Below are positions 1 through 64,000 of a stretch of DNA of 64,000 bases, in pieces. Source of the DNA: Leclercia adecarboxylata (GTDB lineage Bacteria > Pseudomonadota > Gammaproteobacteria > Enterobacterales > Enterobacteriaceae); the NCBI RefSeq assembly GCF_006171285.1, contig NZ_CP040894.1:1-64000 (forward strand), in the 5' to 3' direction. Position 1 is the first letter of the stretch, and each line of letters begins with the position of its first letter. Below the pieces are notes generated by a model. The model searched no databases, was not told the DNA's origin, and saw only the letters and a program-made list of their open reading frames with translations. A program made the translations under genes and the position numbers.

Positions 1-41
1 CCTCAGCATAGTACCGGGAAGGAGGGAGTGACCATCTCATT
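1..41 (-). mobile_element. End of an IS5075/IS4321-like IS110-family element (cut by window edge)
   Basis: These bases are the exact reverse complement of the left end of the complete element that starts at 8666, including part of the subterminal inverted repeat gggagtgaccat. The element therefore lies in the opposite orientation to the other two copies, with its transposase gene off the window to the left. It abuts the inner 17 bases of the mer transposon's terminal repeat at the same base as the copy at the other end. Confidence 0.9.
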
Positions 42-58
42 AAATAAAGCACGCTAAG
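42..58. repeat. Inner part of the mer-side terminal inverted repeat of the Tn21-like transposon
   Basis: aaataaagcacgctaag is the inner end of a Tn21-family 38-bp repeat and is the perfect reverse complement of 8649-8665 at the tnpA end. The outer part has been separated from it by the IS110-family insertion. The merR stop codon (54-56) lies inside it. Confidence 0.9.
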
Positions 59-488
59 GCATAGCTGACCTTGCCAGGCCTGCTTCGCCCTGTAGTGACG
101 CGATCAACGGGCAGGAAACATTCCCCTTTCGTGCATGGCAGGCGCACACGAGTTCAGACAGCACGGTTTCCATGCGCGCCAAGTCGGCCATCTTCTCGCG
201 CACGTCCTTGAGCTTGTGTTCGGCCAGGCTGCTGGCCTCCTCGCAGTGGGTGCCATCGTCGAGCCGCAACAGCTCGGCAATCTCGTCCAGACTGAACCCC
301 AGCCGCTGTGCCGATTTCACGAATTTCACCCGAACCACGTCCGCCTCCCCATAGCGGCGGATGCTGCCGTAAGGCTTGTCCGGTTCCGGCAACAGGCCCT
401 TGCGCTGATAGAAGCGGATTGTCTCCACGTTGACCCCGGCCGCCTTGGCAAAAACGCCAATGGTCAGGTTTTCCAAATTATTTTCCAT
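54..488 (-). CDS. merR: MerR, Hg(II)-responsive transcriptional regulator
   Basis: MerR is the dimeric DNA-binding switch of the mer operon. It represses without mercury and activates merTPCADE when Hg(II) is bound. The 144-residue product begins [18 protein letters not shown], has the N-terminal winged helix-turn-helix ([20 protein letters not shown]), a long dimerisation helix, and the metal-binding cysteines of a [13 protein letters not shown] segment plus one Cys in GTHCEE. A longer upstream reading is possible, but ATG 488 gives the family length and leaves the divergent operator free. It is nearly identical to Tn21/Tn501 MerR as I recall them. It is transcribed divergently from merT across the operator at 494-524. 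Confidence 0.97.
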
Positions 489-493
489 ATCGC

Positions 494-524
494 TTGACTC
501 CGTACATGAGTACGGAAGTAAGGT
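494..524 (+). promoter_or_regulatory. mer operator/promoter (MerR binding dyad)
   Basis: A -35 TTGACT (494-499) and a -10 TAAGGT (519-524) are separated by 19 bases, the over-long spacer typical of MerR-type promoters. The spacer holds the dyad CCGTAC-ATGA-GTACGG (500-515). Hg-MerR is known to underwind such DNA to align the two elements. Confidence 0.95.
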
Positions 525-559
525 TACGCTATCCAATCCAAATTCAAAAGGGCCAACGT

Positions 560-910
560 ATGTCTGAACCACAAAACGGGCGCGGTGCGCTCTTCGCCGG
601 CGGGCTGGCCGCCATTCTTGCATCGACCTGCTGCCTGGGGCCGCTAGTACTGGTCGCCCTGGGCTTCTCCGGTGCTTGGATCGGCAACCTGACGGTGCTG
701 GAACCCTATCGACCGTTGTTCATCGGCGCGGCGCTAGTGGCGCTGTTCTTCGCCTGGAAGCGGATTTACCGGCCCGTGCAGGCATGCAAGCCAGGTGAGG
801 TCTGCGCGATTCCGCAGGTGCGCGCCACCTACAAGCTGATTTTCTGGATCGTGGCCGTGCTGGTCCTGGTCGCGCTTGGATTTCCCTATGTCGTTCCATT
901 TTTCTATTAA
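560..910 (+). CDS. merT: MerT, inner-membrane mercuric ion transporter
   Basis: MerT moves Hg(II) from periplasmic MerP through the inner membrane to cytoplasmic MerA. The 116-residue protein begins [15 protein letters not shown], has three hydrophobic segments, a vicinal Cys pair in the first (ASTCCLGPL) and a second Cys pair in the cytoplasmic loop ([13 protein letters not shown]), as in the family. ATG 560 gives the family length and is preceded by a purine-rich stretch (ggccaacgt); the longer in-frame reading runs into the promoter. It is the first gene of the polycistronic merTPCADE unit. Confidence 0.97.
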
Positions 911-923
911 CCAGGAGTTCATC

Positions 924-1199
924 ATGAAGAAACTGTTTGCCTCCCTTGCCCTCGCCGCCGCTGTTGCCCCGGTGTGGGCCGCTACCCAGACCGTCACGCT
1001 AGCGGTTCCCGGCATGACTTGCGCCGCCTGCCCGATCACAGTCAAGAAAGCGCTCTCCAAGGTCGAAGGCGTGAGCAAGGTCGATGTGGGCTTCGAGAAG
1101 CGCGAGGCCGTCGTCACTTTTGACGACACCAAGGCCAGCGTACAGAAGCTGACCAAGGCCACCGCAGACGCCGGCTATCCGTCCAGCGTCAAGCAGTGA
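924..1199 (+). CDS. merP: MerP, periplasmic mercury-binding protein
   Basis: MerP captures periplasmic Hg(II) and hands it to MerT. The 91-residue precursor has a cleavable signal peptide (MKKLFASLALAAAVAPVWAA) and a single heavy-metal-associated domain with the GMTCAACP metal-binding motif and a beta-alpha-beta-beta-alpha-beta sized remainder. An aggag ribosome-binding site lies just before ATG 924, 13 bases after the merT stop, consistent with translation from the mer transcript. Confidence 0.97.
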   Translation: MKKLFASLALAAAVAPVWAATQTVTLAVPGMTCAACPITVKKALSKVEGVSKVDVGFEKREAVVTFDDTKASVQKLTKATADAGYPSSVKQ

Positions 1200-1234
1200 G
1201 CCAGCAAGCCAACGACAACAGCGAGAGCCGCTTC

Positions 1235-1657
1235 ATGGGACTGATGACACGCATTGCCGATAAAACCGGCGCGCTCGGCAGCGTCGTTTCCGCGATGGGC
1301 TGCGCCGCCTGCTTTCCAGCCCTCGCCAGCTTCGGCGCGGCCATCGGGCTGGGCTTCTTGAGCCAGTACGAGGGACTGTTCATCAGCCGCCTGCTGCCGC
1401 TGTTTGCCGCGCTGGCCTTCCTGGCGAACGCGCTGGGTTGGTTCAGTCATCGGCAATGGCTGCGCAGTCTGCTCGGCATGATCGGCCCGGCCATCGTGTT
1501 TGCGGCCACGGTCTGGCTGCTCGGCAACTGGTGGACGGCGAACCTGATGTACGTCGGCCTGGCCTTGATGATTGGGGTGTCGATCTGGGACTTCGTGTCG
1601 CCGGCGCATCGCCGTTGCGGACCGGACGGCTGCGAACTCCCCGCCAAGCGCTTGTGA
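1235..1657 (+). CDS. merC: MerC, inner-membrane mercury transport protein
   Basis: MerC is an additional Hg(II) importer found in Tn21-type but not Tn501-type operons. The 140-residue protein (MGLMTRIADKTGALG...) has four predicted membrane spans and the Cys pair in GCAACFPALASF on the first span, plus two Cys near the C-terminus (RRCGPDGCELP). An upstream GTG at 1196, overlapping the merP stop, would add 13 residues; I chose ATG 1235 because it matches the known family start. Its presence places this operon in the Tn21/Tn1696 lineage. Confidence 0.95.
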   Translation: MGLMTRIADKTGALGSVVSAMGCAACFPALASFGAAIGLGFLSQYEGLFISRLLPLFAALAFLANALGWFSHRQWLRSLLGMIGPAIVFAATVWLLGNWWTANLMYVGLALMIGVSIWDFVSPAHRRCGPDGCELPAKRL

Positions 1658-3403
<1,746 letters not shown>

Positions 3404-3420
3404 GGACAAGGAGGTGTGCG

Positions 3421-3783
3421 ATGAGCGCCTACACGGTATCGCAACTGGCCCATAACGCTGGGGTGAGCGTACATATCGTGCGCGACTACCTGGTGCGCGG
3501 CTTGTTACGGCCGGTGGCCTGCACCACGGGCGGCTACGGCGTGTTCGACGATGCGGCCTTGCAACGGCTGTGCTTCGTGCGCGCGGCCTTCGAGGCGGGT
3601 ATCGGCCTGGATGCCCTGGCGCGGCTGTGCCGTGCGCTCGACGCAGCGGACGGCGCACAAGCCGCAGCGCAGCTTGCCGTGCTGCGCCAGTTGGTCGAGC
3701 GGCGGCGAGCGGCGTTGGCCCATCTGGACGCGCAACTGGCCTCCATGCCAGCCGAGCGGGCGCACGAGGAGGCATTGCCGTGA
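3421..3783 (+). CDS. merD: MerD, secondary mer regulator
   Basis: MerD is a MerR-family co-regulator thought to displace activated MerR from the operator and switch the operon off. The 120-residue product has an N-terminal HTH of MerR type ([20 protein letters not shown]) but lacks the MerR Hg-binding cysteine arrangement. An aaggagg ribosome-binding site precedes ATG 3421. Its TGA stop overlaps the GTG start of merE, indicating translational coupling. Confidence 0.95.
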
Positions 3784-4016
3784 ACGCCCCTGACAAACTG
3801 CCGCCCGAGACGCGCCAACCCGTTTCCGGCTACCTGTGGGGTGCGCTGGCCGTGTTGACCTGCCCCTGCCATCTGCCGATTCTCGCCGCCGTGCTGGCCG
3901 GGACGACCGCCGGTGCCTTCCTTGGCGAGCATTGGGGTGTTGCCGCGCTCGCGCTGACCGGCTTGTTCGTTCTGGCCGTAACGCGGCTGCTGCGCGCCTT
4001 CCGGGGCGGATCATGA
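3780..4016 (+). CDS. merE: MerE, small membrane mercury transporter
   Basis: MerE is a broad mercury (inorganic and methylmercury) transporter. The 78-residue product, from a GTG start overlapping the merD stop, has two hydrophobic segments and the Cys pair CPCHLP in the first. Its stop overlaps the ATG of urf2 (ATGA), so merD-merE-urf2 are tightly coupled. Confidence 0.94.
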
Positions 4017-4999
4017 CGAGTTCGCAGCCCGCCGGATGGACGGCGGCCGAGTTGGCGCAGGCGGCGGCGCGCGGACAGCTTGACCTGCATTACCAGCCGC
4101 TGGTCGATCTGCGCGATCACCGGATCGCTGGCGCGGAAGCGTTGATGCGCTGGCGGCATCCGAGGCTTGGCCTGTTGCCGCCCGGCCAGTTCCTGCCGCT
4201 GGCCGAGTCGTTCGGCCTGATGCCGGAAATAGGCGCGTGGGTGCTGGGCGAGGCCTGTCGCCAGATGCACAAGTGGCAAGGACCGGCATGGCAACCGTTC
4301 CGTCTTGCCGTCAATGTGTCCGCCAGCCAGGTTGGGCCAACGTTCGACGACGAGGTAAAGCGGGTGCTGGCCGATATGGCCCTGCCCGCCGAGCTTCTGG
4401 AGATCGAACTGACCGAATCGGTCGCATTCGGCAATCCAGCCCTGTTCGCCAGTTTCGACGCCTTGCGCGCCATCGGCGTGCGCTTCGCCGCCGACGACTT
4501 CGGCACCGGCTATTCCTGCCTGCAACATCTGAAATGCTGCCCCATCACCACATTGAAAATCGACCAATCCTTTGTCGCCAGGCTCCCGGATGATGCCCGT
4601 GACCAAACTATCGTGCGGGCGGTGATCCAGCTCGCGCACGGGCTGGGCATGGAGGTGGTAGCCGAGGGTGTGGAAACACCCGACTGCCTTGCGTGGTTGC
4701 GGCAGGCGGGTTGCGACACGGTGCAGGGTTTCCTGTTCGCCAGGCCGATGCCGGCGGCGGCCTTCGTCGGCTTCGTCAACCAATGGAGGAACACCACCAT
4801 GAACGCCAATGAACCGAGCACCAGTTGCTGCGTGTGCTGCAAGGAAATCCCGCTCGATGCCGCCTTCACGCCGGAAGGGGCCGAGTACGTGGAGCATTTC
4901 TGCGGGCTGGAGTGCTATCAGCGCTTCCAGGCGCGGGCCAGCACTGCGACCGAAACCAGCGTCAAACCGGACGCTTGTGATTCGCCGCCGTCAGGTTGA
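4013..4999 (+). CDS. urf2: Urf2: EAL-domain protein with Cys-rich tail, uninterrupted
   Basis: This is the last gene of the mer transcript in Tn21 relatives. Residues about 10-255 form an EAL-type cyclic-di-GMP phosphodiesterase-like domain ([46 protein letters not shown]). The remaining ~70 residues are a Cys-rich DUF3330-like tail ([22 protein letters not shown]). Whether it hydrolyses c-di-GMP is not known to me. In Tn21 itself an integron interrupts this gene and the 3' part was called tnpM; here it is continuous from ATG 4013, so this transposon has no integron at that site. Confidence 0.9.
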
Positions 5000-5124
5000 G
5001 GCATACCCTAACCTGATGTCAGATGCCATGTGTAAATTGCGTCAGGATAGGATTGAATTTTGAATTTATTGACATATCTCGTTGAAGGTCATAGAGTCTT
5101 CCCTGACATTTTGCAGGGAATTCC
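4988..5124 (+). promoter_or_regulatory. Tn21-type res site and tnpR/tnpA promoter region
   Basis: The stretch between urf2 and tnpR holds the AT-rich palindromic segments expected of the three-subsite resolution site of Tn21-family elements. TnpR would bind here to resolve cointegrates and repress its own promoter. The position and base pattern are characteristic; individual subsites were not delimited. Confidence 0.75.
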
Positions 5125-5685
5125 ATGACTGGACAGCGCATTGGGTATATCAGGGTCAGCACCTTCGACCAGAACCCGGAACGGCAACTGGAAGGCGTCA
5201 AGGTTGATCGCGCTTTTAGCGACAAGGCATCCGGCAAGGATGTCAAGCGTCCGCAACTGGAAGCGCTGATAAGCTTCGCCCGCACCGGCGACACCGTGGT
5301 GGTGCATAGCATGGATCGCCTGGCGCGCAATCTCGATGATTTGCGCCGGATCGTGCAAACGCTGACACAACGCGGCGTGCATATCGAATTCGTCAAGGAA
5401 CACCTCAGTTTTACTGGCGAAGACTCTCCGATGGCGAACCTGATGCTCTCGGTGATGGGCGCGTTCGCCGAGTTCGAGCGCGCCCTGATCCGCGAGCGTC
5501 AGCGCGAGGGTATTGCGCTCGCCAAGCAACGCGGGGCTTACCGTGGCAGGAAGAAATCCCTGTCGTCTGAGCGTATTGCCGAACTGCGCCAACGTGTCGA
5601 GGCTGGCGAGCAAAAGACCAAGCTTGCTCGTGAATTCGGAATCAGTCGCGAAACCCTGTATCAATACTTGAGAACGGATCAGTAA
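5125..5685 (+). CDS. tnpR: TnpR, serine resolvase of the mer transposon
   Basis: TnpR resolves the cointegrate formed by replicative transposition. The 186-residue protein has the catalytic serine in the N-terminal [18 protein letters not shown] segment, the [12 protein letters not shown] motif, the long E-helix and a C-terminal helix-turn-helix ([17 protein letters not shown]). ATG 5125 gives the family length. Its stop lies 2 bases before the tnpA start at 5688, so the two genes are coupled. Confidence 0.96.
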
Positions 5686-5687
5686 AT

Positions 5688-8653
5688 ATGCCACGTCGTT
5701 CCATCCTGTCCGCCGCCGAGCGGGAAAGCCTGCTGGAGTTGCCGGACTCCAAGGACGACCTGATCCGACATTACACATTCAACGATACCGACCTCTCGAT
5801 CATCCGACAGCGGCGCGGGCCAGCCAATCGGCTGGGCTTCGCGGTGCAGCTCTGTTACCTGCGCTTTCCCGGCGTCATCCTGGGCGTCGATGAACTACCG
5901 TTCCCGCCCTTGTTGAAGCTGGTCGCCGACCAGCTCAAGGTCGGCGTCGAAAGCTGGAACGAGTACGGCCAGCGGGAGCAGACCCGGCGCGAGCACCTGA
6001 GCGAGCTGCAAACCGTGTTCGGTTTCCGGCCCTTCACCATGAGCCATTACCGGCAGGCCGTCCAGATGCTGACCGAGCTGGCGATGCAAACCGACAAAGG
6101 CATCGTGCTGGCCAGCGCCTTGATCGGGCACCTGCGGCGGCAGTCGGTCATTCTGCCCGCCCTCAACGCCGTCGAGCGGGCGAGTGCCGAGGCGATCACC
6201 CGTGCTAACCGGCGCATCTACGACGCCTTGGCCGAACCACTGGCGGACGCGCATCGCCGCCGCCTCGACGATCTGCTCAAGCGCCGGGACAACGGCAAGA
6301 CGACCTGGTTGGCTTGGTTGCGCCAGTCTCCGGCCAAGCCAAATTCGCGGCATATGCTGGAACACATCGAACGCCTCAAGGCATGGCAGGCACTCGATCT
6401 GCCTACCGGCATCGAGCGGCTGGTTCACCAGAACCGCCTGCTCAAGATTGCCCGCGAGGGCGGCCAGATGACACCCGCCGACCTGGCCAAATTCGAGCCG
6501 CAACGGCGCTACGCCACTCTCGTGGCGCTGGCCACCGAGGGCATGGCCACCGTCACCGACGAAATCATCGACCTGCACGACCGCATCCTGGGTAAGCTGT
6601 TTAACGCTGCCAAGAATAAGCATCAGCAGCAGTTCCAGGCGTCAGGCAAGGCCATCAACGCCAAGGTACGTCTGTACGGGCGCATCGGTCAGGCGCTGAT
6701 CGACGCCAAGCAATCAGGCCGCGATGCGTTTGCCCCATCGAGGCCGTCATGTCCTGGGATTCCTTTGCCGAGAGCGTCACCGAGGCGCAGAAGCTCGCGC
6801 AACCCGATGACTTCGATTTCCTGCATCGCATCGGCGAGAGCTACGCCACCCTGCGCCGCTATGCACCGGAATTCCTTGCCGTGCTCAAGCTGCGGGCCGC
6901 GCCCGCCGCCAAAAACGTGCTTGATGCCATTGAGGTGCTGCGCGGCATGAACACCGACAACGCCCGCAAGCTGCCAGCCGATGCACCGACCGGCTTCATC
7001 AAGCCGCGCTGGCAGAAACTGGTGATGACCGACGCCGGCATCGACCGGCGCTACTACGAACTGTGCGCGCTGTCCGAGTTGAAGAACTCCCTGCGCTCGG
7101 GCGACATCTGGGTGCAGGGTTCACGCCAGTTCAAGGACTTCGAGGACTACCTGGTACCGCCCGAGAAGTTCACCAGCCTCAAGCAGTCCAGCGAATTGCC
7201 GCTGGCCGTGGCCACCGACTGCGAACAATATCTGCATGAGCGGCTGACGCTGCTGGAAGCACAACTTGCCACCGTCAACCGCATGGCGGCAGCCAACGAC
7301 CTGCCGGATGCCATCATCACCGAGTCGGGCTTGAAGATCACGCCGCTGGATGCGGCGGTGCCCGACACCGCGCAGGCGCTGATAGACCAGACAGCCATGG
7401 TCCTGCCGCACGTCAAGATCACCGAACTGCTGCTCGAAGTCGATGAGTGGACGGGCTTCACCCGGCACTTCACGCACTTGAAATCGGGCGATCTGGCCAA
7501 GGACAAGAACCTGTTGTTGACCACGATCCTGGCCGACGCGATCAACCTGGGCCTGACCAAGATGGCCGAGTCCTGCCCCGGCACGACCTACGCGAAGCTC
7601 GCTTGGCTGCAAGCCTGGCATACCCGCGACGAAACGTACTCGACAGCGTTGGCTGAACTGGTCAACGCTCAGTTTCGGCATCCCTTTGCCGGGCACTGGG
7701 GCGATGGCACCACATCATCATCGGACGGACAGAATTTCCGAACCGCTAGCAAGGCAAAGAGCACGGGGCACATCAACCCAAAATATGGCAGCAGCCCAGG
7801 ACGGACTTTCTACACCCACATCTCCGACCAATACGCGCCATTCCACACCAAGGTGGTCAATGTCGGCCTGCGCGACTCAACCTACGTGCTCGACGGCCTG
7901 CTGTACCACGAATCCGACCTGCGGATCGAGGAGCACTACACCGACACGGCGGGCTTCACCGATCACGTCTTCGCCCTGATGCACCTCTTGGGCTTCCGCT
8001 TCGCGCCGCGCATCCGCGACCTGGGCGACACCAAGCTCTACATCCCGAAGGGCGATGCCGCCTATGACGCGCTCAAGCCGATGATCGGCGGCACGCTCAA
8101 CATCAAGCACGTCCGCGCCCATTGGGACGAAATCCTGCGGCTGGCCACCTCGATCAAGCAGGGCACGGTGACGGCCTCGCTGATGCTCAGGAAACTCGGC
8201 AGCTACCCGCGCCAGAACGGCTTGGCCGTCGCGCTGCGCGAGTTGGGCCGCATCGAGCGCACGCTGTTCATCCTCGACTGGCTGCAAAGCGTCGAGCTAC
8301 GCCGCCGCGTGCATGCCGGGCTGAACAAGGGCGAGGCGCGCAATGCGCTGGCCCGTGCCGTGTTCTTCAACCGCCTTGGTGAAATCCGTGACCGCAGTTT
8401 CGAGCAGCAGCGCTACCGGGCCAGCGGCCTCAACCTGGTGACGGCGGCCATCGTGCTGTGGAACACGGTCTACCTGGAGCGTGCGGCGCATGCGTTGCGC
8501 GGCAATGGTCATGCCGTCGATGACTCGCTATTGCAGTACCTGTCGCCACTCGGCTGGGAGCACATCAACCTGACCGGTGATTACCTATGGCGCAGCAGCG
8601 CCAAGATCGGCGCGGGGAAGTTCAGGCCGCTACGGCCTCTGCAACCGGCTTAG
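5688..8653 (+). pseudogene. tnpA: tnpA of the Tn21-like transposon, one-base deletion
   Basis: A Tn3-family DDE transposase of about 988 residues. The first 350 or so residues read from ATG 5688. At about 6734 one base is missing: the family sequence reads GRDAF-AAIEAVMSW, whereas the DNA here is gatgcgtttgccccatcg, lacking one G. The frame then changes and the original sequence resumes ([15 protein letters not shown]...) to the stop at 8651-8653. The C-terminal catalytic half ([37 protein letters not shown]) is intact but unlinked. This should abolish transposase unless the base is a sequencing error in a C run. The stop lies inside the terminal repeat, as is normal. Confidence 0.9.
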
Positions 8654-8665
8654 CGTGCTTTATTT
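8649..8665. repeat. Inner half of the tnpA-side terminal inverted repeat (split by IS)
   Basis: cttagcgtgctttattt is the inner 17 bases of the Tn21-family repeat and the reverse complement of 42-58. The outer 21 bases are displaced to 9993-10013. 17 plus 21 gives 38, so the IS inserted without losing or duplicating repeat bases if its ends are 8666 and 9992. Confidence 0.92.
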
Positions 8666-8731
8666 AATGAGATGGTCACTCCCTCCTTCCCGGTACTATG
8701 CTGAGGACAGGCTTTCATTCGGAGAACTATC

Positions 8732-9736
8732 ATGGAAAACATTGCGCTCATTGGTATCGATCTGGGTAAAAACTCTTTCCATATTCATTGCCAGGATCGT
8801 CGCGGGAAGGCTGTTTACCGTAAAAAATTTACCCGGCCAAAGTTGATCGAATTTTTGGCGACATGCCCCGCTACAACCATCGCAATGGAAGCCTGTGGCG
8901 GTTCTCACTTTATGGCACGCAAGTTGGAAGAGTTGGGGCATTCCCCAAAGCTGATATCACCACAATTTGTCCGCCCGTTCGTTAAAAGCAATAAAAACGA
9001 CTTTGTCGACGCCGAAGCTATTTGTGAAGCTGCATCGCGTCCGTCTATGCGTTTTGTGCAGCCCAGAACGGAATCTCAGCAGGCAATGCGGGCTCTGCAT
9101 CGTGTCCGTGAATCCCTGGTTCAGGATAAGGTAAAAACAACCAATCAAATGCATGCTTTTCTGCTGGAATTTGGCATTAGCGTTCCCCGAGGAGCTGCCG
9201 TTATTAGCCGACTGAGTACCATTCTTGAGGATAATAGTTTGCCTCTTTACCTCAGCCAGTTATTGCTGAAATTACAACAGCATTATCACTATCTTGTTGA
9301 GCAGATTAAAGATTTGGAATCCCAGTTGAAACGAAAGTTGGACGAAGATGAGGTTGGACAGCGCTTGCTGAGCATTCCCTGCGTCGGAACACTGACAGCG
9401 AGTACTATTTCAACTGAGATTGGCGACGGGAAGCAGTACGCCAGCAGCCGTGACTTTGCGGCGGCAACAGGGCTTGTACCTCGGCAGTACAGCACGGGAG
9501 GTAGGACGACATTGCTGGGAATTAGTAAGCGAGGTAATAAAAAGATCCGAACTTTGTTGGTTCAATGTGCCAGGGTATTCATACAAAAACTGGAACACCA
9601 GTCTGGCAAATTGGCCGATTGGGTCAGGGATTTACTGTGCCGGAAAAGCAACTTTGTCGTCACTTGTGCTCTGGCAAATAAGCTGGCCAGAATAGCCTGG
9701 GCCCTAACGGCACGACAGCAAACTTATGTAGCATAA
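8732..9736 (+). CDS. tnpA: IS110-family (IS1111 group) transposase, copy A
   Basis: The 334-residue DEDD-type recombinase moves the element and is thought to act with an RNA guide. The N-terminal RuvC-like domain shows GIDLGKNSFHIH, the AMEACGGSHFMARKL segment and the KNDFVDAEAICEA acidic motif. The C-terminal Tnp-IS116/IS110/IS902 domain shows the LLSIPCVGTLTAST and AATGLVPRQYSTGGRTTLLG motifs with the putative catalytic serine region. ATG 8732 follows a ggagaa ribosome-binding site. It is intact and identical in translation to the copy at 18657-19661. Confidence 0.95.
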   Translation: MENIALIGIDLGKNSFHIHCQDRRGKAVYRKKFTRPKLIEFLATCPATTIAMEACGGSHFMARKLEELGHSPKLISPQFVRPFVKSNKNDFVDAEAICEAASRPSMRFVQPRTESQQAMRALHRVRESLVQDKVKTTNQMHAFLLEFGISVPRGAAVISRLSTILEDNSLPLYLSQLLLKLQQHYHYLVEQIKDLESQLKRKLDEDEVGQRLLSIPCVGTLTASTISTEIGDGKQYASSRDFAAATGLVPRQYSTGGRTTLLGISKRGNKKIRTLLVQCARVFIQKLEHQSGKLADWVRDLLCRKSNFVVTCALANKLARIAWALTARQQTYVA

Positions 9737-9819
9737 CGGCAGAAATACACCGGTTTAAAGAATTACTGATCTGGTTTTGCGAATACTGATATTGATGATA
9801 CTAACGGCCCACCGGCCTG

Positions 9820-9880
9820 TTGAGGAACCTGTAAAACGGAAAGGCTCATTGAAGCCGTATATTTTCTGGAGGTTCATCAG
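9820..9880 (+). ncRNA. Candidate bridge/seek RNA target-binding loop of IS5075-like copy A
   Basis: Downstream of the transposase the DNA can fold into an outer stem GAACCT (9825-9830)/AGGTTC (9870-9875) and an inner hairpin GGCT (9843-9846)/AGCC (9853-9856). These enclose an internal loop. Its 5' side carries AAAACGGAAA (9833-9842), identical to one strand of the Tn21-type repeat at the insertion point. Its 3' side carries TATTTTC (9860-9866), complementary to GAAAATA of the same strand. IS1111-group elements are known to encode such RNAs 3' of the transposase. The fold and guide assignment are my inference by eye. Confidence 0.6.
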
Positions 9881-9992
9881 GCGCGGAACTCATCAAGGCG
9901 CGGGAATAAAATCCCATTCAGACGCCGGATAGATTCAAGCAAGCCAACTTGTCGTCAAAATCGGTGTTGCAAAAACGGGAGTGACCATAGAT

Positions 9993-10013
9993 TCCGTTTT
10001 CTGAGGTGCCCCC
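9993..10013. repeat. Outer half of the tnpA-side terminal inverted repeat; end of the mer transposon
   Basis: tccgttttctgaggtgccccc completes the repeat begun at 8649-8665. The mer transposon therefore ends at 10013. The base after it (ttaat, 10014-10018) would be one copy of the expected 5-bp target duplication; the other is outside the window. Confidence 0.9.
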
Positions 10014-10683
10014 TTAATGACCACCTTATCCAGGGCGCTGACGGACGTGATGTCCCAGAAATGGGCATGTGAAACGTCTATCACCACATTCTCAATCGCT
10101 TCACGGAAATCAAAGTGGCTCGTAAAGCGGTCTGCTGAAGCAAAGAATACCTGGCCGGTGACGGTATACGTCCGGCTCGTCCCCTCCAGAACTGAGGTTA
10201 CACGCATGAACCGGGATACTTTAGTGGCAAAGTTGAGCGAAGCAATCAGTACACCGGTCAGCACACCGAAGGCCAGATTATGTGTTGCCACCACAACCGC
10301 GACGGTGGCAAGCATGACCACGCTGGTTGAAAGGGGGTGTGTCCGCAGGTTGGCAATGGAGCGCCAGGAGAATGTCCCGATGGAAACCATAATCATCACC
10401 GCGACCAGCGCTGCCATCGGGATTTGGGAGACCCAGTCGCGCAGGAACACAATCAGGCAAAGCAGCACCACGCCCGCCGTGAGGGTTGAAAGTCGTCCGC
10501 GTCCACCGGATTTTACGTTGATAACAGATTGCCCAATCATCGCGCAGCCTGCCATTCCTCCGATAAAGGATGTGCAGATGTTCGCGATGCCCTGAGCTTT
10601 GCACTCCCTGTTTTTGTCGCTTGGCGTGTCGGTCATGTCATCCACGATAGTGGCGGTCATCATCGACTCAAGCAGGCCAACCA
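10014..10683 (-). pseudogene. SulP-family anion (sulfate) transporter, internal fragment
   Basis: The minus strand encodes a SulP permease segment: [62 protein letters not shown] and SQIPMAALVAVMIMVS are family hallmarks. They are followed by the start of a STAS-like domain (ENVVIDVSHAHFWDITSVSALDKV). The N-terminal part is missing, replaced at about 10683 by a tnpA fragment, and the C-terminal part is cut at 10014 by the mer transposon repeat. An ORF reading on into the IS gives a spurious tail. The gene is dead, but records the target of the mer transposon. Confidence 0.85.
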
Positions 10684-10986
10684 CCGCAATGCCCTTGCGC
10701 GAGCAGTCTTTATGCACCGGCTGGGGGAAATCAGAGATCGGGGACTGGAAAAACAGAGTTACCGGGCAAGTGGGTTGACATTGCTGACTGCGGCGATCTC
10801 GCTGTGGAATACGGTCTATATAGAAAGAGCGGTAGATTCATTGAGACGGAAAGGGATCGCGATTAATGAGCAACTGATTACCCATCTGTCACCGCTGGGA
10901 TGGGAACATATCAACCTGAGCGGGGATTACGTCTGGAGAACAAACCTCAAACTGGGACAGGGTAAATACCGCGCATTACGCTCAGT
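10684..10986 (+). pseudogene. C-terminal fragment of a Tn3-family transposase
   Basis: The plus strand reads [40 protein letters not shown] and [19 protein letters not shown], about the last 100 residues of a Tn3-family TnpA. It is clearly related to, but different from, the TnpA at 15591-18578. The start joins the sulP fragment near 10683. The last residues are replaced by the terminal repeat beginning at 10987, so the rcn transposon inserted into, or recombined with, the end of an older related transposon. Confidence 0.85.
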
Positions 10987-11024
10987 GGGGCCCGTTTGGG
11001 AAACGGGAAATATTGTACGTTAAG
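10987..11024. repeat. Left terminal inverted repeat of the rcn transposon (38 bp, intact)
   Basis: The 38 bases start ggggcccgtttgggaaacgg and end attgtacgttaag, the GGGG...TAAG form of Tn3-family repeats. They are an imperfect reverse complement of the split repeat at 18574-18590 plus 19918-19937. This end has no IS insertion. Confidence 0.88.
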
Positions 11025-11187
11025 GCGAACATTTGTACTGCCGAAGGGCAGGCAGGAACCAAAGTGGTATAGACGGGATAGCTGTAACTATTGAAATAGT
11101 GGGTGCGAGATTGTCTGACTGGTTTTACATCTGCTTCGGAGAACTTAGTGCAACGCCCCGGCGACTGCCGGGACGAATACGCAAGGG

Positions 11188-12312
11188 TTATTGCATAATC
11201 CCTGACCAGCCGTGATAGCCCATATAAATTCCCACCAGGGCAATCAGCACGCTGGAGAAATAGGGAGCCCGACGCGCCAGGGTATCAAATCCACGCCAGC
11301 GCTTTGTGGCCTGTCGCACACTGTAGGCCGCTGCGGCACCCACCGTGACCAGCGTGATTGCCAGGCCAATACTGAAGCATAAAACCAGCGCGGCCCCGAG
11401 TGAAAACTCTTTCACCTGAATACAAAGCAGAAGGACCGTAATGGCAGCCGGACACGGGATCAGCCCGCCTGTCAGCCCAAACAGGATTATCTGACCGGTG
11501 GTCACATTCCGGTTGGCGAAGCGTTTTTTAATATCGTTAGCATGGGCTTTTTCATGCGCATCCTGGAATTCCTTTGAGGAGGCATCCAGTCCTTTGAGCG
11601 CTGAATGTTCGTGTTCGTGTTCATGAAATGTCACGTCGTAGTCATGAACATGACCGCGATGACCTAACGTCAGACGAACCTCAAAGCTGTGCGGCTCCGG
11701 GATAGCCTGTGTGGACTCCATGAAGCCGTCTTTCTCGACAAAATCGAAGACCTGCGAAAAGGTGCCTTTACCCCGGTTTGTCACCAGTGAGACATCCCGG
11801 GTTTGCCAGTTCTGACCGCTCAGGGTACGAAAACGCCAGTGCGGCAGCTGGCCTTCTTCAAAAATAGAGAGTTCGACTTTACCGTGGCCGGTATCAATAA
11901 TCCGCGTTTCGTCATGCTCATGATGCCCGTGCGCATGTTCTTCTTCCTGCTCCAGTTTCCACAGACGTTCACCGCTCCATGTCCGCCAGAACATCCATGC
12001 CGCAGTGCCGAGAATAATGACGGCGGAAATCAGCTGAAACCAGGGTTCGGCTGATTCAGCGGTGAATTTCCGGCTGATATACATCCCGCCCAGCGCAATC
12101 ATCCAGACGATGGCCGTATGGGAAAGCGTGGCAGCCAGGCCCAGCATGACAGCCTGTCTGACGGTTCCCCGGATAGCGACAATAAAAGCGGCCATCATGG
12201 TTTTGGAATGTCCCGGCTCAAGACCGTGAAGCGCACCGAGCAAAATGGCGCTGGGAACAAACAGCCATGCGTTGGCCACGCCCTGCTGTAACAACGCAGA
12301 AAAATCGGTCAT
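11188..12312 (-). CDS. rcnA: RcnA-like nickel/cobalt efflux permease
   Basis: RcnA exports Ni(II) and Co(II) from the cytoplasm. The 374-residue protein begins MTDFSALLQQGVANAWLFVP and keeps the family motifs LLGALHGLEPGHSKTMMAAF, LGLAATLSHTAIVW and LTGGLIPCPAAITVLLLCIQ around six or so membrane spans. The central cytoplasmic loop (about residues 122-255) is long and His/Glu-rich (HAHGHHEHDE, HEHEHEHS). That is larger than the E. coli chromosomal loop, and includes a beta-rich insert of unknown role. It lies 11 bases downstream of the rcnR-like gene in the same direction, so the two probably form one repressor-efflux operon. Confidence 0.92.
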   Translation of the reverse strand: MTDFSALLQQGVANAWLFVPSAILLGALHGLEPGHSKTMMAAFIVAIRGTVRQAVMLGLAATLSHTAIVWMIALGGMYISRKFTAESAEPWFQLISAVIILGTAAWMFWRTWSGERLWKLEQEEEHAHGHHEHDETRIIDTGHGKVELSIFEEGQLPHWRFRTLSGQNWQTRDVSLVTNRGKGTFSQVFDFVEKDGFMESTQAIPEPHSFEVRLTLGHRGHVHDYDVTFHEHEHEHSALKGLDASSKEFQDAHEKAHANDIKKRFANRNVTTGQIILFGLTGGLIPCPAAITVLLLCIQVKEFSLGAALVLCFSIGLAITLVTVGAAAAYSVRQATKRWRGFDTLARRAPYFSSVLIALVGIYMGYHGWSGIMQ

Positions 12313-12323
12313 TTTCTCTTACC

Positions 12324-12593
12324 TCAAAGGTACCTGGTTATCTCTTTAAATTCGCTGAGCGACGTGTCAGATGCATGCTGGCTGTCTTCCAGGGCATGTT
12401 CCAGACAATGGTCCAGGTGATCATGAATAAGCGTTCGCTTGGCATTCGTTATCGCCTTTTCCACAGCGGACAACTGCTGGGCGATATCCAGGCACGGTTT
12501 TTCGTCTTCGAGCATCTGGATAGTGCTCTTCAGATGCCCTGCGGCACGTTTCAGCCTTTTAATGATGTCGGGGTGTGAAGTGTGAACTGACAT
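12324..12593 (-). CDS. rcnR: RcnR/CsoR-family metal-sensing repressor
   Basis: This family of small all-helical repressors binds DNA as a tetramer and releases it when metal binds. The 89-residue product (MSVHTSHPDIIKRLKRAAGH) has the expected His near the N-terminus, a Cys in EKPCLDIAQQ and His residues in IHDHLDHCLEHA at the metal-site positions. ATG 12593 follows a gaggaggaaatc ribosome-binding site. A longer upstream reading would run through the G-tract operator and is rejected. It is the probable nickel or cobalt sensor for rcnA; the exact metal cannot be read from sequence. Confidence 0.88.
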   Translation of the reverse strand: MSVHTSHPDIIKRLKRAAGHLKSTIQMLEDEKPCLDIAQQLSAVEKAITNAKRTLIHDHLDHCLEHALEDSQHASDTSLSEFKEITRYL

Positions 12594-12636
12594 GATTTCC
12601 TCCTCTTCTCCGGGCGATGGGAATATTCGCCTCGCC

Positions 12637-12656
12637 ACATCCCCCCCAGGGGGATA
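12637..12656. promoter_or_regulatory. G-tract operator for the RcnR-like repressor
   Basis: acatcccccccagggggata is a C-run/G-run inverted repeat typical of RcnR/CsoR-type operators. It lies 45-65 bases upstream of the rcnR-like start codon, where autorepression and control of rcnA would be exerted. Confidence 0.7.
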
Positions 12657-12737
12657 AGGAATGTTAAAGAAGCGGATGAGCAAAGGCAAGCATTCTTCCG
12701 GGCAGGAGCAGAAATAAAAGGGGCTGAACGGAGGCGA

Positions 12738-12759
12738 AAAACCCGGGCAAGCCCGGGTT
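12738..12759 (-). terminator. Terminator of the hupE-anchor unit
   Basis: aacccgggc-aa-gcccgggtt is a perfect 9-bp stem. On the minus strand it is followed by ttttcg, a U-rich tail, just downstream of the gene ending at 12766. Confidence 0.75.
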
Positions 12760-12765
12760 GGCAGA

Positions 12766-13455
12766 TTAAATAACGCGTTTAATCGTCATGTACTGGCCGT
12801 TGGTATCCAGACGGATCGTGACGCTCTTCGTGCCACGGTTGCGCCAGAACCAGCCATGCTTTCCGTCGAAAGCCGCCTGGATAATCCCCTCTTTGGCGGT
12901 GATCTGGCGATCTTTCCCGTAACCGTGATAGAACCCCTTCGGCGCATTGGTCGGATCACCATGGGCATCAACGTTAACCGGTCCGGAGCTTGTCCACTGA
13001 TAACTCACCTGCGCATCCTTACGCATGTCGAGTTTAATCTCTGCGGCTTCGTTTGGCTTAAGCGTAATCACCATCTGGTTGCGTTGAACACCCGCCGCCT
13101 TCGTTTCCTGTGACGGTATGACGGACGGGGTATCCCGCTCCGGAGCACTGTTTTGCGCTATCACCGGGGGATTATCAGGAACCGTGCTTACCGTCGCTGG
13201 GCGGGCAACCGGGGCCTGAATATTGACGACGGCCTGTTGGTCCGACTCCGCTTCTTCAGCCAGCTGCGTTTTGATCTCTCCCATTTGTTTTAACCCGAGA
13301 ACCCGGCCTATGCCGGTTGGGTCTATAGCATATTCAGACGGCATCACCACGGTAATGAGTAATGTCAGGGCAACGATGGCGGCCATCAGGGTGGACTGCA
13401 TCAGCTTCAGTGAAGAAGGAAGCTCAGCGCGGGTAGGTAAATCAGTGTTGTACAT
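12766..13455 (-). CDS. Membrane-anchored periplasmic protein next to hupE-like gene
   Basis: The 229-residue product has one N-terminal membrane span (about residues 19-39, LMQSTLMAAIVALTLLITVV). Then follow a Pro/Ala-rich linker of about 60 residues and a beta-rich C-terminal domain of about 95 residues (VITLKPNEAAEIKLDMRKDA, YQWTSSGPVNVDAHGD, GKHGWFWRNRGT). It resembles proteins annotated as transmembrane anchor proteins beside HupE/UreJ genes. It ends 13 bases from the upstream hupE-like gene and the two share a terminator, so they likely work together. Function is unknown; a role in presenting or delivering metal in the periplasm is only a guess. Confidence 0.8.
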   Translation of the reverse strand: MYNTDLPTRAELPSSLKLMQSTLMAAIVALTLLITVVMPSEYAIDPTGIGRVLGLKQMGEIKTQLAEEAESDQQAVVNIQAPVARPATVSTVPDNPPVIAQNSAPERDTPSVIPSQETKAAGVQRNQMVITLKPNEAAEIKLDMRKDAQVSYQWTSSGPVNVDAHGDPTNAPKGFYHGYGKDRQITAKEGIIQAAFDGKHGWFWRNRGTKSVTIRLDTNGQYMTIKRVI

Positions 13456-13468
13456 AATTCATTCTCTC

Positions 13469-14206
13469 TCAGGCAAGGATATAGCCACAAAGCTGGTAGC
13501 TCATCAGCAGGAAACCGGCGCTCATCATCACAACGTTAGCGGTGTAGGCATGACGGAAAAAGCTCGCGGTCTGACGCCAGTAACTCATCACGATCAGAAT
13601 AGCGCTGAGAGCCAGTAACTGGCCTATCTCCACCCCCACATTGAACGCGATCAGATTAACGAACAGGCCATCAGGGGAGATCTCGAATTCCTTTATTTTC
13701 GTCGCCAGACCAAAGCCGTGGAAGAAACCAAAGATGAGCGTTGCCAGTCTGATATCCGGCTGGAAACCAAACCAGCGCTGGAACGCCCCAAGATTATCGA
13801 GCGCCTTATAGACCACCGACAGACCGATGATGGCATCAATGAGATACGCGCTGACGCTGATATCAAAGAAAACGCCAATCAGCAGCGTGCTGGAGTGACC
13901 AATGGCAAACAGGCTGACGTACAAACCGATGTCGCGCATTTTGTAGAGAAAGAAAATCACCCCGAACAGAAACAGCAGGTGATCGTAACCGGTCACCATG
14001 TGCTTTGCACCAAGGTAGATAAACGGGAGGATGTTTATCCCGGTAATTTCCTGAATGTACCCTTTGTCGCCTTCGGCTACGCCGTGTGCAGATGCACCCT
14101 GGCTATAGAAAAGCAATAAAAGTACAAAAAACAGACAGGCAGAGCGCATTCTGGCGGAAAAAAGGCCGTCATACACCCCGCCACGTAATGCAAGGTTCGT
14201 GAACAT
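13469..14206 (-). CDS. HupE/UreJ-type membrane protein, putative nickel/cobalt permease
   Basis: HupE/UreJ proteins are small multi-span permeases linked to nickel or cobalt uptake. This product shows the family segments HMVTGYDHLLFLFGVIFF, LFAIGHSSTLLIGV, IFGFFHGFGLATK and NLIAFNVGVEIGQLLAL with conserved His/Asp pairs. The 245-residue reading starts at ATG 14206; an internal ATG at 14149 (MRSACLFFVLLLL...) would begin directly with a signal peptide ending near SQGASA and may be the true start. Co-location with an exporter (rcnA) is odd if it imports; it could instead export or sense. Confidence 0.82.
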   Translation of the reverse strand: MFTNLALRGGVYDGLFSARMRSACLFFVLLLLFYSQGASAHGVAEGDKGYIQEITGINILPFIYLGAKHMVTGYDHLLFLFGVIFFLYKMRDIGLYVSLFAIGHSSTLLIGVFFDISVSAYLIDAIIGLSVVYKALDNLGAFQRWFGFQPDIRLATLIFGFFHGFGLATKIKEFEISPDGLFVNLIAFNVGVEIGQLLALSAILIVMSYWRQTASFFRHAYTANVVMMSAGFLLMSYQLCGYILA

Positions 14207-14250
14207 AAAAAATCCTTAAGCTATGAATAATAACGCTTTAACAGCAGGAA

Positions 14251-14634
14251 TCAGACAAGCCCGGACCTTGGGGGACGCTCAGGAGTAGACAGGGAAACGA
14301 AATAATGACGGGGACTTCCATGACCATACACAGCTCTGTTTTTTCCCTGCCAGACATAGAATTCCGTCAGTGCAAAAAGCTTATTGATGTCATGAGAATG
14401 ATCGGCATTCAGGTGATGCACATTGCCGTGGGAATGAAATAAGAGCGTGTTGTGCTCATCAGGGGAAGCATCATTATCGTGCTGATGTGCTTCGGTGGTC
14501 TGCATCGATGACATCTGAGAGGACTGCGGTTTTGCCAGCAGCAAAGCGCTCATCATGGCAAAGGCCACAACAAACAGCACAGCTCTGGAGATAAACGCAG
14601 ATTTCACAAACACCGCTAACGACACCTTTGCCAT
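14251..14634 (-). CDS. Small His-rich secreted or membrane-anchored protein
   Basis: The 127-residue product has one hydrophobic N-terminal segment (about residues 14-34, AVLFVVAFAMMSALLLA) and a His/Asp-rich middle (EAHQHDNDAS, FHSHGNVHHLNADHSHD), a pattern suited to metal binding outside the inner membrane. I know no named family. It lies 44 bases upstream of the hupE-like gene on the same strand and may be the first gene of that unit. A periplasmic nickel or cobalt buffer is an inference from composition and context. Confidence 0.65.
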   Translation of the reverse strand: MAKVSLAVFVKSAFISRAVLFVVAFAMMSALLLAKPQSSQMSSMQTTEAHQHDNDASPDEHNTLLFHSHGNVHHLNADHSHDINKLFALTEFYVWQGKNRAVYGHGSPRHYFVSLSTPERPPRSGLV

Positions 14635-14781
14635 AAAAGTAACTTTCGGCGCTAATCTAAACTGCCTGCTGGTTGCATAGCAATGGAAATTTTCAGGTCT
14701 TCTGGTCGTCCCGGTAAGATGAAAGAAGAATTATTCGCTGTCATTTCATCTCTGGCGCAGAAGACATCTGAGCAGCCAGAT

Positions 14782-15423
14782 TTAATCAGTACCGGATATT
14801 TTGTTAAGTGCCTGTATCCGACAAACCTGAGAAGAACTATAGCCGGTAGCTTCTGCGGTCTCCCGTATACTGAGTTTCTTAACCTGTCGGTAGTACAATA
14901 CCTTTTGATGTCGTTCGTGATCGGCCTGCTTGCCCCGGTATTTACCCAGAGAATGAGCGCGTTTAATTCCCTGTTGCTGTCGCTGGCGGCGACTCAACCA
15001 GTCCTTATGTGACATTGCGGCCATCAGGTCGATCAACATATTGTTGATAGCCGTAATGACAGCGCGGGTTATCGGGTCAGCCTGTGTAGGGTCTTTATCT
15101 GACAGAGCCTGCCATGACGTGGGGACATCCAGACTGACAATCCGCAACTCGTGTTGCTCAATTTGCTTTTTCAGCGTCATCCAGTCGCTGTTGCTCAGGC
15201 GAGTCAGACGGTCTATCTGCTCGACCAGTAAAATATCATTATGGTGACTGTCCATTAGCAGTCGTCCCAGTTCCGGGCGGTCCAGTTTTGTACCACTGAT
15301 GTTCTCCCGGTAGTAGCTGGCTATTTTATACCCTCTTTCCTGAACGAACTGCTCCAGCATGTCTTTTGCCCGATCCGCAAACTGATCTTCCGTCGACGCT
15401 CTCAAATAAGCTCTGATGAACAT
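14782..15423 (-). CDS. tnpR: Serine recombinase (resolvase) of the rcn transposon
   Basis: The 213-residue protein has an N-terminal resolvase domain (FIRAYLRASTEDQFADRAKD with the catalytic Ser in RAST, then DILLVEQIDRLTRLSNSDW) and a C-terminal helix-turn-helix (LSIRETAEATGYSSSQVCRI). It is transcribed divergently from tnpA (15591) across a 167-bp region with inverted repeats. It belongs to the longer Tn3-family resolvases rather than the Tn21-type TnpR at 5125, and should resolve cointegrates of this element. Confidence 0.9.
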   Translation of the reverse strand: MFIRAYLRASTEDQFADRAKDMLEQFVQERGYKIASYYRENISGTKLDRPELGRLLMDSHHNDILLVEQIDRLTRLSNSDWMTLKKQIEQHELRIVSLDVPTSWQALSDKDPTQADPITRAVITAINNMLIDLMAAMSHKDWLSRRQRQQQGIKRAHSLGKYRGKQADHERHQKVLYYRQVKKLSIRETAEATGYSSSQVCRIQALNKISGTD

Positions 15424-15590
15424 TTTTTCACCGCATTATAGCATTTAAGTTATTGCATTTATTCTATCGCATATAGGTTATGTCATTAATGGCGTACCGT
15501 CACGTTTTGATTATGGCGTCAGGGTGTACCCTTATGCGATAACCATTTTCGTTAAAAATACCGCATCGAATAATTTATGAGGGAAACTAT
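15424..15590. promoter_or_regulatory. res-like site and divergent promoters of the rcn transposon
   Basis: An AT-rich intergenic stretch between divergent tnpR and tnpA. It holds the perfect 9-bp inverted pair tatcgcata (15465-15473) / tatgcgata (15533-15541) and related gcatt/gcata repeats. This is the expected location of resolvase binding sites and both promoters. Confidence 0.65.
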
Positions 15591-18578
15591 ATGGCAAGGA
15601 GGCAGATTCTTTCTCTGTCGGAAAGAGAATCATTACTGGCATTACCGGACGATGAGTTAACGCTGACCCGAATGGCATATTTCAGTGAGCAGGATCTGGC
15701 ATTTATTAATGCCCACCGTAAACCTGCAAGCCGATTTGGTTTTGCCGTTCTTCTCTGTTATCTGAAAAATGTCGGCTTTGCCCCGGATAAAAAATCATCC
15801 CCACCCGCAGAATTACTCAAAATCATCGGTGCCCGACTTAAACTTTCAGCAGAGCTCTGGCAGGAATATATTTCCGGCCGTGGTACCACCCGGCGCGAGC
15901 ACCTGGGGGAACTGTATCGGTATCTGGAGCTGAAGGCCTTTAATGGGGCACTTCAGAAAGAATGCATCCAGCATCTACTCCCTCTGTCTACCAGGACCGA
16001 TCGGGGCATACTTATCGCCGAGGAATTACTGAAGCATCTGCATCAACAGCGAATTATTATTCCTGGTATTGATGTTGTGGAACGTACCTGTGCTGAAGCA
16101 ATGACACTGGGTGATAAAGCAGTTTACACCACATTGAATGCGCATCTTGGCATCACGCATAAATCAGTGCTTGATGCGCTACTGGTGACAACTGACAAAC
16201 AAATCTCCCGTTTGACGTGGTTGCTTCAGCCTCCGGGAAAGATCAATGGAAAGAATGTGCTGCAACATATAGATCGCCTTAACGCCATTGAAGCTCTGGC
16301 GCTACCGGAAGGCGTGGAGAGAACTGTTCACCAGAATCGGTTGCTGAAACTCGCGCGTGAAGGCCGCAAAATGAGCAGCCGTGATCTGGCTGATTTTGCC
16401 CCTGCACGTCGGTATGCAACGATGGTCTGTGTACTGACTGAGGCAAGAGCCACAATCATTGATGAAATTATAGAACTGCATGAACGTATACTGGGCAGTA
16501 TGTTCAGTCGGGCAAAACGTCAGCAGGCCGAACGCCTTCAGAAAACAGGCAAGCTGATACAGCAGAAATTACGTCAGTATGTTTCCGTTGGACAGGCTAT
16601 TCTGGATGCACGCAACGCAGGCGAAGATCCTCTGTCTGCTGTTGAACGGATATTACCGTGGGAAGATTTTGCCTCCAGCCTGGAGGAAACCCGACTTCTT
16701 GCTCGCAAAGATAATTTCGAACCGCTTCATCTTGTTACCGAAAAATTCAGCACGCTGCGCAAATATTCTTCCCGGTTGTTATCGGCCCTGCAACTGAGGG
16801 CCACTCCGGCCGCCTTACCGCTTAATGATGCCCTTGATACTATCCGTGAGATGTACCGTAAACAGCTACGAAAGGTTCCTTCATCGGCTCCGCTGGATTT
16901 CATCCCTGAGAGCTGGAAAAAGATGGTGATCACCCCCGCAGGCATTGACCGGCAATACTATGAAATTTGCGCCATGAATGAGCTGAAGGGAGCTCTGCGG
17001 GCCGGTGATATCTGGGTTCAGGGCTCCCGACGCTACAAGAATTTTGATGACTATCTTATGCCACGCAGCGATTTCGAAAAACTATTAAATAATAATAAGT
17101 TAAATGTACCTGTCGAAACTGAATGCAGAGCTTACCTTAAGGCCAGGCTAACGCTGCTGGCTTCCCGGCTGGAGGAAGTTAACGCAATGGCGGTCACCGG
17201 AGAACTTCCTGATGTGGACATTACAGATAAAGGTGTAAAGATCACGCCACTGGATAACAGCGTTCCTTCCACAATCTCACCCCTGGCTGACCTGATTTAC
17301 AACATGTTGCCGCACCCAAAAATTACAGAAATACTGGATGAAGTTGAACGATGGACTGTCTTCACGCGACATTTTACCCATCTGAAGAATCCACTCACCC
17401 GACCACAGGATAACCGTTTGCTGCTCACCACCATCCTGGCGGACGGCATTAATTTGGGGCTGACCAAAATGGCTGAGTCTTGTCCGGGAACCACTCGAGC
17501 TTCGCTGGAAAACATGCAGGCATGGTATATCCGCGATGAAACCTACGCTGCCGCCCTGTCTGAGCTGGTTAATGCCCAGAAATCGCGTCCGCTGGCTGCA
17601 TTATGGGGAGACGGTTCAACCTCATCTTCTGACGGCCAGAATTTTCGGGTTAGCAGCCATGGCCGCTATGCGGGTCAGGTCAACCTGAAGTACGGTCAGG
17701 AACCGGGAGTTCAGTTTTATACGCACATTTCTGATCAGTACAGCCCGTTTTATACCAAAGTGATCAGCCGTGTTCGTGACTCCACCCACGTACTTGATGG
17801 CCTTCTTTATCACGAAAGTGATCTTGAAATAACGGAGCATTACACCGATACGGCAGGTTTCACGGAGCATGTTTTTGCGCTGATGCATTTGTTGGAATTC
17901 GCTTTTGCACCAAGGATCCGGGATCTTCACGATAAGCGGTTGTTTATACGGGGGAAAGCTAATGAATACCCCGCACTACAATCAATTATTTCCACAACAC
18001 CACTGAATATCAAAGAGATAGAAACACACTGGAATGAAATTCTGAGGCTGGCGACCTCAATAAAGCAGGGAACAGTGACAGCCTCTCTGATGCTGAAAAA
18101 ACTGGCCAGTTATCCGAAACAGAATGGGCTTGCTAAGGCGCTGAGGGAAATAGGTCGCATTGAGCGAACACTGTTTATGCTGGACTGGTTTCGCGATCCT
18201 GCACTGCGTCGCAGAGTTCAGGCAGGTCTGAACAAAGGAGAAGCCCGGAATGCGCTTGCCAGAGCCGTTTTCATGCATCGTCTGGGGGAAATAAGGGATC
18301 GTGGTCTGGAAAACCAGAGTTACCGCGCCAGTGGGCTTACGCTGATCACCGCAGCGATCACATTGTGGAATACCGTATATATAGAAAACGCCATTAATCT
18401 GCTGAAAAAGAAAGGGATACATATCAATGATCAGTTGCTGTCACACTTGTCTCCGCTGGGCTGGGAGCACATTAATCTGACGGGAGACTATATCTGGCGA
18501 AACAATAAAAAACTGACTGAAGGGAAGTATCGTCCTTTGCGGCCAGTTGATGTCAGTCAGTACAAAAAATCATCTTAA
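15591..18578 (+). CDS. tnpA: Tn3-family transposase of the rcn transposon
   Basis: The 995-residue DDE transposase is apparently intact. It begins MARRQILSLSERESLLALPD, carries the N-terminal DNA-binding region, and has the C-terminal core segments [48 protein letters not shown] and [17 protein letters not shown]. It is related to the Tn21 TnpA at 5688 but well diverged, with a lower G+C codon choice. Its stop codon falls in the inner end of the right repeat. Because the right repeat is split by IS5075, the enzyme may no longer be able to mobilise the unit. Confidence 0.95.
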   Translation: MARRQILSLSERESLLALPDDELTLTRMAYFSEQDLAFINAHRKPASRFGFAVLLCYLKNVGFAPDKKSSPPAELLKIIGARLKLSAELWQEYISGRGTTRREHLGELYRYLELKAFNGALQKECIQHLLPLSTRTDRGILIAEELLKHLHQQRIIIPGIDVVERTCAEAMTLGDKAVYTTLNAHLGITHKSVLDALLVTTDKQISRLTWLLQPPGKINGKNVLQHIDRLNAIEALALPEGVERTVHQNRLLKLAREGRKMSSRDLADFAPARRYATMVCVLTEARATIIDEIIELHERILGSMFSRAKRQQAERLQKTGKLIQQKLRQYVSVGQAILDARNAGEDPLSAVERILPWEDFASSLEETRLLARKDNFEPLHLVTEKFSTLRKYSSRLLSALQLRATPAALPLNDALDTIREMYRKQLRKVPSSAPLDFIPESWKKMVITPAGIDRQYYEICAMNELKGALRAGDIWVQGSRRYKNFDDYLMPRSDFEKLLNNNKLNVPVETECRAYLKARLTLLASRLEEVNAMAVTGELPDVDITDKGVKITPLDNSVPSTISPLADLIYNMLPHPKITEILDEVERWTVFTRHFTHLKNPLTRPQDNRLLLTTILADGINLGLTKMAESCPGTTRASLENMQAWYIRDETYAAALSELVNAQKSRPLAALWGDGSTSSSDGQNFRVSSHGRYAGQVNLKYGQEPGVQFYTHISDQYSPFYTKVISRVRDSTHVLDGLLYHESDLEITEHYTDTAGFTEHVFALMHLLEFAFAPRIRDLHDKRLFIRGKANEYPALQSIISTTPLNIKEIETHWNEILRLATSIKQGTVTASLMLKKLASYPKQNGLAKALREIGRIERTLFMLDWFRDPALRRRVQAGLNKGEARNALARAVFMHRLGEIRDRGLENQSYRASGLTLITAAITLWNTVYIENAINLLKKKGIHINDQLLSHLSPLGWEHINLTGDYIWRNNKKLTEGKYRPLRPVDVSQYKKSS

Positions 18579-18590
18579 CGTACAATATTT
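18574..18590. repeat. Inner half of the right terminal repeat of the rcn transposon (split by IS)
   Basis: cttaacgtacaatattt pairs with the inner end of the left repeat (11008-11024). The outer 20 bases (tcgttttccaagcggacccc) are at 19918-19937. Joined, they make a 37-bp repeat, one base shorter than the left one. Confidence 0.88.
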
Positions 18591-19917
18591 AATGAGATGG
18601 TCACTCCCTCCTTCCCGGTACTATGCTGAGGACAGGCTTTCATTCGGAGAACTATCATGGAAAACATTGCGCTCATTGGTATCGATCTGGGTAAAAACTC
18701 TTTCCATATTCATTGCCAGGATCGTCGCGGGAAGGCTGTTTACCGTAAAAAATTTACCCGGCCAAAGTTGATCGAATTTTTGGCGACATGCCCCGCTACA
18801 ACCATCGCAATGGAAGCCTGTGGCGGTTCTCACTTTATGGCACGCAAGTTGGAAGAGTTGGGGCATTCCCCAAAGCTGATATCACCACAATTTGTCCGCC
18901 CGTTCGTTAAAAGCAATAAAAACGACTTTGTCGACGCCGAAGCTATTTGTGAAGCTGCATCGCGTCCGTCTATGCGTTTTGTGCAGCCCAGAACGGAATC
19001 TCAGCAGGCAATGCGGGCTCTGCATCGTGTCCGTGAATCCCTGGTTCAGGATAAGGTAAAAACAACCAATCAAATGCATGCTTTTCTGCTGGAATTTGGC
19101 ATTAGCGTTCCCCGAGGAGCTGCCGTTATTAGCCGACTGAGTACCATTCTTGAGGATAATAGTTTGCCTCTTTACCTCAGCCAGTTATTGCTGAAATTAC
19201 AACAGCATTATCACTATCTTGTTGAGCAGATTAAAGATTTGGAATCCCAGTTGAAACGAAAGTTGGACGAAGATGAGGTTGGACAGCGCTTGCTGAGCAT
19301 TCCCTGCGTCGGAACACTGACAGCGAGTACTATTTCAACTGAGATTGGCGACGGGAAGCAGTACGCCAGCAGCCGTGACTTTGCGGCGGCAACAGGGCTT
19401 GTACCTCGGCAGTACAGCACGGGAGGTAGGACGACATTGCTGGGAATTAGTAAGCGAGGTAATAAAAAGATCCGAACTTTGTTGGTTCAATGTGCCAGGG
19501 TATTCATACAAAAACTGGAACACCAGTCTGGCAAATTGGCCGATTGGGTCAGGGATTTACTGTGCCGGAAAAGCAACTTTGTCGTCACTTGTGCTCTGGC
19601 AAATAAGCTGGCCAGAATAGCCTGGGCCCTAACGGCACGACAGCAAACTTATGTAGCATAACGGCAGAAATACACCGGTTTAAAGAATTACTGATCTGGT
19701 TTTGCGAATACTGATATTGATGATACTAACGGCCCACCGGCCTGTTGAGGAACCTGTAAAACGGAAAGGCTCATTGAAGCCGTATATTTTCTGGAGGTTC
19801 ATCAGGCGCGGAACTCATCAAGGCGCGGGAATAAAATCCCATTCAGACGCCGGATAGATTCAAGCAAGCCAACTTGTCGTCAAAATCGGTGTTGCAAAAA
19901 CGGGAGTGACCATAGAT
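18591..19917 (+). mobile_element. IS5075/IS4321-like insertion sequence, copy B
   Basis: This 1327-bp copy is colinear with copy A at a constant offset of 9925 and shows no difference that I could find by eye. It is inserted into the right terminal repeat of the rcn transposon after cttaacgtacaatattt. That is the base equivalent to its position in the Tn21-type repeats, and its transposase points outward from the transposon in both cases. Confidence 0.93.
18657..19661 (+). CDS. tnpA: IS110-family (IS1111 group) transposase, copy B
   Basis: The 334-residue translation is identical to that of copy A (8732-9736) and intact, with the RuvC-like DEDD motifs (GIDLGKNSFHIH, KNDFVDAEAICEA) and the C-terminal Tnp domain (LLSIPCVGTLTAST). 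The downstream non-coding 256 bases repeat the candidate guide RNA, with the two guide segments at 19758-19767 and 19785-19791. Complete identity suggests recent acquisition of both copies, or gene conversion. Confidence 0.95.
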   Translation: MENIALIGIDLGKNSFHIHCQDRRGKAVYRKKFTRPKLIEFLATCPATTIAMEACGGSHFMARKLEELGHSPKLISPQFVRPFVKSNKNDFVDAEAICEAASRPSMRFVQPRTESQQAMRALHRVRESLVQDKVKTTNQMHAFLLEFGISVPRGAAVISRLSTILEDNSLPLYLSQLLLKLQQHYHYLVEQIKDLESQLKRKLDEDEVGQRLLSIPCVGTLTASTISTEIGDGKQYASSRDFAAATGLVPRQYSTGGRTTLLGISKRGNKKIRTLLVQCARVFIQKLEHQSGKLADWVRDLLCRKSNFVVTCALANKLARIAWALTARQQTYVA

Positions 19918-19937
19918 TCGTTTTCCAAGCGGACCCC

Positions 19938-20382
19938 GTCTACAGCGACTCAGGTGCTTCTGTGCGCGGTCGGAGTGGTCCCGACAAGGCAGAGCCGCAG
20001 TCGGGGCGTATCTCCGCGTTATGCGGGCCGTCAGGGCCGCTTACGAGCGTGTACTGCGAAACCTGACGCGAGGACACCTGAAGCGGCTCAGATTTCTAGT
20101 TACAACATCCATCATTAAAAGCGATGTCTTCCGGCCCTTCGGGCCGGGCGGCGGCGCTTTTCAGTGGTGGGTCGTCGGGTTAAAGCTTCAGATATGCTCC
20201 TTCCGGTTCAGATTTCAGAGGATGTTGTAACTATGCGCGCGGCGGGACCAACTTCCTGCGTTTACCGAACCGGCGCGGACATAGTTCGCTGCAAGGACGG
20301 GCGCTGACCACCTGAAAAAGCCCTGTTCGCCATCTTCGGCCTTTAGTTCTTCCTCGACGACCGTTCTGCCGCTAAAGCCCTG
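19938..20382. other. Non-coding, GC-rich, potentially structured region with 13-bp inverted repeat
   Basis: No convincing gene lies here. A perfect 13-bp inverted pair, agttacaacatcc (20098-20110) and ggatgttgtaact (20220-20232), brackets about 110 bases. These include a strong hairpin (ccggccc-ttc-gggccgg, about 20131-20147). The left part, just outside the transposon repeat, also contains several short GC-rich dyads. It could be the remnant of a mobile element end, an RNA gene or a recombination site; I do not recognise it. Confidence 0.5.
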
Positions 20383-20883
20383 ATGGATGTCCTGAACCGC
20401 TCATACCGTCTCAAAAGCCGCAGGGATAAAGGGAAATTCTCGCGTCCGGTTTATCCGCTGTCCCGTCCCGCGTTCAGTCGCGTTATTCGCAATGAAAGTG
20501 CCGCAAAGTGGTTGCGTGAACACCCGTATGTCAGTAGCAGCCTTGTCTGGCTGTATGCCCATAATTTACGCCTGTCGCCACCAAACTTTCTGTGGCTCAA
20601 GGGGGTCGACCGGAAGCTCTTTTCCCCCCTGCACAGTGCAAACACGACCAAAGGGTTTATTGAAGGGGTTGGGATCGTGGCCGTTGCCCGGACGGAGGCC
20701 GAGGTCATTCGCCTAATCCTGCCCCGTCCGGAAAACCATCCCGCCGCAAAAAGAAGTCAAGAGGAGAGCCGTGGAAAGCGATCGCCACCTTCCTGGCGGC
20801 TGGCCAACAGCCAGAAAGCGCACAACCTGATGAAAGAATATGACATGGACCGCCGCGGGCGTGAAAAAAGTCTGTGGGAGTAA
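20383..20883 (+). CDS. Hypothetical basic plasmid protein, possibly decayed
   Basis: The 166-residue reading begins MDVLNRSYRLKSRRDKGKFS and is rich in Arg/Lys with no motif I recognise. The same frame looks coding beyond both ends. Upstream of the ATG it reads EKALFAIFGL-stop-FFLDDRSAAKAL (TAG at about 20344-20346). Downstream of its TAA it continues ALEVIKTTTMAELTLRYITL to a stop at 21027. This suggests a longer gene broken by nonsense mutations rather than an intact 166-residue one. Function is unknown. Confidence 0.45.
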   Translation: MDVLNRSYRLKSRRDKGKFSRPVYPLSRPAFSRVIRNESAAKWLREHPYVSSSLVWLYAHNLRLSPPNFLWLKGVDRKLFSPLHSANTTKGFIEGVGIVAVARTEAEVIRLILPRPENHPAAKRSQEESRGKRSPPSWRLANSQKAHNLMKEYDMDRRGREKSLWE

Positions 20884-20910
20884 GCACTGGAAGTTATCAA
20901 AACCACAACC

Positions 20911-21027
20911 ATGGCAGAACTTACCTTACGCTATATCACGCTCAACAAACCTGAGACTGATGAAACAGCCGCACCGGAAGCGATGATACCTACAGATGCA
21001 ATTCTGCGTAATATTAGCCTTCCGTAG
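20911..21027 (+). CDS. Possible 38-residue ORF or 3' tail of the preceding decayed gene
   Basis: It reads MAELTLRYITLNKPETDETA and ends NISLP. It is in the same frame as the 20383-20883 reading, separated by one TAA and nine codons. It could be a small gene but is better explained as the continuation of a longer ancestral gene. I recognise no family. Confidence 0.3.
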   Translation: MAELTLRYITLNKPETDETAAPEAMIPTDAILRNISLP

Positions 21028-21114
21028 ATAGCGGCCAGGACATCGCTCAAACAACCATTATTCGAACCCAGCTGGGCTCCGCCTCAGTTAAGTGGCCGAA
21101 TCTTTCTCGTTGAT

Positions 21115-21143
21115 AAAAAAAGGCCGCTTGCGCGGCCTTTTTT
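21115..21143 (+). terminator. Strong intrinsic terminator
   Basis: The stem aaaggccgc / gcggccttt has a 4-base loop, an A-run before it and a T-run after it, so it may work in both directions. Confidence 0.85.
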
Positions 21144-21247
21144 CTTTAATTATCTTATGCCTGCTTCTGCCTTGCCTTCGGTGTTATTCGGTCTGCCTGT
21201 TCTGGCGACCCGGGAAGTGTAATGATATCCTGCTCATCTGCGTATAA

Positions 21248-21763
21248 ATGCCGGATTTAACAATAAGAATGGCTAAAGCTCTCAATGGATTACCAACCTT
21301 TAAAGATTTGGACCTGAAAGACCTCAGGAACCTTGAAGCTGAAGAACGTCGTGATCAACCAGAAGAGATCGTCGCAGGGAGTACAGCTGAAGAAGCCCTG
21401 GCGTTCCTGGAAGCACATATGGGTTTCAGCTCGCCAGAAATGTCTGCAGTTATTAAGGCAACGCATATAGGAAACATGTGTATTGTACGCGATAAGCTTG
21501 CCCACATTGTGGAGAAGCGCGTAGACGCACGTGAACGTTACGTAAAGCTGGCACTCGACACACTTGAGCATCCCTACGAGATATGGGAAACAATGTATGA
21601 CGATGAAATGGTGCGTTATATCTTTATCGGCACATACAAGCAGAGGCAGCAAATGCTGGTAGTTGTTGCACCCTGGGATGGAAAGGTTCTCTGGAACTTT
21701 ATGCACACAGAAGCAAAGGGGCTGAACAAACACCGCAGAGGGAAGTTGCTGTATTGCAGATAA
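21248..21763 (+). CDS. PBECR2-like (barnase/EndoU/ColicinE5-D/RelE-type) nuclease candidate
   Basis: The 171-residue product has an acidic, helical N-terminal half (about residues 1-90). Its C-terminal half has the pattern of PBECR-type nuclease domains: HIVEKRVDARERYVKLALDT, a HPYEIWETMYDDE segment, a YIFIGTY strand, KQRQQMLVVVAPWDGKVLW and a terminal HRRGKLLY. Such domains occur in phage and polymorphic toxins. There is no obvious immunity gene or secretion signal next to it. ATG 21269 is an alternative start. The assignment is from pattern memory, so a toxin role is an inference. Confidence 0.55.
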   Translation: MPDLTIRMAKALNGLPTFKDLDLKDLRNLEAEERRDQPEEIVAGSTAEEALAFLEAHMGFSSPEMSAVIKATHIGNMCIVRDKLAHIVEKRVDARERYVKLALDTLEHPYEIWETMYDDEMVRYIFIGTYKQRQQMLVVVAPWDGKVLWNFMHTEAKGLNKHRRGKLLYCR

Positions 21764-21999
21764 CAAAAAGCCGCAATGATGAACACTGCGGCTAATAATG
21801 TTGTCTTTTTATATTAAACACCTTCAGACTAAAGGTGCTGAGGTCTCACCCAGGCACAGAAGTTAGGGCTTCTATGGGGTTCATCCACCAACTATTGCAC
21901 CCTAATGCAGTTGGCTTCCCGCTCAAAAATAATATTACGCTAATATAAGTTAGTGTCAACCATGATGAATGGCTTGCATAAAGAGGTTTAGTGCTCATG
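21764..21999. other. Intergenic region, no gene seen
   Basis: The stretch between the PBECR2-like gene and the relaxase stop contains a possible hairpin near 21766-21800 (aaaaagccgcaatg...cactgcggct), suitable as a terminator for the plus-strand gene, and otherwise nothing recognisable. Confidence 0.5.
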
Positions 22000-24702
22000 C
22001 TAACGCGGAGAAGGTGGCTTCCAGTCGTTACGTGGCTCATGTGAGATGTATGCCGGTGTATTCTGCTCCGCCTCTGCGTTACGGAAAAACGCTTCGCACT
22101 GCTCACGCATTCTGTCCACATCCGGTCGGCTGATACGGACCTGGTCCTCTTCTCCCTCACGGTTCACGTTATACCAGCCCACCATTTCGGCAAGCGCCTG
22201 GTTAAACTGTATGTCATTCCCTTCGGGAGCAAAGCCCATCTTCGGGTCCCTGGCGAAAAGCACAGGGGATACCCGGTTTAGCTCACGCTGAAGGGACGCA
22301 AAATCACTGCCGTTTCTGAACACCACCCGATCGCCGTAATCGGTACAGACGTGCTGCCCGGTATCAGTATCGCTGAACCGGACGCTGCCGTTTTTCTGTA
22401 AGGCAGGCTTAAGGCCTGGCATATTGTAGTACAGCGGTGCGCTTCCCGGTTCGCAAAGCACCACGCAACGCTGGTTGGACGTCGACTGCGTATTATCATG
22501 ACGACGATCCCGGTAATCCCATCCCCTCAGCTGCGATATCGCAGCCCTGTCACCTTTCAGCGCTTCCACTTCAACCCACTGCCGGTAAGACGGCGGATAC
22601 CATTTCCCCTGCCCGATAAGCTCCAGTCGTTCCGCTTTCACACTCTCTTTCAGCGCAATGAGTGCCTGCATGCGCTGCAGCTCCGCAATGTGATAATGCA
22701 GCTTCCGCACGAGAGGATCGCGTTGCTGTGCGCGGATACGTGCCTTACGCATCCTGCACTCGTCATGTATCGCCTGCCAGTGTTCCCGGTTGTGTAAGTC
22801 CGGACGCTGCCAGTTCGCGCGCCAGGCTGAATAGCGGGCCTTCAGATCGTCGCGCGCTGCAGCGCGTGCTTCGCGACGCTGACGACGCAGTTCAGGATCA
22901 CGTTTCATGCCCGGGATATCGCGGTCGCTGACGGCAAGCTCAGGGTTATAACGGCTCACCGGCGCAACGCGTTCAAAAATATCTGACGGCACACGAACAA
23001 ACGCACCGGCATGCGGCTCTGCACGTACAAGCGTCAGATCCGGATGGACATGGCTTGCTTTAACCGGCGTCTGGTCGTGGTTATATGCGTCCATAACCAC
23101 CAGGCCCTGCTTCTCACGCATCAACAGTAATCCCTGACGCGCCAGCAGTTCATGACCGCGCTCCCAGGTGAATTTCCCGCTGCTGATAAGCGCCTCTAAA
23201 TCCTGACGGCAGTGTGATACCGCATAGCTCCACAGGCTTTCTTTGTCGGAGAAAATCTCACGTTTAAGCGCGCCCTGCGGACCCGAACCGGTGCGCAGTT
23301 TTGCCCATTCCCGATCGCTGACCGGGCGGGCTTTCAGTCCTCCGCCGGCAAAACGTTCCGCCGGAGGGACCTGGCGGAAAATGTCATGAGGAACAGGCTG
23401 CCACCCACCTTCATAGCTGTTCATGACCGCTTTCGTCAGGGCTGGCCAGACACGTTCAGCGCGTACGGGCGTACGCGTCTGATCGTAACCGTCACAGATA
23501 ACAAGGCAGTCATGCTGCTCTTTCAGGTACAGACCGGAATGTGCCAGAAGCGTATGAACAGCCTGCATGGTGCGTTGCGCCGGGTCCTGATAAAGTGCGA
23601 TAAGTGGCGCGCGCAGACGGGAGACAGCGTACTCATTCAGCGTCTCCGTTTCGGTCATGCGTCCAGGGCGGGACAGCATGGTAACGGTATCCGGATCGTA
23701 ACGACCAACATCCGGTACCTGCGTGAAAATGTCCTGCGCGGGGGGCGTGAACTCACCCAGTTTGCAGATAAGTTTGTCCGTGCTCCACGAATAGCCAAAC
23801 GACGAAAGCGTCACGCCCGGGCGTTTGCGATCCCAGCCGTCTTTCACTTTCAGCTCGCCGTTATCACTGGCGATAAACAGCCCTGCTTTCGCAAAACGCT
23901 GATGCAGTGAGGGCCAGTCTGTCACCGGAGCTTCGCGCAGGCCCGCAACAGCGGTATCGGCAATGTACTCTTTCAGACTCGGCTTGCGGTCGTGCAGCCA
24001 GGCACTCTGACGGTCACGTTCGACCGACGTGCGGCGCACAATACGGTTATCCGGCGCAAGGACATAGCAGCCATTATCCGGCGAAAAACCGTGTTTCAGC
24101 TCCAGCTCGCGGCAGGCTTTGCTCAGTTTTTCCTGGCTGTAGGAGAGCCAGTTAAGATAGCCGGTTTCAGGGTGAACACGGTTTACGGCAACGTGAACGT
24201 GCAGGTTATCCGTATCGGTGTGAACGGCAGAAACGAACTGGTGCCCGCTCAGTCCGAGGCGGGAGAGCGAGTGGCGAACAGAGTCATAAATCTGTTCCGG
24301 ACGCGGGCTTTCATGAGACTGCCAGCTGAGAATAAAGTGGAACACCGGGTCGCTTTTACTGCGGGCAAACTTCGCTTTGCGTGCCGTAAACTCCATCTCT
24401 TCAGCCGAACTTTCGATTGAGGAGCAGTTGTGAAAGCAGGTCACGCCATAAAAATTGACCCATTCTCCGCCGTCCGGCATCACATCCACCAGGGAGATAA
24501 ACGACTCATCGCGCAGCTTTGTGGCGTAGTCAACGAGACGGGAAAAGCGGCTGCTGTGTGGCATGTCCGCTTTCGTACCGGATGCCCTGATGACTTCCAT
24601 CAGATCATCATCCTGCGGTTCGTCACGTACGGAAACGTACGACACCAGGTCCCCGAAGGAGGACTTACCGTCTTTACGTTTCTTCGGAATGACCGGGATC
24701 AT
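22000..24702 (-). CDS. nikB: NikB-like relaxase (MOBP)
   Basis: The relaxase nicks oriT, stays bound to the 5' end and pilots the strand in conjugative transfer. The 900-residue protein has the length of IncI1 (R64) NikB and close motif similarity. The putative catalytic Tyr22 is in DLVSYVSVRDE, and the metal-binding HTDTDNLHVHVAVNRVHPET motif is at about residues 180-200. A long C-terminal region of unknown role follows. The gene lies 20 bases downstream of nikA, and oriT is upstream of both, as in IncI1. The frame is intact. With nikA damaged, function may need the missing accessory protein from elsewhere. Confidence 0.93.
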   Translation of the reverse strand: MIPVIPKKRKDGKSSFGDLVSYVSVRDEPQDDDLMEVIRASGTKADMPHSSRFSRLVDYATKLRDESFISLVDVMPDGGEWVNFYGVTCFHNCSSIESSAEEMEFTARKAKFARSKSDPVFHFILSWQSHESPRPEQIYDSVRHSLSRLGLSGHQFVSAVHTDTDNLHVHVAVNRVHPETGYLNWLSYSQEKLSKACRELELKHGFSPDNGCYVLAPDNRIVRRTSVERDRQSAWLHDRKPSLKEYIADTAVAGLREAPVTDWPSLHQRFAKAGLFIASDNGELKVKDGWDRKRPGVTLSSFGYSWSTDKLICKLGEFTPPAQDIFTQVPDVGRYDPDTVTMLSRPGRMTETETLNEYAVSRLRAPLIALYQDPAQRTMQAVHTLLAHSGLYLKEQHDCLVICDGYDQTRTPVRAERVWPALTKAVMNSYEGGWQPVPHDIFRQVPPAERFAGGGLKARPVSDREWAKLRTGSGPQGALKREIFSDKESLWSYAVSHCRQDLEALISSGKFTWERGHELLARQGLLLMREKQGLVVMDAYNHDQTPVKASHVHPDLTLVRAEPHAGAFVRVPSDIFERVAPVSRYNPELAVSDRDIPGMKRDPELRRQRREARAAARDDLKARYSAWRANWQRPDLHNREHWQAIHDECRMRKARIRAQQRDPLVRKLHYHIAELQRMQALIALKESVKAERLELIGQGKWYPPSYRQWVEVEALKGDRAAISQLRGWDYRDRRHDNTQSTSNQRCVVLCEPGSAPLYYNMPGLKPALQKNGSVRFSDTDTGQHVCTDYGDRVVFRNGSDFASLQRELNRVSPVLFARDPKMGFAPEGNDIQFNQALAEMVGWYNVNREGEEDQVRISRPDVDRMREQCEAFFRNAEAEQNTPAYISHEPRNDWKPPSPR

Positions 24703-24722
24703 GATGCGCTGTTCTCTCCGCG

Positions 24723-25058
24723 TTAATCGTTATTCATCAGCTGCTTTCTGAGCGTGTTGGCCAGCTCAGTTATTGCCACAAGGACCGTGGAATACTCCTT
24801 ATCCCCGATCCGTTTCCCTTCAACAAAGTGATGCTTCTGCAGTCGCCCCAGTCTCAGCAGCTCGGTCAGAAAGTTGTTATCAATGACCGGGATAACCTTC
24901 CTGTTCATCGCCGAGTTGCGGATAAAAGCCGAAACGTTCTACCCTGCCTGCTCTGCTTCCCGCTCAATCTGTTCTATTTCGTCGCGCGTAAATCTCAGGA
25001 TTTTGATAACGATTTTCTGCCGTTTTTCACTGCCCCTTCGGGATGCTCTGTCGCTCAT
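24723..25058 (-). pseudogene. nikA: nikA, relaxosome DNA-binding protein gene with an in-frame amber codon
   Basis: NikA is a ribbon-helix-helix protein that binds oriT and recruits NikB. The full frame from ATG 25058 (MSDRASRRGSEKRQKIVIKI) to the stop at 24723 is 111 residues, the length of R64 NikA, and is colinear with it. Codon 40 (24939-24941) is TAG where the family has Leu, before NVSAFIRN. A restart at ATG 24908 (MNRKVIPVIDNNFLTE...) would lack the DNA-binding ribbon. Thus NikA is probably not made unless the amber codon is suppressed. Confidence 0.88.
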
Positions 25059-25084
25059 GCGTGCTCCTTACTCGGGTGTCGGGG

Positions 25085-25165
25085 CGGAGCACTGACCAGG
25101 TGGTGTTTGTAATATCGTGCGTGCGCGGTATTACAAACACACATCCTGTCCCGTCTTTAAGTCAA
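25085..25165. promoter_or_regulatory. oriT: oriT with nic site (IncI1/IncP-like)
   Basis: Upstream of nikA lies the inverted repeat gtgtttgtaata (25103-25114) / tattacaaacac (25129-25140). It is followed directly by acatcctgtcccg, which matches the R64-type nic region CATCCTG|T. By analogy the nick falls between 25148 and 25149. Placement next to nikA and nikB supports the call. Confidence 0.85.
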
Positions 25166-25301
25166 TAATACCCTCGATCATTGGAATCACCTAGCGGCAA
25201 TTTGACAGCATAGGCAGTGCGGGGGGCTGCCACTTTTTAGCAGGCAATATCATGATTTAACTCATAATTCAGGCACCGATAAGTAAAAGGAAAAAAACGT
25301 T

Positions 25302-25624
25302 ATGGCAGATAAGAAATGGTTCATCAGCGAAGATGTGGAAGTGGCAAAATTTGCGCTGGAAGAGTTTCCGATTTGACTGAAAAACGTCTGACTAAATCCG
25401 ACGTTCTGGAGAAACTGAAAGACCAGATGATTTTGCTTTCTGGTGAGAAGGGGTATTCAGTCGAAGATATCCGTTCGGCGTTAAAAACGGTGGGGATCCA
25501 GACAATTGTGAAAGCAATTCGCGAAATCCTGAACGCGCAAAAAAATTGCAGCAAAGGAACGGCAAGTTCTCGACGCAAAATCACAAAGGATGTTACCCCA
25601 GCCACATCTACTGAAGCAAAGTAA
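25302..25624 (+). pseudogene. MobC-like accessory mobilisation gene, frameshifted
   Basis: From ATG 25302 the product reads MADKKWFISEDVEVAKFALE and stops after 24 codons at 25374. One base over, the reading continues DLTEKRLTKSDVLEKLKDQM and SVEDIRSALKTVGIQTIVKA to 25624. Adding one G near 25370 restores a single ORF of about 107 residues (EEFP-DLTEKR). Similar small proteins are encoded divergently from nikA-type genes and annotated MobC. The 5' position next to oriT supports a relaxosome role. It is broken, or carries a sequencing error. Confidence 0.7.
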
Positions 25625-25631
25625 TCGATCG

Positions 25632-25986
25632 GGAATCATCTGGTAGTTGCTGCTACCATCATGGCTATTGAGCAGAATGATTTCCGGGACCTCAGCACCT
25701 GCAATCTGCCCGGCACGGCGCGGCACAGACGCATCATGTGTTTGGTGTGGCCACGTTTCCCTTCATCATGCGTGCGGGTCTGGCAGGCAAAGAACGGCAG
25801 GAAACCTTCTTCACGCAATTTATCCAGAACCGTGATGGTTGGTATGTGGGTGTAACGGTCGCTGCACGAATCATGTTTGTCCTCTGAAAAAATGCCAGGA
25901 ACAGCGTGCATCAGCTCGTCATTGGTCAGCGGGTGCTCTTTACGGATGACGTTCATGGATGAAAGACGGGATGCTAAACGGTTCAT
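25632..25986 (-). pseudogene. DUF932 (YfjQ/YafZ-type) gene, N-terminal fragment with frameshift
   Basis: From ATG 25986 the product reads MNRLASRLSSMNVIRKEHPL, NDELMHAVPGIFSEDKHDS and RTHDEGKRGHTKHMMRL, the start of plasmid and prophage DUF932 proteins of about 270 residues. Near 25725 a short insertion shifts the frame. The family sequence then continues in another frame as GQIAGAEVPEIILLNSHDG and SSNYQMIPD until homology ends near 25632, where the mobC-like gene begins. It is clearly non-functional. DUF932 proteins are common in plasmid anti-restriction regions, but their role is unknown. Confidence 0.82.
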
Positions 25987-26427
25987 ATAAATTTCCTCAT
26001 CGGTTTTAAAAATCTCTCTCTGCCGTCGCCTTTTTTGATGATGTATCACCATCACGGGAGGCCGTTTCCATGATAGAGCAACCGCCCTGACCGTTCAGGG
26101 GGAGATGCAAGGAGGCAATGCGAAGCCGCAGCGCAAGCGACAGAGGGAGTGCGAACGGGTGAGAAGTGCGTCCTTGCATATTCTCCGGGTCAGGACAGAG
26201 TCTTTCACAGGAAGAGGCAGCACGCGGTGAACGCTGAAGGCAAAAGGATGATGCGAAGTTGTCCAGACGGGCGTAGCCCGTTTCCTTTCTGGAGCCGCCG
26301 GGCGGGTCCAGTCGGGGGCGGTGCTGCCGGAACGGCAGCTGCAAGCTCGGGCGCCGGTATTGCAGAATATCACCCGGACATACACCGGTTTCATTACCAG
26401 TCGAACGTCGGTATACCTTCTTGCCGA
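25987..26427. other. Leader region upstream of the DUF932 fragment, no gene seen
   Basis: GC-rich DNA with short ORFs on both strands that lack family resemblance or ribosome-binding sites. It probably represents the leader between the DUF5983-like gene and the DUF932 gene found in plasmid anti-restriction loci. Confidence 0.4.
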
Positions 26428-26736
26428 TCACCCCCACTGGGTGACATGGATCATGCTGATGTTCGCCTGCTTAATGGCATACTGGATAAGCCAGCGCGCT
26501 TCACGGGATAAACCGTGTTTTTTCAGCATGAGCACCGGGTAACGTACGGCATCCACATCGATGATATAACCGAATTCAGATTCATATATCCACTCACTTT
26601 CACATTCAGACTGGCAAAGCATCGCAAGTAAATCGTTATCCTTTTTGGTGATATGTTCCAGGCTGCATTTTAGCATTGGGGTAATAAAACGGCAGGTCAT
26701 CTTCACGCCCGGCATCCATCCCAGTGACACGGTCAC
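26428..26736 (-). CDS. DUF5983-like hypothetical protein
   Basis: The 102-residue product begins MTVSLGWMPGVKMTCRFITP, has an acidic middle (CQSECESEWIYESEFGYIID) and the C-terminal segment GLSREARWLIQYAIKQANIS followed by MIHVTQWG. I recall this pattern (LSR.AR.LI.YA.K...MIHV) from DUF5983-type proteins in plasmid leading regions next to DUF932 genes. Function is unknown. It is the same strand and order as the DUF932 fragment, so both are remnants of one leading-region module. Confidence 0.55.
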   Translation of the reverse strand: MTVSLGWMPGVKMTCRFITPMLKCSLEHITKKDNDLLAMLCQSECESEWIYESEFGYIIDVDAVRYPVLMLKKHGLSREARWLIQYAIKQANISMIHVTQWG

Positions 26737-26737
26737 G

Positions 26738-26998
26738 TCATCCCATGACCAGTCTCCGGTTACCGGTACGCTTGCGCTGAGCTGATAGAATGGCAGGCTG
26801 ACTACCGTAGCCAGATTTCTTCCGCAGGCAAAAACCGCCGCATCTACGCCGTTTTGCCTTGGTCACAAGAGCTTCGCAGTTCCTTGCCCACTCGCCCTGC
26901 TCAACAGCGCCTTTTATGCGATTTTTGTTCATCGGCTCGTGATTTATGCTCCACGCCTCCTCCCCACATTCGGTCACCCTCATGCAGTTGCGCTTCAC
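26738..26998 (-). CDS. Doubtful 86-residue ORF downstream of hok
   Basis: It reads MKRNCMRVTECGEEAWSINH and ends in a Lys/Arg-rich tail (NRRLVMG). It overlaps no other call, begins 51 bases after the hok stop and ends just upstream of the DUF5983-like gene. Ribosome-binding and family support are weak; similar ORFs are annotated downstream of hok-type loci, but I cannot assign it. Confidence 0.3.
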   Translation of the reverse strand: MKRNCMRVTECGEEAWSINHEPMNKNRIKGAVEQGEWARNCEALVTKAKRRRCGGFCLRKKSGYGSQPAILSAQRKRTGNRRLVMG

Positions 26999-27048
26999 TT
27001 CTTTCGCTGTGACCAGCCTAAGGCGGAGTTTTCCCCGCCTCCGGGTTG

Positions 27049-27059
27049 CTACTTGTCGG
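27049..27059 (-). pseudogene. hok: 3' exon of the intron-split hok gene
   Basis: The 11 bases ccgacaagtag (minus strand) directly follow the predicted 3' end of the group II intron. Joined to the 5' exon (29452-29602) they complete codon 51 and add Asp-Lys-stop, giving a 53-residue Hok-size protein. The next bases (caacccggaggcgggg) match the 3' region of hok mRNAs. Confidence 0.7.
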
Positions 27060-27129
27060 GTAGCAGACCTATATTGCTATAAATCCGCCCCCTAAGAACG
27101 GTACGTGCGAGTTTCCCCGCATACCGCTC
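27060..27129 (-). ncRNA. Group II intron domains V and VI
   Basis: Domain V occupies 27096-27129 (minus strand gagcggtatgcggggaaa ... gtaccgttc, 34 nt with the gaaa tetraloop-like turn). Domain VI follows: gcgga pairs with tctgc around ttta-tagcaat-atagg, leaving an unpaired A for branching and the last three bases tac. This is the catalytic core of the ribozyme. Confidence 0.85.
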
Positions 27130-28813
27130 AAGCCTTTAGTAAGTTCTTTGTTTCAGAACCGGCGACAAAACTGTGAATCTGTCGATGGCAATTCGGATGG
27201 AGTAATATCAGGTTCGCCAATTCGTTAGATCCTCCCTTGTGTCTAGGATGGATATGATGCAAATGCCATCCTGTTTCCTGCGTGATCAACTCATGGCACG
27301 ATGGACATCGCATTTTTTGTTTTCTCCAAATGATGTTAAGGCTACGTCTGCCCTTTGCCTGGAGGCTCCAGATCTTTTGAAGTCTCCCTTCAAAGTATTC
27401 CTCATCTTCTGGTAAATACGGATTTGCGTTTCCCCTGATTTTTACATGGCGCTTTATTGCAGTATCCGCGGCTCTGACCAATGAGAATGTTTTTCCTTCA
27501 TGCCCTACGGCGGAGAAGGACCATTCACGCGCACCAATACGCTTGAAGTATTTCTCTTTGATCCAGTACTTGCTTCGTTTGGGATGTCTCCGCTTGCACC
27601 AGTACCAGAGCAACTGCCAGATACGATAATCTACGTAACCGTAGGCTACTTTTGCGATGATATGCTGATGATAATTAGCCCATCCCTTAATAACCGGGTT
27701 AAGTTTTATAATTAACATCTCTGCTGTCGCCGCTAAGTTGTCTTTAACGATTTCCTTTATCTTTCTTAGGACATTTTTCAGGTTTTTAGCTGATGGTTTT
27801 ATAAGAAATTTTCCATCATATTTCCTGATGTTCTGTCCGAGAAAGTCAAATCCATTGTCTATATGGGTGATAAGCGTTTTCTTCGGGGATAAGGAAAGCC
27901 CGCGTTCCGCCATAAAGGCCTCAATAATCGGTTTTACTTTCTCATTTAGCAGTTCAGATGAAATGCCAGTGACCACGAAGTCATCCGCATATCGCACGAC
28001 GTTGATTTTGTACTTCTTCCTGTGGTGGTTAGAATATCCCCCAAATGCTTCCCGGAGTCTTCTTTCCAGCCCATCGAGCGCCATATTAGCCAGCACCGGG
28101 GATATTGGCGACCCCTGCGGTGTGCCTGAATTCGTTGAGTTAAATAGATTATTTTCTATAAATCCCGCTTTCAGCCATTTCTTGAGCACCTGTTTATCCA
28201 ACGGAATGTTGGCAAGCAACCAGTCGTGGCTGATGTTATCGAAGCAGCCTTTGATATCGCCTTCGAGCACCCATTTCGCCGAATGCTTTTTCGCCAGGTT
28301 AATAAACAAGGCTTCTATCGCATCCGCCGTTGAGCGCATAGGGCGAAAACCGTAGCTATTGTAGTCCGCTACTGACTCGGATGCAGGTTCCAACGCTAAC
28401 AGGTATAGTGCCTGCATTGCACGATCCTGCATAGTTGGTATCCCCAGAGGGCGACGAGTGCCGTCAGATTTAGGGATGAGTATTCGACGAAGAGGCCTCG
28501 GGTTATACCCGCTCCGCTTCATTTTACCCAGAGCATTCCACTTCTTCTCGGGAGTGTTCCAAATATCTCCATCAACGCCGGGAGTACTTTTCCCTGCATT
28601 CTCAGTAACCCTTCGTACGGCAATAGTTTTTGCTGAGAAGGATCGAGTCAACATGCGCTGCAAGTATTTCACCTTGCGCCATTGTTGACTCCTTGCAGCC
28701 TTCGCGATACGGACCTGTAGCTTCCTCACCTGTTGATGATTGGTTTTCCAGTCTATGGAATGCCAGTGTATCGGGTGGGAGGACGCAGATGCACTGATGT
28801 CAGCTGCATTCAA
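27128..28813 (-). CDS. ltrA: Group II intron reverse transcriptase/maturase with HNH domain
   Basis: The protein promotes splicing and retrohoming of its intron. The 561-residue product has reverse-transcriptase motifs (RRPLGIPTMQDRAMQ, YGFRPMRSTADAIEAL, GDIKGCFDNISHDWL, GTPQGSPISPVLANM, catalytic VVRYADDFVV, LSPKKTLITH). A maturase domain X follows (KGWANYHQHIIAKVAYGYVD), then a C-terminal HNH endonuclease (CPSCHEL, HLHHIHPRHKGG, HPNCHRQIH). All catalytic residues that I can check are present, so it looks active. ATG 28813 follows an aaggagg-type site. Confidence 0.96.
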   Translation of the reverse strand: MNAADISASASSHPIHWHSIDWKTNHQQVRKLQVRIAKAARSQQWRKVKYLQRMLTRSFSAKTIAVRRVTENAGKSTPGVDGDIWNTPEKKWNALGKMKRSGYNPRPLRRILIPKSDGTRRPLGIPTMQDRAMQALYLLALEPASESVADYNSYGFRPMRSTADAIEALFINLAKKHSAKWVLEGDIKGCFDNISHDWLLANIPLDKQVLKKWLKAGFIENNLFNSTNSGTPQGSPISPVLANMALDGLERRLREAFGGYSNHHRKKYKINVVRYADDFVVTGISSELLNEKVKPIIEAFMAERGLSLSPKKTLITHIDNGFDFLGQNIRKYDGKFLIKPSAKNLKNVLRKIKEIVKDNLAATAEMLIIKLNPVIKGWANYHQHIIAKVAYGYVDYRIWQLLWYWCKRRHPKRSKYWIKEKYFKRIGAREWSFSAVGHEGKTFSLVRAADTAIKRHVKIRGNANPYLPEDEEYFEGRLQKIWSLQAKGRRSLNIIWRKQKMRCPSCHELITQETGWHLHHIHPRHKGGSNELANLILLHPNCHRQIHSFVAGSETKNLLKA

Positions 28814-29451
28814 CTTGCTTTCCTCCTTAGGGATGCTTTACCTGTTTTCTCGCGATTAAAGACCTGATGGAAGTCTGCCCACTTTCGTGTTGAGGCAAAT
28901 TTCGAACCCCTATCCACTCCATTACAGAGCGGCCTTCGCTTTCTCCATCTTCCTTTACCCGCACCCCCAACAACTCACTTTGCAGTTCGTTTGCCTCTAG
29001 GGCAGGAATACGGGCTTACCAAGTTCCATAAACATCACACGGGCGGGGTAGATCTTGCCTATTCACCGGTGGCCTTATTGTCAGCGATATCTCATCCAGT
29101 AAGAGAGTATCCGGCCACGCACCTTTTGGTCTGAGCCTGACAGCAACTTTGGCTCCTTCTACGTCACGATGTTTATCAGCAATTCACATATGTTGATCTT
29201 ACCGCCCAGCCTAGCGTCTCATCCACCTGTTGCTGGTAGAATCCAGGTTTACCCTCGCGGGGACACCCGATGTCGATGACATGACTACATTGTAGGGATG
29301 CTTCATACCTCACCGTTACCAGTGACGCACTATCCTTAGGCTACCGTTAGCTGAATAACGAGTCCCTCTTCCAGATTGGTTGGGACAATGATGAATATGG
29401 CTTACGCCATGAGATTCTATGTATATAATTTCACGACTTCTTGTCGCACAC

Positions 29452-29602
29452 TGAATTCGTAAGCAAGTACGGCAGCGACCTCCCGTTTTCCGTCCTTCAG
29501 GCGGATTTCGCAAAGCGATTTCCTCGTCAGGTAAGTGAATGCCAGCAGTGTGAGACACACTATCAGTACGCACCAGATAACGGTACTTCGCGGCAGTTTA
29601 AT
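29452..29602 (-). pseudogene. hok: 5' exon of hok-type toxin gene (start codon ATT, intron-split)
   Basis: Hok is a ~52-residue membrane toxin of plasmid post-segregational killing. The exon reads (I)[40 protein letters not shown] and AAVLAYEF, clearly Hok. The position of the usual ATG is ATT (29600-29602) after a good aaggag site. The upstream region that should hold the mok frame, promoter and sok antisense RNA is cut about 65 bases away by an unrelated sequence. Loss of leader and start codon implies a dead locus even if the intron splices. Confidence 0.8.
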
Positions 29603-29811
29603 AGCCTTCTTCTCCTTGCGCAGAGCGCAGTAAGCGGCTAATCTAGATGTGTCTAGCATGTAGATCAGCCTCGGTTTGTACTGTCCCCCAAAAGTTGGAC
29701 AGAATAATCGAGGCATCTCAGAAAGAGTCCATGGAATACATGGGCTCTTTTTTGTTTCCTGTTAAAGCTAAATAACGTGTTCCGCAATCGAATTATCCAT
29801 TACGTTGCTTA
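29603..29811. other. Truncated hok leader, IS-end-like sequence and terminator
   Basis: About 65 bases of hok leader end near 29675. Next comes tgtactgtcccccaaaagtt, which looks like the end of an insertion sequence, though no element body is present. A hairpin terminator (29722-29753) follows. Nothing else is recognisable before arsC. Confidence 0.45.
29722..29753 (+). terminator. Intrinsic terminator
   Basis: The stem aaagagtccatg / catgggctcttt has a five-base loop and one mismatch, followed by a T-run on the plus strand. Confidence 0.7.
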
Positions 29812-30237
29812 TTACTTCACCCGTTTCGCTGCTTCATCAATAACCTTTTCGCCATCTTCTTTCGTGAATGCACCCTACTGAGGTTCCGGAATAATTTCCA
29901 GTACCACCTCTGAAGGTCTGCACAGCCGGGTTCCTGCAGGTGTGACAACAATTGGCCGGTTGATAAGAATTGGATGCTGCAGCATCAATTCTATTAGTTG
30001 CTCATCGGTAAACCTGTCTTCTGCAAGCCCCAGTTGCTCATAAGGCTCAACATTCTTACGCAGCAATGCATGTACCGTAATTCCCATATCTGAAATAAGT
30101 TTAATAAGCTCATCGTGGGTCGGGGGTGTATCAAGATAATAAATTATCGTCGGTTCGTTGCCGCTGTTACGGATCATCTCCAGCGTGTTGCGTGAAGTAC
30201 CACAGGCCGGGTTGTGATAGATGGTAATATTGCTCAT
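29812..30237 (-). pseudogene. arsC: arsC, glutaredoxin-coupled arsenate reductase with premature amber codon
   Basis: ArsC reduces arsenate to arsenite for export. The frame from ATG 30237 (MSNITIYHNPACGTSRNTLE) holds the catalytic Cys12 and the arsenate-contacting arginines (HALLRKN, ILINRPIV, GTRLCRPSE). Codon 121 (29875-29877) is TAG where R773-type ArsC has Lys (EPQ-K-GAF). The rest reads on in frame as GAFTKEDGEKVIDEAAKRVK to the TAA at 29812, for a full 141 residues. The 120-residue product keeps the active site but loses the C-terminal helix. With arsB broken, the locus cannot confer normal arsenic resistance. Confidence 0.9.
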
Positions 30238-30250
30238 ATCAGTATCTCAT

Positions 30251-30431
30251 TACAAAGTGACAGAGAGCCGCCACGCCAGCGCGGCCAGGGTGACAAACAG
30301 CACCGGCAGAGTCATGACAATGCCGGTACAGAAGTAATATCACCCAGGTGATCGTCATATTTTTCCGGGCAAGCACATGCAGCCACAGCAGGGTTGCCAG
30401 ACTGCCAATCGGAATGATTTTCGGGCATAAA
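30251..30431 (-). pseudogene. arsB: arsB C-terminal remnant (arsenite permease)
   Basis: Just upstream of arsC the minus strand reads [20 protein letters not shown] and KNMTITW, then after a small frameshift [20 protein letters not shown] with end SVTL, the last 60 or so residues of ArsB. The rest of the gene is gone; homology ends near 30431. It confirms an ancestral ars operon (arsB-arsC) cut by a deletion. Confidence 0.85.
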
Positions 30432-30563
30432 TCATGGCCTCTTTGACGACGCCGGTCGCCGTACTCCCGTCAATCGACAGCGCGCCAAAGGGATGATCGC
30501 CGTTGCAGAACTGGCGCTCGAGCTTTTAGAACACATCCGTCAGTTTATTGGCTGATACGGATA

Positions 30564-30590
30564 CAAAAGGCATCTTCGGGTGCCTTTTTT
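30564..30590 (+). terminator. Intrinsic terminator
   Basis: aaaaggca-tcttcggg-tgcctttttt forms a stem-loop followed by seven T residues on the plus strand. It follows a short open stretch (about 30440-30555, reading QRAKGMIAVAELALELLEHI) that may be the tail of a lost gene. Confidence 0.8.
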
Positions 30591-30592
30591 TA

Positions 30593-30715
30593 TTAAACTT
30601 CCAGCCAAGCTTTCACCCCCTGCAGGTGTAACCACTTCAATATGTCGATCACATCACTGGCAGAGTACACGCCATAGTTCTGGTGCGTTTGCTCCCCTTT
30701 ACATTCAGTCACCAT
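30593..30715 (-). CDS. Possible small ORF or gene remnant (40 residues)
   Basis: It reads MVTECKGEQTHQNYGVYSAS and ends LKWLHLQGVKAWLEV. The frame stays open upstream through TSPVTLDTI, so it may be the end of a longer lost gene. Composition looks coding; no family recognised. Confidence 0.35.
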   Translation of the reverse strand: MVTECKGEQTHQNYGVYSASDVIDILKWLHLQGVKAWLEV

Positions 30716-31066
30716 AATGGTGTCCAGTGTCACAGGTGACGTAAGGAATTAAACCGTAGGCGTAAAAAAGGCAGCAGCCGCAGCTACGGGAACGTCTGAC
30801 CGCAACGGAAAAAGCTTACCGCTCCGGATAAACAGCGGTAACTCTGCGTCAGCAGCAACAGGTAGAAATGCAGAAACGTCTCGATACTATCGAAACAAGG
30901 TAACTGAAACGGTCACGCTGCGTAGAGCAAGGCTGCAATCCATGAAAAAGCAAAATGCCAATAAAGCGAAGAAGCTTAAATTAATCTTGGCTAAGGCGCT
31001 AAATGATGTCACCAAAATGATATATATCCGAGAGCTGAAACAGGCTTGGCGCATCCCCTTTAGCAC
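30716..31066. other. Degenerate region upstream of the partition locus
   Basis: Plus-strand frames look like decayed coding sequence (QPQLRERLTATEKAYRSG-stop, then LRQQQQVEMQKRLDTIETR-stop). A 42-codon open stretch follows at about 30942-31070 (MKKQNANKAKKLKLILAKAL). No intact gene is assigned. Confidence 0.35.
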
Positions 31067-31200
31067 TTAATTACTCAAATACTCATTTGAGTAAAAACAC
31101 ATTTTTTCATTTACACATTTTTTTTGGTGCGATAAAGTCAGCACTCAAAAACTCATAACAGTAAATACTCATTTACTCATGTGAGTAAAAGTTGTAAAAA
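31067..31200. promoter_or_regulatory. parH: ParF/ParG centromere and promoter with ACTC/GAGT repeats
   Basis: Tetramers ACTC and their complement GAGT recur many times (ttactcaaatactcatttga, gcactcaaaaactcataac, atttactcatgtgagtaaa) directly upstream of parF. In TP228 such repeats form the centromere and operator bound by ParG. More copies flank parG (31836-31880 and 32117-32160). Confidence 0.8.
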
Positions 31201-31212
31201 ATGAGGCGCTAA

Positions 31213-31830
31213 ATGAAAGTTATATCTTTTCTGAATCCTAAGGGCGGAAGCGGTAAAACTACCGTGACAATCAACGTTAGTACCAGCATTGCAAAAAAAC
31301 ATCGTGTAGCAGTTGTCGACACAGATCCACAGCAAAGCCTGGCGAACTGGAACAAAGCAGAAAAAGCAAACTTCGATGTTTTTACTGCTGCATCTGAGAA
31401 AGATGTCTATACCATCAGAAAAGAACTGGCGGACTATGACTATGTCATCATCGATGGCGCTGGCGCTCTTTCTGTTATAACTGCAGCTGCTGTGATGGTT
31501 AGTGACCTGGTCATCATCCCGGTTACGCCGTCACCTCTTGATTTTTCTGCCTCTGGTGCAGTTATCAGTGTTCTTGAAGCACAGTCGTATAACAGACCGG
31601 TAGAATGCCGCTTCCTTATCACACGCAAAATCGAGCAAGCAACAATGCTCACTGTGTTACGGGAAAGTATCACTGCAACAGGTATCGCTTCCTTAAAAAC
31701 TACAATCACGCAGCGGCAGAGCTACGTTAAATCTGTGCTTGAGGGAGAGACTGTATTTGATACCAATGACGGTGCAGCGAAAGGCGAGATAGAAGTTCTG
31801 GCAGGTGAAATCCTCAAGTTAGTTGATTAA
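31213..31830 (+). CDS. parF: ParF, ParA-type partition ATPase
   Basis: ParF polymerises on the nucleoid with ATP to segregate plasmid copies. The 205-residue protein starts MKVISFLNPKGGSGKTTVTI with the deviant Walker A motif (KGGSGKT, residues 10-16). It has the VVDTDPQQSLANW Walker A' region, a DYVIIDGAG Walker B and the IPVTPSPLDFSASGAV loop, colinear with TP228 ParF. The small size without an N-terminal HTH marks type Ib. parG follows after 52 bases containing operator repeats. Confidence 0.95.
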   Translation: MKVISFLNPKGGSGKTTVTINVSTSIAKKHRVAVVDTDPQQSLANWNKAEKANFDVFTAASEKDVYTIRKELADYDYVIIDGAGALSVITAAAVMVSDLVIIPVTPSPLDFSASGAVISVLEAQSYNRPVECRFLITRKIEQATMLTVLRESITATGIASLKTTITQRQSYVKSVLEGETVFDTNDGAAKGEIEVLAGEILKLVD

Positions 31831-31835
31831 ATACA

Positions 31836-31880
31836 CATTTACACATAAACTCAAATGAGTAAATGTGTATTGGAGTAATT
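31836..31880. promoter_or_regulatory. ACTC/GAGT operator repeats between parF and parG
   Basis: tttacacataaactcaaatg and gagtaaatgtgtattggagt contain dyad copies of the ParG tetramers found upstream of parF, suggesting separate ParG control of parG. Confidence 0.6.
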
Positions 31881-31882
31881 CA

Positions 31883-32122
31883 ATGAGTTTAGTAAAGCAG
31901 AATCGCAATCAGCCAGCACCTGCAAAGGTGATGACTTTCGGTGAAAACAGAGACTTAAATAAAGTCATTTCGACAGCACCTGCGGCTGTACAAAAGCGTT
32001 TGAACTTCAACATGCCAGAAGATAAACATCAAAGACTGAAAGCCGCATGTGCTCGAAAAGGAGTATCGATTTCTGACGTGATGAATGATCTTGTCGATGC
32101 ATGGCTAAAAGAGAATGAGTAA
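31883..32122 (+). CDS. parG: ParG, ribbon-helix-helix centromere-binding protein
   Basis: ParG binds the ACTC repeats, represses parFG and stimulates ParF. The 79-residue product (MSLVKQNRNQPAPAKVMTFG) has a flexible N-terminal tail with the conserved MTFGENRDLNKV segment, and a C-terminal RHH fold (VQKRLNFNMPEDKHQRLKAA, GVSISDVMNDLVDAWLKENE). ATG 31883 gives the TP228 length and starts after a ggagtaatt site; an upstream in-frame ATG at 31865 would run into the operator. Confidence 0.93.
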   Translation: MSLVKQNRNQPAPAKVMTFGENRDLNKVISTAPAAVQKRLNFNMPEDKHQRLKAACARKGVSISDVMNDLVDAWLKENE

Positions 32123-32510
32123 ATGATATTTTACTCCTAAACTCATTTACTCAAATTTTCATTAGGCTATTTGTCTACGCTTATCAAAATTGGGTTATGG
32201 TCAATGTCAGTTAACAAACCATGAACTACGAGTCCGGTTCGAAGGATACAATCGTAGTGCTCGCCACAGCCTGTGACCGGGCTTGCCCGCGAACAGGCGA
32301 GGAAGCGCAATTGCTTAAGGATCGAAGGTAGCACTTACGCTCGAAACACGACCTTGCATATGCTTCTGTAGCATCATGATTAATATCAATTTTATTCACA
32401 TATCCAACGGATAGATCAATTATTCAGATCAATATACAGATCATGTAAGTACAAAAGAGATCACTCTCCCTATAAGCATATGATCCATAATTAAAAAAAC
32501 AGGATTCTGA
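32123..32510. other. Region between parG and the iterons: further ACTC repeats and a GATC-rich block
   Basis: Just after parG more ACTC repeats occur (32117-32160). Then follow about 230 bases with no gene. At about 32413-32495 five GATC (Dam) sites are spread over an AT-rich stretch (gatcaattattcagatcaat, cagatcatg, gagatcactc, tgatccat), typical of origins that need methylation-linked control. Confidence 0.6.
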
Positions 32511-32644
32511 CGGTTACTTTCATAAAAAAAGCGGTTACTTTCATGACCGTAGCGTTTACTTTCATAACTGAGGCGGTTATTTTCATAACCTAGATGCGGT
32601 TACTATCATAATTATGGCTGCTTTTACTCACTGGATGTGGATAA
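32511..32644. promoter_or_regulatory. oriV: Replication origin: five direct iterons and a DnaA box
   Basis: Five copies of a gcggttactttcataa-type iteron start at 32511, 32531, 32552, 32573 and 32596, spaced about two helical turns. A perfect DnaA box (tgtggataa, 32636-32644) abuts the rep start codon. The arrangement is that of RepFIB-type origins, where Rep binding to these repeats also autoregulates rep. Confidence 0.88.
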
Positions 32645-33517
32645 ATGGAAAATTCTGAAGCGCAGCAAAGTCCTTTTGCTATCAACAAGAAAGGTTCTGG
32701 AGAAAGTTATGAACTGACTCCGAACAGTAATAAGACAGTTCAGCCTGTAGCTCTGTTACGTCTTAGCGTGTTTACTCCTGTGTCGCCAAAGGAAAAGGGA
32801 AAACGCGATTTTCTGATTGATGCTTCTGAAGAACTATCCAGCTTGGAGGTGGCTCGACAGGAAGGCTATACCAACATCAAAATTCAGGGCGCAAAGCTCG
32901 GCATGTCAACTGACTTTAAAACCTGGATTGGCATCATTTCTGCTTTCTCCAAGTACGGATATACTGCGGATAAAATTTGTCTGCCGTTCTCTGAGTTTGC
33001 GAGGATGTGCGGCCTCCGGCCAACAGATATCAATGGACGTGCCCGTAACCGGTTAAGTGAGGCACTGTTTAACCTATCCAGCGTTACTCTCTCGTTTCGT
33101 AGCCAGGATGGAAAGCGCAGCCTCGTTACTCACCTTGTGCAGCGTGCCCAGCTGGACATGGATACTAATATGGTCGAATTAGTCGGTGACCCAAGCCTCT
33201 GGGAATTATATCGCTACGATCATAAGGTTCTGCTTGGTCTGAAAGCACTCTCGGCGCTGTCACGTAAAGAGTCTGCTCAGTCTCTGTATGTCTATTTCGA
33301 AAGCATGCCAGCAGGCACGCTGTACGTCTCTATGAAGCGTCTACGTGAAAGGCTTGCTATGGAATCTCAGGTTAAAGACCAGAATGCAACCATACGGCGC
33401 GCGATGAAGGATCTGAAGAGCATTGGTTATCTTGATTACAACGAGACCAAAAAAGGTCGGGAAATCATGTTCATTGTTCATAACCGCTCGCCGCGACTCG
33501 CGTTGACCGTCGCATGA
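32645..33517 (+). CDS. repB: RepFIB-like replication initiator (Rep_3 superfamily)
   Basis: The initiator binds the flanking iterons to start plasmid replication. The 290-residue product reads MENSEAQQSPFAINKKGSGE and LTPNSNKTVQPVALLRLSVF, with DFKTWIGIISAFSKYG, the LSALSRKESAQSLYVYFES region and a second winged helix ending RRAMKDLKSIGYLDYNETKK. These correspond to the tandem winged helices of RepFIB/Rep_3 proteins. Iterons on both sides and the adjacent tyrosine recombinase also fit RepFIB. I cannot name the exact replicon type without a reference set. Confidence 0.92.
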   Translation: MENSEAQQSPFAINKKGSGESYELTPNSNKTVQPVALLRLSVFTPVSPKEKGKRDFLIDASEELSSLEVARQEGYTNIKIQGAKLGMSTDFKTWIGIISAFSKYGYTADKICLPFSEFARMCGLRPTDINGRARNRLSEALFNLSSVTLSFRSQDGKRSLVTHLVQRAQLDMDTNMVELVGDPSLWELYRYDHKVLLGLKALSALSRKESAQSLYVYFESMPAGTLYVSMKRLRERLAMESQVKDQNATIRRAMKDLKSIGYLDYNETKKGREIMFIVHNRSPRLALTVA

Positions 33518-33518
33518 A

Positions 33519-33731
33519 GGCGGTCACATTCATAACAATGACGCTACAAGGCGGTCATATTCATAATATTCCAATCAAAAACGGTCGTTTTCATAAGTGC
33601 AGCCTATTCTGAGGGCTTTACGCCGTTTAAATGAGCCGAGTTTTATGAACGCAGCGATATCTTATCTGTGAGCAAGTTATGAAAGTAACCGCCTGTTTTG
33701 AATGCTCCCGCCCATTTATGATAGTGACCGC
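33519..33731. repeat. Downstream iterons (incompatibility/copy control)
   Basis: Three direct iterons (ggcggtcacattcataa at 33519, ggcggtcatattcataa at 33550, acggtcgttttcataa at 33581) are followed by two inverted ones (ttatgaaagtaaccgcc at 33677, ttatgatagtgaccgc at 33716). Oppositely oriented repeats downstream of rep are a feature of RepFIB and can titrate or handcuff Rep. Confidence 0.85.
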
Positions 33732-33803
33732 TTTCCGTTGGATGTTAGTTATCTACACGAAACAGACATTAAGTTAGCTAAGCCATTTTTATCGTGAACA
33801 GGG

Positions 33804-34571
33804 CTAACGATTGCCGCGCAGAAGCTGCAGCGCATCCTGCGTATCGAGTGAGAACCGGACCTGCTGACTGGCGGCCACATCGAGCGCAAATATCTTTGTG
33901 TACACTTCCGTTGATTCAAACTTCTTGTGCCCCATCAGGACCTGCAGAATCTTCGGGTGAACATGGCCATATAAAAGGTGCATTGCGAAGCTGTGTCTGA
34001 ACGTATGCGGGCTGACCGGAATACTGAATCTCACGCCGTCCCGTTCCGCTGCGTCGACGGCACGCTCAAGCCAGTTGCGTACTGTCCGGTCGGTAACTCC
34101 CCAGACCGGCATGGCCCGATGTTCACCTATTAGCTTGTCGTCCTCGAATCTTTCCCGCGTGCTCGCAAATAGCCGACGCATTTCATCCACGTATCCGGGG
34201 TCTGACAGCGGGATCACCCGGTTCGCACTTTTTTCCTTTTTCGGGCGACCGCCAGCTGTGCGGCGTTGTTTGGCCGTACGGACCACCACGTGCGGGATCT
34301 CATCATTGAGGTGAAAGTCCCTTCTTCTGAGTGCCAGTGTTTCGTTGAGGCGTGCGCCGGTGTTCCACAGCGTGTTAATAAAGGCGTGTTGATTCCAGTC
34401 GGGTAAGTAATGCAGCAGACCAGCCACTTCCGGTGCCAGAAGGTATTTAGGCATCTCGTTATAGTGCCTGGCCATTTCCCGCAGCGAGAGAGCCCGGCCG
34501 TAGTCAAACGGTGCAGAAGTAGCAGTCACCTGCAGGGCAGGGGAGTGATGAACAAAAGCGGGCAGATTCAT
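33804..34571 (-). CDS. ResD-like tyrosine recombinase 1
   Basis: Such enzymes resolve plasmid multimers at a site near the replicon. The 255-residue protein has the catalytic set Arg (TLWNTGARLNETLAL), His-x-x-Arg (SPHTFRHSFAMHLL), His (LQVLMGHKKFES) and Tyr (TEVYTKIF). It is convergent with rep, the RepFIB arrangement. It shares many residues with recombinase 2 (34990-35769) but is clearly diverged from it, so the pair is an old duplication or two independent modules. Confidence 0.9.
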   Translation of the reverse strand: MNLPAFVHHSPALQVTATSAPFDYGRALSLREMARHYNEMPKYLLAPEVAGLLHYLPDWNQHAFINTLWNTGARLNETLALRRRDFHLNDEIPHVVVRTAKQRRTAGGRPKKEKSANRVIPLSDPGYVDEMRRLFASTRERFEDDKLIGEHRAMPVWGVTDRTVRNWLERAVDAAERDGVRFSIPVSPHTFRHSFAMHLLYGHVHPKILQVLMGHKKFESTEVYTKIFALDVAASQQVRFSLDTQDALQLLRGNR

Positions 34572-34989
34572 AACGCACCTGGCGATAAGGATGCGCTACG
34601 CAAAATCTGGCCCGATAACCCCCGTTAACCGTGTCATTTTTCACGTAGCGCAATCTGGTGAAGTTCTGGTTCCATTTTCGCCGCTGCCGGCGTCGGAAAC
34701 TACGGAAAAAACCCGCAGAGCCGGGATCTTACATTTTCCTGTTTCTGGAAATATACCATAAAAAGGAAAGAGATAATTTAGCAGGCTGATCAGAGAAGGA
34801 TCCAAAATGGATCCTTTTTCCTTGGATGATGTGGTGATCGGGTGGTGGTAAGGCCCATATGATGTGTTCTGTGACAAACTGCCCCCGGTGAGGCAGCGCT
34901 TCCTGAAAATACAGAAACCGGAAAGGGCAGTAAATCAGGGTAAGGCGAGACAAGCCCGCCGGGAGTATCAGTTAGGTAGTGATGCTGTC
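34572..34989. other. Intergenic region between the two recombinase genes
   Basis: No gene seen. It holds a strong hairpin terminator at 34795-34817 (aggatcc-aaaat-ggatcct followed by a T-run). It could contain the recombination site of one recombinase, but I could not define one. Confidence 0.5.
34795..34817 (+). terminator. Intrinsic terminator between recombinase genes
   Basis: agaaggatcc-aaaat-ggatccttttt is a perfect stem with a T-run on the plus strand. The A-rich left flank gives weaker function on the minus strand. Confidence 0.7.
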
Positions 34990-35769
34990 TTACCCATTTC
35001 CTTTCAGCATCGCGACCGCCTCCGCCCCCGGCATCTGGAACTGTACCCTGTGACGTGCCGCAACATCGAGCGCAAACACCTTCGTATACACTTCTGTCGA
35101 GCTGACCGATTTGTGCCCCATCAGGCTCTGCAGCACCTTCAGCGGAATTCCCGCGTACAGCATGTGCATCGCATAGCTGTGGCGGAAGGTATGTGGTGTC
35201 ACCGGTACGGAGAACATTACGCCGTCGGCCGCAGCCGCTTCCACGGCTTCACTCAGCCAGGTACGGACCGTGCGATCGGTGATTTCCCAGATACGCGCCT
35301 TCTCTGTCTTGCCGGTTCGCTTATTGCGGCGCTCCAGCGGGATCTTCAGGGTGGCCACCATCGTCTCCAGCTGGCTGACATAGTTCGCATCGGAAAGCGG
35401 AACGATACGATGACTCTGGCTACCGGCCGGAGCGCGGCCGGCCGTTCTGGTGGCTTTTTCGGTCCGCTGTTTGAGCGTGGCCAGTTGCACGAACGGGTAG
35501 GGCGGTGCCAGCGAAAAATCCCCCCGTGTCAGCGCCAGCGCCTCATTAATACGCGCCCCGGTATTCCACAGGGTTGCCAGCAGCATCTTGCGGTGCAGAT
35601 CGGGCACGTAGTGGAGCAGGGCGCTCACTTCCGGGGCCAGCAGGTATTTCGGCAGTTCGTCCTGGACCAGAGCCATCTGACGTAGGGCCAGAGCGGCTGG
35701 ATAGTCGATAGACACAGGTAACTGAGCACCTGCTGCCGAATGCCCTCCCAGGGTAACGAGTCCGGTCAT
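34990..35769 (-). CDS. ResD-like tyrosine recombinase 2
   Basis: The 259-residue enzyme has Arg (TLWNTGARINEALAL), His-x-x-Arg (TPHTFRHSYAMHML), His (LQSLMGHKSVSS) and Tyr (TEVYTKVF) in canonical order. Its ATG overlaps the stop of the HEPN-type gene upstream by four bases, so the two are translationally coupled. A Lys/Arg-rich insert (KRNKRTGKTEKARIW) distinguishes it from recombinase 1. Likely multimer resolution or integration; which site it uses is unknown. Confidence 0.9.
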   Translation of the reverse strand: MTGLVTLGGHSAAGAQLPVSIDYPAALALRQMALVQDELPKYLLAPEVSALLHYVPDLHRKMLLATLWNTGARINEALALTRGDFSLAPPYPFVQLATLKQRTEKATRTAGRAPAGSQSHRIVPLSDANYVSQLETMVATLKIPLERRNKRTGKTEKARIWEITDRTVRTWLSEAVEAAAADGVMFSVPVTPHTFRHSYAMHMLYAGIPLKVLQSLMGHKSVSSTEVYTKVFALDVAARHRVQFQMPGAEAVAMLKGNG

Positions 35770-36587
35770 GAGGATGACTCTCCCTTCGGAGATATGCGCA
35801 GTGCTGACGCGATGATTTCCCGGTTTTCTTCATTACGCCAGTTACCAAACAAGTCAATTTCCTGCCGCATCGACAGATCTGCAGCATCAATTAGTTCTGA
35901 CACTTTCTGCAGGGCGTTCTGCAGCTGCTGTGCTGAGATCACTCGAGGCTCATCGTGTTCATCCACACCGTTACGGTGTACCAGGTCGTTTCGCCAGTCT
36001 GCGATGATACCCAGCGGCTGAACCGGCCAGACGGGCGGAATGTGCAGCACGGCGCCGAAATAGCGCTCAATGGTTTTCACGTTATGAAAGGTCATCCGGG
36101 AAACAAAATTCTGAGCCGCAGGCCGGAAAAGTGAAAGATCCATTTCACGTGCCGCATGTTTTACCGGATTTTTGATTTTATCGGACTTCATATAAAACTC
36201 ATCCCTGAAGCGTGTAAGCGGCCAGTCATGCTCCAGCAGGGCCCTGGCACAGTACATCAGGTACGCCTCCATGACCGTCACTGCATGGACGAAAGACATC
36301 CTGTACACCAGTTCAGGCTGCTCCTTATCGAGCAAGGTATATAGTTTCTTCAGTTCCTGCTTTGCGTGCAGATAACGCTGATGAACATTGTTCAGGGAAG
36401 CCACAAACAGACCGTGTTCATGATCCCACTGAGCCTGATCGGCAATCGCCTCCTGCTCCCAGTAGTAAAGGTTCGCGGCCTGCTCCCATTCTTCAGAGTT
36501 CGGGACAACATCCGGGTAATTATCCGCAAGCCATTCATCAAATCGTTCAGATTCAATATCCATCATCTGCTCTTTCATGCTTCCCAT
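35766..36587 (-). CDS. HEPN-motif protein coupled to recombinase 2
   Basis: The 273-residue protein is soluble, acidic in its N-terminus (MGSMKEQMMDIESERFDEWL) and mostly helical. Residues about 215-235 contain IIADWRNDLVHRNGVDEHDE, whose RNDLVH fits the R-x4-H signature of HEPN domains, many of which are RNases in toxin or defence systems. No partner nucleotidyltransferase is next to it. Instead it overlaps recombinase 2 by four bases, which suggests one transcript. The function is unknown; the HEPN reading rests on the motif and helical character. Confidence 0.6.
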   Translation of the reverse strand: MGSMKEQMMDIESERFDEWLADNYPDVVPNSEEWEQAANLYYWEQEAIADQAQWDHEHGLFVASLNNVHQRYLHAKQELKKLYTLLDKEQPELVYRMSFVHAVTVMEAYLMYCARALLEHDWPLTRFRDEFYMKSDKIKNPVKHAAREMDLSLFRPAAQNFVSRMTFHNVKTIERYFGAVLHIPPVWPVQPLGIIADWRNDLVHRNGVDEHDEPRVISAQQLQNALQKVSELIDAADLSMRQEIDLFGNWRNEENREIIASALRISPKGESSS

Positions 36588-36659
36588 AAGGCCAGTCCCC
36601 TTCTGTGTTGTTCTTTAAGTTAGAAATCCCGCCAGCCATTATTTTTTCCTTAATACCAG

Positions 36660-36989
36660 TTACAGTCCGAGGAAAATGAGACCACTATAAATACTGTTGT
36701 GATCAAGATAAGTATCAGAAGGTGGGCAAAGATAAATTTCATCGGACTGTTCATGGAATGCGGTTCTTCCTGTTTGAGACAGGTCAACAAGAAACCAGCA
36801 TTCATAGCCAGGCAACCATTCTGCGATAACCAATCCTGTTCCGGTAACGATGACCGGCTGGCCTTCGTAACTCGACCCTCGCAAATTTGTCTGATACTTC
36901 GAGGGCCAGGTTCTGTAATCCAGCCACAAATGCTTATGCTCGAATGTTCCAGTAAGCGCCATCCATATAGTTTCAACCCCCTGATACAT
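36660..36989 (-). CDS. Hypothetical protein of 109 residues
   Basis: It reads MYQGVETIWMALTGTFEHKH, then aromatic-rich LWLDYRTWPSKYQTNLRG and EWLPGYECWFLVDLSQTGR, and ends in a hydrophobic SGLIFLGL. It probably is a small soluble protein; an internal start at MALTG is possible. It lies upstream of, and on the same strand as, the HEPN and recombinase genes. A competing frame contains a 34-residue membrane-like peptide (36650-36754) overlapping its 3' end. No family recognised. Confidence 0.5.
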   Translation of the reverse strand: MYQGVETIWMALTGTFEHKHLWLDYRTWPSKYQTNLRGSSYEGQPVIVTGTGLVIAEWLPGYECWFLVDLSQTGRTAFHEQSDEIYLCPPSDTYLDHNSIYSGLIFLGL

Positions 36990-37859
36990 AGTGCCTCGCT
37001 AATAGTCACTCAGAGTAATGATGACGCGCAGCACAATCGGCTGAGCACCACCCACATCTGTCACGCTAATGATTTTCACTGCCGTCATCATTTCTGTTCT
37101 GATAATAAGCAGCCATATAACCACGGGATTAAATTACCGGAAGCCCGGTTCGCGGTGATCCGATTTTTTCCATATTTACAGGTTTCCGGAAGTGTACCAC
37201 GCACGAGGAATAAGCAAAGCGGCAATATCGGCCGCTGGGCAGCAGGTCACGATCAGGGGGCGGAATACAACATATAGCGTCATCAGCAGCTGATAAGGAC
37301 ACTACATGTTGTGTGGCGGGGCCGGTGAGCAGCCGGTGACGATCAGCAGATCCGGAACTGCCTTTTTTCGGATCCCGGATGACAAAACGCATGATATTTC
37401 CTGTAAATGCAATTATTCATAACATTTATATTCATATATGTTAAAAGTGCGAAATTAGCATCAGTTGTTGGTTATTATTAAGATTTCAGCAACAAACCGT
37501 ATCCCACCCGCTTCGTTAAAAAAACCGAAGGTCATCAGAAGCGCTCACTGATCGTTCCGGGCTGAGACGGTGGCAGCGTCACGGGTAATGTCTCTATTTT
37601 ATTGGTCGTGAGGAAGGCCGGATAATGGCCAAACTAAGAAGCCATAGCATTGGGGGCAGCCTGCTGATCTGGTATGATCGAGCAGAGGCTCATCTCAATG
37701 AGCAATCCCCGCAACAAATTTTTTCGGGGTGCAACAGACCCTTTAGTGTCCAGGCCTGAAAAAAAAGAAAGCACGGTCTCTGAGAGACTACGGTCCTTAC
37801 GCAACCATACCGGTTAGCGAGCTTTATATTTTCATTATGACTATCTGTATAACAGGGGA
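36990..37859. other. Region with only weak ORFs
   Basis: An 87-codon minus-strand ORF (37129-37392, MRFVIRDPKKGSSGSADRHR) with an aggaaat site is possible but looks unlike its neighbours and overlaps GC-rich dyads. The rest is AT-rich near 37400-37490 and carries a possible promoter for the HNH gene just before 37860 (ttatgactatctgtataaca). No certain gene. Confidence 0.35.
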
Positions 37860-38774
37860 ATGAATGTGATTAAAAAAATATGCGAAGTGATTGATGGAGA
37901 GTATGTCTGTGACATTGATATCAGTGTGGAAGAATGGAAAACTTTATTAACAAATGATAAAGTTTTTGACACAAAAAGTATTGCAGCGTTAAAAAAATGG
38001 TTTATTGAGCCAAATCATTCCTGCACATGCTTCGATATTGGTAAGAAGTACGACCTGCACAGCATGAGTGCTAATGGAGTCATAAACGGACTGGGTGGCA
38101 GAGTTCAAAAAGAACTTGGTAGATTCGAGGTTAAAGGTGTCGGAAATATCGCATCCGGTACAAAATTCATTACCGTAATGAAGAGTAAAGAAATCGGCGG
38201 AAAACCCAAAAGAAACTTATGGACAATTCGTGAGGAACTTGTTCAGGCAATTAACGAACTGGATTTTTTTGGTACAACAGAAATGGCCAGCAGTGAGTAT
38301 TACTCTGACGATGAGTTGATCAATGCCATAGAGAAAAGTAATATCTTTGACAACGTTCAGACGTTTGAATATACAGGGGAAGCCAAACCAAAGAAAAATG
38401 CAATAGAAGTAAAAAATGGCCTCTCGTATCCCAGGAGTAAAGGCGTATCCCAAAATGCGCTGAATAAAGCAGGTTACAGATGTGAAGTCGATAGTGACCA
38501 CCCAACATTCAGAAGGCGAAATTCATCCTTAAATTACACAGAACCTCATCACATTGTACCTATGTCCAGGCAAGATGCTTTTGACACATCTCTTGATGTT
38601 GAAGAAAATATCATATCTCTGTGTTGCAATTGCCATAAACAAATTCACCTTGGTCAGGGTTATGAAGATATGCTGAAAGAAATATACACTGCGCGAAAAA
38701 GGTTATTAAAAAAAGTTGGTATTGATATATCACTGGAAAACTTGATTCTTTATTACAAAATGGAAAGTAAGTGA
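37860..38774 (+). CDS. HNH endonuclease-domain protein
   Basis: The 304-residue product has a C-terminal HNH nuclease (about residues 210-275: AGYRCEVDSDHPTF, EPHHIVPMSRQDAF, ENIISLCCNCHKQIHLGQ). The N-terminal two thirds is not recognised (MNVIKKICEVIDGEYVCDID). A central acidic segment (ASSEYYSDDELINAIEKSNI) joins them. Base composition is markedly AT-rich compared with the flanking genes, suggesting transfer from elsewhere. This architecture resembles stand-alone restriction or defence nucleases, but no methylase or partner gene is adjacent. An aggggaa site precedes ATG 37860. Confidence 0.8.
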   Translation: MNVIKKICEVIDGEYVCDIDISVEEWKTLLTNDKVFDTKSIAALKKWFIEPNHSCTCFDIGKKYDLHSMSANGVINGLGGRVQKELGRFEVKGVGNIASGTKFITVMKSKEIGGKPKRNLWTIREELVQAINELDFFGTTEMASSEYYSDDELINAIEKSNIFDNVQTFEYTGEAKPKKNAIEVKNGLSYPRSKGVSQNALNKAGYRCEVDSDHPTFRRRNSSLNYTEPHHIVPMSRQDAFDTSLDVEENIISLCCNCHKQIHLGQGYEDMLKEIYTARKRLLKKVGIDISLENLILYYKMESK

Positions 38775-39181
38775 GATTCAAACGAGAGTGATACCTTCGT
38801 TTTATTGGTCGGGATGAACAGCAGATGATGTTTCCGGCAAGTATCGGGTCCAGAAACTTTCTGTTAAAAAAGAGGTAAAAGTAGTCTTGAGCCCTGACTG
38901 CGAATTGCCATTGCGCATGACCAGAGAACAGGACGAACCCCTGCCAAACCCAGGCATGAGAAACACCTTTAAAACATAGGCTTAATTAAAATCAGCAATT
39001 CCCATCGAAATAATAAGCAAGCAGAATTGGCTCAGGTGAATTTCACTCGGTGCAGTGCATGCGTTGGGGGGGGTAAAAGGAAAAACCCGAAATGAATCGG
39101 GTTTTGATTAATTAACGATTAACAGGTTCCCGTGCCCGGGAACACTCTGACTGTACGCGCAATATATTATTTCCGCAATCA
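38775..39181. other. Intergenic region between backbone and silver/copper island
   Basis: No gene seen in about 400 bases. It has a terminator-like hairpin aaaacccgaaatgaatcggg followed by tttt (39082-39105) and the dyad gttcccg-tgcc-cgggaac (about 39126-39143), close to the end of the DUF305 gene. Confidence 0.5.
39082..39105. terminator. Bidirectional terminator-like hairpin
   Basis: aaaacccga-aatgaa-tcgggtttt has an A-run on the left and a T-run on the right. It probably serves both the HNH gene and the DUF305 gene. Confidence 0.65.
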
Positions 39182-39334
39182 TTATTTTTGATTACCAAGC
39201 CATTTATTCATCTGCTCAATTTCACCTTTTTGAGCTTTAATGATGTCCTGCGCGAGCTTTCTCATTTCCGGATCTTTTCCGTATTTTAGCTCGGTCTCAG
39301 CCATTGCTATTGCCCCTTCATGGTGTGCTACCAT
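39182..39334 (-). pseudogene. DUF305 copper-resistance-type gene, 3' part (split by IS3-family element)
   Basis: It reads VAHHEGAIAMAETELKYGKD and PEMRKLAQDIIKAQKGEIEQ to the stop at 39182, the conserved second half of a DUF305 domain with its HHEGA metal-binding motif. It joins in frame with 40536-40733 when the IS and one copy of the CCAT duplication are removed, giving a 116-residue protein. Confidence 0.88.
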
Positions 39335-39404
39335 GGTAATCCTCCCGAAAAAGCAGTGTGTTCATAAGTAGAATTTTCTCGTAATCTCAACTGAGGAGAT
39401 CTCT

Positions 39405-39671
39405 ATGAAAAAATCACGTTTCACCGACAGCCAAATCATGACCATTCTGAAACAGGCTGAAGCCGGAACACCGGTCCCTGAGCTGTGCCGGGAACATGGC
39501 TTCAGCAGCGCCAGCTTCTATAAATGGCGGTCAAAGTTTGGCGGGATGGATGCCTCTCTGATGGCGCGTCTCAAAGAACTGGAAGATGAAAATCGGCGTC
39601 TTAAGAAAATGTATGCCGAAGAGCGACTTAAAGCTGAAGTTATTCAGGAAGCTATGTCAAAAAAGTGGTGA
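39405..39671 (+). CDS. IS3-family OrfA (helix-turn-helix protein)
   Basis: The 88-residue protein ([20 protein letters not shown]) has the HTH ([20 protein letters not shown]) and a leucine-zipper-like tail ([15 protein letters not shown]). It ends in ATGTCAAAAAAGTGGTGA. The A6G run is the expected slippery site for -1 frameshifting into orfB to make the OrfAB transposase. Confidence 0.92.
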
Positions 39672-40492
39672 GGCCATCTCAACGCCGACAGATGGCCAGA
39701 CACGCCGTCAGCACGCAGCAAATCAGTATCCGCCTGGCCTGCCAGATTTTTTCTGTCAGTGAAACGTGCTATCGATATCTGCCACGTCTTTCTGTAGAAA
39801 ATCAGCGTATTGCTGGCTGGCTACTGCGCATTACAGGCAGCCAGCGGAACTGGGGTTTTGGTTTGTGCTTTTTGTACCTGCGTAATGTGAAAGGTTTTCG
39901 CTGGAACCATAAACGCGTTTATCGAATTTACTGCGAATTATCACTGAATATGCGGATCAAACCTAAAAAGAGGCTGAAGCGTGATAAGCCAGAGCCGCTT
40001 GCGGTGCCGGAATACAGCAACGAATGCTGGTCAATGGACTTCATGCATGATCAGCTTTCAGATGGCCGTTCAGTTCGGCTTTTGAACATTATTGATGACT
40101 TCAACCGGGAAGCCCTGGCAATAGAAGTGGACTTCTCGCTGCCGTCCAGTCGGGTAAAACGCACACTTGAGCAGATCATTGAATGGCGAGGTAAACCCGC
40201 CGCAATCAGATGTGACAACGGCCCGGAATACACGAGCCACGAATTAATAAACTGGGCGGAGGATAACGGAATAAAACTCAACTTTATTCAGCCGGGAAAT
40301 CCGCAACAAAACGCTTATATTGAGCGCTATAACCGGACAGTGCGTTATGACTGGCTGGGGCAGTATTTATTTTGTTCGCTGGATGAATTACAACGCTACG
40401 CGACAGAATGGCAGTGGTTTTATAATCACGAAAGGCCGAATATGGCACTGGGTGGTTATACGCCAAGACAACATGAGCTGCGCACAGCCTAA
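39665..40492 (+). CDS. IS3-family OrfB (DDE integrase domain)
   Basis: The 275-residue reading overlaps the end of orfA in the -1 frame. It contains the DDE core: [20 protein letters not shown] (first D), [20 protein letters not shown] (second D) and [20 protein letters not shown] (E). All three acidic residues are present, so the element looks transposition-competent. In the fused OrfAB form it is the transposase. Confidence 0.93.
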
Positions 40493-40531
40493 GTTCTACT
40501 ATTGACCTCTGCTAAAAATGGGGGGATTACC

Positions 40532-40733
40532 CCATGCCTTTCGCAAAAGCCTTGTCGGGATCGGACTCTTTTACAGCGGCCATCATTTTGTCATGCATAC
40601 CTTTCATGCCGGACATATATTCCTGTGACGATGCCGATGAGGATATATCTGACATTTTCATTTCTGAATGTTCTGCGGAAATCGCTGGCAGGGATAACAT
40701 CAGTATAACAAAAAGCGAATTTGTGATTTTCAT
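40532..40733 (-). pseudogene. DUF305 gene, 5' part with signal peptide
   Basis: From ATG 40733 it reads MKITNSLFVILMLSLPAISA (signal peptide) and then Met-rich EMKMSDISSS and YMSGMKGMHDKMMAAV up to KAFAKGM, where the IS3-family element interrupts. The intact protein would be a periplasmic metal-binding DUF305 protein linked to silE. Position and Met/His content support a role in silver or copper binding; the insertion should abolish it. Confidence 0.87.
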
Positions 40734-40782
40734 ATAATAAACCCTTTCAGATGGTTACCGGATAAGTTTAGCTGAGTCAGAC

Positions 40783-40811
40783 AAAAAAGCCCCCTGAAGG
40801 GGGCAAAAAAT
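40783..40811 (-). terminator. silE terminator
   Basis: aaaaaagccccct-gaa-gggggcaaaaaat forms a GC stem. On the minus strand it ends in a T-run, 67 bases past the silE stop. Confidence 0.85.
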
Positions 40812-40878
40812 AACAACATATCCGTATAAGGGACAATCTATCAAGGAAAGGGTAACCGCACGGAAACTTCAGTTGTCA

Positions 40879-41310
40879 TCAGCCCGCATTGATCATGCGG
40901 CGGTGTGCATCAGCCATAGCCTGATGGGGGCCGGACTGACCGTTATTCGTAAATTCATGGGCAACAGCTGCTCTTTCATGTTCATTCATCGCCGCAAACG
41001 AAGTCGCCGGACGGGAAGCGTTAACGGTGCCAGTTCCCATCATCTTCTGATGACTTTCCGCCATTTTTTTATGTGCATCTGCTGAACCATTGTTCATGGT
41101 TTCATGAACAATAATAGCCTGTTCATGCTGATCCATACCGGCCATCCGTGGAGCTGCCCCCTGGATGGCGGCTGGAGTTGAAGAAGACTGCATCTGATGG
41201 GCCGGAGCCTGAGCATTATTGACACGCTCATGGATATTTACAGTTTCAGTGGCCCAGGCCGTAGAAATTAAGCTCAAACCTAACACTGATGCTAAGACGA
41301 TATTTTTCAT
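40879..41310 (-). CDS. silE: SilE, periplasmic silver-binding protein
   Basis: SilE is a periplasmic sponge that binds several Ag(I) ions through His and Met. The 143-residue precursor has a signal peptide (MKNIVLASVLGLSLISTAWA) and repeated metal motifs (HEQAIIVHETMNN, HKKMAESHQKMMG, HERAAVAHEF, HQAMADAHRRM), as in plasmid pMG101 SilE. ATG 41310 is preceded by an aatggagag site; a longer upstream frame lacks a signal peptide and is rejected. Its own promoter probably includes the SilR box at 41525-41543. Confidence 0.96.
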   Translation of the reverse strand: MKNIVLASVLGLSLISTAWATETVNIHERVNNAQAPAHQMQSSSTPAAIQGAAPRMAGMDQHEQAIIVHETMNNGSADAHKKMAESHQKMMGTGTVNASRPATSFAAMNEHERAAVAHEFTNNGQSGPHQAMADAHRRMINAG

Positions 41311-41524
41311 GGTAACTCTCCATTTCTGAATTAGTGATGTCCGTGAATTTCGATCTGTGTCCTCAGTAGTACAACTGACAACTCTACAGACCTTATTCCG
41401 CCGGGATGAGGCTTTAATACAACTCCTGGCTTGTGCTGATGCCGTGTATGGATGAAGTAATAACGCCTTCCTGATAAGTTGCACTAATTATATCGAATGG
41501 CTTCTGTTTGCTGCATGACAGGCT

Positions 41525-41543
41525 AATGACATCTTTGTCATTT
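41525..41543. promoter_or_regulatory. SilR/CusR-type box upstream of silE
   Basis: aatgacatctttgtcattt is a dyad (AATGACA/TGTCATT) resembling the box at 43772. It lies between silS and silE and would serve silE, which is divergent in control from the silRS unit. Confidence 0.72.
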
Positions 41544-41555
41544 AAATCTTTATTC

Positions 41556-43031
41556 TCAGTACTGGGTTTCCGGAATCATTTTCTCCAGTCTGGGCACGGA
41601 TAGGATAAAACGAGTTGAACGTACGTCCGATTCCACCTGCACTCTTCCGTGATGTGCTTCCACGATGGACTTCACAATCGCAAGGCCGATGCCGCTGCCT
41701 TCTCCTTTTCGTTGTCTGGACGGATCTACCCGATAAAAACGGTCAAACAGCCTTGATAAATGCTCTTCAGGGATTGGTTTCCCCGGATTTTCAATCACAA
41801 GGTCAAAAAAGCTCTCCTGCTCTCTTATTGAGACGGTGATTGCCTGTCCCTCCGGGGTATAACGCAGGGCATTGGATAACAGATTATTGATCGCCCTTCT
41901 GAACATTTGTGGATCTCCCTCAACCAGGCAGGGCATCCCGTTAAATTTGAGCGTGATATTGCGTTCTTCGGCCCAGGCTTCGAAAAACTCGAAGACTTTC
42001 ATGACTTCCGCTCTGAGGTCAAACATGACCCTGTCAGGTATCAGCTGATTATTATCTGCCTGTGCCAGGAACAGCATATCGCTGACCATTTTGGTCATCC
42101 GGTTATACTCTTCAAGACTGGAATAGAGGACATCCTCAAGTTCCCTCTGGGTTCGATCCTGACTCAGTGCGATTTCAGTCTGCGTCACCAGATTGGTGAT
42201 GGGCGTTCTGATCTCATGCGCGATATCGGCAGAGAAATTGGCCTGGCGGGTAAAGACATCCTCAATCTTTCCAATCATATGATTGAACGAGATAACCAGT
42301 TGCTCCAGCTCAATGGGAACGCGTGTCGGTTCCAGTCGCGCATCAAGATTCTCGGAGGTGATGTTTTTAATGGCATTGCTGACATTACGAAGGGGCAGGT
42401 GCCCCTGACGGACAGCGATTCGAATGATCAGAACAATCAACAGGCTTATCACGACGGCAATCGCAATCAGGTTCTTTTTCAGCGCATCGAGGTAATGGAG
42501 ATGGAAATTAATGGATAGGCCAGTCAGCATGACATAGTTCTGCTGTTTGCCCTGAAATATCGCCTGACCAGAGGAGGCGATAATCCTGTATGTTTCCATC
42601 TTCATTTCGGACCCGGTATCCATCGGTCCCGCAGGATCCTCCACCGTCCAGAGAAAGACATCCCGTGCGCGGCTGTGCTCGCTAAAATCTGCTGAATTCA
42701 CTGCCGGGCGTAGTGCCGCCCCCTGAGCTGAGCTAAAGAGCACTTCACCCCTGGGATTGAGGAGCAAAAGGGCAACGTTGCGGTAGCTGGCAATTGATTC
42801 CTTTATTTTGCTTATTTTTTTATCATCCGGATCCACCGGGGACTGCAGTATACGGTTCAGTGTGGTGCTGATTTGTTGAAGATCGCTGACATCCTGCTCG
42901 GCAAAATGATTTTCAACAGAATGCAGCATAAACCAGGTGAAGGCGATAAAAGCCAGTATCGTGGACAGGCTGATAAAAAAGGTCAGCCGCAGAGCGAGTG
43001 AGAAAGGGCGTCTGGAAGGTTTGCTATGCAT
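41556..43031 (-). CDS. silS: SilS, silver-sensing membrane histidine kinase
   Basis: SilS is the CusS-like sensor that phosphorylates SilR on periplasmic Ag(I). The 491-residue protein has two membrane spans (about residues 14-34 and 185-205) framing a periplasmic sensor domain, a HAMP segment, the H-box ([14 protein letters not shown]), N-box ([14 protein letters not shown]) and G-boxes ([16 protein letters not shown]). Its start overlaps the end of silR by 8 bases, so silR and silS are co-translated. Confidence 0.95.
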
Positions 43032-43704
43032 CCGGGACCTCCAGCATGTAGCCCACGCCCCGGACTGTCTGGATCAGCTTTGTCTCGTAATCGTTGTCTA
43101 TTTTAGCGCGGAGTCGCTTTACTGCGACATCGATCGCATTAGTGTCGCTGTCAAAATTCATGTCCCAGACCTGAGAGGCAATCAGGGAGCGGGGAAGAAC
43201 CTCTCCCTGATGGCGAATGAAAAATTCCAGCAGGCTGAACTCTTTACTGGTGAGCACAATGCGGTTTCCGGCGCGACTGACTTTTCTGGATACGAGATCA
43301 ATCGAGAGGTCAGCCACCTTAAACTGGCTTTCCGTGATCATCGTGTTTCCCCGCCTCAGAAGGGTTCTCACCCGGGCGAGCAGTTCGGCAAACGCAAAGG
43401 GTTTAACCAGATAATCGTCCGCACCCAGTTCCAGTCCTTTGACCCTATGTTCGATCGTGCCGAGGGCTGTCAGCAGTAAGACCGGCATACCCTTTCCGGC
43501 AGTGCGCAGCATGCGGATGATATCCCAGCCGTTCACATCAGGTAGCATGATATCCAGAATGACTAAATCATACTCGGCTGTCATGGCGAGATGATATCCG
43601 GTAAGACCATTATCAGCGTGATCCACTACGAACCCTGCCTCTGTAAGCCCTTTGCTGAGATATTCACCTGTTTTAATTTCGTCTTCGACGATCAATATTT
43701 TCAT
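43024..43704 (-). CDS. silR: SilR, OmpR-type response regulator
   Basis: SilR activates silCFBA and silE after phosphorylation by SilS. The 226-residue protein has a receiver domain ([19 protein letters not shown], phospho-acceptor Asp in [15 protein letters not shown], Lys in [10 protein letters not shown]). It also has a winged-helix output domain ([46 protein letters not shown]). It is divergent from silC with the box at 43772-43791 between them. Confidence 0.95.
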
Positions 43705-43771
43705 CTTGCTCCCCGGCTGGCTGCTAATGTCATTCTATTGCGCCCACGATCGTTATCAACGGATTACAGCA

Positions 43772-43791
43772 AAAATGACAACATTGTCATT
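43772..43791. promoter_or_regulatory. SilR/CusR box in the silR-silC intergenic region
   Basis: aaaatgacaacattgtcatt is almost identical to the CusR box of E. coli (dyad AATGACAA-ca-TTGTCATT). It is placed between divergent silR and silC, so it likely controls both. Confidence 0.88.
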
Positions 43792-43893
43792 ATCCTGTCA
43801 CTCGGCAAACAGAGAGCGTTAGGTAAAGTACCCCTATCAATACTCTGGACTTCATTTGAACCATTTACCAGGTCTGCCTGGACGAGAAGCGTT

Positions 43894-45279
43894 ATGTTCA
43901 AATTAAAATTACTCAGCATTAGCACGATATTCATCCTGGCAGGCTGCGTGTCGCTTGCGCCTGAATATCAGCGGCCCGCAGCACCGGTACCCCAGCAGTT
44001 TTCACTGTCCCATAACAGCCTGACGCCAGCGGTAAATGGCTATCAGGATACGGGCTGGCGTAACTTTTTTGTCGATCCCCAGGTTACCCGGTTGATCGGT
44101 GAAGCTCTGACTAATAACCGTGATTTGAGAATGGCTGCCCTGAAGGTTGAAGAGGCCCGAGCCCAGTTCAACGTCACGGATGCAGATCGTTATCCCCAGC
44201 TGAATGCCTCATCCGGGATAACATACAGCGGTGGTCTGAAAGGTGACAAGCCGACCACACAGGAGTACGACGCGAGACTGGAGCTCAGCTATGAGCTCGA
44301 TTTTTTCGGCAAACTTAAGAACATGAGTGATGCTGACCGCCAGAACTACTTTGCCAGCGAAGAAGCCCGTCGGGCCGTACACATCCTGCTGGTCTCCAAC
44401 GTTTCACAGAGCTATTTCAGCCAGCAACTGGCGTACGAACAACTCCGTATTGCGCGGGAAACGCTGAAAAATTATGAACAGTCCTATGCTTTCGTTGAGC
44501 AACAGCTCGTGACCGGGAGTACGAACGTTCTGGCACTTGAACAGGCGAGAGGACAAATCGAAAGTACCCGCGCCGAAATAGCCAAACGAGAAGGCGATCT
44601 GGCTCAGGCAAACAATGCCCTGCAACTGGTGCTGGGAACGTACCGCGCACTTCCGTCAGAAAAAGGGATGAAAGGCGGGGAGATCGCACCAGTAAAATTG
44701 CCACCAAATCTATCTTCACAAATTTTGCTGCAGCGACCGGATATTATGGAAGCGGAATATCAGCTGAAAGCGGCTGATGCCAATATTGGCGCAGCGCGAG
44801 CGGCCTTTTTCCCCTCCATTACCCTGACCAGTGGTCTTTCCGCAAGCAGTACGGAGCTGTCCAGCCTGTTTACGTCAGGAAGTGGAATGTGGAATTTTAT
44901 CCCTAAAATTGAAATTCCTATTTTTAATGCTGGCAGGAATAAAGCCAATCTGAAGCTGGCTGAAATTCGCCAGCAACAATCGGTGGTTAATTACGAACAA
45001 AAAATTCAGTCAGCCTTTAAGGATGTTTCCGACACGCTTGCGCTGCGCGACAGCCTTAGCCAGCAACTTGAGTCACAGCAGCGTTATCTTGATTCACTTC
45101 AGATAACTCTCCAGCGTGCCAGAGGATTATATGCAAGTGGTGCTGTCAGTTACATCGAAGTGCTGGATGCAGAACGTTCCCTCTTCGCTACGCAGCAAAC
45201 CATTCTCGATCTTACCTATTCCCGACAGGTTAACGAAATTAATCTGTTTACCGCGCTGGGTGGCGGTTGGGTAGAGTAA
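43894..45279 (+). CDS. silC: SilC, outer-membrane factor of the silver efflux pump
   Basis: SilC is the TolC-like outer-membrane channel of the SilCBA tripartite pump. The 461-residue precursor has a lipoprotein signal (MFKLKLLSISTIFILAGCVS, lipobox LAGC) and two OEP repeat domains with long helices (NRDLRMAALKVEEARAQFNV; AGRNKANLKLAEIRQQQS). ATG 43894 gives the CusC-like length; the frame is open farther 5' only across the promoter. It is the first gene of silCFBA. Confidence 0.94.
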   Translation: MFKLKLLSISTIFILAGCVSLAPEYQRPAAPVPQQFSLSHNSLTPAVNGYQDTGWRNFFVDPQVTRLIGEALTNNRDLRMAALKVEEARAQFNVTDADRYPQLNASSGITYSGGLKGDKPTTQEYDARLELSYELDFFGKLKNMSDADRQNYFASEEARRAVHILLVSNVSQSYFSQQLAYEQLRIARETLKNYEQSYAFVEQQLVTGSTNVLALEQARGQIESTRAEIAKREGDLAQANNALQLVLGTYRALPSEKGMKGGEIAPVKLPPNLSSQILLQRPDIMEAEYQLKAADANIGAARAAFFPSITLTSGLSASSTELSSLFTSGSGMWNFIPKIEIPIFNAGRNKANLKLAEIRQQQSVVNYEQKIQSAFKDVSDTLALRDSLSQQLESQQRYLDSLQITLQRARGLYASGAVSYIEVLDAERSLFATQQTILDLTYSRQVNEINLFTALGGGWVE

Positions 45280-45307
45280 ATTTATTTAATTAATCAGGAA
45301 ATTAAAA

Positions 45308-45661
45308 ATGCGTAATTCACTTAAAGCCGTTTTATTTGGTGCCTTCTCTGTCATGTTTTCTGCCGGTCTTCATGCTGAAACACATCAGCATGGCGATATG
45401 AATGCTGCCAGTGATGCTTCGGTACAGCAGGTTATCAAGGGCACCGGTGTCGTTAAAGACATTGATATGAATAGTAAAAAGATTACCATTTCGCACGAAG
45501 CAATCCCTGCTGTGGGCTGGCCTGCAATGACCATGCGCTTCACTTTTGTTAATGCAGACGACGCTATCAATGCCCTGAAAACCGGCAACCATGTCGATTT
45601 CTCGTTTATTCAGCAGGGCAATATCTCCTTACTCAAAAGCATTAACGTTACGCAATCCTGA
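45308..45661 (+). CDS. silF: SilF, periplasmic silver/copper chaperone (CusF-like)
   Basis: SilF delivers Ag(I) or Cu(I) to the SilB adaptor. The 117-residue precursor has a signal peptide ending near AGLHA and a small beta-barrel domain with the CusF metal site residues (His in ITISHEAIPAVGWPAMTMRF, including the Trp and the MTM methionines). It follows silC by 28 bases. Confidence 0.94.
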   Translation: MRNSLKAVLFGAFSVMFSAGLHAETHQHGDMNAASDASVQQVIKGTGVVKDIDMNSKKITISHEAIPAVGWPAMTMRFTFVNADDAINALKTGNHVDFSFIQQGNISLLKSINVTQS

Positions 45662-45774
45662 TTATCAGTCCGGAGCGAATACATCCAGTGCGCCTGAACA
45701 TTCATTAAGGGATTACTGTGAATGAATGATCGGGCGCATATGCCAGGTGTTTTGATTTTTCAGCGAGAAATTGT

Positions 45775-47067
45775 ATGGCTTCTTTAAAGATAAAATATGC
45801 TGCAATAATTATCAGCAGCCTCATAGCAGGAGGGCTGATATCGGTTACTGCCTGGCAGTATGTAAACTCATCACAAAAAACAGTACAAACCGAACAAAAG
45901 GCACCGGAGCGAAAGGTACTTTTCTGGTATGACCCGATGAAACCGGATACCAAATTTGATAAACCCGGAAAATCTCCCTTTATGGATATGGACCTGGTGC
46001 CAAAATATGCTGATGAAAGCGGCGATAAAAGCAGTGGCGGGATCCGTATCGATCCAACGCAGGTTCAGAATCTGGGATTAAAAACGCAAAAAGTCACGCG
46101 AGGAATGCTGAATTATTCTCAGACAATCCCGGCTAATGTCAGTTACAACGAGTATCAGTTTGTCATTGTGCAGGCGCGCTCTGACGGTTTCGTCGAAAAA
46201 GTGTATCCCCTGACGATTGGCGATCATGTGAAGAAAGGCACTCCGCTTATCGATATCACCATTCCTGAATGGGTTGAGGCACAAAGTGAGTTCCTGCTGT
46301 TATCCGGTACAGGCGGTACGTCAACCCAGATAAAAGGGGTTCTGGAGCGACTTCGTCTGGCTGGTATGCCGGAAGAGGATATTCAAAGGCTGCGTTCAAC
46401 CCGCACAATCCAGACCCGTTTTACCATTAAAGCACCTATTGATGGTGTCATTACTGCGTTTGACCTGCGCACCGGAATGAATATTTCGAAAGATAAAGTA
46501 GTGGCTCAGATTCAGGGGATGGACCCGGTCTGGATCAGCGCTGCAGTGCCAGAATCTATCGCATATCTGCTGAAAGATACGTCGCAGTTTGAAATTTCGG
46601 TACCGGCTTATCCGGATAAAACATTCCATGTCGAAAAATGGAACATTCTTCCCAGCGTGGATCAGACAACCCGTACGCTTCAGGTCCGTCTCCAGGTTTC
46701 TAATAAGGATGAGTTTCTCAAGCCGGGCATGAATGCCTATCTGAAACTGAATACCAGGAGCCAGGAGATGCTGCTGATACCAAGCCAGGCCGTTATCGAT
46801 ACCGGCAAAGAACAGCGCGTGATTACTGTTGATGATGAAGGCAAGTTTGTGCCGAAACAGATCCACGTTCTGCATGAATCACAGCAACAGTCCGGCATTG
46901 GCTCCGGCCTGAATGAAGGCGATACCGTGGTGGTCAGTGGCCTGTTCCTCATTGACTCCGAAGCCAATATTACGGGCGCGCTGGAACGTATGCGCCACCC
47001 TGAAAAAACAGAAAACAGTATGCCAGCAATGTCTGAGCAGCCTGTAAATATGCATTCAGGGCACTGA
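45775..47067 (+). CDS. silB: SilB, membrane-fusion protein of the silver efflux pump
   Basis: SilB links the RND pump SilA to SilC and takes metal from SilF. The 430-residue protein has an N-terminal membrane anchor (about residues 7-26), a metal-binding [20 protein letters not shown] segment with methionines, and the lipoyl/hairpin and beta-barrel domains of HlyD-type adaptors ([38 protein letters not shown]). A Met/His-rich tail ([15 protein letters not shown]) is present. It ends 10 bases before silA. Confidence 0.95.
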
Positions 47068-47077
47068 GGAGACGACG

Positions 47078-50000
47078 ATGATTGAATGGATTATCCGGCG
47101 CTCTGTCGCCAACCGTTTCCTGGTCATGATGGGCGCACTGTTTCTCAGCATCTGGGGCACATGGACGATAATTAACACGCCGGTCGATGCGCTGCCTGAC
47201 CTGTCAGATGTGCAGGTCATTATTAAAACCAGCTATCCCGGACAGGCCCCGCAGATTGTAGAAAACCAGGTCACCTATCCGCTTACCACCACCATGCTGT
47301 CCGTACCTGGCGCAAAAACCGTGCGTGGCTTTTCACAGTTCGGTGATTCGTATGTGTATGTCATTTTTGAAGACGGCACCGATCTGTACTGGGCCCGTTC
47401 GCGCGTGCTGGAATACCTGAATCAGGTTCAGGGCAAACTGCCTGCGGGTGTGAGCTCTGAAATCGGCCCGGACGCCACGGGAGTGGGCTGGATATTTGAA
47501 TATGCCCTTGTCGATCGCAACGGAAAACACGACCTTTCAGAACTGCGCTCTCTGCAGGACTGGTTCCTGAAATTTGAGCTGAAAACCATCCCGAACGTGG
47601 CTGAGGTCGCTTCGGTTGGCGGCGTGGTGAAACAGTACCAGATTCAGGTCAATCCGGTAAAACTGTCCCAGTACGGTATCAGCCTGCCCGAAGTGAAACA
47701 GGCACTTGAATCGTCTAACCAGGAGGCCGGTGGCTCATCCGTTGAAATGGCCGAAGCGGAGTATATGGTCCGTGCCAGCGGTTATCTTCAGAGCATTGAT
47801 GATTTTAATAACATCGTCCTGAAAACAGGTGAGAACGGCGTGCCGGTTTATCTGCGGGATGTTGCCCGCGTGCAGACCGGGCCCGAAATGAGGCGTGGTA
47901 TTGCCGAGCTGAACGGCCAGGGAGAAGTCGCTGGCGGCGTGGTGATCCTGCGGTCGGGTAAAAATGCGCGCGACGTTATCACGGCAGTGAGGGATAAACT
48001 GGAGACGCTGAAGGCCAGCCTGCCGGAAGGCGTTGAAATCGTGACCACCTACGATCGCAGCCAGTTAATCGACCGGGCGATTGATAACCTCAGTTCCAAA
48101 CTTCTGGAAGAGTTTATCGTGGTGGCCATCGTCTGTGCTCTGTTCCTGTGGCACGTACGTTCTGCCCTGGTGGCGATTATCTCTCTGCCGCTTGGCCTGT
48201 GTATCGCCTTTATCGTCATGCACTTCCAGGGACTGAACGCCAATATCATGTCGCTGGGAGGGATAGCGATTGCCGTCGGTGCGATGGTGGATGCCGCCAT
48301 TGTGATGATTGAAAATGCGCACAAACGGCTTGAGGAGTGGGATCATCAGCATCCGGGTGAGCAGATTGACAACGCCACCCGCTGGAAGGTGATTACCGAC
48401 GCCTCCGTGGAAGTGGGACCCGCGTTGTTCATTAGCCTGCTGATCATCACCCTGTCCTTTATTCCTATCTTTACCCTGGAAGGGCAGGAAGGTCGTCTGT
48501 TTGGCCCGCTGGCATTCACGAAAACGTACTCCATGGCGGGAGCGGCCGCACTGGCCATCATCGTCATTCCTATTCTGATGGGATTCTGGATCCGGGGGAA
48601 AATTCCTGCCGAGACAAGTAACCCCCTGAACCGGGTGCTGATCAAAGCGTATCATCCTTTGCTGCTGCGGGTCCTCCACTGGCCAAAAACAACCCTGCTG
48701 GTTGCGGCCTTGTCCATTTTCACGGTTATCTGGCCACTGAGTCAGGTGGGCGGTGAATTTCTGCCGAAGATTAACGAGGGCGATCTGCTGTATATGCCGT
48801 CGACCTTGCCTGGCGTCTCTCCGGCAGAAGCTGCAGCGCTCCTGCAGACAACAGACAAGTTAATCAAAAGCGTTCCTGAAGTGGCTTCTGTATTTGGCAA
48901 GACCGGTAAAGCAGAGACCGCAACGGATTCCGCGCCGCTCGAAATGGTGGAAACCACGATCCAGCTCAAACCTGAGGATCAGTGGCGTCCCGGCATGACA
49001 ATTGACAAGATTATTGATGAACTCGACAGGACAGTCCGTTTACCGGGTCTGGCAAACCTCTGGGTGCCGCCTATCCGTAACCGTATTGATATGCTCTCAA
49101 CCGGGATCAAAAGCCCGATAGGTATCAAAGTGTCCGGGACTGTTCTGTCCGATATCGACGCGACGGCGCAGAGTATCGAGGCGGTAACCAAAACGGTACC
49201 GGGTGTGGTGTCTGTCCTGGCTGAGCGACTGGAAGGTGGACGTTACATTGATGTGGACATTAACCGGGAAAAAGCTTCCCGGTACGGGATGACAGTAGGT
49301 GATGTCCAGCTGTTCGTCTCATCAGCCATCGGCGGTGCGACGGTAGGGGAAACGGTGGAAGGCGTGGCCCGGTACCCTATTAACATTCGTTACCCACAGG
49401 ATTACCGCAACAGTCCGCAGGCGCTGAAACAGATGCCGATCCTGACCCCGATGAAGCAGCAGATCACACTGGGCGATGTTGCCGATATTAAAGTCGTTTC
49501 TGGACCAACCATGCTGAAAACCGAAAATGCCCGGCCAGCCAGCTGGATTTATGTTGATGCCCGCGGCAGGGACATGGTGTCGGTGGTTAACGACATTAAG
49601 ACGGCCATCAGCGAGAAAGTGAAACTGAGACCGGGAACCAGTGTGGCATTCTCCGGACAGTTTGAACTGCTTGAGCATGCCAACAAGAAACTGAAGCTGA
49701 TGGTGCCGATGACGGTGATGATCATTTTCATCCTGTTGTATCTGGCATTCCGCCGGGTTGACGAAGCCCTGCTGATCCTGATGAGCCTGCCGTTCGCCCT
49801 GGTTGGCGGAATATGGTTCCTGTACTGGCAGGGCTTCCATATGTCAGTGGCGACCGGAACCGGGTTTATCGCCCTGGCCGGGGTGGCAGCAGAGTTTGGC
49901 GTGGTCATGCTGATGTATCTGCGTCATGCCATTGAAGCGCACCCGGAATTGTCCCGTAAAGAGACGTTCACACCGGAAGGTCTTGATGAAGCCCTCTATC

Positions 50001-50224
50001 ATGGTGCCGTACTGCGTGTCCGGCCGAAAGCCATGACCGTGGCGGTGATCATTGCGGGTCTGCTGCCAATACTCTGGGGAACCGGCGCAGGTTCAGAAGT
50101 CATGAGCCGTATTGCTGCGCCAATGATTGGTGGGATGATCACGGCTCCGCTGCTGTCCCTGTTCATTATTCCTGCCGCCTACAAATTAATCTGGCTGCGC
50201 AGACATAAAAAAAGCGTGTCATAA
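47078..50224 (+). CDS. silA: SilA, RND-type silver/copper efflux pump
   Basis: SilA is the proton-driven heavy-metal RND transporter of the tripartite pump. The 1048-residue protein has the 12-span RND layout with two large periplasmic loops. It keeps the TM4 charged motif ([20 protein letters not shown] region with the Asp needed for proton relay) and periplasmic methionine residues as in CusA ([18 protein letters not shown]). The frame is complete and colinear with CusA. A weak hairpin (aagggcgccc...gggcgtcctt) follows the stop at about 50230-50255. Confidence 0.96.
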
Positions 50225-50310
50225 CCCTGAAAGGGCGCCCCCAGTGGGCGTCCTTCTGCACTGATTCACCCTGACGTCAGGGTTTATATCGATAATATAC
50301 AGAGGTGAGT

Positions 50311-50751
50311 ATGAAAAAAGTGGTTCTAATGGCCCTGGCTCTCGGCCTGTCACTGCCTGCAATGGCGAGTGAAAAAGTCATTGATATGTACAAATCTGAA
50401 AACTGTGGCTGTTGTTCCCTGTGGGGCAAAGCGATGGAAAAAGACGGGTTCGAAGTGCGAACTCACGTCATGAATGATCAGGCGCTGTCAGCCCTGAAAG
50501 AAAAGCATGCTGTTCCTGCTGGACTACGAAGTTGTCATACCGCGGTTGTAGGTAATTTGATCATTGAAGGCCATGTGCCTGCGGCAACGATACATAAGGC
50601 CATGCAGTCTGGTTCGGGTATATACGGTCTCGCCACCCCCGGTATGCCAGCAGGAAGTCCGGGAATGGAGATGGGGGCCCGAAAAGAGGCTTACGATGTT
50701 ATCGCATTCTCACCGGAGGGCAGTAAAAAAGTCTTCCAGCGAATCGAATAG
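50311..50751 (+). CDS. copG: CopG-type DUF411 periplasmic copper protein
   Basis: DUF411 proteins (CopG) bind copper in a Cys-rich cluster and occur in copper/silver islands between silA and silP. The 146-residue precursor (MKKVVLMALALGLSLPAMAS signal) has a YKSENCGCCSLWGKAMEKDG motif with clustered Cys, a further Cys-His in GLRSCHTAVV and a Met-rich C-terminal part (GMPAGSPGMEMGA). A GTG two codons upstream (50305) is an alternative start. The role is likely redox or copper-handling in the periplasm. Confidence 0.85.
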   Translation: MKKVVLMALALGLSLPAMASEKVIDMYKSENCGCCSLWGKAMEKDGFEVRTHVMNDQALSALKEKHAVPAGLRSCHTAVVGNLIIEGHVPAATIHKAMQSGSGIYGLATPGMPAGSPGMEMGARKEAYDVIAFSPEGSKKVFQRIE

Positions 50752-50878
50752 TCAGCGGAACGGCTGATAACGGGACGCCGGCAGCAGGCACTCTTATGCC
50801 GGCGGCATTCGTGGTAATCGCATCCATGACATATCCTGAAGACAGAAAATGCTTCAGATATGCATAAGGAGAGTTACT

Positions 50879-53320
50879 GTGAAAAATGACAATGCAGTGG
50901 AACATAACAACCAGACTGCTTCTGAGCAGACATCATCCCCGGACGAGAGTCACGCATTGCATAAGGTGAGAGATCCCGTGTGCGGGATGGTCATCCTGCC
51001 TGACAAGGCGCACAGCAGCATTCGATACCAGGACCATCAGCTTTATTTCTGCTCCGCCAGCTGTGAGAGCAAATTTAAAGCCCATCCCGATCATTATTTT
51101 ACCGAAGATGCCAGTGAACATCACCATCACCACGACCACCATGAAGTCAGCCCTGATAAGATAAAACAGTCTCACCGCCAGGCGGAGAAAGAGATTTCTG
51201 AAGGTGTGTGGACATGTCCGATGCATCCGGAGATACGCCGTAGTGGTCCCGGAAGCTGTCCTGTCTGTGGAATGGCACTGGAGCCGCTCGTAGCTACGGC
51301 ATCCACGGGGACGAGTGATGAACTTCGCGACATGACAAGACGCTTCTGGCTGGGGTTGTTGCTGGCGTTTCCGGTTCTGGTACTCGAAATGGGATCTCAT
51401 CTGTTTCCCGACTTGAGGAATACAGTACCGCCACAGTACAACACATGGCTGCAGCTGCTTCTGGCCTCCCCTGTCGTGTTGTGGTGTGGCTGGCCATTCT
51501 TCGCCCGGGCCGTAATGTCGTTACGTAACCGCTCCCTGAATATGTTTACCCTTGTTGCAATGGGGACCGGCGTAGCCTGGGTTTACAGCGTCATTGCAAC
51601 CGTCTTCCCCTCCTGGTTTCCTGCATCGTTCAGAAACATGGATGGCCTGGTGGCCGTTTATTTTGAAGCCGCAGCAGTTATTACGGTGCTTGTTCTGCTG
51701 GGACAGGTTCTTGAGCTGCGGGCACGGGAACAAACCTCAGGCGCCATTACTGCGCTTCTGAACCTTGCCCCCAAAACCGCCAGACGGCTGGATCATGACG
51801 GTCATGAAACGGATATTAATGCGGAAGATGTCCTGCCTGGCGATAAGCTCCGCATCAGACCTGGAGAGAGTATTCCGGTCGACGGTATCGTGGTCGAAGG
51901 CAAAACAACCGTTGATGAATCGATGGTGACCGGGGAATCTATGCCTGTTACCAAAACGGAGGGTGACCCTGTCATCGGGGGGACCATTAATCAGACAGGT
52001 AGTCTTATCATCCGTGCAGAGAAAGTCGGTGATGAAACGATGCTCTCACGAATTGTTCAGATGGTCGCTGATGCACAGCGTTCGCGGGCCCCCATCCAGA
52101 GAATGGCTGACAGCGTTTCAGGCTGGTTTGTTCCTCTGGTGATACTTATCGCGGTTGTTGCTTTCATGATCTGGTCTGTCTGGGGGCCCGAGCCCAGGAT
52201 GGCGCACGGTCTCATTGCGGCTGTGTCGGTCCTGATTATTGCCTGTCCCTGCGCGCTGGGGCTGGCCACGCCGATGTCGATAATGGTGGGGGTGGGCAAA
52301 GGCGCCCAGGCCGGGGTGTTAATCAAGAATGCCGAAGCCCTTGAGCGTCTTGAAAAAGTGGACACGCTGGTTGTCGACAAAACAGGCACGCTCACGGAAG
52401 GTTCGCCGACGGTGACAGGGATTATCAGTCTCAATCCGGGTGGGGAAACATCTCTTTTGCGTGTAACGGCCGCAGTGGAAAAAGGCTCGCAGCATCCGCT
52501 GGGTATGGCAGTAGTTAAAGCAGCACAGGAAAAGGGGATCGCAATACCCGCAGTCACTCATTTCAATGCGCCGTCGGGTAAAGGTGTCTCAGGCGATGTC
52601 GAAGGTCAACGGGTTGTTATTGGTAATGAACTGGCTATGCAGGAAAACAGTATCGTTATTGATAATCAAAAGGCCGTTGCGGATACGTTGCGGATGGAAG
52701 GCGCTACCGTTATCTATGTGGCCACAGACGGGCACCTTGCAGGCCTGATAGCTATCTCGGATCCCGTGAAAGCAACCACGCCGGATGCGCTTAAAGCTTT
52801 GCGTCAGGCGGGGATCCGCATCGTTATGCTCACCGGGGATAACCAGCTTACCGCTGAAGCAGTCGCACGGAAACTGGGAATAGATGAGGTTGAAGCCGGG
52901 ATTCTGCCGGATGGCAAAAAAGCAGTGATAACCCGACTGAAAGCGTCTGGCCATGTGGTTGCGATGGCCGGAGACGGTGTGAATGATGCCCCGGCGCTGG
53001 CAGCGGCTGACGTGGGTATAGCCATGGGAACGGGTACAGATGTGGCAATTGAAAGTGCCGGAGTCACCCTTCTCAAAGGCGACTTGATGATACTGAACAG
53101 GGCCCGTCATCTGTCAGAAATCACCATGAAAAATATCCGACAGAATCTGTTTTTTGCATTTATCTACAACGCACTTGGCGTGCCTGTGGCTGCAGGTCTG
53201 CTTTATCCTGTGTATGGAATACTGCTGTCGCCAGTTATTGCGGCGGCGGCCATGGCTCTTTCCTCCGTCAGCGTCATTGTGAATGCGTTGCGTCTGAAAA
53301 GTGTCAGGCTCGGGAAATAA
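50879..53320 (+). CDS. silP: SilP, P1B-type silver/copper-exporting ATPase
   Basis: SilP pumps Ag(I)/Cu(I) from cytoplasm to periplasm with ATP. The 813-residue protein from GTG 50879 (after a ggagag site) has a YHS-type N-terminal metal domain ([13 protein letters not shown]) and a His-rich stretch. It then has a [20 protein letters not shown] metal-binding motif and eight membrane spans with the CPC ion path ([13 protein letters not shown]). The [14 protein letters not shown] actuator, phospho-acceptor [11 protein letters not shown] and [20 protein letters not shown] motifs are all present. An in-frame ATG at 50849 is upstream but lacks a good ribosome site. Confidence 0.95.
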
Positions 53321-53360
53321 CACTGAGTGAAGGGGCTGTTACGAACAGAAGGAGTCCAGT

Positions 53361-53558
53361 ATGAAAAGTACCACCTATGCGCTTATTGCTGTCGCCGCGA
53401 TCGCGGCATTTGCCCTCCTGCGCGAACACTGGTCACATGTGGCAGGTTACTGGCCATATCTGTTATTGCTGGTCTGCCCGCTAATGCATCTTTTCCACGG
53501 CCACGGAGGGCATGGAGATCATCAACATCAAGGAAGTGAAAACGATAAAAAAAATTAA
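53361..53558 (+). CDS. Small DUF2933-like membrane protein
   Basis: The 65-residue protein (MKSTTYALIAVAAIAAFALL) has two hydrophobic segments (about residues 5-20 and 32-47), then a His/Gly tail (HLFHGHGGHGDHQHQ). Such DUF2933-type peptides recur downstream of copper P-type ATPases. It starts 40 bases after silP behind an aaggag site and ends at a strong terminator, so it is the last gene of the sil transcript. Function unknown; His content suggests metal contact. Confidence 0.8.
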   Translation: MKSTTYALIAVAAIAAFALLREHWSHVAGYWPYLLLLVCPLMHLFHGHGGHGDHQHQGSENDKKN

Positions 53559-53566
53559 TCCGGCAG

Positions 53567-53589
53567 ACGGGGCCGCGTCGCGGCCCCGT
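53567..53589. terminator. Strong bidirectional hairpin between the sil operon and pcoG
   Basis: acggggccgcg-tcg-cggccccgt is a 10-bp GC stem in the 33-base gap between convergent genes, with A/T-rich flanks on the left. Confidence 0.8.
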
Positions 53590-53591
53590 TA

Positions 53592-54308
53592 TCAGTCCAG
53601 GTATCGTTCGTAGTCTCTGGCATGCGCAAAGGCATGCTGTTCAAGTTTGTTATCAGCGGGTGCCGCTGCCCGGAACGCCAGTGAGTTAACAGGATTGTTA
53701 TTGATGACCAGCTCGTAATGCAGATGAGGACCGGATGAACGTCCGCTGTTACCGGATAACGCAATAGCGTCTCCCCGGGTAACCCTGGCCCCTTTAGTAA
53801 CGAGTATTTTATTGAGGTGGAGATAGCGAGTTTTAACACCGGCTTTTCCCGTTACTTCAACAAAATATCCCATGGTACTGTTGTATTCGGCCCGGGTGAT
53901 TTTTCCGTCGATGACGCTGACTATTTTCGTGTTCATGGGCATGGAATAATCAATGCCATTATGGGGACTCACTTTTCCCGATACCGGGTTAAGTCTTGCA
54001 GGATTGAAAGGCGAACTGAGTCTTGCTGTGGCCGGTAACGGATAATCGAGACTGCCTTTCCCGGAAGTATCGGAAAGGTTATAGAACTTTTTATCTGATA
54101 TACGATACGCCGTGTAATTAAATGAACCGGACGTAAATTTATAGGCCACGACACGTGATTTTCCCGCTTTCTTTTGCAGTACGAGTTTTAATGATTCATT
54201 TTTTTTCAAATGCCGCAGATTAAACCGGGAAGGCAAGGAGCGCTGAAGAGTAGCGATCTCGTTCGATTCCAGCCCCGAGCGGGTGGCTGAAAGGTAGGCA
54301 TTTTCTTT
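53592..54308 (-). pseudogene. pcoG: PcoG, M23-family metallopeptidase, split by the IS1 composite transposon
   Basis: The remaining frame encodes about 239 residues ending in an M23 (LytM) domain with zinc ligands in PHNGIDYSMP and SGPHLHYEL and the GYFVEVTGKAGVKTRYLHL segment. The first seven codons (ATG at 61437, MYSTDVV) lie on the far side of the IS1 composite. The frame joins exactly when the composite and one copy of the 9-bp duplication are removed, for a 245-residue protein. M23 peptidase genes sit between sil and pco in copper/silver islands. It should be inactive unless an IS1-borne promoter and an internal start rescue it. Confidence 0.88.
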
Positions 54309-54317
54309 TACGACATC
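54309..54317. repeat. Left copy of 9-bp target duplication of the IS1 composite
   Basis: tacgacatc directly precedes IS1 copy A and is identical to 61417-61425 directly after IS1 copy B. IS1 typically makes 9-bp duplications, so the whole 7099-bp unit inserted in one event. Confidence 0.95.
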
Positions 54318-54372
54318 GGTAATGCTGCCAACTTACTGATTTAGTGTATGATGGTGATTTTAAGGTGCTTGC

Positions 54373-54648
54373 GTGGCTTCCATTTCCATCAGATGTCCTT
54401 CCTGCTCCGCTACTGAAGGCGTGGTGCGTAACGGCAAAAGCACTGCCGGACATCAGCGCTATCTCTGCTCTCATTGCCGTAAAACATGGCAACTACAGTT
54501 CACTTACACCGCCTCTCAGCCCGGTACGCACCAGAAAATCATTGATATGGCCATGAATGGCGTCGGATGTCGCGCCAGTGCACGCATTATGGGCGTTGGC
54601 CTCAACACGGTTTTACGTCACTTAAAAAACTCAGGCCGCAGTCGGTAA
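54373..54648 (+). CDS. insA: IS1 InsA (copy A)
   Basis: The 91-residue zinc-finger/HTH protein ([29 protein letters not shown]) represses IS1 transcription. Ribosomal -1 frameshifting at the A-run near the end of insA (cttaaaaaactc) fuses it to InsB to make the transposase. Identical to copy B. Confidence 0.94.
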
Positions 54649-55070
54649 CCTGGCGCATACAACCGGGCAGTGATGTGATTGTCTGCGCTGAAATGGACGA
54701 ACAGTGGGGCTACGTCGGTGCTAAATCACGTCAGCGCTGGCTGTTTTACGCGTATGACAGGATACGGAGGACGGTTGTGGCGCACGTCTTCGGTGAACGC
54801 ACTCTGGCCACACTGGAGCGTCTTCTGAGCCTGCTGTCGGCCTTTGAGGTCGTGGTATGGATGACGGATGGCTGGCCGCTGTATGAATCACGCCTGAAGG
54901 GAAAGCTGCACGTTATCAGCAAGCGTTACACTCAGCGCATTGAGCGACATAACCTGAATCTGAGACAACATCTGGCAAGGCTGGGACGGAAGTCACTGTC
55001 GTTCTCAAAATCGGTGGAGCTGCATGACAAGGTCATCGGGCATTATCTGAACATAAAACACTATCAGTAA
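54567..55070 (+). CDS. insB: IS1 InsB (copy A), DDE domain of the transposase
   Basis: The 167-residue reading carries the catalytic domain ([36 protein letters not shown] and the [21 protein letters not shown]-terminus). It is intact and normally translated as the InsAB' fusion. Confidence 0.94.
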
Positions 55071-55106
55071 GTTGGAGTCATTACCGGTTTAGTCTATGAA
55101 TAAACA

Positions 55107-55913
55107 TTAAATAATGTCTACTTCCACCAGAACCCCAAAGTGATCCGATACAACCGGATAAAAATCGTTATTAAAAATCACCTGATGCTGCTTTACCACC
55201 ATCGGTTGATTACTAAGAACCAAATCAATGCGTAGCGCTTGGCTATTTTGTTCCCAACCGTCAATATTTTTAATTACAGTAGTTCCGGAGTCTTTTATTT
55301 CTGCTATTTCATAACAATCTATCAAACCGCACTGTAATACATAATCATAACCTTCATTGCGTATATGGCTTGGGTTGTTGAAATCGCCTAATAGAAAGCT
55401 CAACTCTGTTGATAATGTTGCCTTTATTCTGTTGAACTGGTCCTCAAATGAGCTCTCTGAGTCACTCCACCAGCCGCAATGACAATTATAAAGATTGAAA
55501 TCACCTCGTTGAGAAGTGACCTTAATACGCACTGCTCGCCTATGTTTCCAAAAGTTCACATCATAGTTATCACTTAGGTCAATGACCTCATGCTCGACAA
55601 TCGGCAGTCGCGTCAAGAATGCCAGTCCCTCTTGATATACGTCATAACTTTGATGAACGAAATCCCATGTAAGTTGGTAGTGATAGCCGTATTCCATGAG
55701 TTTTTTCTGTAATAAATATCCATAGTTATCAGCGAGCACGGTGTGATTAGTTAATATATTGGCATCAACAGCCGAGCTATTTTGATGTTGATTCACTTCC
55801 TGTAATGCAACGACATCGCACCCTTGCTCGATAATGGCTTGCGCTACCACATCCAACTTTTCTAGTTGTTTCTCTTCTTGCCAACTATGGGTATTTAGCG
55901 TCATTAACTTCAT
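55107..55913 (-). CDS. Endonuclease/exonuclease/phosphatase-fold enzyme
   Basis: The 268-residue product has the DNase I-like motifs in order: MKLMTLNTHSWQEEKQLEKL, VVALQEVNQHQ (Glu metal ligand), NLYNCHCGWW, LLGDFNNPSHIRN (Asp/Asn) and YPVVSDHFGVLVEVD (Asp-His). It has no signal peptide, so it probably acts in the cytoplasm on a phosphoester (nucleic acid, phospholipid or sugar phosphate). It is the last gene of the cargo operon, 86 bases past the PTS gene and beyond a terminator. A link to sugar use is only suggested by position. Confidence 0.85.
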   Translation of the reverse strand: MKLMTLNTHSWQEEKQLEKLDVVAQAIIEQGCDVVALQEVNQHQNSSAVDANILTNHTVLADNYGYLLQKKLMEYGYHYQLTWDFVHQSYDVYQEGLAFLTRLPIVEHEVIDLSDNYDVNFWKHRRAVRIKVTSQRGDFNLYNCHCGWWSDSESSFEDQFNRIKATLSTELSFLLGDFNNPSHIRNEGYDYVLQCGLIDCYEIAEIKDSGTTVIKNIDGWEQNSQALRIDLVLSNQPMVVKQHQVIFNNDFYPVVSDHFGVLVEVDII

Positions 55914-55943
55914 TTATTATTCACTTATTCATTGTAGCGAGTT

Positions 55944-55966
55944 AAACGCAGCTCAAGGCTGCGTTT
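55944..55966. terminator. Terminator-like hairpin between the PTS gene and the EEP gene
   Basis: aaacgcagc-tcaag-gctgcgttt is a perfect 9-bp stem just downstream of the PTS stop. It probably limits transcription into the next gene. Confidence 0.75.
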
Positions 55967-55999
55967 CTCGAGGTTATTTTATCTAGGGTAGAGAATGAA

Positions 56000-57628
56000 T
56001 TACGCAGGTTGTGCTGAAAACTTCTCAACTAATCTAGATTTAATGACATCCACTCCTGGACCATAAATAACTTGTACTCCCTGTTCTTTAATTACAGCAC
56101 CAAGTGCTCCTGTCGGCTTCCATAATGCATATTCAGCAACCAACTGCGGGTCATTAACTGTAATGCGCAAGCGAGTCATACAAGCATCAATCTCAACAAT
56201 ATTGGCACGGCCACCTAAATTCTGAATAATAATGTCCATCTTCTCATCTTCTGACATGGATTCTGAACTTTCATCGAGGTAGTTACCCATACGGCCCGGT
56301 GTTGGCAATTTAAATTTGACAATGAGCACACGGAATAATCCATAGTTAACACCAAAGAAAACAATAGAAACCAATGCGAAGCGAACCAAATCACCACCGA
56401 TTCCCGCTGAAACCATCATAGGTATACGAGTGAGTAACTCAATCAAACCAAAGGCATGTATACGTAGGTCCATCACATCGACCAACGCAAATGCAATCCC
56501 TGTTAATACCGCATGCGCAACATACAAAACAGGAGCAATAAACATAAACATGAATTCAATAGGCTCTGTCACACCGGTTAATAACACAGCAAGACACGCA
56601 GATAAAAACATTGGCTTGTATTGTGCGCGCTTATCACTATCAACACAGTGATACATCGCAAGTCCAATACCAATCAATGAAGACGCTGCGATAATAACTT
56701 GGCCCGCTTTAAAACGTGCTGGATGCACCGTATCTAATAGATGTTGGTAAGTTGTCGGATCGCTTAATTTAAGATTATTTAAATCGCTAACCCAAGCAAG
56801 CCATAGTGGATCTTGACCATAAACACTTGCCCCCGCATTCACCCCTGTTAAAAGCTCATAAGTACCACCCAACTCGGTGTAATTCATTGGAATAGTTAAA
56901 GTGTGGTGTAAACCAAATGGCAGTAATAAGCGCTCTAACGTACCATACAAGAAAGGAGCAGTGATCGGCGCAGTGTCTTTAGAGGTTGCAATCCATTGAC
57001 CAAAATCATTAAGCGCACCTTGAATTAAAGGCCATACGATTGATAAAGCAAACGCAATAATCATCGAATAGAAAATAACAACAAAAGGTACAAAACGCTT
57101 ACCGTTGAAAAATGCTAATGCCTGAGGTAAGCGAGCGAAGTCATGATAACGGTTAAATAAGTTGGCACCTAAATAGCCAGACATAATACCGATAAACACA
57201 CCCATATTTAGAGCAGGAGCACCCAAAATATTAGTGAAGAATTGAGAGACAGGTAGCTCAGAACCAAATAGGCTCATCACAACCGCCTCGGGATCACTGA
57301 GCATAGCGTTATCCACGCCTAATATAACCACAGTGATACGGTTAATTAAGATGAAGGCGATCAGCGCGGCAAATGCTCCTCCTGCACGTTCTTTAGCCCA
57401 TGATCCACCAATAGCGACAGCAAATAATAGGTGAAGATTAACTATGATCCCCCAGCCTATGTTTTCCATAATAGCGCCTAGTGTTTCAATGGCACCAATA
57501 CCACCAGCATACATTGCGACAACTTTACCGAGTGATATCATGATACCAGCGGCTGGCATCACCGCGATAACAACGATAAGGGATTTCCCAAATCGTTGCC
57601 AAAAATCAAAAGATAGTAACTGACTCAT
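56000..57628 (-). CDS. MalX-like PTS IICB permease for alpha-glucosides
   Basis: The membrane IIC part (about residues 1-430) resembles the glucose/maltose PTS family: MSQLLSFDFWQRFGKSLIVV, FNGKRFVPFVVIFYSM, LLPFGLHHTLTIP and VLLTGVTEPIEFMFMFIAPV. The C-terminal IIB domain (about 450-540) has the phosphorylatable Cys in IDACMTRLRITV. No IIA domain is fused, so it would need the host EIIA-Glc. The adjacent hydrolase suggests the transported sugar is a phosphorylated alpha-glucoside such as maltose or isomaltose, but the substrate cannot be read from sequence. It lies 59 bases after the glucosidase. Confidence 0.93.
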   Translation of the reverse strand: MSQLLSFDFWQRFGKSLIVVIAVMPAAGIMISLGKVVAMYAGGIGAIETLGAIMENIGWGIIVNLHLLFAVAIGGSWAKERAGGAFAALIAFILINRITVVILGVDNAMLSDPEAVVMSLFGSELPVSQFFTNILGAPALNMGVFIGIMSGYLGANLFNRYHDFARLPQALAFFNGKRFVPFVVIFYSMIIAFALSIVWPLIQGALNDFGQWIATSKDTAPITAPFLYGTLERLLLPFGLHHTLTIPMNYTELGGTYELLTGVNAGASVYGQDPLWLAWVSDLNNLKLSDPTTYQHLLDTVHPARFKAGQVIIAASSLIGIGLAMYHCVDSDKRAQYKPMFLSACLAVLLTGVTEPIEFMFMFIAPVLYVAHAVLTGIAFALVDVMDLRIHAFGLIELLTRIPMMVSAGIGGDLVRFALVSIVFFGVNYGLFRVLIVKFKLPTPGRMGNYLDESSESMSEDEKMDIIIQNLGGRANIVEIDACMTRLRITVNDPQLVAEYALWKPTGALGAVIKEQGVQVIYGPGVDVIKSRLVEKFSAQPA

Positions 57629-57687
57629 AAATGATTCCTTGGTTTAAATGCAGGGTAGCCTTATCAAGGCCCTGCGATAAATATAAT

Positions 57688-59421
57688 TTAGTGCTTTCTT
57701 GCAAATATATACGCAGCATAAGGTGGGGCAATTTGCGTCGCTATAAAATCTGAGCGAACGTGTTCATTGTTGACATTCTGATTATCAAGCATTAACTCGC
57801 CTAATTGCATGCGGTCGATATCAACGATGCTCTCTTGTGGACTTAAATTGGTAATAATGGTCCATGTCATATCTTGTGCAACACGTTGATAAGCATAGAT
57901 ATTAGGGTCGTTAGGTAGCAGCAATTGATAGCGGCCAACCACTAAACTTACATTTGACTTACGCAGAGCAATCAGCTGCTTATAGAAACTCAAAATCGAA
58001 TTTGGATCTTTCTGTTGTTGCTCAACATTGATATCTGCGTACTGTTGATTGACGGAGAACCAAGGTTGCACCTCAGAAAAACCGGCAAAATCCTGCGCAT
58101 TCCATTGCATTGGCAAGCGACTGTGGTCGCGAGATACTTGATTTAACAAGGCTAAGATGTCTGCATCGCTTTGACCTTGTTGAGATAGCTTTTGAATTAA
58201 ATTTCTAGCAGACACATCATTAAATTCATCAAGAGAAGTAAACTGATGATTTACCATACCAATCTCTTGGCCCTGATAAATAAACGGAGTTCCTTTCATC
58301 AAGAAATAACAACTCGCTAACGCGGTAGCACTGGCATACCTAGAGGTAGGGTCGGCAAAAGTATCAATGCTACGAGCTTGATCGTGGTTTTCTAAATAAA
58401 GCGCATTCCAGCCTTTACCTTCTAATGCATCTTGCCAACGCGATAAAATGCGTTTGAACTCCACTAGATCTAAAGGCACGTTGCTTTGTTCTTCCGACCA
58501 TAGCTTCATGTGTTCAAACTGAAAAATCATGTTGAAAACACCGCCTTGATCGTGCTCGGTCGCTTCGGCAACCCAAAGTAATGCATTGTCGGCAGTCACC
58601 CCATTAGCCTCACCAACTGTCACTATGTTAAAGGGATCAAACGCCTGCTCTTTTAACTCATGCAGATGTTTTTCAATCCCTGCCACATTCATATGATAAT
58701 CAAACGAAGAGACATACTTTTCACCCTTTGGATTGGGTAAAGAAGGTAAACCTGGTTGTTTCTGAATATGGCTAATTGCATCCACACGGAAGCCATCAAT
58801 ACCACGCTCCAACCACCAATAAATCATTTTAAATAGTGCTTGTTTAACTTCAGGATTTTCCCAATTCAGATCAGGTTGTTTTTTTGAAAATAGGTGCAAG
58901 TAGTACTGTGCAGTTTTTTTATCATATTCCCATGCGCTGCCATGAAAAATACTTTCCCAGTTGTTTGGGTCGCAAGTCGGTTTTTCAGCGGTAGGCTCAC
59001 AACCATCACGCCAAATATACCAATCGCGCTTAGGGCTATTTTTGTTATCTCGAGATTCAATGAACCATGGGTGCTCGTCGCTAGTGTGGTTGATCACTAA
59101 ATCCATAATAATGCGAATGCCACGTTTATGAGCAGCACTGATTAGTTCATCCACATCCTCAAGGGTTCCAAAGTCAGGATGAATCGCTTGATAGTCACTA
59201 ATATCGTACCCGTTATCATCATTAGGTGATGCATAGAATGGGCAAATCCATATTAAATCAATGCCCAAATCAGCAAGATAATCGAGCTTAGCAATGATGC
59301 CATTGATGTCACCAATACCGTCCTGGTTTGTATCATAAAAACTACGGGGATAAATTTGGTAGGCGGTTGCTTTCTTCCACCACGCGAGTGGTTTTGAGTG
59401 CATATTAGGAGCGAGTGTCAT
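57688..59421 (-). CDS. GH13 alpha-glucosidase (oligo-1,6-glucosidase-type)
   Basis: The 577-residue cytoplasmic hydrolase cleaves alpha-linked glucosides. Conserved GH13 regions are visible: QIYPRSFYDTNQDGIGDING, IIMDLVINHTSDEHPWF (region I), GIDGFRVDAISHIQ (nucleophile Asp, region II), VTVGEANG (acid/base Glu, region III) and LYLENHDQARS (region IV). The VINHT segment places it with alpha-1,6-acting or mixed glucosidases. It is encoded directly downstream of a palindromic operator and upstream of the PTS gene, as in maltose- or isomaltose-type operons. A phospho-alpha-glucoside substrate is possible. Confidence 0.92.
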   Translation of the reverse strand: MTLAPNMHSKPLAWWKKATAYQIYPRSFYDTNQDGIGDINGIIAKLDYLADLGIDLIWICPFYASPNDDNGYDISDYQAIHPDFGTLEDVDELISAAHKRGIRIIMDLVINHTSDEHPWFIESRDNKNSPKRDWYIWRDGCEPTAEKPTCDPNNWESIFHGSAWEYDKKTAQYYLHLFSKKQPDLNWENPEVKQALFKMIYWWLERGIDGFRVDAISHIQKQPGLPSLPNPKGEKYVSSFDYHMNVAGIEKHLHELKEQAFDPFNIVTVGEANGVTADNALLWVAEATEHDQGGVFNMIFQFEHMKLWSEEQSNVPLDLVEFKRILSRWQDALEGKGWNALYLENHDQARSIDTFADPTSRYASATALASCYFLMKGTPFIYQGQEIGMVNHQFTSLDEFNDVSARNLIQKLSQQGQSDADILALLNQVSRDHSRLPMQWNAQDFAGFSEVQPWFSVNQQYADINVEQQQKDPNSILSFYKQLIALRKSNVSLVVGRYQLLLPNDPNIYAYQRVAQDMTWTIITNLSPQESIVDIDRMQLGELMLDNQNVNNEHVRSDFIATQIAPPYAAYIFARKH

Positions 59422-59436
59422 CGGTTATACTATATG

Positions 59437-59450
59437 TGTTATCGTTAACA
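59437..59450. promoter_or_regulatory. LacI-family operator upstream of the glucosidase
   Basis: tgttatcgttaaca is a 14-bp near-palindrome with a central CG, typical of LacI/GalR sites. It lies 16 bases before the glucosidase start codon and within a run of TATA-like bases. The adjacent LacI-type protein would repress here. Confidence 0.78.
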
Positions 59451-59489
59451 TATATAGTTAAGTAGAACCGATTTGGACTCAACACAATT

Positions 59490-60455
59490 TCAGAGGAATT
59501 GTGAGCTTTCTCTCATCTTTATGTCGAATGTGCCTTCAACAGAACTGAAATCGCGCTTGAGCAATTTTTTGACAGCTTGGTAGCCCACTTGATAGTAGTT
59601 AAAAGCGACAGTCGTCAGGCTCGGGACTAACAAATCGCTGTAGTCATAGTCACCCATGCCTACAATCCATACGTTATGACCGATCTTGAGTTGCTGTTCT
59701 TTGGCGCGACGATATAAACGAATGGCAATATTATCGGTGGCACAAAAGTAGACATGATTAGGCTGTAATTGAACGGCCTGATAGCCAGCTTTGTCCTCCG
59801 AGTTGGCTAGGGCTTGTAGTGATAAATTCAACTCAGGGACGGTGTCGGTAATAGTGGCTTGCATCAACTTAGTGCGGCTAGAAAGCATACGCTCATCATA
59901 AATATAATGTACGGCAGCCAGCGGTGCCTGCTGCTGTTTTAACTGAGTGATGGTGTGGGAGACGAGGGCTTTAATCGCTGCATGATCGGGGTAATATAAA
60001 CAGCAATGGTGGGGGGTATTTTTGCCAATAAATACCACATTGTCTAAGGTTCGATAAAAAGTCTCTTCGACACTGTGCTTTGACGCAATAATAATCGTGC
60101 CCAATGCATTTAAGCCGTTAAACTCTCTCACAGCTTGGCATTCTGACTCATGGTTAAACCCTGTGGCATGAAACAGCATTCGTACTTGTGATTCATTGGC
60201 AGCAGCCAGCGCCCCTTTAATCACTAAACTGGTCGTATATGACTCAATACGAGGCGCGATGAAACCAATAATATTGGATTGGCTACGAATGGAGCGAGCA
60301 AATATATTAGGCGTGTAATGACTCTCTTTGACGATGGCATCAATTTTAAGGCGGTTCTCTTCCGAGACATAACCGCCATTAAAGTAACGCGACACAGTCA
60401 TTGTTGAAATTCCAAGCTGCCTTGAAATCTCAGCCATGGTCATTTTTTTACTCAT
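59490..60455 (-). CDS. LacI-family transcriptional regulator of the alpha-glucoside operon
   Basis: The 321-residue repressor has an N-terminal LacI HTH (MTMAEISRQLGISTMTVSRY) with the hinge after NIFARSIRSQSN. A periplasmic-binding-protein-like sensor domain follows (IIGFIAPRIESYTTSLVIKG, VWIVGMGDYDYSDLLVPSLT, TVAFNYYQVGYQAVKKLL). It is transcribed in the same direction as the operon, with the operator between its end and the glucosidase start. Likely effector: the alpha-glucoside or its phosphate (inference). Confidence 0.93.
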   Translation of the reverse strand: MSKKMTMAEISRQLGISTMTVSRYFNGGYVSEENRLKIDAIVKESHYTPNIFARSIRSQSNIIGFIAPRIESYTTSLVIKGALAAANESQVRMLFHATGFNHESECQAVREFNGLNALGTIIIASKHSVEETFYRTLDNVVFIGKNTPHHCCLYYPDHAAIKALVSHTITQLKQQQAPLAAVHYIYDERMLSSRTKLMQATITDTVPELNLSLQALANSEDKAGYQAVQLQPNHVYFCATDNIAIRLYRRAKEQQLKIGHNVWIVGMGDYDYSDLLVPSLTTVAFNYYQVGYQAVKKLLKRDFSSVEGTFDIKMRESSQFL

Positions 60456-60648
60456 TACCTATTTCCTTCAATAATGCACTATTGCCATATCTCCAAGTGA
60501 CTTCAAGATACAGAATTCAGAGTTGAGTCACTTGGGCATAGTATCCAATATATTGGCTAACAACACAGTAAATAAAACTGGGTGGACGTATGAGTGTTTA
60601 ATTTTCACTCACAAGATTTAGACCTGAACTCAAGACCAAGGAGCGAGC
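60456..60648. other. Cargo boundary region upstream of the LacI-type gene
   Basis: AT-rich stretch with a plausible promoter for the regulator and no gene. It ends directly at IS1 copy B. Confidence 0.5.
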
Positions 60649-60703
60649 GGTAATGCTGCCAACTTACTGATTTAGTGTATGATGGTGATTTTAAGGTGCT
60701 TGC

Positions 60704-60979
60704 GTGGCTTCCATTTCCATCAGATGTCCTTCCTGCTCCGCTACTGAAGGCGTGGTGCGTAACGGCAAAAGCACTGCCGGACATCAGCGCTATCTCTGCT
60801 CTCATTGCCGTAAAACATGGCAACTACAGTTCACTTACACCGCCTCTCAGCCCGGTACGCACCAGAAAATCATTGATATGGCCATGAATGGCGTCGGATG
60901 TCGCGCCAGTGCACGCATTATGGGCGTTGGCCTCAACACGGTTTTACGTCACTTAAAAAACTCAGGCCGCAGTCGGTAA
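60704..60979 (+). CDS. insA: IS1 InsA (copy B)
   Basis: Identical in translation to copy A (54373-54648): a 91-residue zinc-finger/HTH protein with the frameshift A-run near its end. Intact. Confidence 0.94.
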
Positions 60980-61401
60980 CCTGGCGCATACAACCGGGCA
61001 GTGATGTGATTGTCTGCGCTGAAATGGACGAACAGTGGGGCTACGTCGGTGCTAAATCACGTCAGCGCTGGCTGTTTTACGCGTATGACAGGATACGGAG
61101 GACGGTTGTGGCGCACGTCTTCGGTGAACGCACTCTGGCCACACTGGAGCGTCTTCTGAGCCTGCTGTCGGCCTTTGAGGTCGTGGTATGGATGACGGAT
61201 GGCTGGCCGCTGTATGAATCACGCCTGAAGGGAAAGCTGCACGTTATCAGCAAGCGTTACACTCAGCGCATTGAGCGACATAACCTGAATCTGAGACAAC
61301 ATCTGGCAAGGCTTGGACGGAAGTCACTGTCGTTCTCAAAATCGGTGGAGCTGCATGACAAGGTCATCGGGCATTATCTGAACATAAAACACTATCAGTA
61401 A
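60898..61401 (+). CDS. insB: IS1 InsB (copy B)
   Basis: Identical in translation to copy A (54567-55070) despite one synonymous base change (CTG to CTT at 61314). Catalytic domain intact, so both IS1 copies could move the composite. Confidence 0.94.
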
Positions 61402-61416
61402 GTTGGAGTCATTACC

Positions 61417-61437
61417 TACGACATCGGTAGAATACAT
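61417..61437 (-). pseudogene. pcoG: First codons of pcoG beyond the IS1 composite
   Basis: On the minus strand ATG 61437 starts MYSTDVV; its last nine bases are the right copy of the target duplication (61417-61425). The frame continues at 54308 after removal of the composite. Confidence 0.85.
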
Positions 61438-61529
61438 TTACTGGAATTCGCCGTTAGCATGAACACTGCGGCGTATGCTAGGGGTTTTCAGGAGGCGTGT
61501 CATCTGTCAGTTAATCGGGAGCACCGTTG

Positions 61530-61616
61530 ATGGTCGTCATTTTTGTAACATATCTTGTTTCCCGTTTGCTCCTGAAGCTCTGGGAACTGTATGACCAGCC
61601 CGACGGTGATGATTAA
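61530..61616 (+). CDS. Possible 28-residue small membrane protein
   Basis: ATG 61530 follows a gggag site and reads MVVIFVTYLVSRLLLKLWEL, then YDQPDGDD and a stop. A hydrophobic helix plus an acidic tail is typical of bacterial small membrane proteins. It lies between pcoG and pcoE on the opposite strand. No family recognised; conservation in other pco islands would be the test. Confidence 0.4.
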   Translation: MVVIFVTYLVSRLLLKLWELYDQPDGDD

Positions 61617-61725
61617 CGGGACTGAAACAGGTTACGGCAGAGCAATATGGGGCTCATGTCCTGCTACGTAACCCGTCAGTAAAGCCCTGCTGCGCACCTG
61701 ACGCTAAGCACTAACCCGCCTGCAG

Positions 61726-62175
61726 TTACCTGGTCGAATACAGCCCGCGAAGCTTTCTTGCCTGCGTCTGATGTGCTTCCGCACCGGCATTATTGACCTG
61801 CTCATGCACGAGAGCGGCTTTTTCTCCGGCATTCAGTTCGTTAAAAGAAGAAGACGAGGTCTTTGAATTTGCATCACTGCCGGACAGCATTTTTTTATGT
61901 TCCTCAATCATTTTCTGATGCGCATAGGACGCGCTGTTGTTCATAAATGAATGAGCAACAATGGCCCTTTCATGTTCATTCATTTCAGAGAATGAGGGCG
62001 TGTTGTTTTTATTAACCCTGTCCGGTAAGTTTTCATGCGTCGAGGAATTCACATGACTGACGGCTGAGGCATTATTAACAAATCGATGTGCTTCATGGGC
62101 AATATCACTGGACTGAGCAAAAGCTGCCCCACAAAATAAAGCTGTAAACGCAGTGGTCGTGATTAATATATTCAT
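61726..62175 (-). CDS. pcoE: PcoE/SilE-type periplasmic metal-binding protein
   Basis: The 149-residue precursor has a signal peptide (MNILITTTAFTALFCGAAFA) and SilE/PcoE-like His/Met repeats (HEAHRFVNN, HERAIVAHSFMNN, HQKMIEEHKKMLSG, VHEQVNNAGAEAH). It probably buffers periplasmic copper. It is divergent from pcoA with the dyad at 62276-62293 between them. It is a relative of silE (40879-41310) but only about half similar by eye, so it is the separate E-type gene placed upstream of pcoA in these islands. Confidence 0.9.
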   Translation of the reverse strand: MNILITTTAFTALFCGAAFAQSSDIAHEAHRFVNNASAVSHVNSSTHENLPDRVNKNNTPSFSEMNEHERAIVAHSFMNNSASYAHQKMIEEHKKMLSGSDANSKTSSSSFNELNAGEKAALVHEQVNNAGAEAHQTQARKLRGLYSTR

Positions 62176-62275
62176 GTGTAATTACCTTCTGAGGTACATA
62201 AAAGATGTCCTTATGATCATATATAAAAATAATCAACCTGTGGGGAAGATGACGTAAATGTAATACAGCTATGTA

Positions 62276-62293
62276 CATTACACGATTGTAATG
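62276..62293. promoter_or_regulatory. Copper-box-like dyad between pcoE and pcoA
   Basis: cattaca-cgat-tgtaatg is a perfect 7-bp dyad in the intergenic region and resembles sites for PcoR/CusR-type regulators. It may serve both divergent genes. Confidence 0.65.
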
Positions 62294-62409
62294 AATTTGT
62301 TTCTTAAGGTGTGCTAGATTCATTTCATTGTAAGTGGATGAACCAGTAATTTAATTTAAATCGGTTCTCGAATTCTGTCAGTAACCATACTTTAAATAAG
62401 GGAATGCGC

Positions 62410-64000
62410 ATGCTGTTGAAAACGTCTCGACGAACTTTCCTGAAGGGGTTAACCCTCTCTGGCGTAGCCGGAAGTCTTGGCGTATGGAGTTTCAATGCGC
62501 GTTCCAGTCTGAGCCTGCCAGTTGCCGCATCCCTGCAGGGTACTCAGTTTGACCTGACCATTGGTGAAACGGCCGTCAATATCACGGGCAGTGAGCGTCA
62601 GGCCAAAACAATCAATGGAGGCCTGCCGGGGCCCGTTCTTCGCTGGAAAGAAGGTGACACCATTACCCTGAAGGTCAAAAACCGTCTTAATGAACAGACG
62701 TCCATTCACTGGCACGGCATTATTCTTCCGGCCAATATGGATGGTGTTCCGGGGCTGAGTTTTATGGGCATAGAGCCTGATGATACCTACGTTTACACCT
62801 TTAAGGTTAAGCAGAACGGGACTTACTGGTACCACAGCCATTCCGGTCTGCAGGAACAGGAGGGGGTATACGGTGCCATTATCATCGATGCCAGGGAGCC
62901 AGAACCGTTTGCTTACGATCGTGAGCATGTGGTCATGTTGTCTGACTGGACCGATGAAAATCCTCACAGCCTGCTGAAAAAATTAAAAAAACAGTCGGAT
63001 TACTACAATTTCAATAAACCAACCGTTGGCTCTTTTTTCCGCGACGTGAATACCAGGGGGCTGTCAGCCACCATTGCCGATCGGAAAATGTGGGCTGAAA
63101 TGAAAATGAATCCGACTGACCTCGCGGATGTCAGTGGCTACACCTACACCTATCTCATGAACGGGCAGGCCCCGCTGAAAAACTGGACCGGACTGTTCCG
63201 TCCCGGTGAAAAGATACGCTTACGGTTTATCAACGGCTCGGCAATGACCTATTTCGATATCCGTATCCCCGGGCTGAAAATGACGGTCGTGGCTGCAGAT
63301 GGCCAGTATGTAAACCCGGTTACCGTTGACGAATTCAGGATTGCCGTTGCCGAAACCTATGATGTCATTGTGGAGCCTCAGGGTGAGGCCTATACCATCT
63401 TCGCACAATCCATGGACAGGACCGGTTACGCTCGAGGGACACTGGCCACGAGAGAGGGGTTAAGTGCTGCCGTTCCCCCCCTCGATCCCCGTCCTCTGTT
63501 GACCATGGAAGATATGGGTATGGGGGGAATGGGACATGATATGGCAGGAATGGACCACAGCCAGATGGGAGGCATGGATAACAGCGGAGAGATGATGTCT
63601 ATGGACGGTGCTGACCTTCCGGATAGCGGGACATCCTCCGCGCCCATGGATCACAGCAGCATGGCCGGTATGGATCATTCCCGGATGGCCGGAATGCCGG
63701 GTATGCAAAGTCATCCTGCGTCAGAAACGGATAACCCACTGGTTGATATGCAGGCGATGAGCGTCTCTCCGAAATTAAATGATCCGGGTATTGGTCTTCG
63801 AAATAACGGAAGAAAGGTTCTCACGTACGCGGATTTGAAAAGCCGCTTTGAGGATCCTGACGGACGTGAACCTGGCCGTACCATAGAACTGCATTTAACC
63901 GGCCACATGGAAAAGTTTGCCTGGTCATTTAACGGAATCAAGTTTTCAGATGCCGCACCGGTGCTGCTGAAATACGGTGAGCGGCTCAGGATCACGCTGA
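62410..64000 (+). CDS. pcoA: PcoA, periplasmic multicopper oxidase (3' end beyond window)
   Basis: PcoA oxidises Cu(I) and is exported folded by the Tat pathway. The first 530 or so residues are here: a twin-arginine signal (TSRRTFLKGLTLSGVAG) and cupredoxin domains with copper ligands (SIHWHGI, WYHSHSGLQEQEG). A Met/His-rich insert also lies at about 63510-63720 (MGMGGMGHDMAGMDHSQMGG, MDHSSMAGMDHSRMAG). The family length is about 605 residues, so the last copper-ligand segment lies outside. ATG 62404 in frame is an alternative start two codons upstream. Confidence 0.95.
   Translation, partial: MLLKTSRRTFLKGLTLSGVAGSLGVWSFNARSSLSLPVAASLQGTQFDLTIGETAVNITGSERQAKTINGGLPGPVLRWKEGDTITLKVKNRLNEQTSIHWHGIILPANMDGVPGLSFMGIEPDDTYVYTFKVKQNGTYWYHSHSGLQEQEGVYGAIIIDAREPEPFAYDREHVVMLSDWTDENPHSLLKKLKKQSDYYNFNKPTVGSFFRDVNTRGLSATIADRKMWAEMKMNPTDLADVSGYTYTYLMNGQAPLKNWTGLFRPGEKIRLRFINGSAMTYFDIRIPGLKMTVVAADGQYVNPVTVDEFRIAVAETYDVIVEPQGEAYTIFAQSMDRTGYARGTLATREGLSAAVPPLDPRPLLTMEDMGMGGMGHDMAGMDHSQMGGMDNSGEMMSMDGADLPDSGTSSAPMDHSSMAGMDHSRMAGMPGMQSHPASETDNPLVDMQAMSVSPKLNDPGIGLRNNGRKVLTYADLKSRFEDPDGREPGRTIELHLTGHMEKFAWSFNGIKFSDAAPVLLKYGERLRITL

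Follow-up and report, generated by a model that had tools for sequence, protein, structure and literature searches.

How a sugar-uptake operon came to lie between two IS1 copies in pcoG, and what it might do there, are the questions raised by a 64,000-nucleotide stretch of the Leclercia adecarboxylata contig NZ_CP040894.1 (here called the window). We consider it likely that an IS1 composite carrying a Vibrio metschnikovii-type operon inserted once in pcoG and was thereafter inherited, the operon being a putative maltose route of the MapP type. The parts of this element are of known kinds, and their combination is unusual.

Structure of the insertion in pcoG

The presence of an IS1-flanked sugar operon in pcoG is confirmed. 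As the original prediction described, two complete IS1 copies stand in direct orientation, the left at 54318..55085 and the right at 60649..61416 (plus strand, 768 bp each). Compared within the window sequence, they differ at 1 of 768 positions, and both keep an intact InsA frame and an A6C run (at 54624 and 60955, respectively). No further exact matches to the IS1 ends were found elsewhere within the 64-kb window. The perfect 9-bp duplication is likewise present, with copies of TACGACATC at 54309..54317, inside pcoG, and at 61417..61425. IS1 target duplications are usually 8 to 10 bp. TACGACATC occurs only at the outer flanks of the IS1 pair, and the inner flanks are Vibrio sequence.

The insertion separates the larger, 3' part of pcoG (53592..54317, minus strand; peptidoglycan DD-metalloendopeptidase family according to the annotation of relatives) from a short 5' end (61417..61437, minus strand), which includes the duplicated bases and a likely ATG at 61435-61437. 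Joining the two flanks in a script gave a frame open over 245 codons, which bears out the claim that removal of the insertion restores the gene. The name pcoG for the gene adjoining DUF2933 agrees with an excerpt of PMC12582456. The cargo (55086..60648; 5,563 bp) contains four intact ORFs, all on the minus strand, and is AT-rich relative to its surroundings, as predicted (41.4% GC; the left-hand 10 kb has 51.8% and the right-hand 2.6 kb has 49.0%).

With two IS1 copies bounding the cargo and a target duplication at the outer ends, the element has the structure of an IS1 composite. It shares direct IS1 repeats, a 9-bp target duplication, and intervening cargo with composites of this structure, for which we take Tn9-type to be the name. 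It differs from them in carrying a Vibrio sugar operon and no drug resistance, and its left IS1 is altered in most plasmid copies (8 of 10).

Distribution and history of the insertion

The cargo was found in 10 of 72,556 plasmid records (8 from Leclercia and 2 from Enterobacter). Eight of these copies lie at the same pcoG site, every one flanked by IS1 on both sides, which indicates one inherited insertion; a private recent insertion was accordingly rejected. The location fields of the plasmids sharing it name the USA, Australia, China, and Milan. Thus, the proposal of a single recent insertion stands in part: the near-identical IS1 copies fit a recent event, whereas the insertion is common to plasmids from several countries. 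The suggested search for other plasmids with the same junctions succeeded with these eight copies, and the same genes and flanks in pco islands without IS1, which would have spoken against the prediction, were not encountered (8/8 pcoG copies are IS1-flanked). The cargo copies found without abutting IS1, in V. metschnikovii and Escherichia coli ET220, are both located away from pcoG. The two remaining plasmid copies (L007 and L085) have different flanks and no duplication; the flanks of L007 would fit an adjacent deletion starting from the same pcoG site. Among the 10 plasmid copies, transfer of the intact composite to another location was not observed, a point to set against the history preferred below.

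The search for a source of the cargo, in which DNA matches were counted only if they had at least 78% identity and exceeded 150 bases, led to V. metschnikovii CIP 69.14, which contains the entire cargo without gaps (16 mismatches in 5,563 positions; 99.71% identity). This locus differs from the plasmid copies in that it ends without IS1, and its sequence diverges from the plasmids beyond both inner IS1 ends. Because the ungapped match ends exactly at both inner IS1 ends and further plasmids repeat these outer junctions, the cargo boundaries are not due to chance; both ends of the captured piece are defined to the single base. By eye, other ORFs resembling transposases, and one resembling a reverse transcriptase, surround the CIP 69.14 locus.

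E. coli ET220 was considered as a copy of the composite and rejected, as its Vibrio DNA extends 95 bp further on one side and 8 bp further on the other. Its IS1 (95.8% identical) does not abut this DNA, ISKpn26 is located on the opposite side, and the Vibrio DNA looks like a separate arrival. In E. coli ABWA45, just 368 bp of the cargo remain, beside IS1. A DNA search of 198 genomes of the family gave matches in 44, which, besides the window's own genome, were only pieces of at most 150 bits. The open-access papers searched gave nothing relevant about either the transposon or a Vibrio MapP, which is weak evidence of absence.

The pcoG site is an IS1 hotspot that has been struck more than once. 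The pcoG stretch left of the insertion is present in 2,683 plasmid records, and the left junction was matched at full length and 100% identity in 8, with two-piece matches in four additional records. In Klebsiella pneumoniae pCARKWA, a lone IS1 lies between two copies of TACGACATC, at the identical nine pcoG bases, and two E. coli plasmids have an oppositely oriented IS1 directly against this pcoG left flank; IS1 therefore enters this site alone. For this reason, insertion at the same site was rejected as proof, by itself, of a single event, and it is the shared inner junctions that count toward one. The same three plasmids lend some support to a different history, in which a lone IS1 entered pcoG first and a circle of one IS1 and the Vibrio operon then recombined into it, yielding the same final structure and duplication. 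However, their IS1 copies are other isoforms (88.4%, 90.8%, and 91.3% identity to the left IS1 of the window) and thus not left-over precursors of this insertion. Moreover, among the best 5,000 records, the right junction was at least 80% covered in nine, namely eight cargo carriers and pCARKWA. We regard the lone-IS1 history as unlikely. In the history that we prefer, an IS1 composite would have picked up a V. metschnikovii-type Vibrio operon, inserted once into pcoG of the sil/pco island on Leclercia/Enterobacter plasmids, and then been inherited.

Predicted functions of the cargo genes

The operon is a four-gene unit comprising a LacI-type regulator, a GH13 glucosidase, a PTS EIIBC transporter, and a MapP-like phosphatase, and sequence comparisons suggest that it probably serves maltose. 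A regulated sugar PTS/glucosidase operon had been predicted in pcoG and is supported; the family of the fourth gene, the MapP-like phosphatase, had not been named. The alpha-glucoside label given to the PTS is revised. The 542-aa transporter (56000..57628, minus strand) scored 824.6 bits against TIGR02003 (NCBIfam cut-off, 649.85) and 168.2 bits against the alpha-glucoside model TIGR02005, far under its cut-off of 607.3. Its closest solved structures are 5iws and 6bvg, presumably Bacillus cereus MalT, and together with the TIGR02003 score they identify the transporter as MalT-type. No EIIA domain was found in the 542-aa protein. The TIGR02003 match and the neighboring genes point to maltose as the probable substrate.

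Directly behind the PTS gene lies a gene for a 268-aa protein of the endonuclease/exonuclease/phosphatase family (55107..55913, minus strand; PF03372), a predicted sugar-6'-phosphate phosphatase that matches structure 3teb with 157 bits. A phosphatase-like gene follows the PTS gene directly on the same strand in all 54 loci examined, and the motifs N, E, H, D-N, and D-H, which we take to be the catalytic motifs of the phosphatase superfamily, are kept in 9/9 aligned sequences. The protein shares 38 to 39% identity over nearly its full length with a relative on an Enterococcus faecium plasmid (L087). In excerpts of PMC3737437, E. faecalis mapP is located downstream of malT, is annotated as endonuclease/exonuclease/phosphatase family, and has a product reported as a maltose-6-phosphate phosphatase. 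By superfamily, motifs, and position downstream of a malT-type gene, the 55107-55913 gene resembles that for maltose-6'-phosphate phosphatase, MapP, with a predicted activity.

The 577-aa GH13 protein (57688..59421, minus strand) is nearest to structures 2ze0 and 5zcb and has a predicted alpha-1,4 (maltase) specificity. It carries the His and Asn of subsite +1 described for an alpha-1,4-specific enzyme (residues compared with an excerpt of PMC10096246). The 321-aa LacI-family regulator (59490..60455, minus strand; PF00356 and PF13377) is separated from the glucosidase gene by a predicted operator, TGTTATCGTTAACA (59437..59450), the core of which is kept in 14/14 aligned sequences (the window and 13 genome loci, out of 17 that gave a LacI match). 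The operator pattern has one match in the window versus 0.03 expected by chance, a figure that is descriptive because the pattern was picked after being sighted in the alignment.

In the proposed route, the EIIBC transporter, supplied by the host EIIA-Glc (Crr), would bring maltose in as maltose-6'-phosphate, from which the MapP-like phosphatase would release maltose. The GH13 alpha-1,4-glucosidase would then cleave maltose into two glucoses, to be phosphorylated by host glucokinase. A LacI-type repressor bound at the 59437-59450 operator would keep the operon off until the sugar is present.

The substrate could instead be trehalose, entering as trehalose-6-phosphate for cleavage by a TreC-like enzyme, or else isomaltose or another glucobiose, with another or broader role for the phosphatase. 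TreC-type models are indeed the top two NCBIfam matches of the GH13 protein, which marginally exceeds the cut-off of the phosphotrehalase subfamily PRK10933 (535.1 versus 535). It falls short of TIGR02403 treC (575.8 versus 799.05), however, and the transporter reaches only 27.1 and 25.3 bits against two trehalose PTS models with cut-offs of 592 and 409. The GH13 protein and the five operon relatives examined share DGFRVDAISH, versus DGLRLDVINLIS in the host's own nearest relative, and a phospho-hydrolase would presumably not need a fixed phosphatase partner. We thus judge another alpha-glucoside to be quite improbable. A somewhat better case, though still an unlikely one, is that the operon is a passenger without present function, hitchhiking on the metal-resistance island and starting to decay. 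Eight of 10 plasmid copies have a left IS1 whose length departs from 768 bp, the transporter gene of L004 is interrupted by IS1, and transporter residue 100 is Val in the window copy and Gly in 59/59 related loci. The transporter of the window may therefore be impaired and, given L004, some copies may not work. The host also has maltose genes of its own (lamB and malM), which makes the need for a second route less evident. Against decay, nine of the 10 plasmid copies give a single cargo match of identical length, at 99.9 to 100% identity, and an alignment of the window with nine plasmid copies (L004 omitted) is variable at only 6 of 5,563 positions.

Related operons and the possible reach of the proposed maltose route

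The maltose reading can be compared with several related loci. A Cetobacterium somerae cluster (L089) has the same four genes in the same LacI-GH13-PTS-phosphatase order, but its proteins are diverged (53%, 62%, and 41% identity for GH13, PTS, and phosphatase, respectively) and no IS1 is annotated in the stretch viewed. The malT-mapP loci of E. faecalis and E. faecium, as presented in excerpts of PMC3737437 and PMC3737153, likewise place a phosphatase-family gene after a MalT-like PTS gene. They differ in the E. faecium EIIBC protein, which has 720 aa versus 542 aa here (the extra length is taken as EIIA), and in having GH65 and pgmB in place of the GH13 glucosidase. On E. faecium and Lactococcus plasmids, the neighbors of the PTS-phosphatase pair include GH65, pgmB, and aldose epimerase genes.

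A Vibrio thus has DNA near-identical to that of Enterobacteriaceae plasmids, where it lies within a widespread copper/silver island. If the pathway reading is true, a phosphatase route reported from Enterococcus reaches Gram-negative bacteria, with a hydrolase replacing the phosphorylase; standard laboratory strains of E. coli would be suitable for testing this. More tentatively, Gram-negative marine bacteria may possess a self-contained MapP-type maltose route that IS1 has mobilized, and through which Enterobacteriaceae would obtain maltose without relying on LamB or the host mal regulon. A host could then repress or lose LamB, a porin that phages use as a receptor, yet keep maltose.

In favor of the maltose reading, a glucokinase relative adjoins the phosphatase gene in three Psychromonas loci and, in E. 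coli ET220, is found at a distance of 2.1 kb from the cargo; that one is nearby in only 4 of the 59 loci searched counts against it. The 35 Bacilli loci retain the PTS-phosphatase pair, with a strong GH13 match in only 2, pgmB in 1, and no GH65 found; thus, the splitting enzyme beside the pair is not constant. A third GH13 match, in the Bacilli locus L047, has 26% identity over part of the protein.

Composite structure and plasmid distribution

The IS1 composite in pcoG (54318..61416) is real and well described. The two IS1 copies (54318-55085 and 60649-61416), their orientation, the 9-bp duplication TACGACATC (54309-54317 and 61417-61425), and the reopened pcoG frame all agree with the original prediction, as does the AT-rich nature of the 5,563-bp cargo (55086..60648; GC of 41.4% versus 51.8% in the left 10 kb and 49.0% in the right 2.6 kb). 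The two IS1 copies of the window differ by one base; both outer copies in the cargo-bearing plasmid pL21-1NR (L004) are identical to the left one. The cargo is a Vibrio-type operon with a probable maltose/maltose-6'-phosphate phosphatase (MapP) route. What is new is the combination of parts, no single part being new.

The cargo was present in 10 of 72,556 plasmid records, a search that may have excluded records closely related to the window's genome, and all 10 plasmids were retrieved. All have a right IS1 of 768 bp. The left IS1 has this length in 2 (L004 and L008), differs in length in 7 others, and is truncated in the remaining one. Seven carry TACGACATC on both sides. L084 (NZ_CP106961.1) has it at the left, and its right IS1 is rearranged; a 461-bp partial extra IS1 copy lies behind that IS1 (L084:10332-10792), and the right-hand flank has a one-base change. 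Plasmids L007 and L085 have different flanks without a duplication; the left flank of L007 corresponds to window DNA at 40532-41183, consistent with an IS1-adjacent deletion.

The left junction recurs at full length and 100% identity in eight records, namely, the eight plasmids (six Leclercia and two Enterobacter) with the composite at the pcoG site, and at ≥80% coverage in 12 more. The part of pcoG left of the insertion occurs in 2,683 records, including 2,019 from Klebsiella, 150 from Enterobacter, and 13 from Leclercia. Window positions 1-25000 match at least 5,000 plasmid records, with mercury-resistance and Tn3-family genes and IS4321 among the annotations of the best ten.

The pcoG site as an IS1 hotspot

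In Klebsiella pneumoniae plasmid pCARKWA (H93), a single IS1 of another isoform (88% identical) lies between two copies of TACGACATC at the same pcoG site. This plasmid is one of the 12 further records that cover ≥80% of the left junction; of the others, 4 (H94-H97) are two-piece matches and 7 (H98-H104) have 80% coverage and 91.8% identity. We retrieved CP115334.1, one of the latter, and NZ_CP116982.1, a weaker match; in both, the same left flank is abutted by an inverted IS1 (91%), followed by an Escherichia coli regulator gene annotated malT, and no second copy of the 9-mer was found within the retrieved stretches. This site has thus received IS1 on at least two occasions, probably three. 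Because the site is a hotspot, its sharing is weaker proof of common descent; common descent of the composite is still indicated by the shared cargo junctions. Alternatively, the cargo may have recombined into an IS1 already resident in pcoG. The malT gene encodes the E. coli maltose regulator, and its annotated copies behind the inverted IS1 in these E. coli plasmids (L108:2576-5094 in CP115334.1 and L110:3325-7056 in NZ_CP116982.1) place a second, unrelated maltose gene beside the same hotspot. L110 carries annotated drug-resistance genes as well.

Source of the cargo

Vibrio metschnikovii CIP 69.14 (L010) aligns ungapped to the full 5,563-bp cargo, with 16 mismatches, and its own sequence runs on past both inner IS1 ends. 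With the transporter protein as the query, the species genome collection yielded 54 loci, among which the remaining Vibrio and Psychromonas loci are 82.6 to 94.4% identical to the cargo. Transposase-like and reverse-transcriptase-like open reading frames, read by eye, surround the L010 copy, and DNA on its contig resembles ParA/ParB-type regions of Vibrio plasmids at ~76%, so that V. metschnikovii may be a carrier of the operon rather than its origin. The TIGR02003 cut-off is exceeded by one genome among 198 from the window's family, the window's own.

Any cargo match was found in 2 of 5,426 E. coli genomes, both times in the chromosome. Strain ET220 holds the whole cargo at 99.6% (L002:7906-17848), apparently an independent acquisition of this Vibrio operon; a type I restriction locus is nearby, and two ISKpn26 copies enclose LytTR and glucokinase genes. 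ABWA45 retains 7% of the cargo, and its 368-bp remnant (L003:5233-6368) adjoins an IS1, a pattern such as might be left by an IS1-adjacent deletion.

Predicted function and state of the operon

In the operon sense, the minus-strand genes encode a LacI regulator (59490-60455), a GH13 glucosidase (57688-59421), an EIIBC transporter (56000-57628), and a phosphatase-family protein (55107-55913). The transporter scores 824.6 bits against TIGR02003 (cut-off, 649.85), and its nearest solved relatives are 5iws and 6bvg (Bacillus cereus MalT). Pfam identified EIIC and EIIB domains and no EIIA domain in it; the host's EIIA would therefore be needed. The last gene (PF03372; nearest solved relative, 3teb) is predicted to be MapP-like. 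Its relatives lie directly behind the transporter gene on the same strand in 54/54 loci, with 0 to 18 bases between match ends in 35 Bacilli loci and 83 to 369 in the other 19. The complete four-gene set occurs in 16 of the 54; of the 38 others, 35 are the Bacilli loci, L011 and L023 lie close to contig ends, and L014 has no GH13 match. No GH65 gene was found at any of the 54 loci, and pgmB was found at one (L025). Fifty less similar plasmid records hold the phosphatase; in all four retrieved, a PTS gene adjoins it, and two of these also contain GH65, pgmB, and epimerase genes. The main ground for the MapP-like name is that this gene neighborhood fits the Enterococcus faecalis and Enterococcus faecium maltose genes, as described in PMC3737437 and PMC3737153.

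The nearest solved relatives of the glucosidase are 2ze0 (701.9 bits) and 5zcb (700.3 bits). Its His218 and Asn273 are aligned to 5zcb residues 203 and 258; in the alpha-1,4-specific BspAG13_31A, His203 and Asn258 hydrogen-bond the sugar at subsite +1, according to PMC10096246. One TreC subfamily model was exceeded by 0.1 bit, which counts against an alpha-1,4 reading. A glucokinase relative occurs near the operon in 4 of 59 loci searched: in three Psychromonas loci it follows the phosphatase match at distances of 230, 144, and 159 bases, and in ET220 it is 2.1 kb off the regulator end of the cargo. Such a neighbor would suit the release of free glucose.

At 57330, the window alone differs from 11 other aligned copies and from L004, L009, and L011; its base makes transporter residue 100 Val, a residue that is Gly in 59/59 related loci (the 54 scanned loci, L002, and L087-L090). 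This private change may be genuine or may reflect a sequencing error. An extra IS1, flanked on each side by the 9 bases CATTAAGCG (57007-57015), lies in the L004 transporter gene, and the host has adjacent lamB and malM genes on another contig. Together, these observations leave selection for the route unproven.

Between the regulator and GH13 genes, the core GTTAwCGrTAAC is kept in 14/14 aligned sequences. Upstream of the LacI gene, CCAATATATTGGATA (~60530-60565), which is similar in most aligned relatives, is a candidate promoter or second regulatory site.
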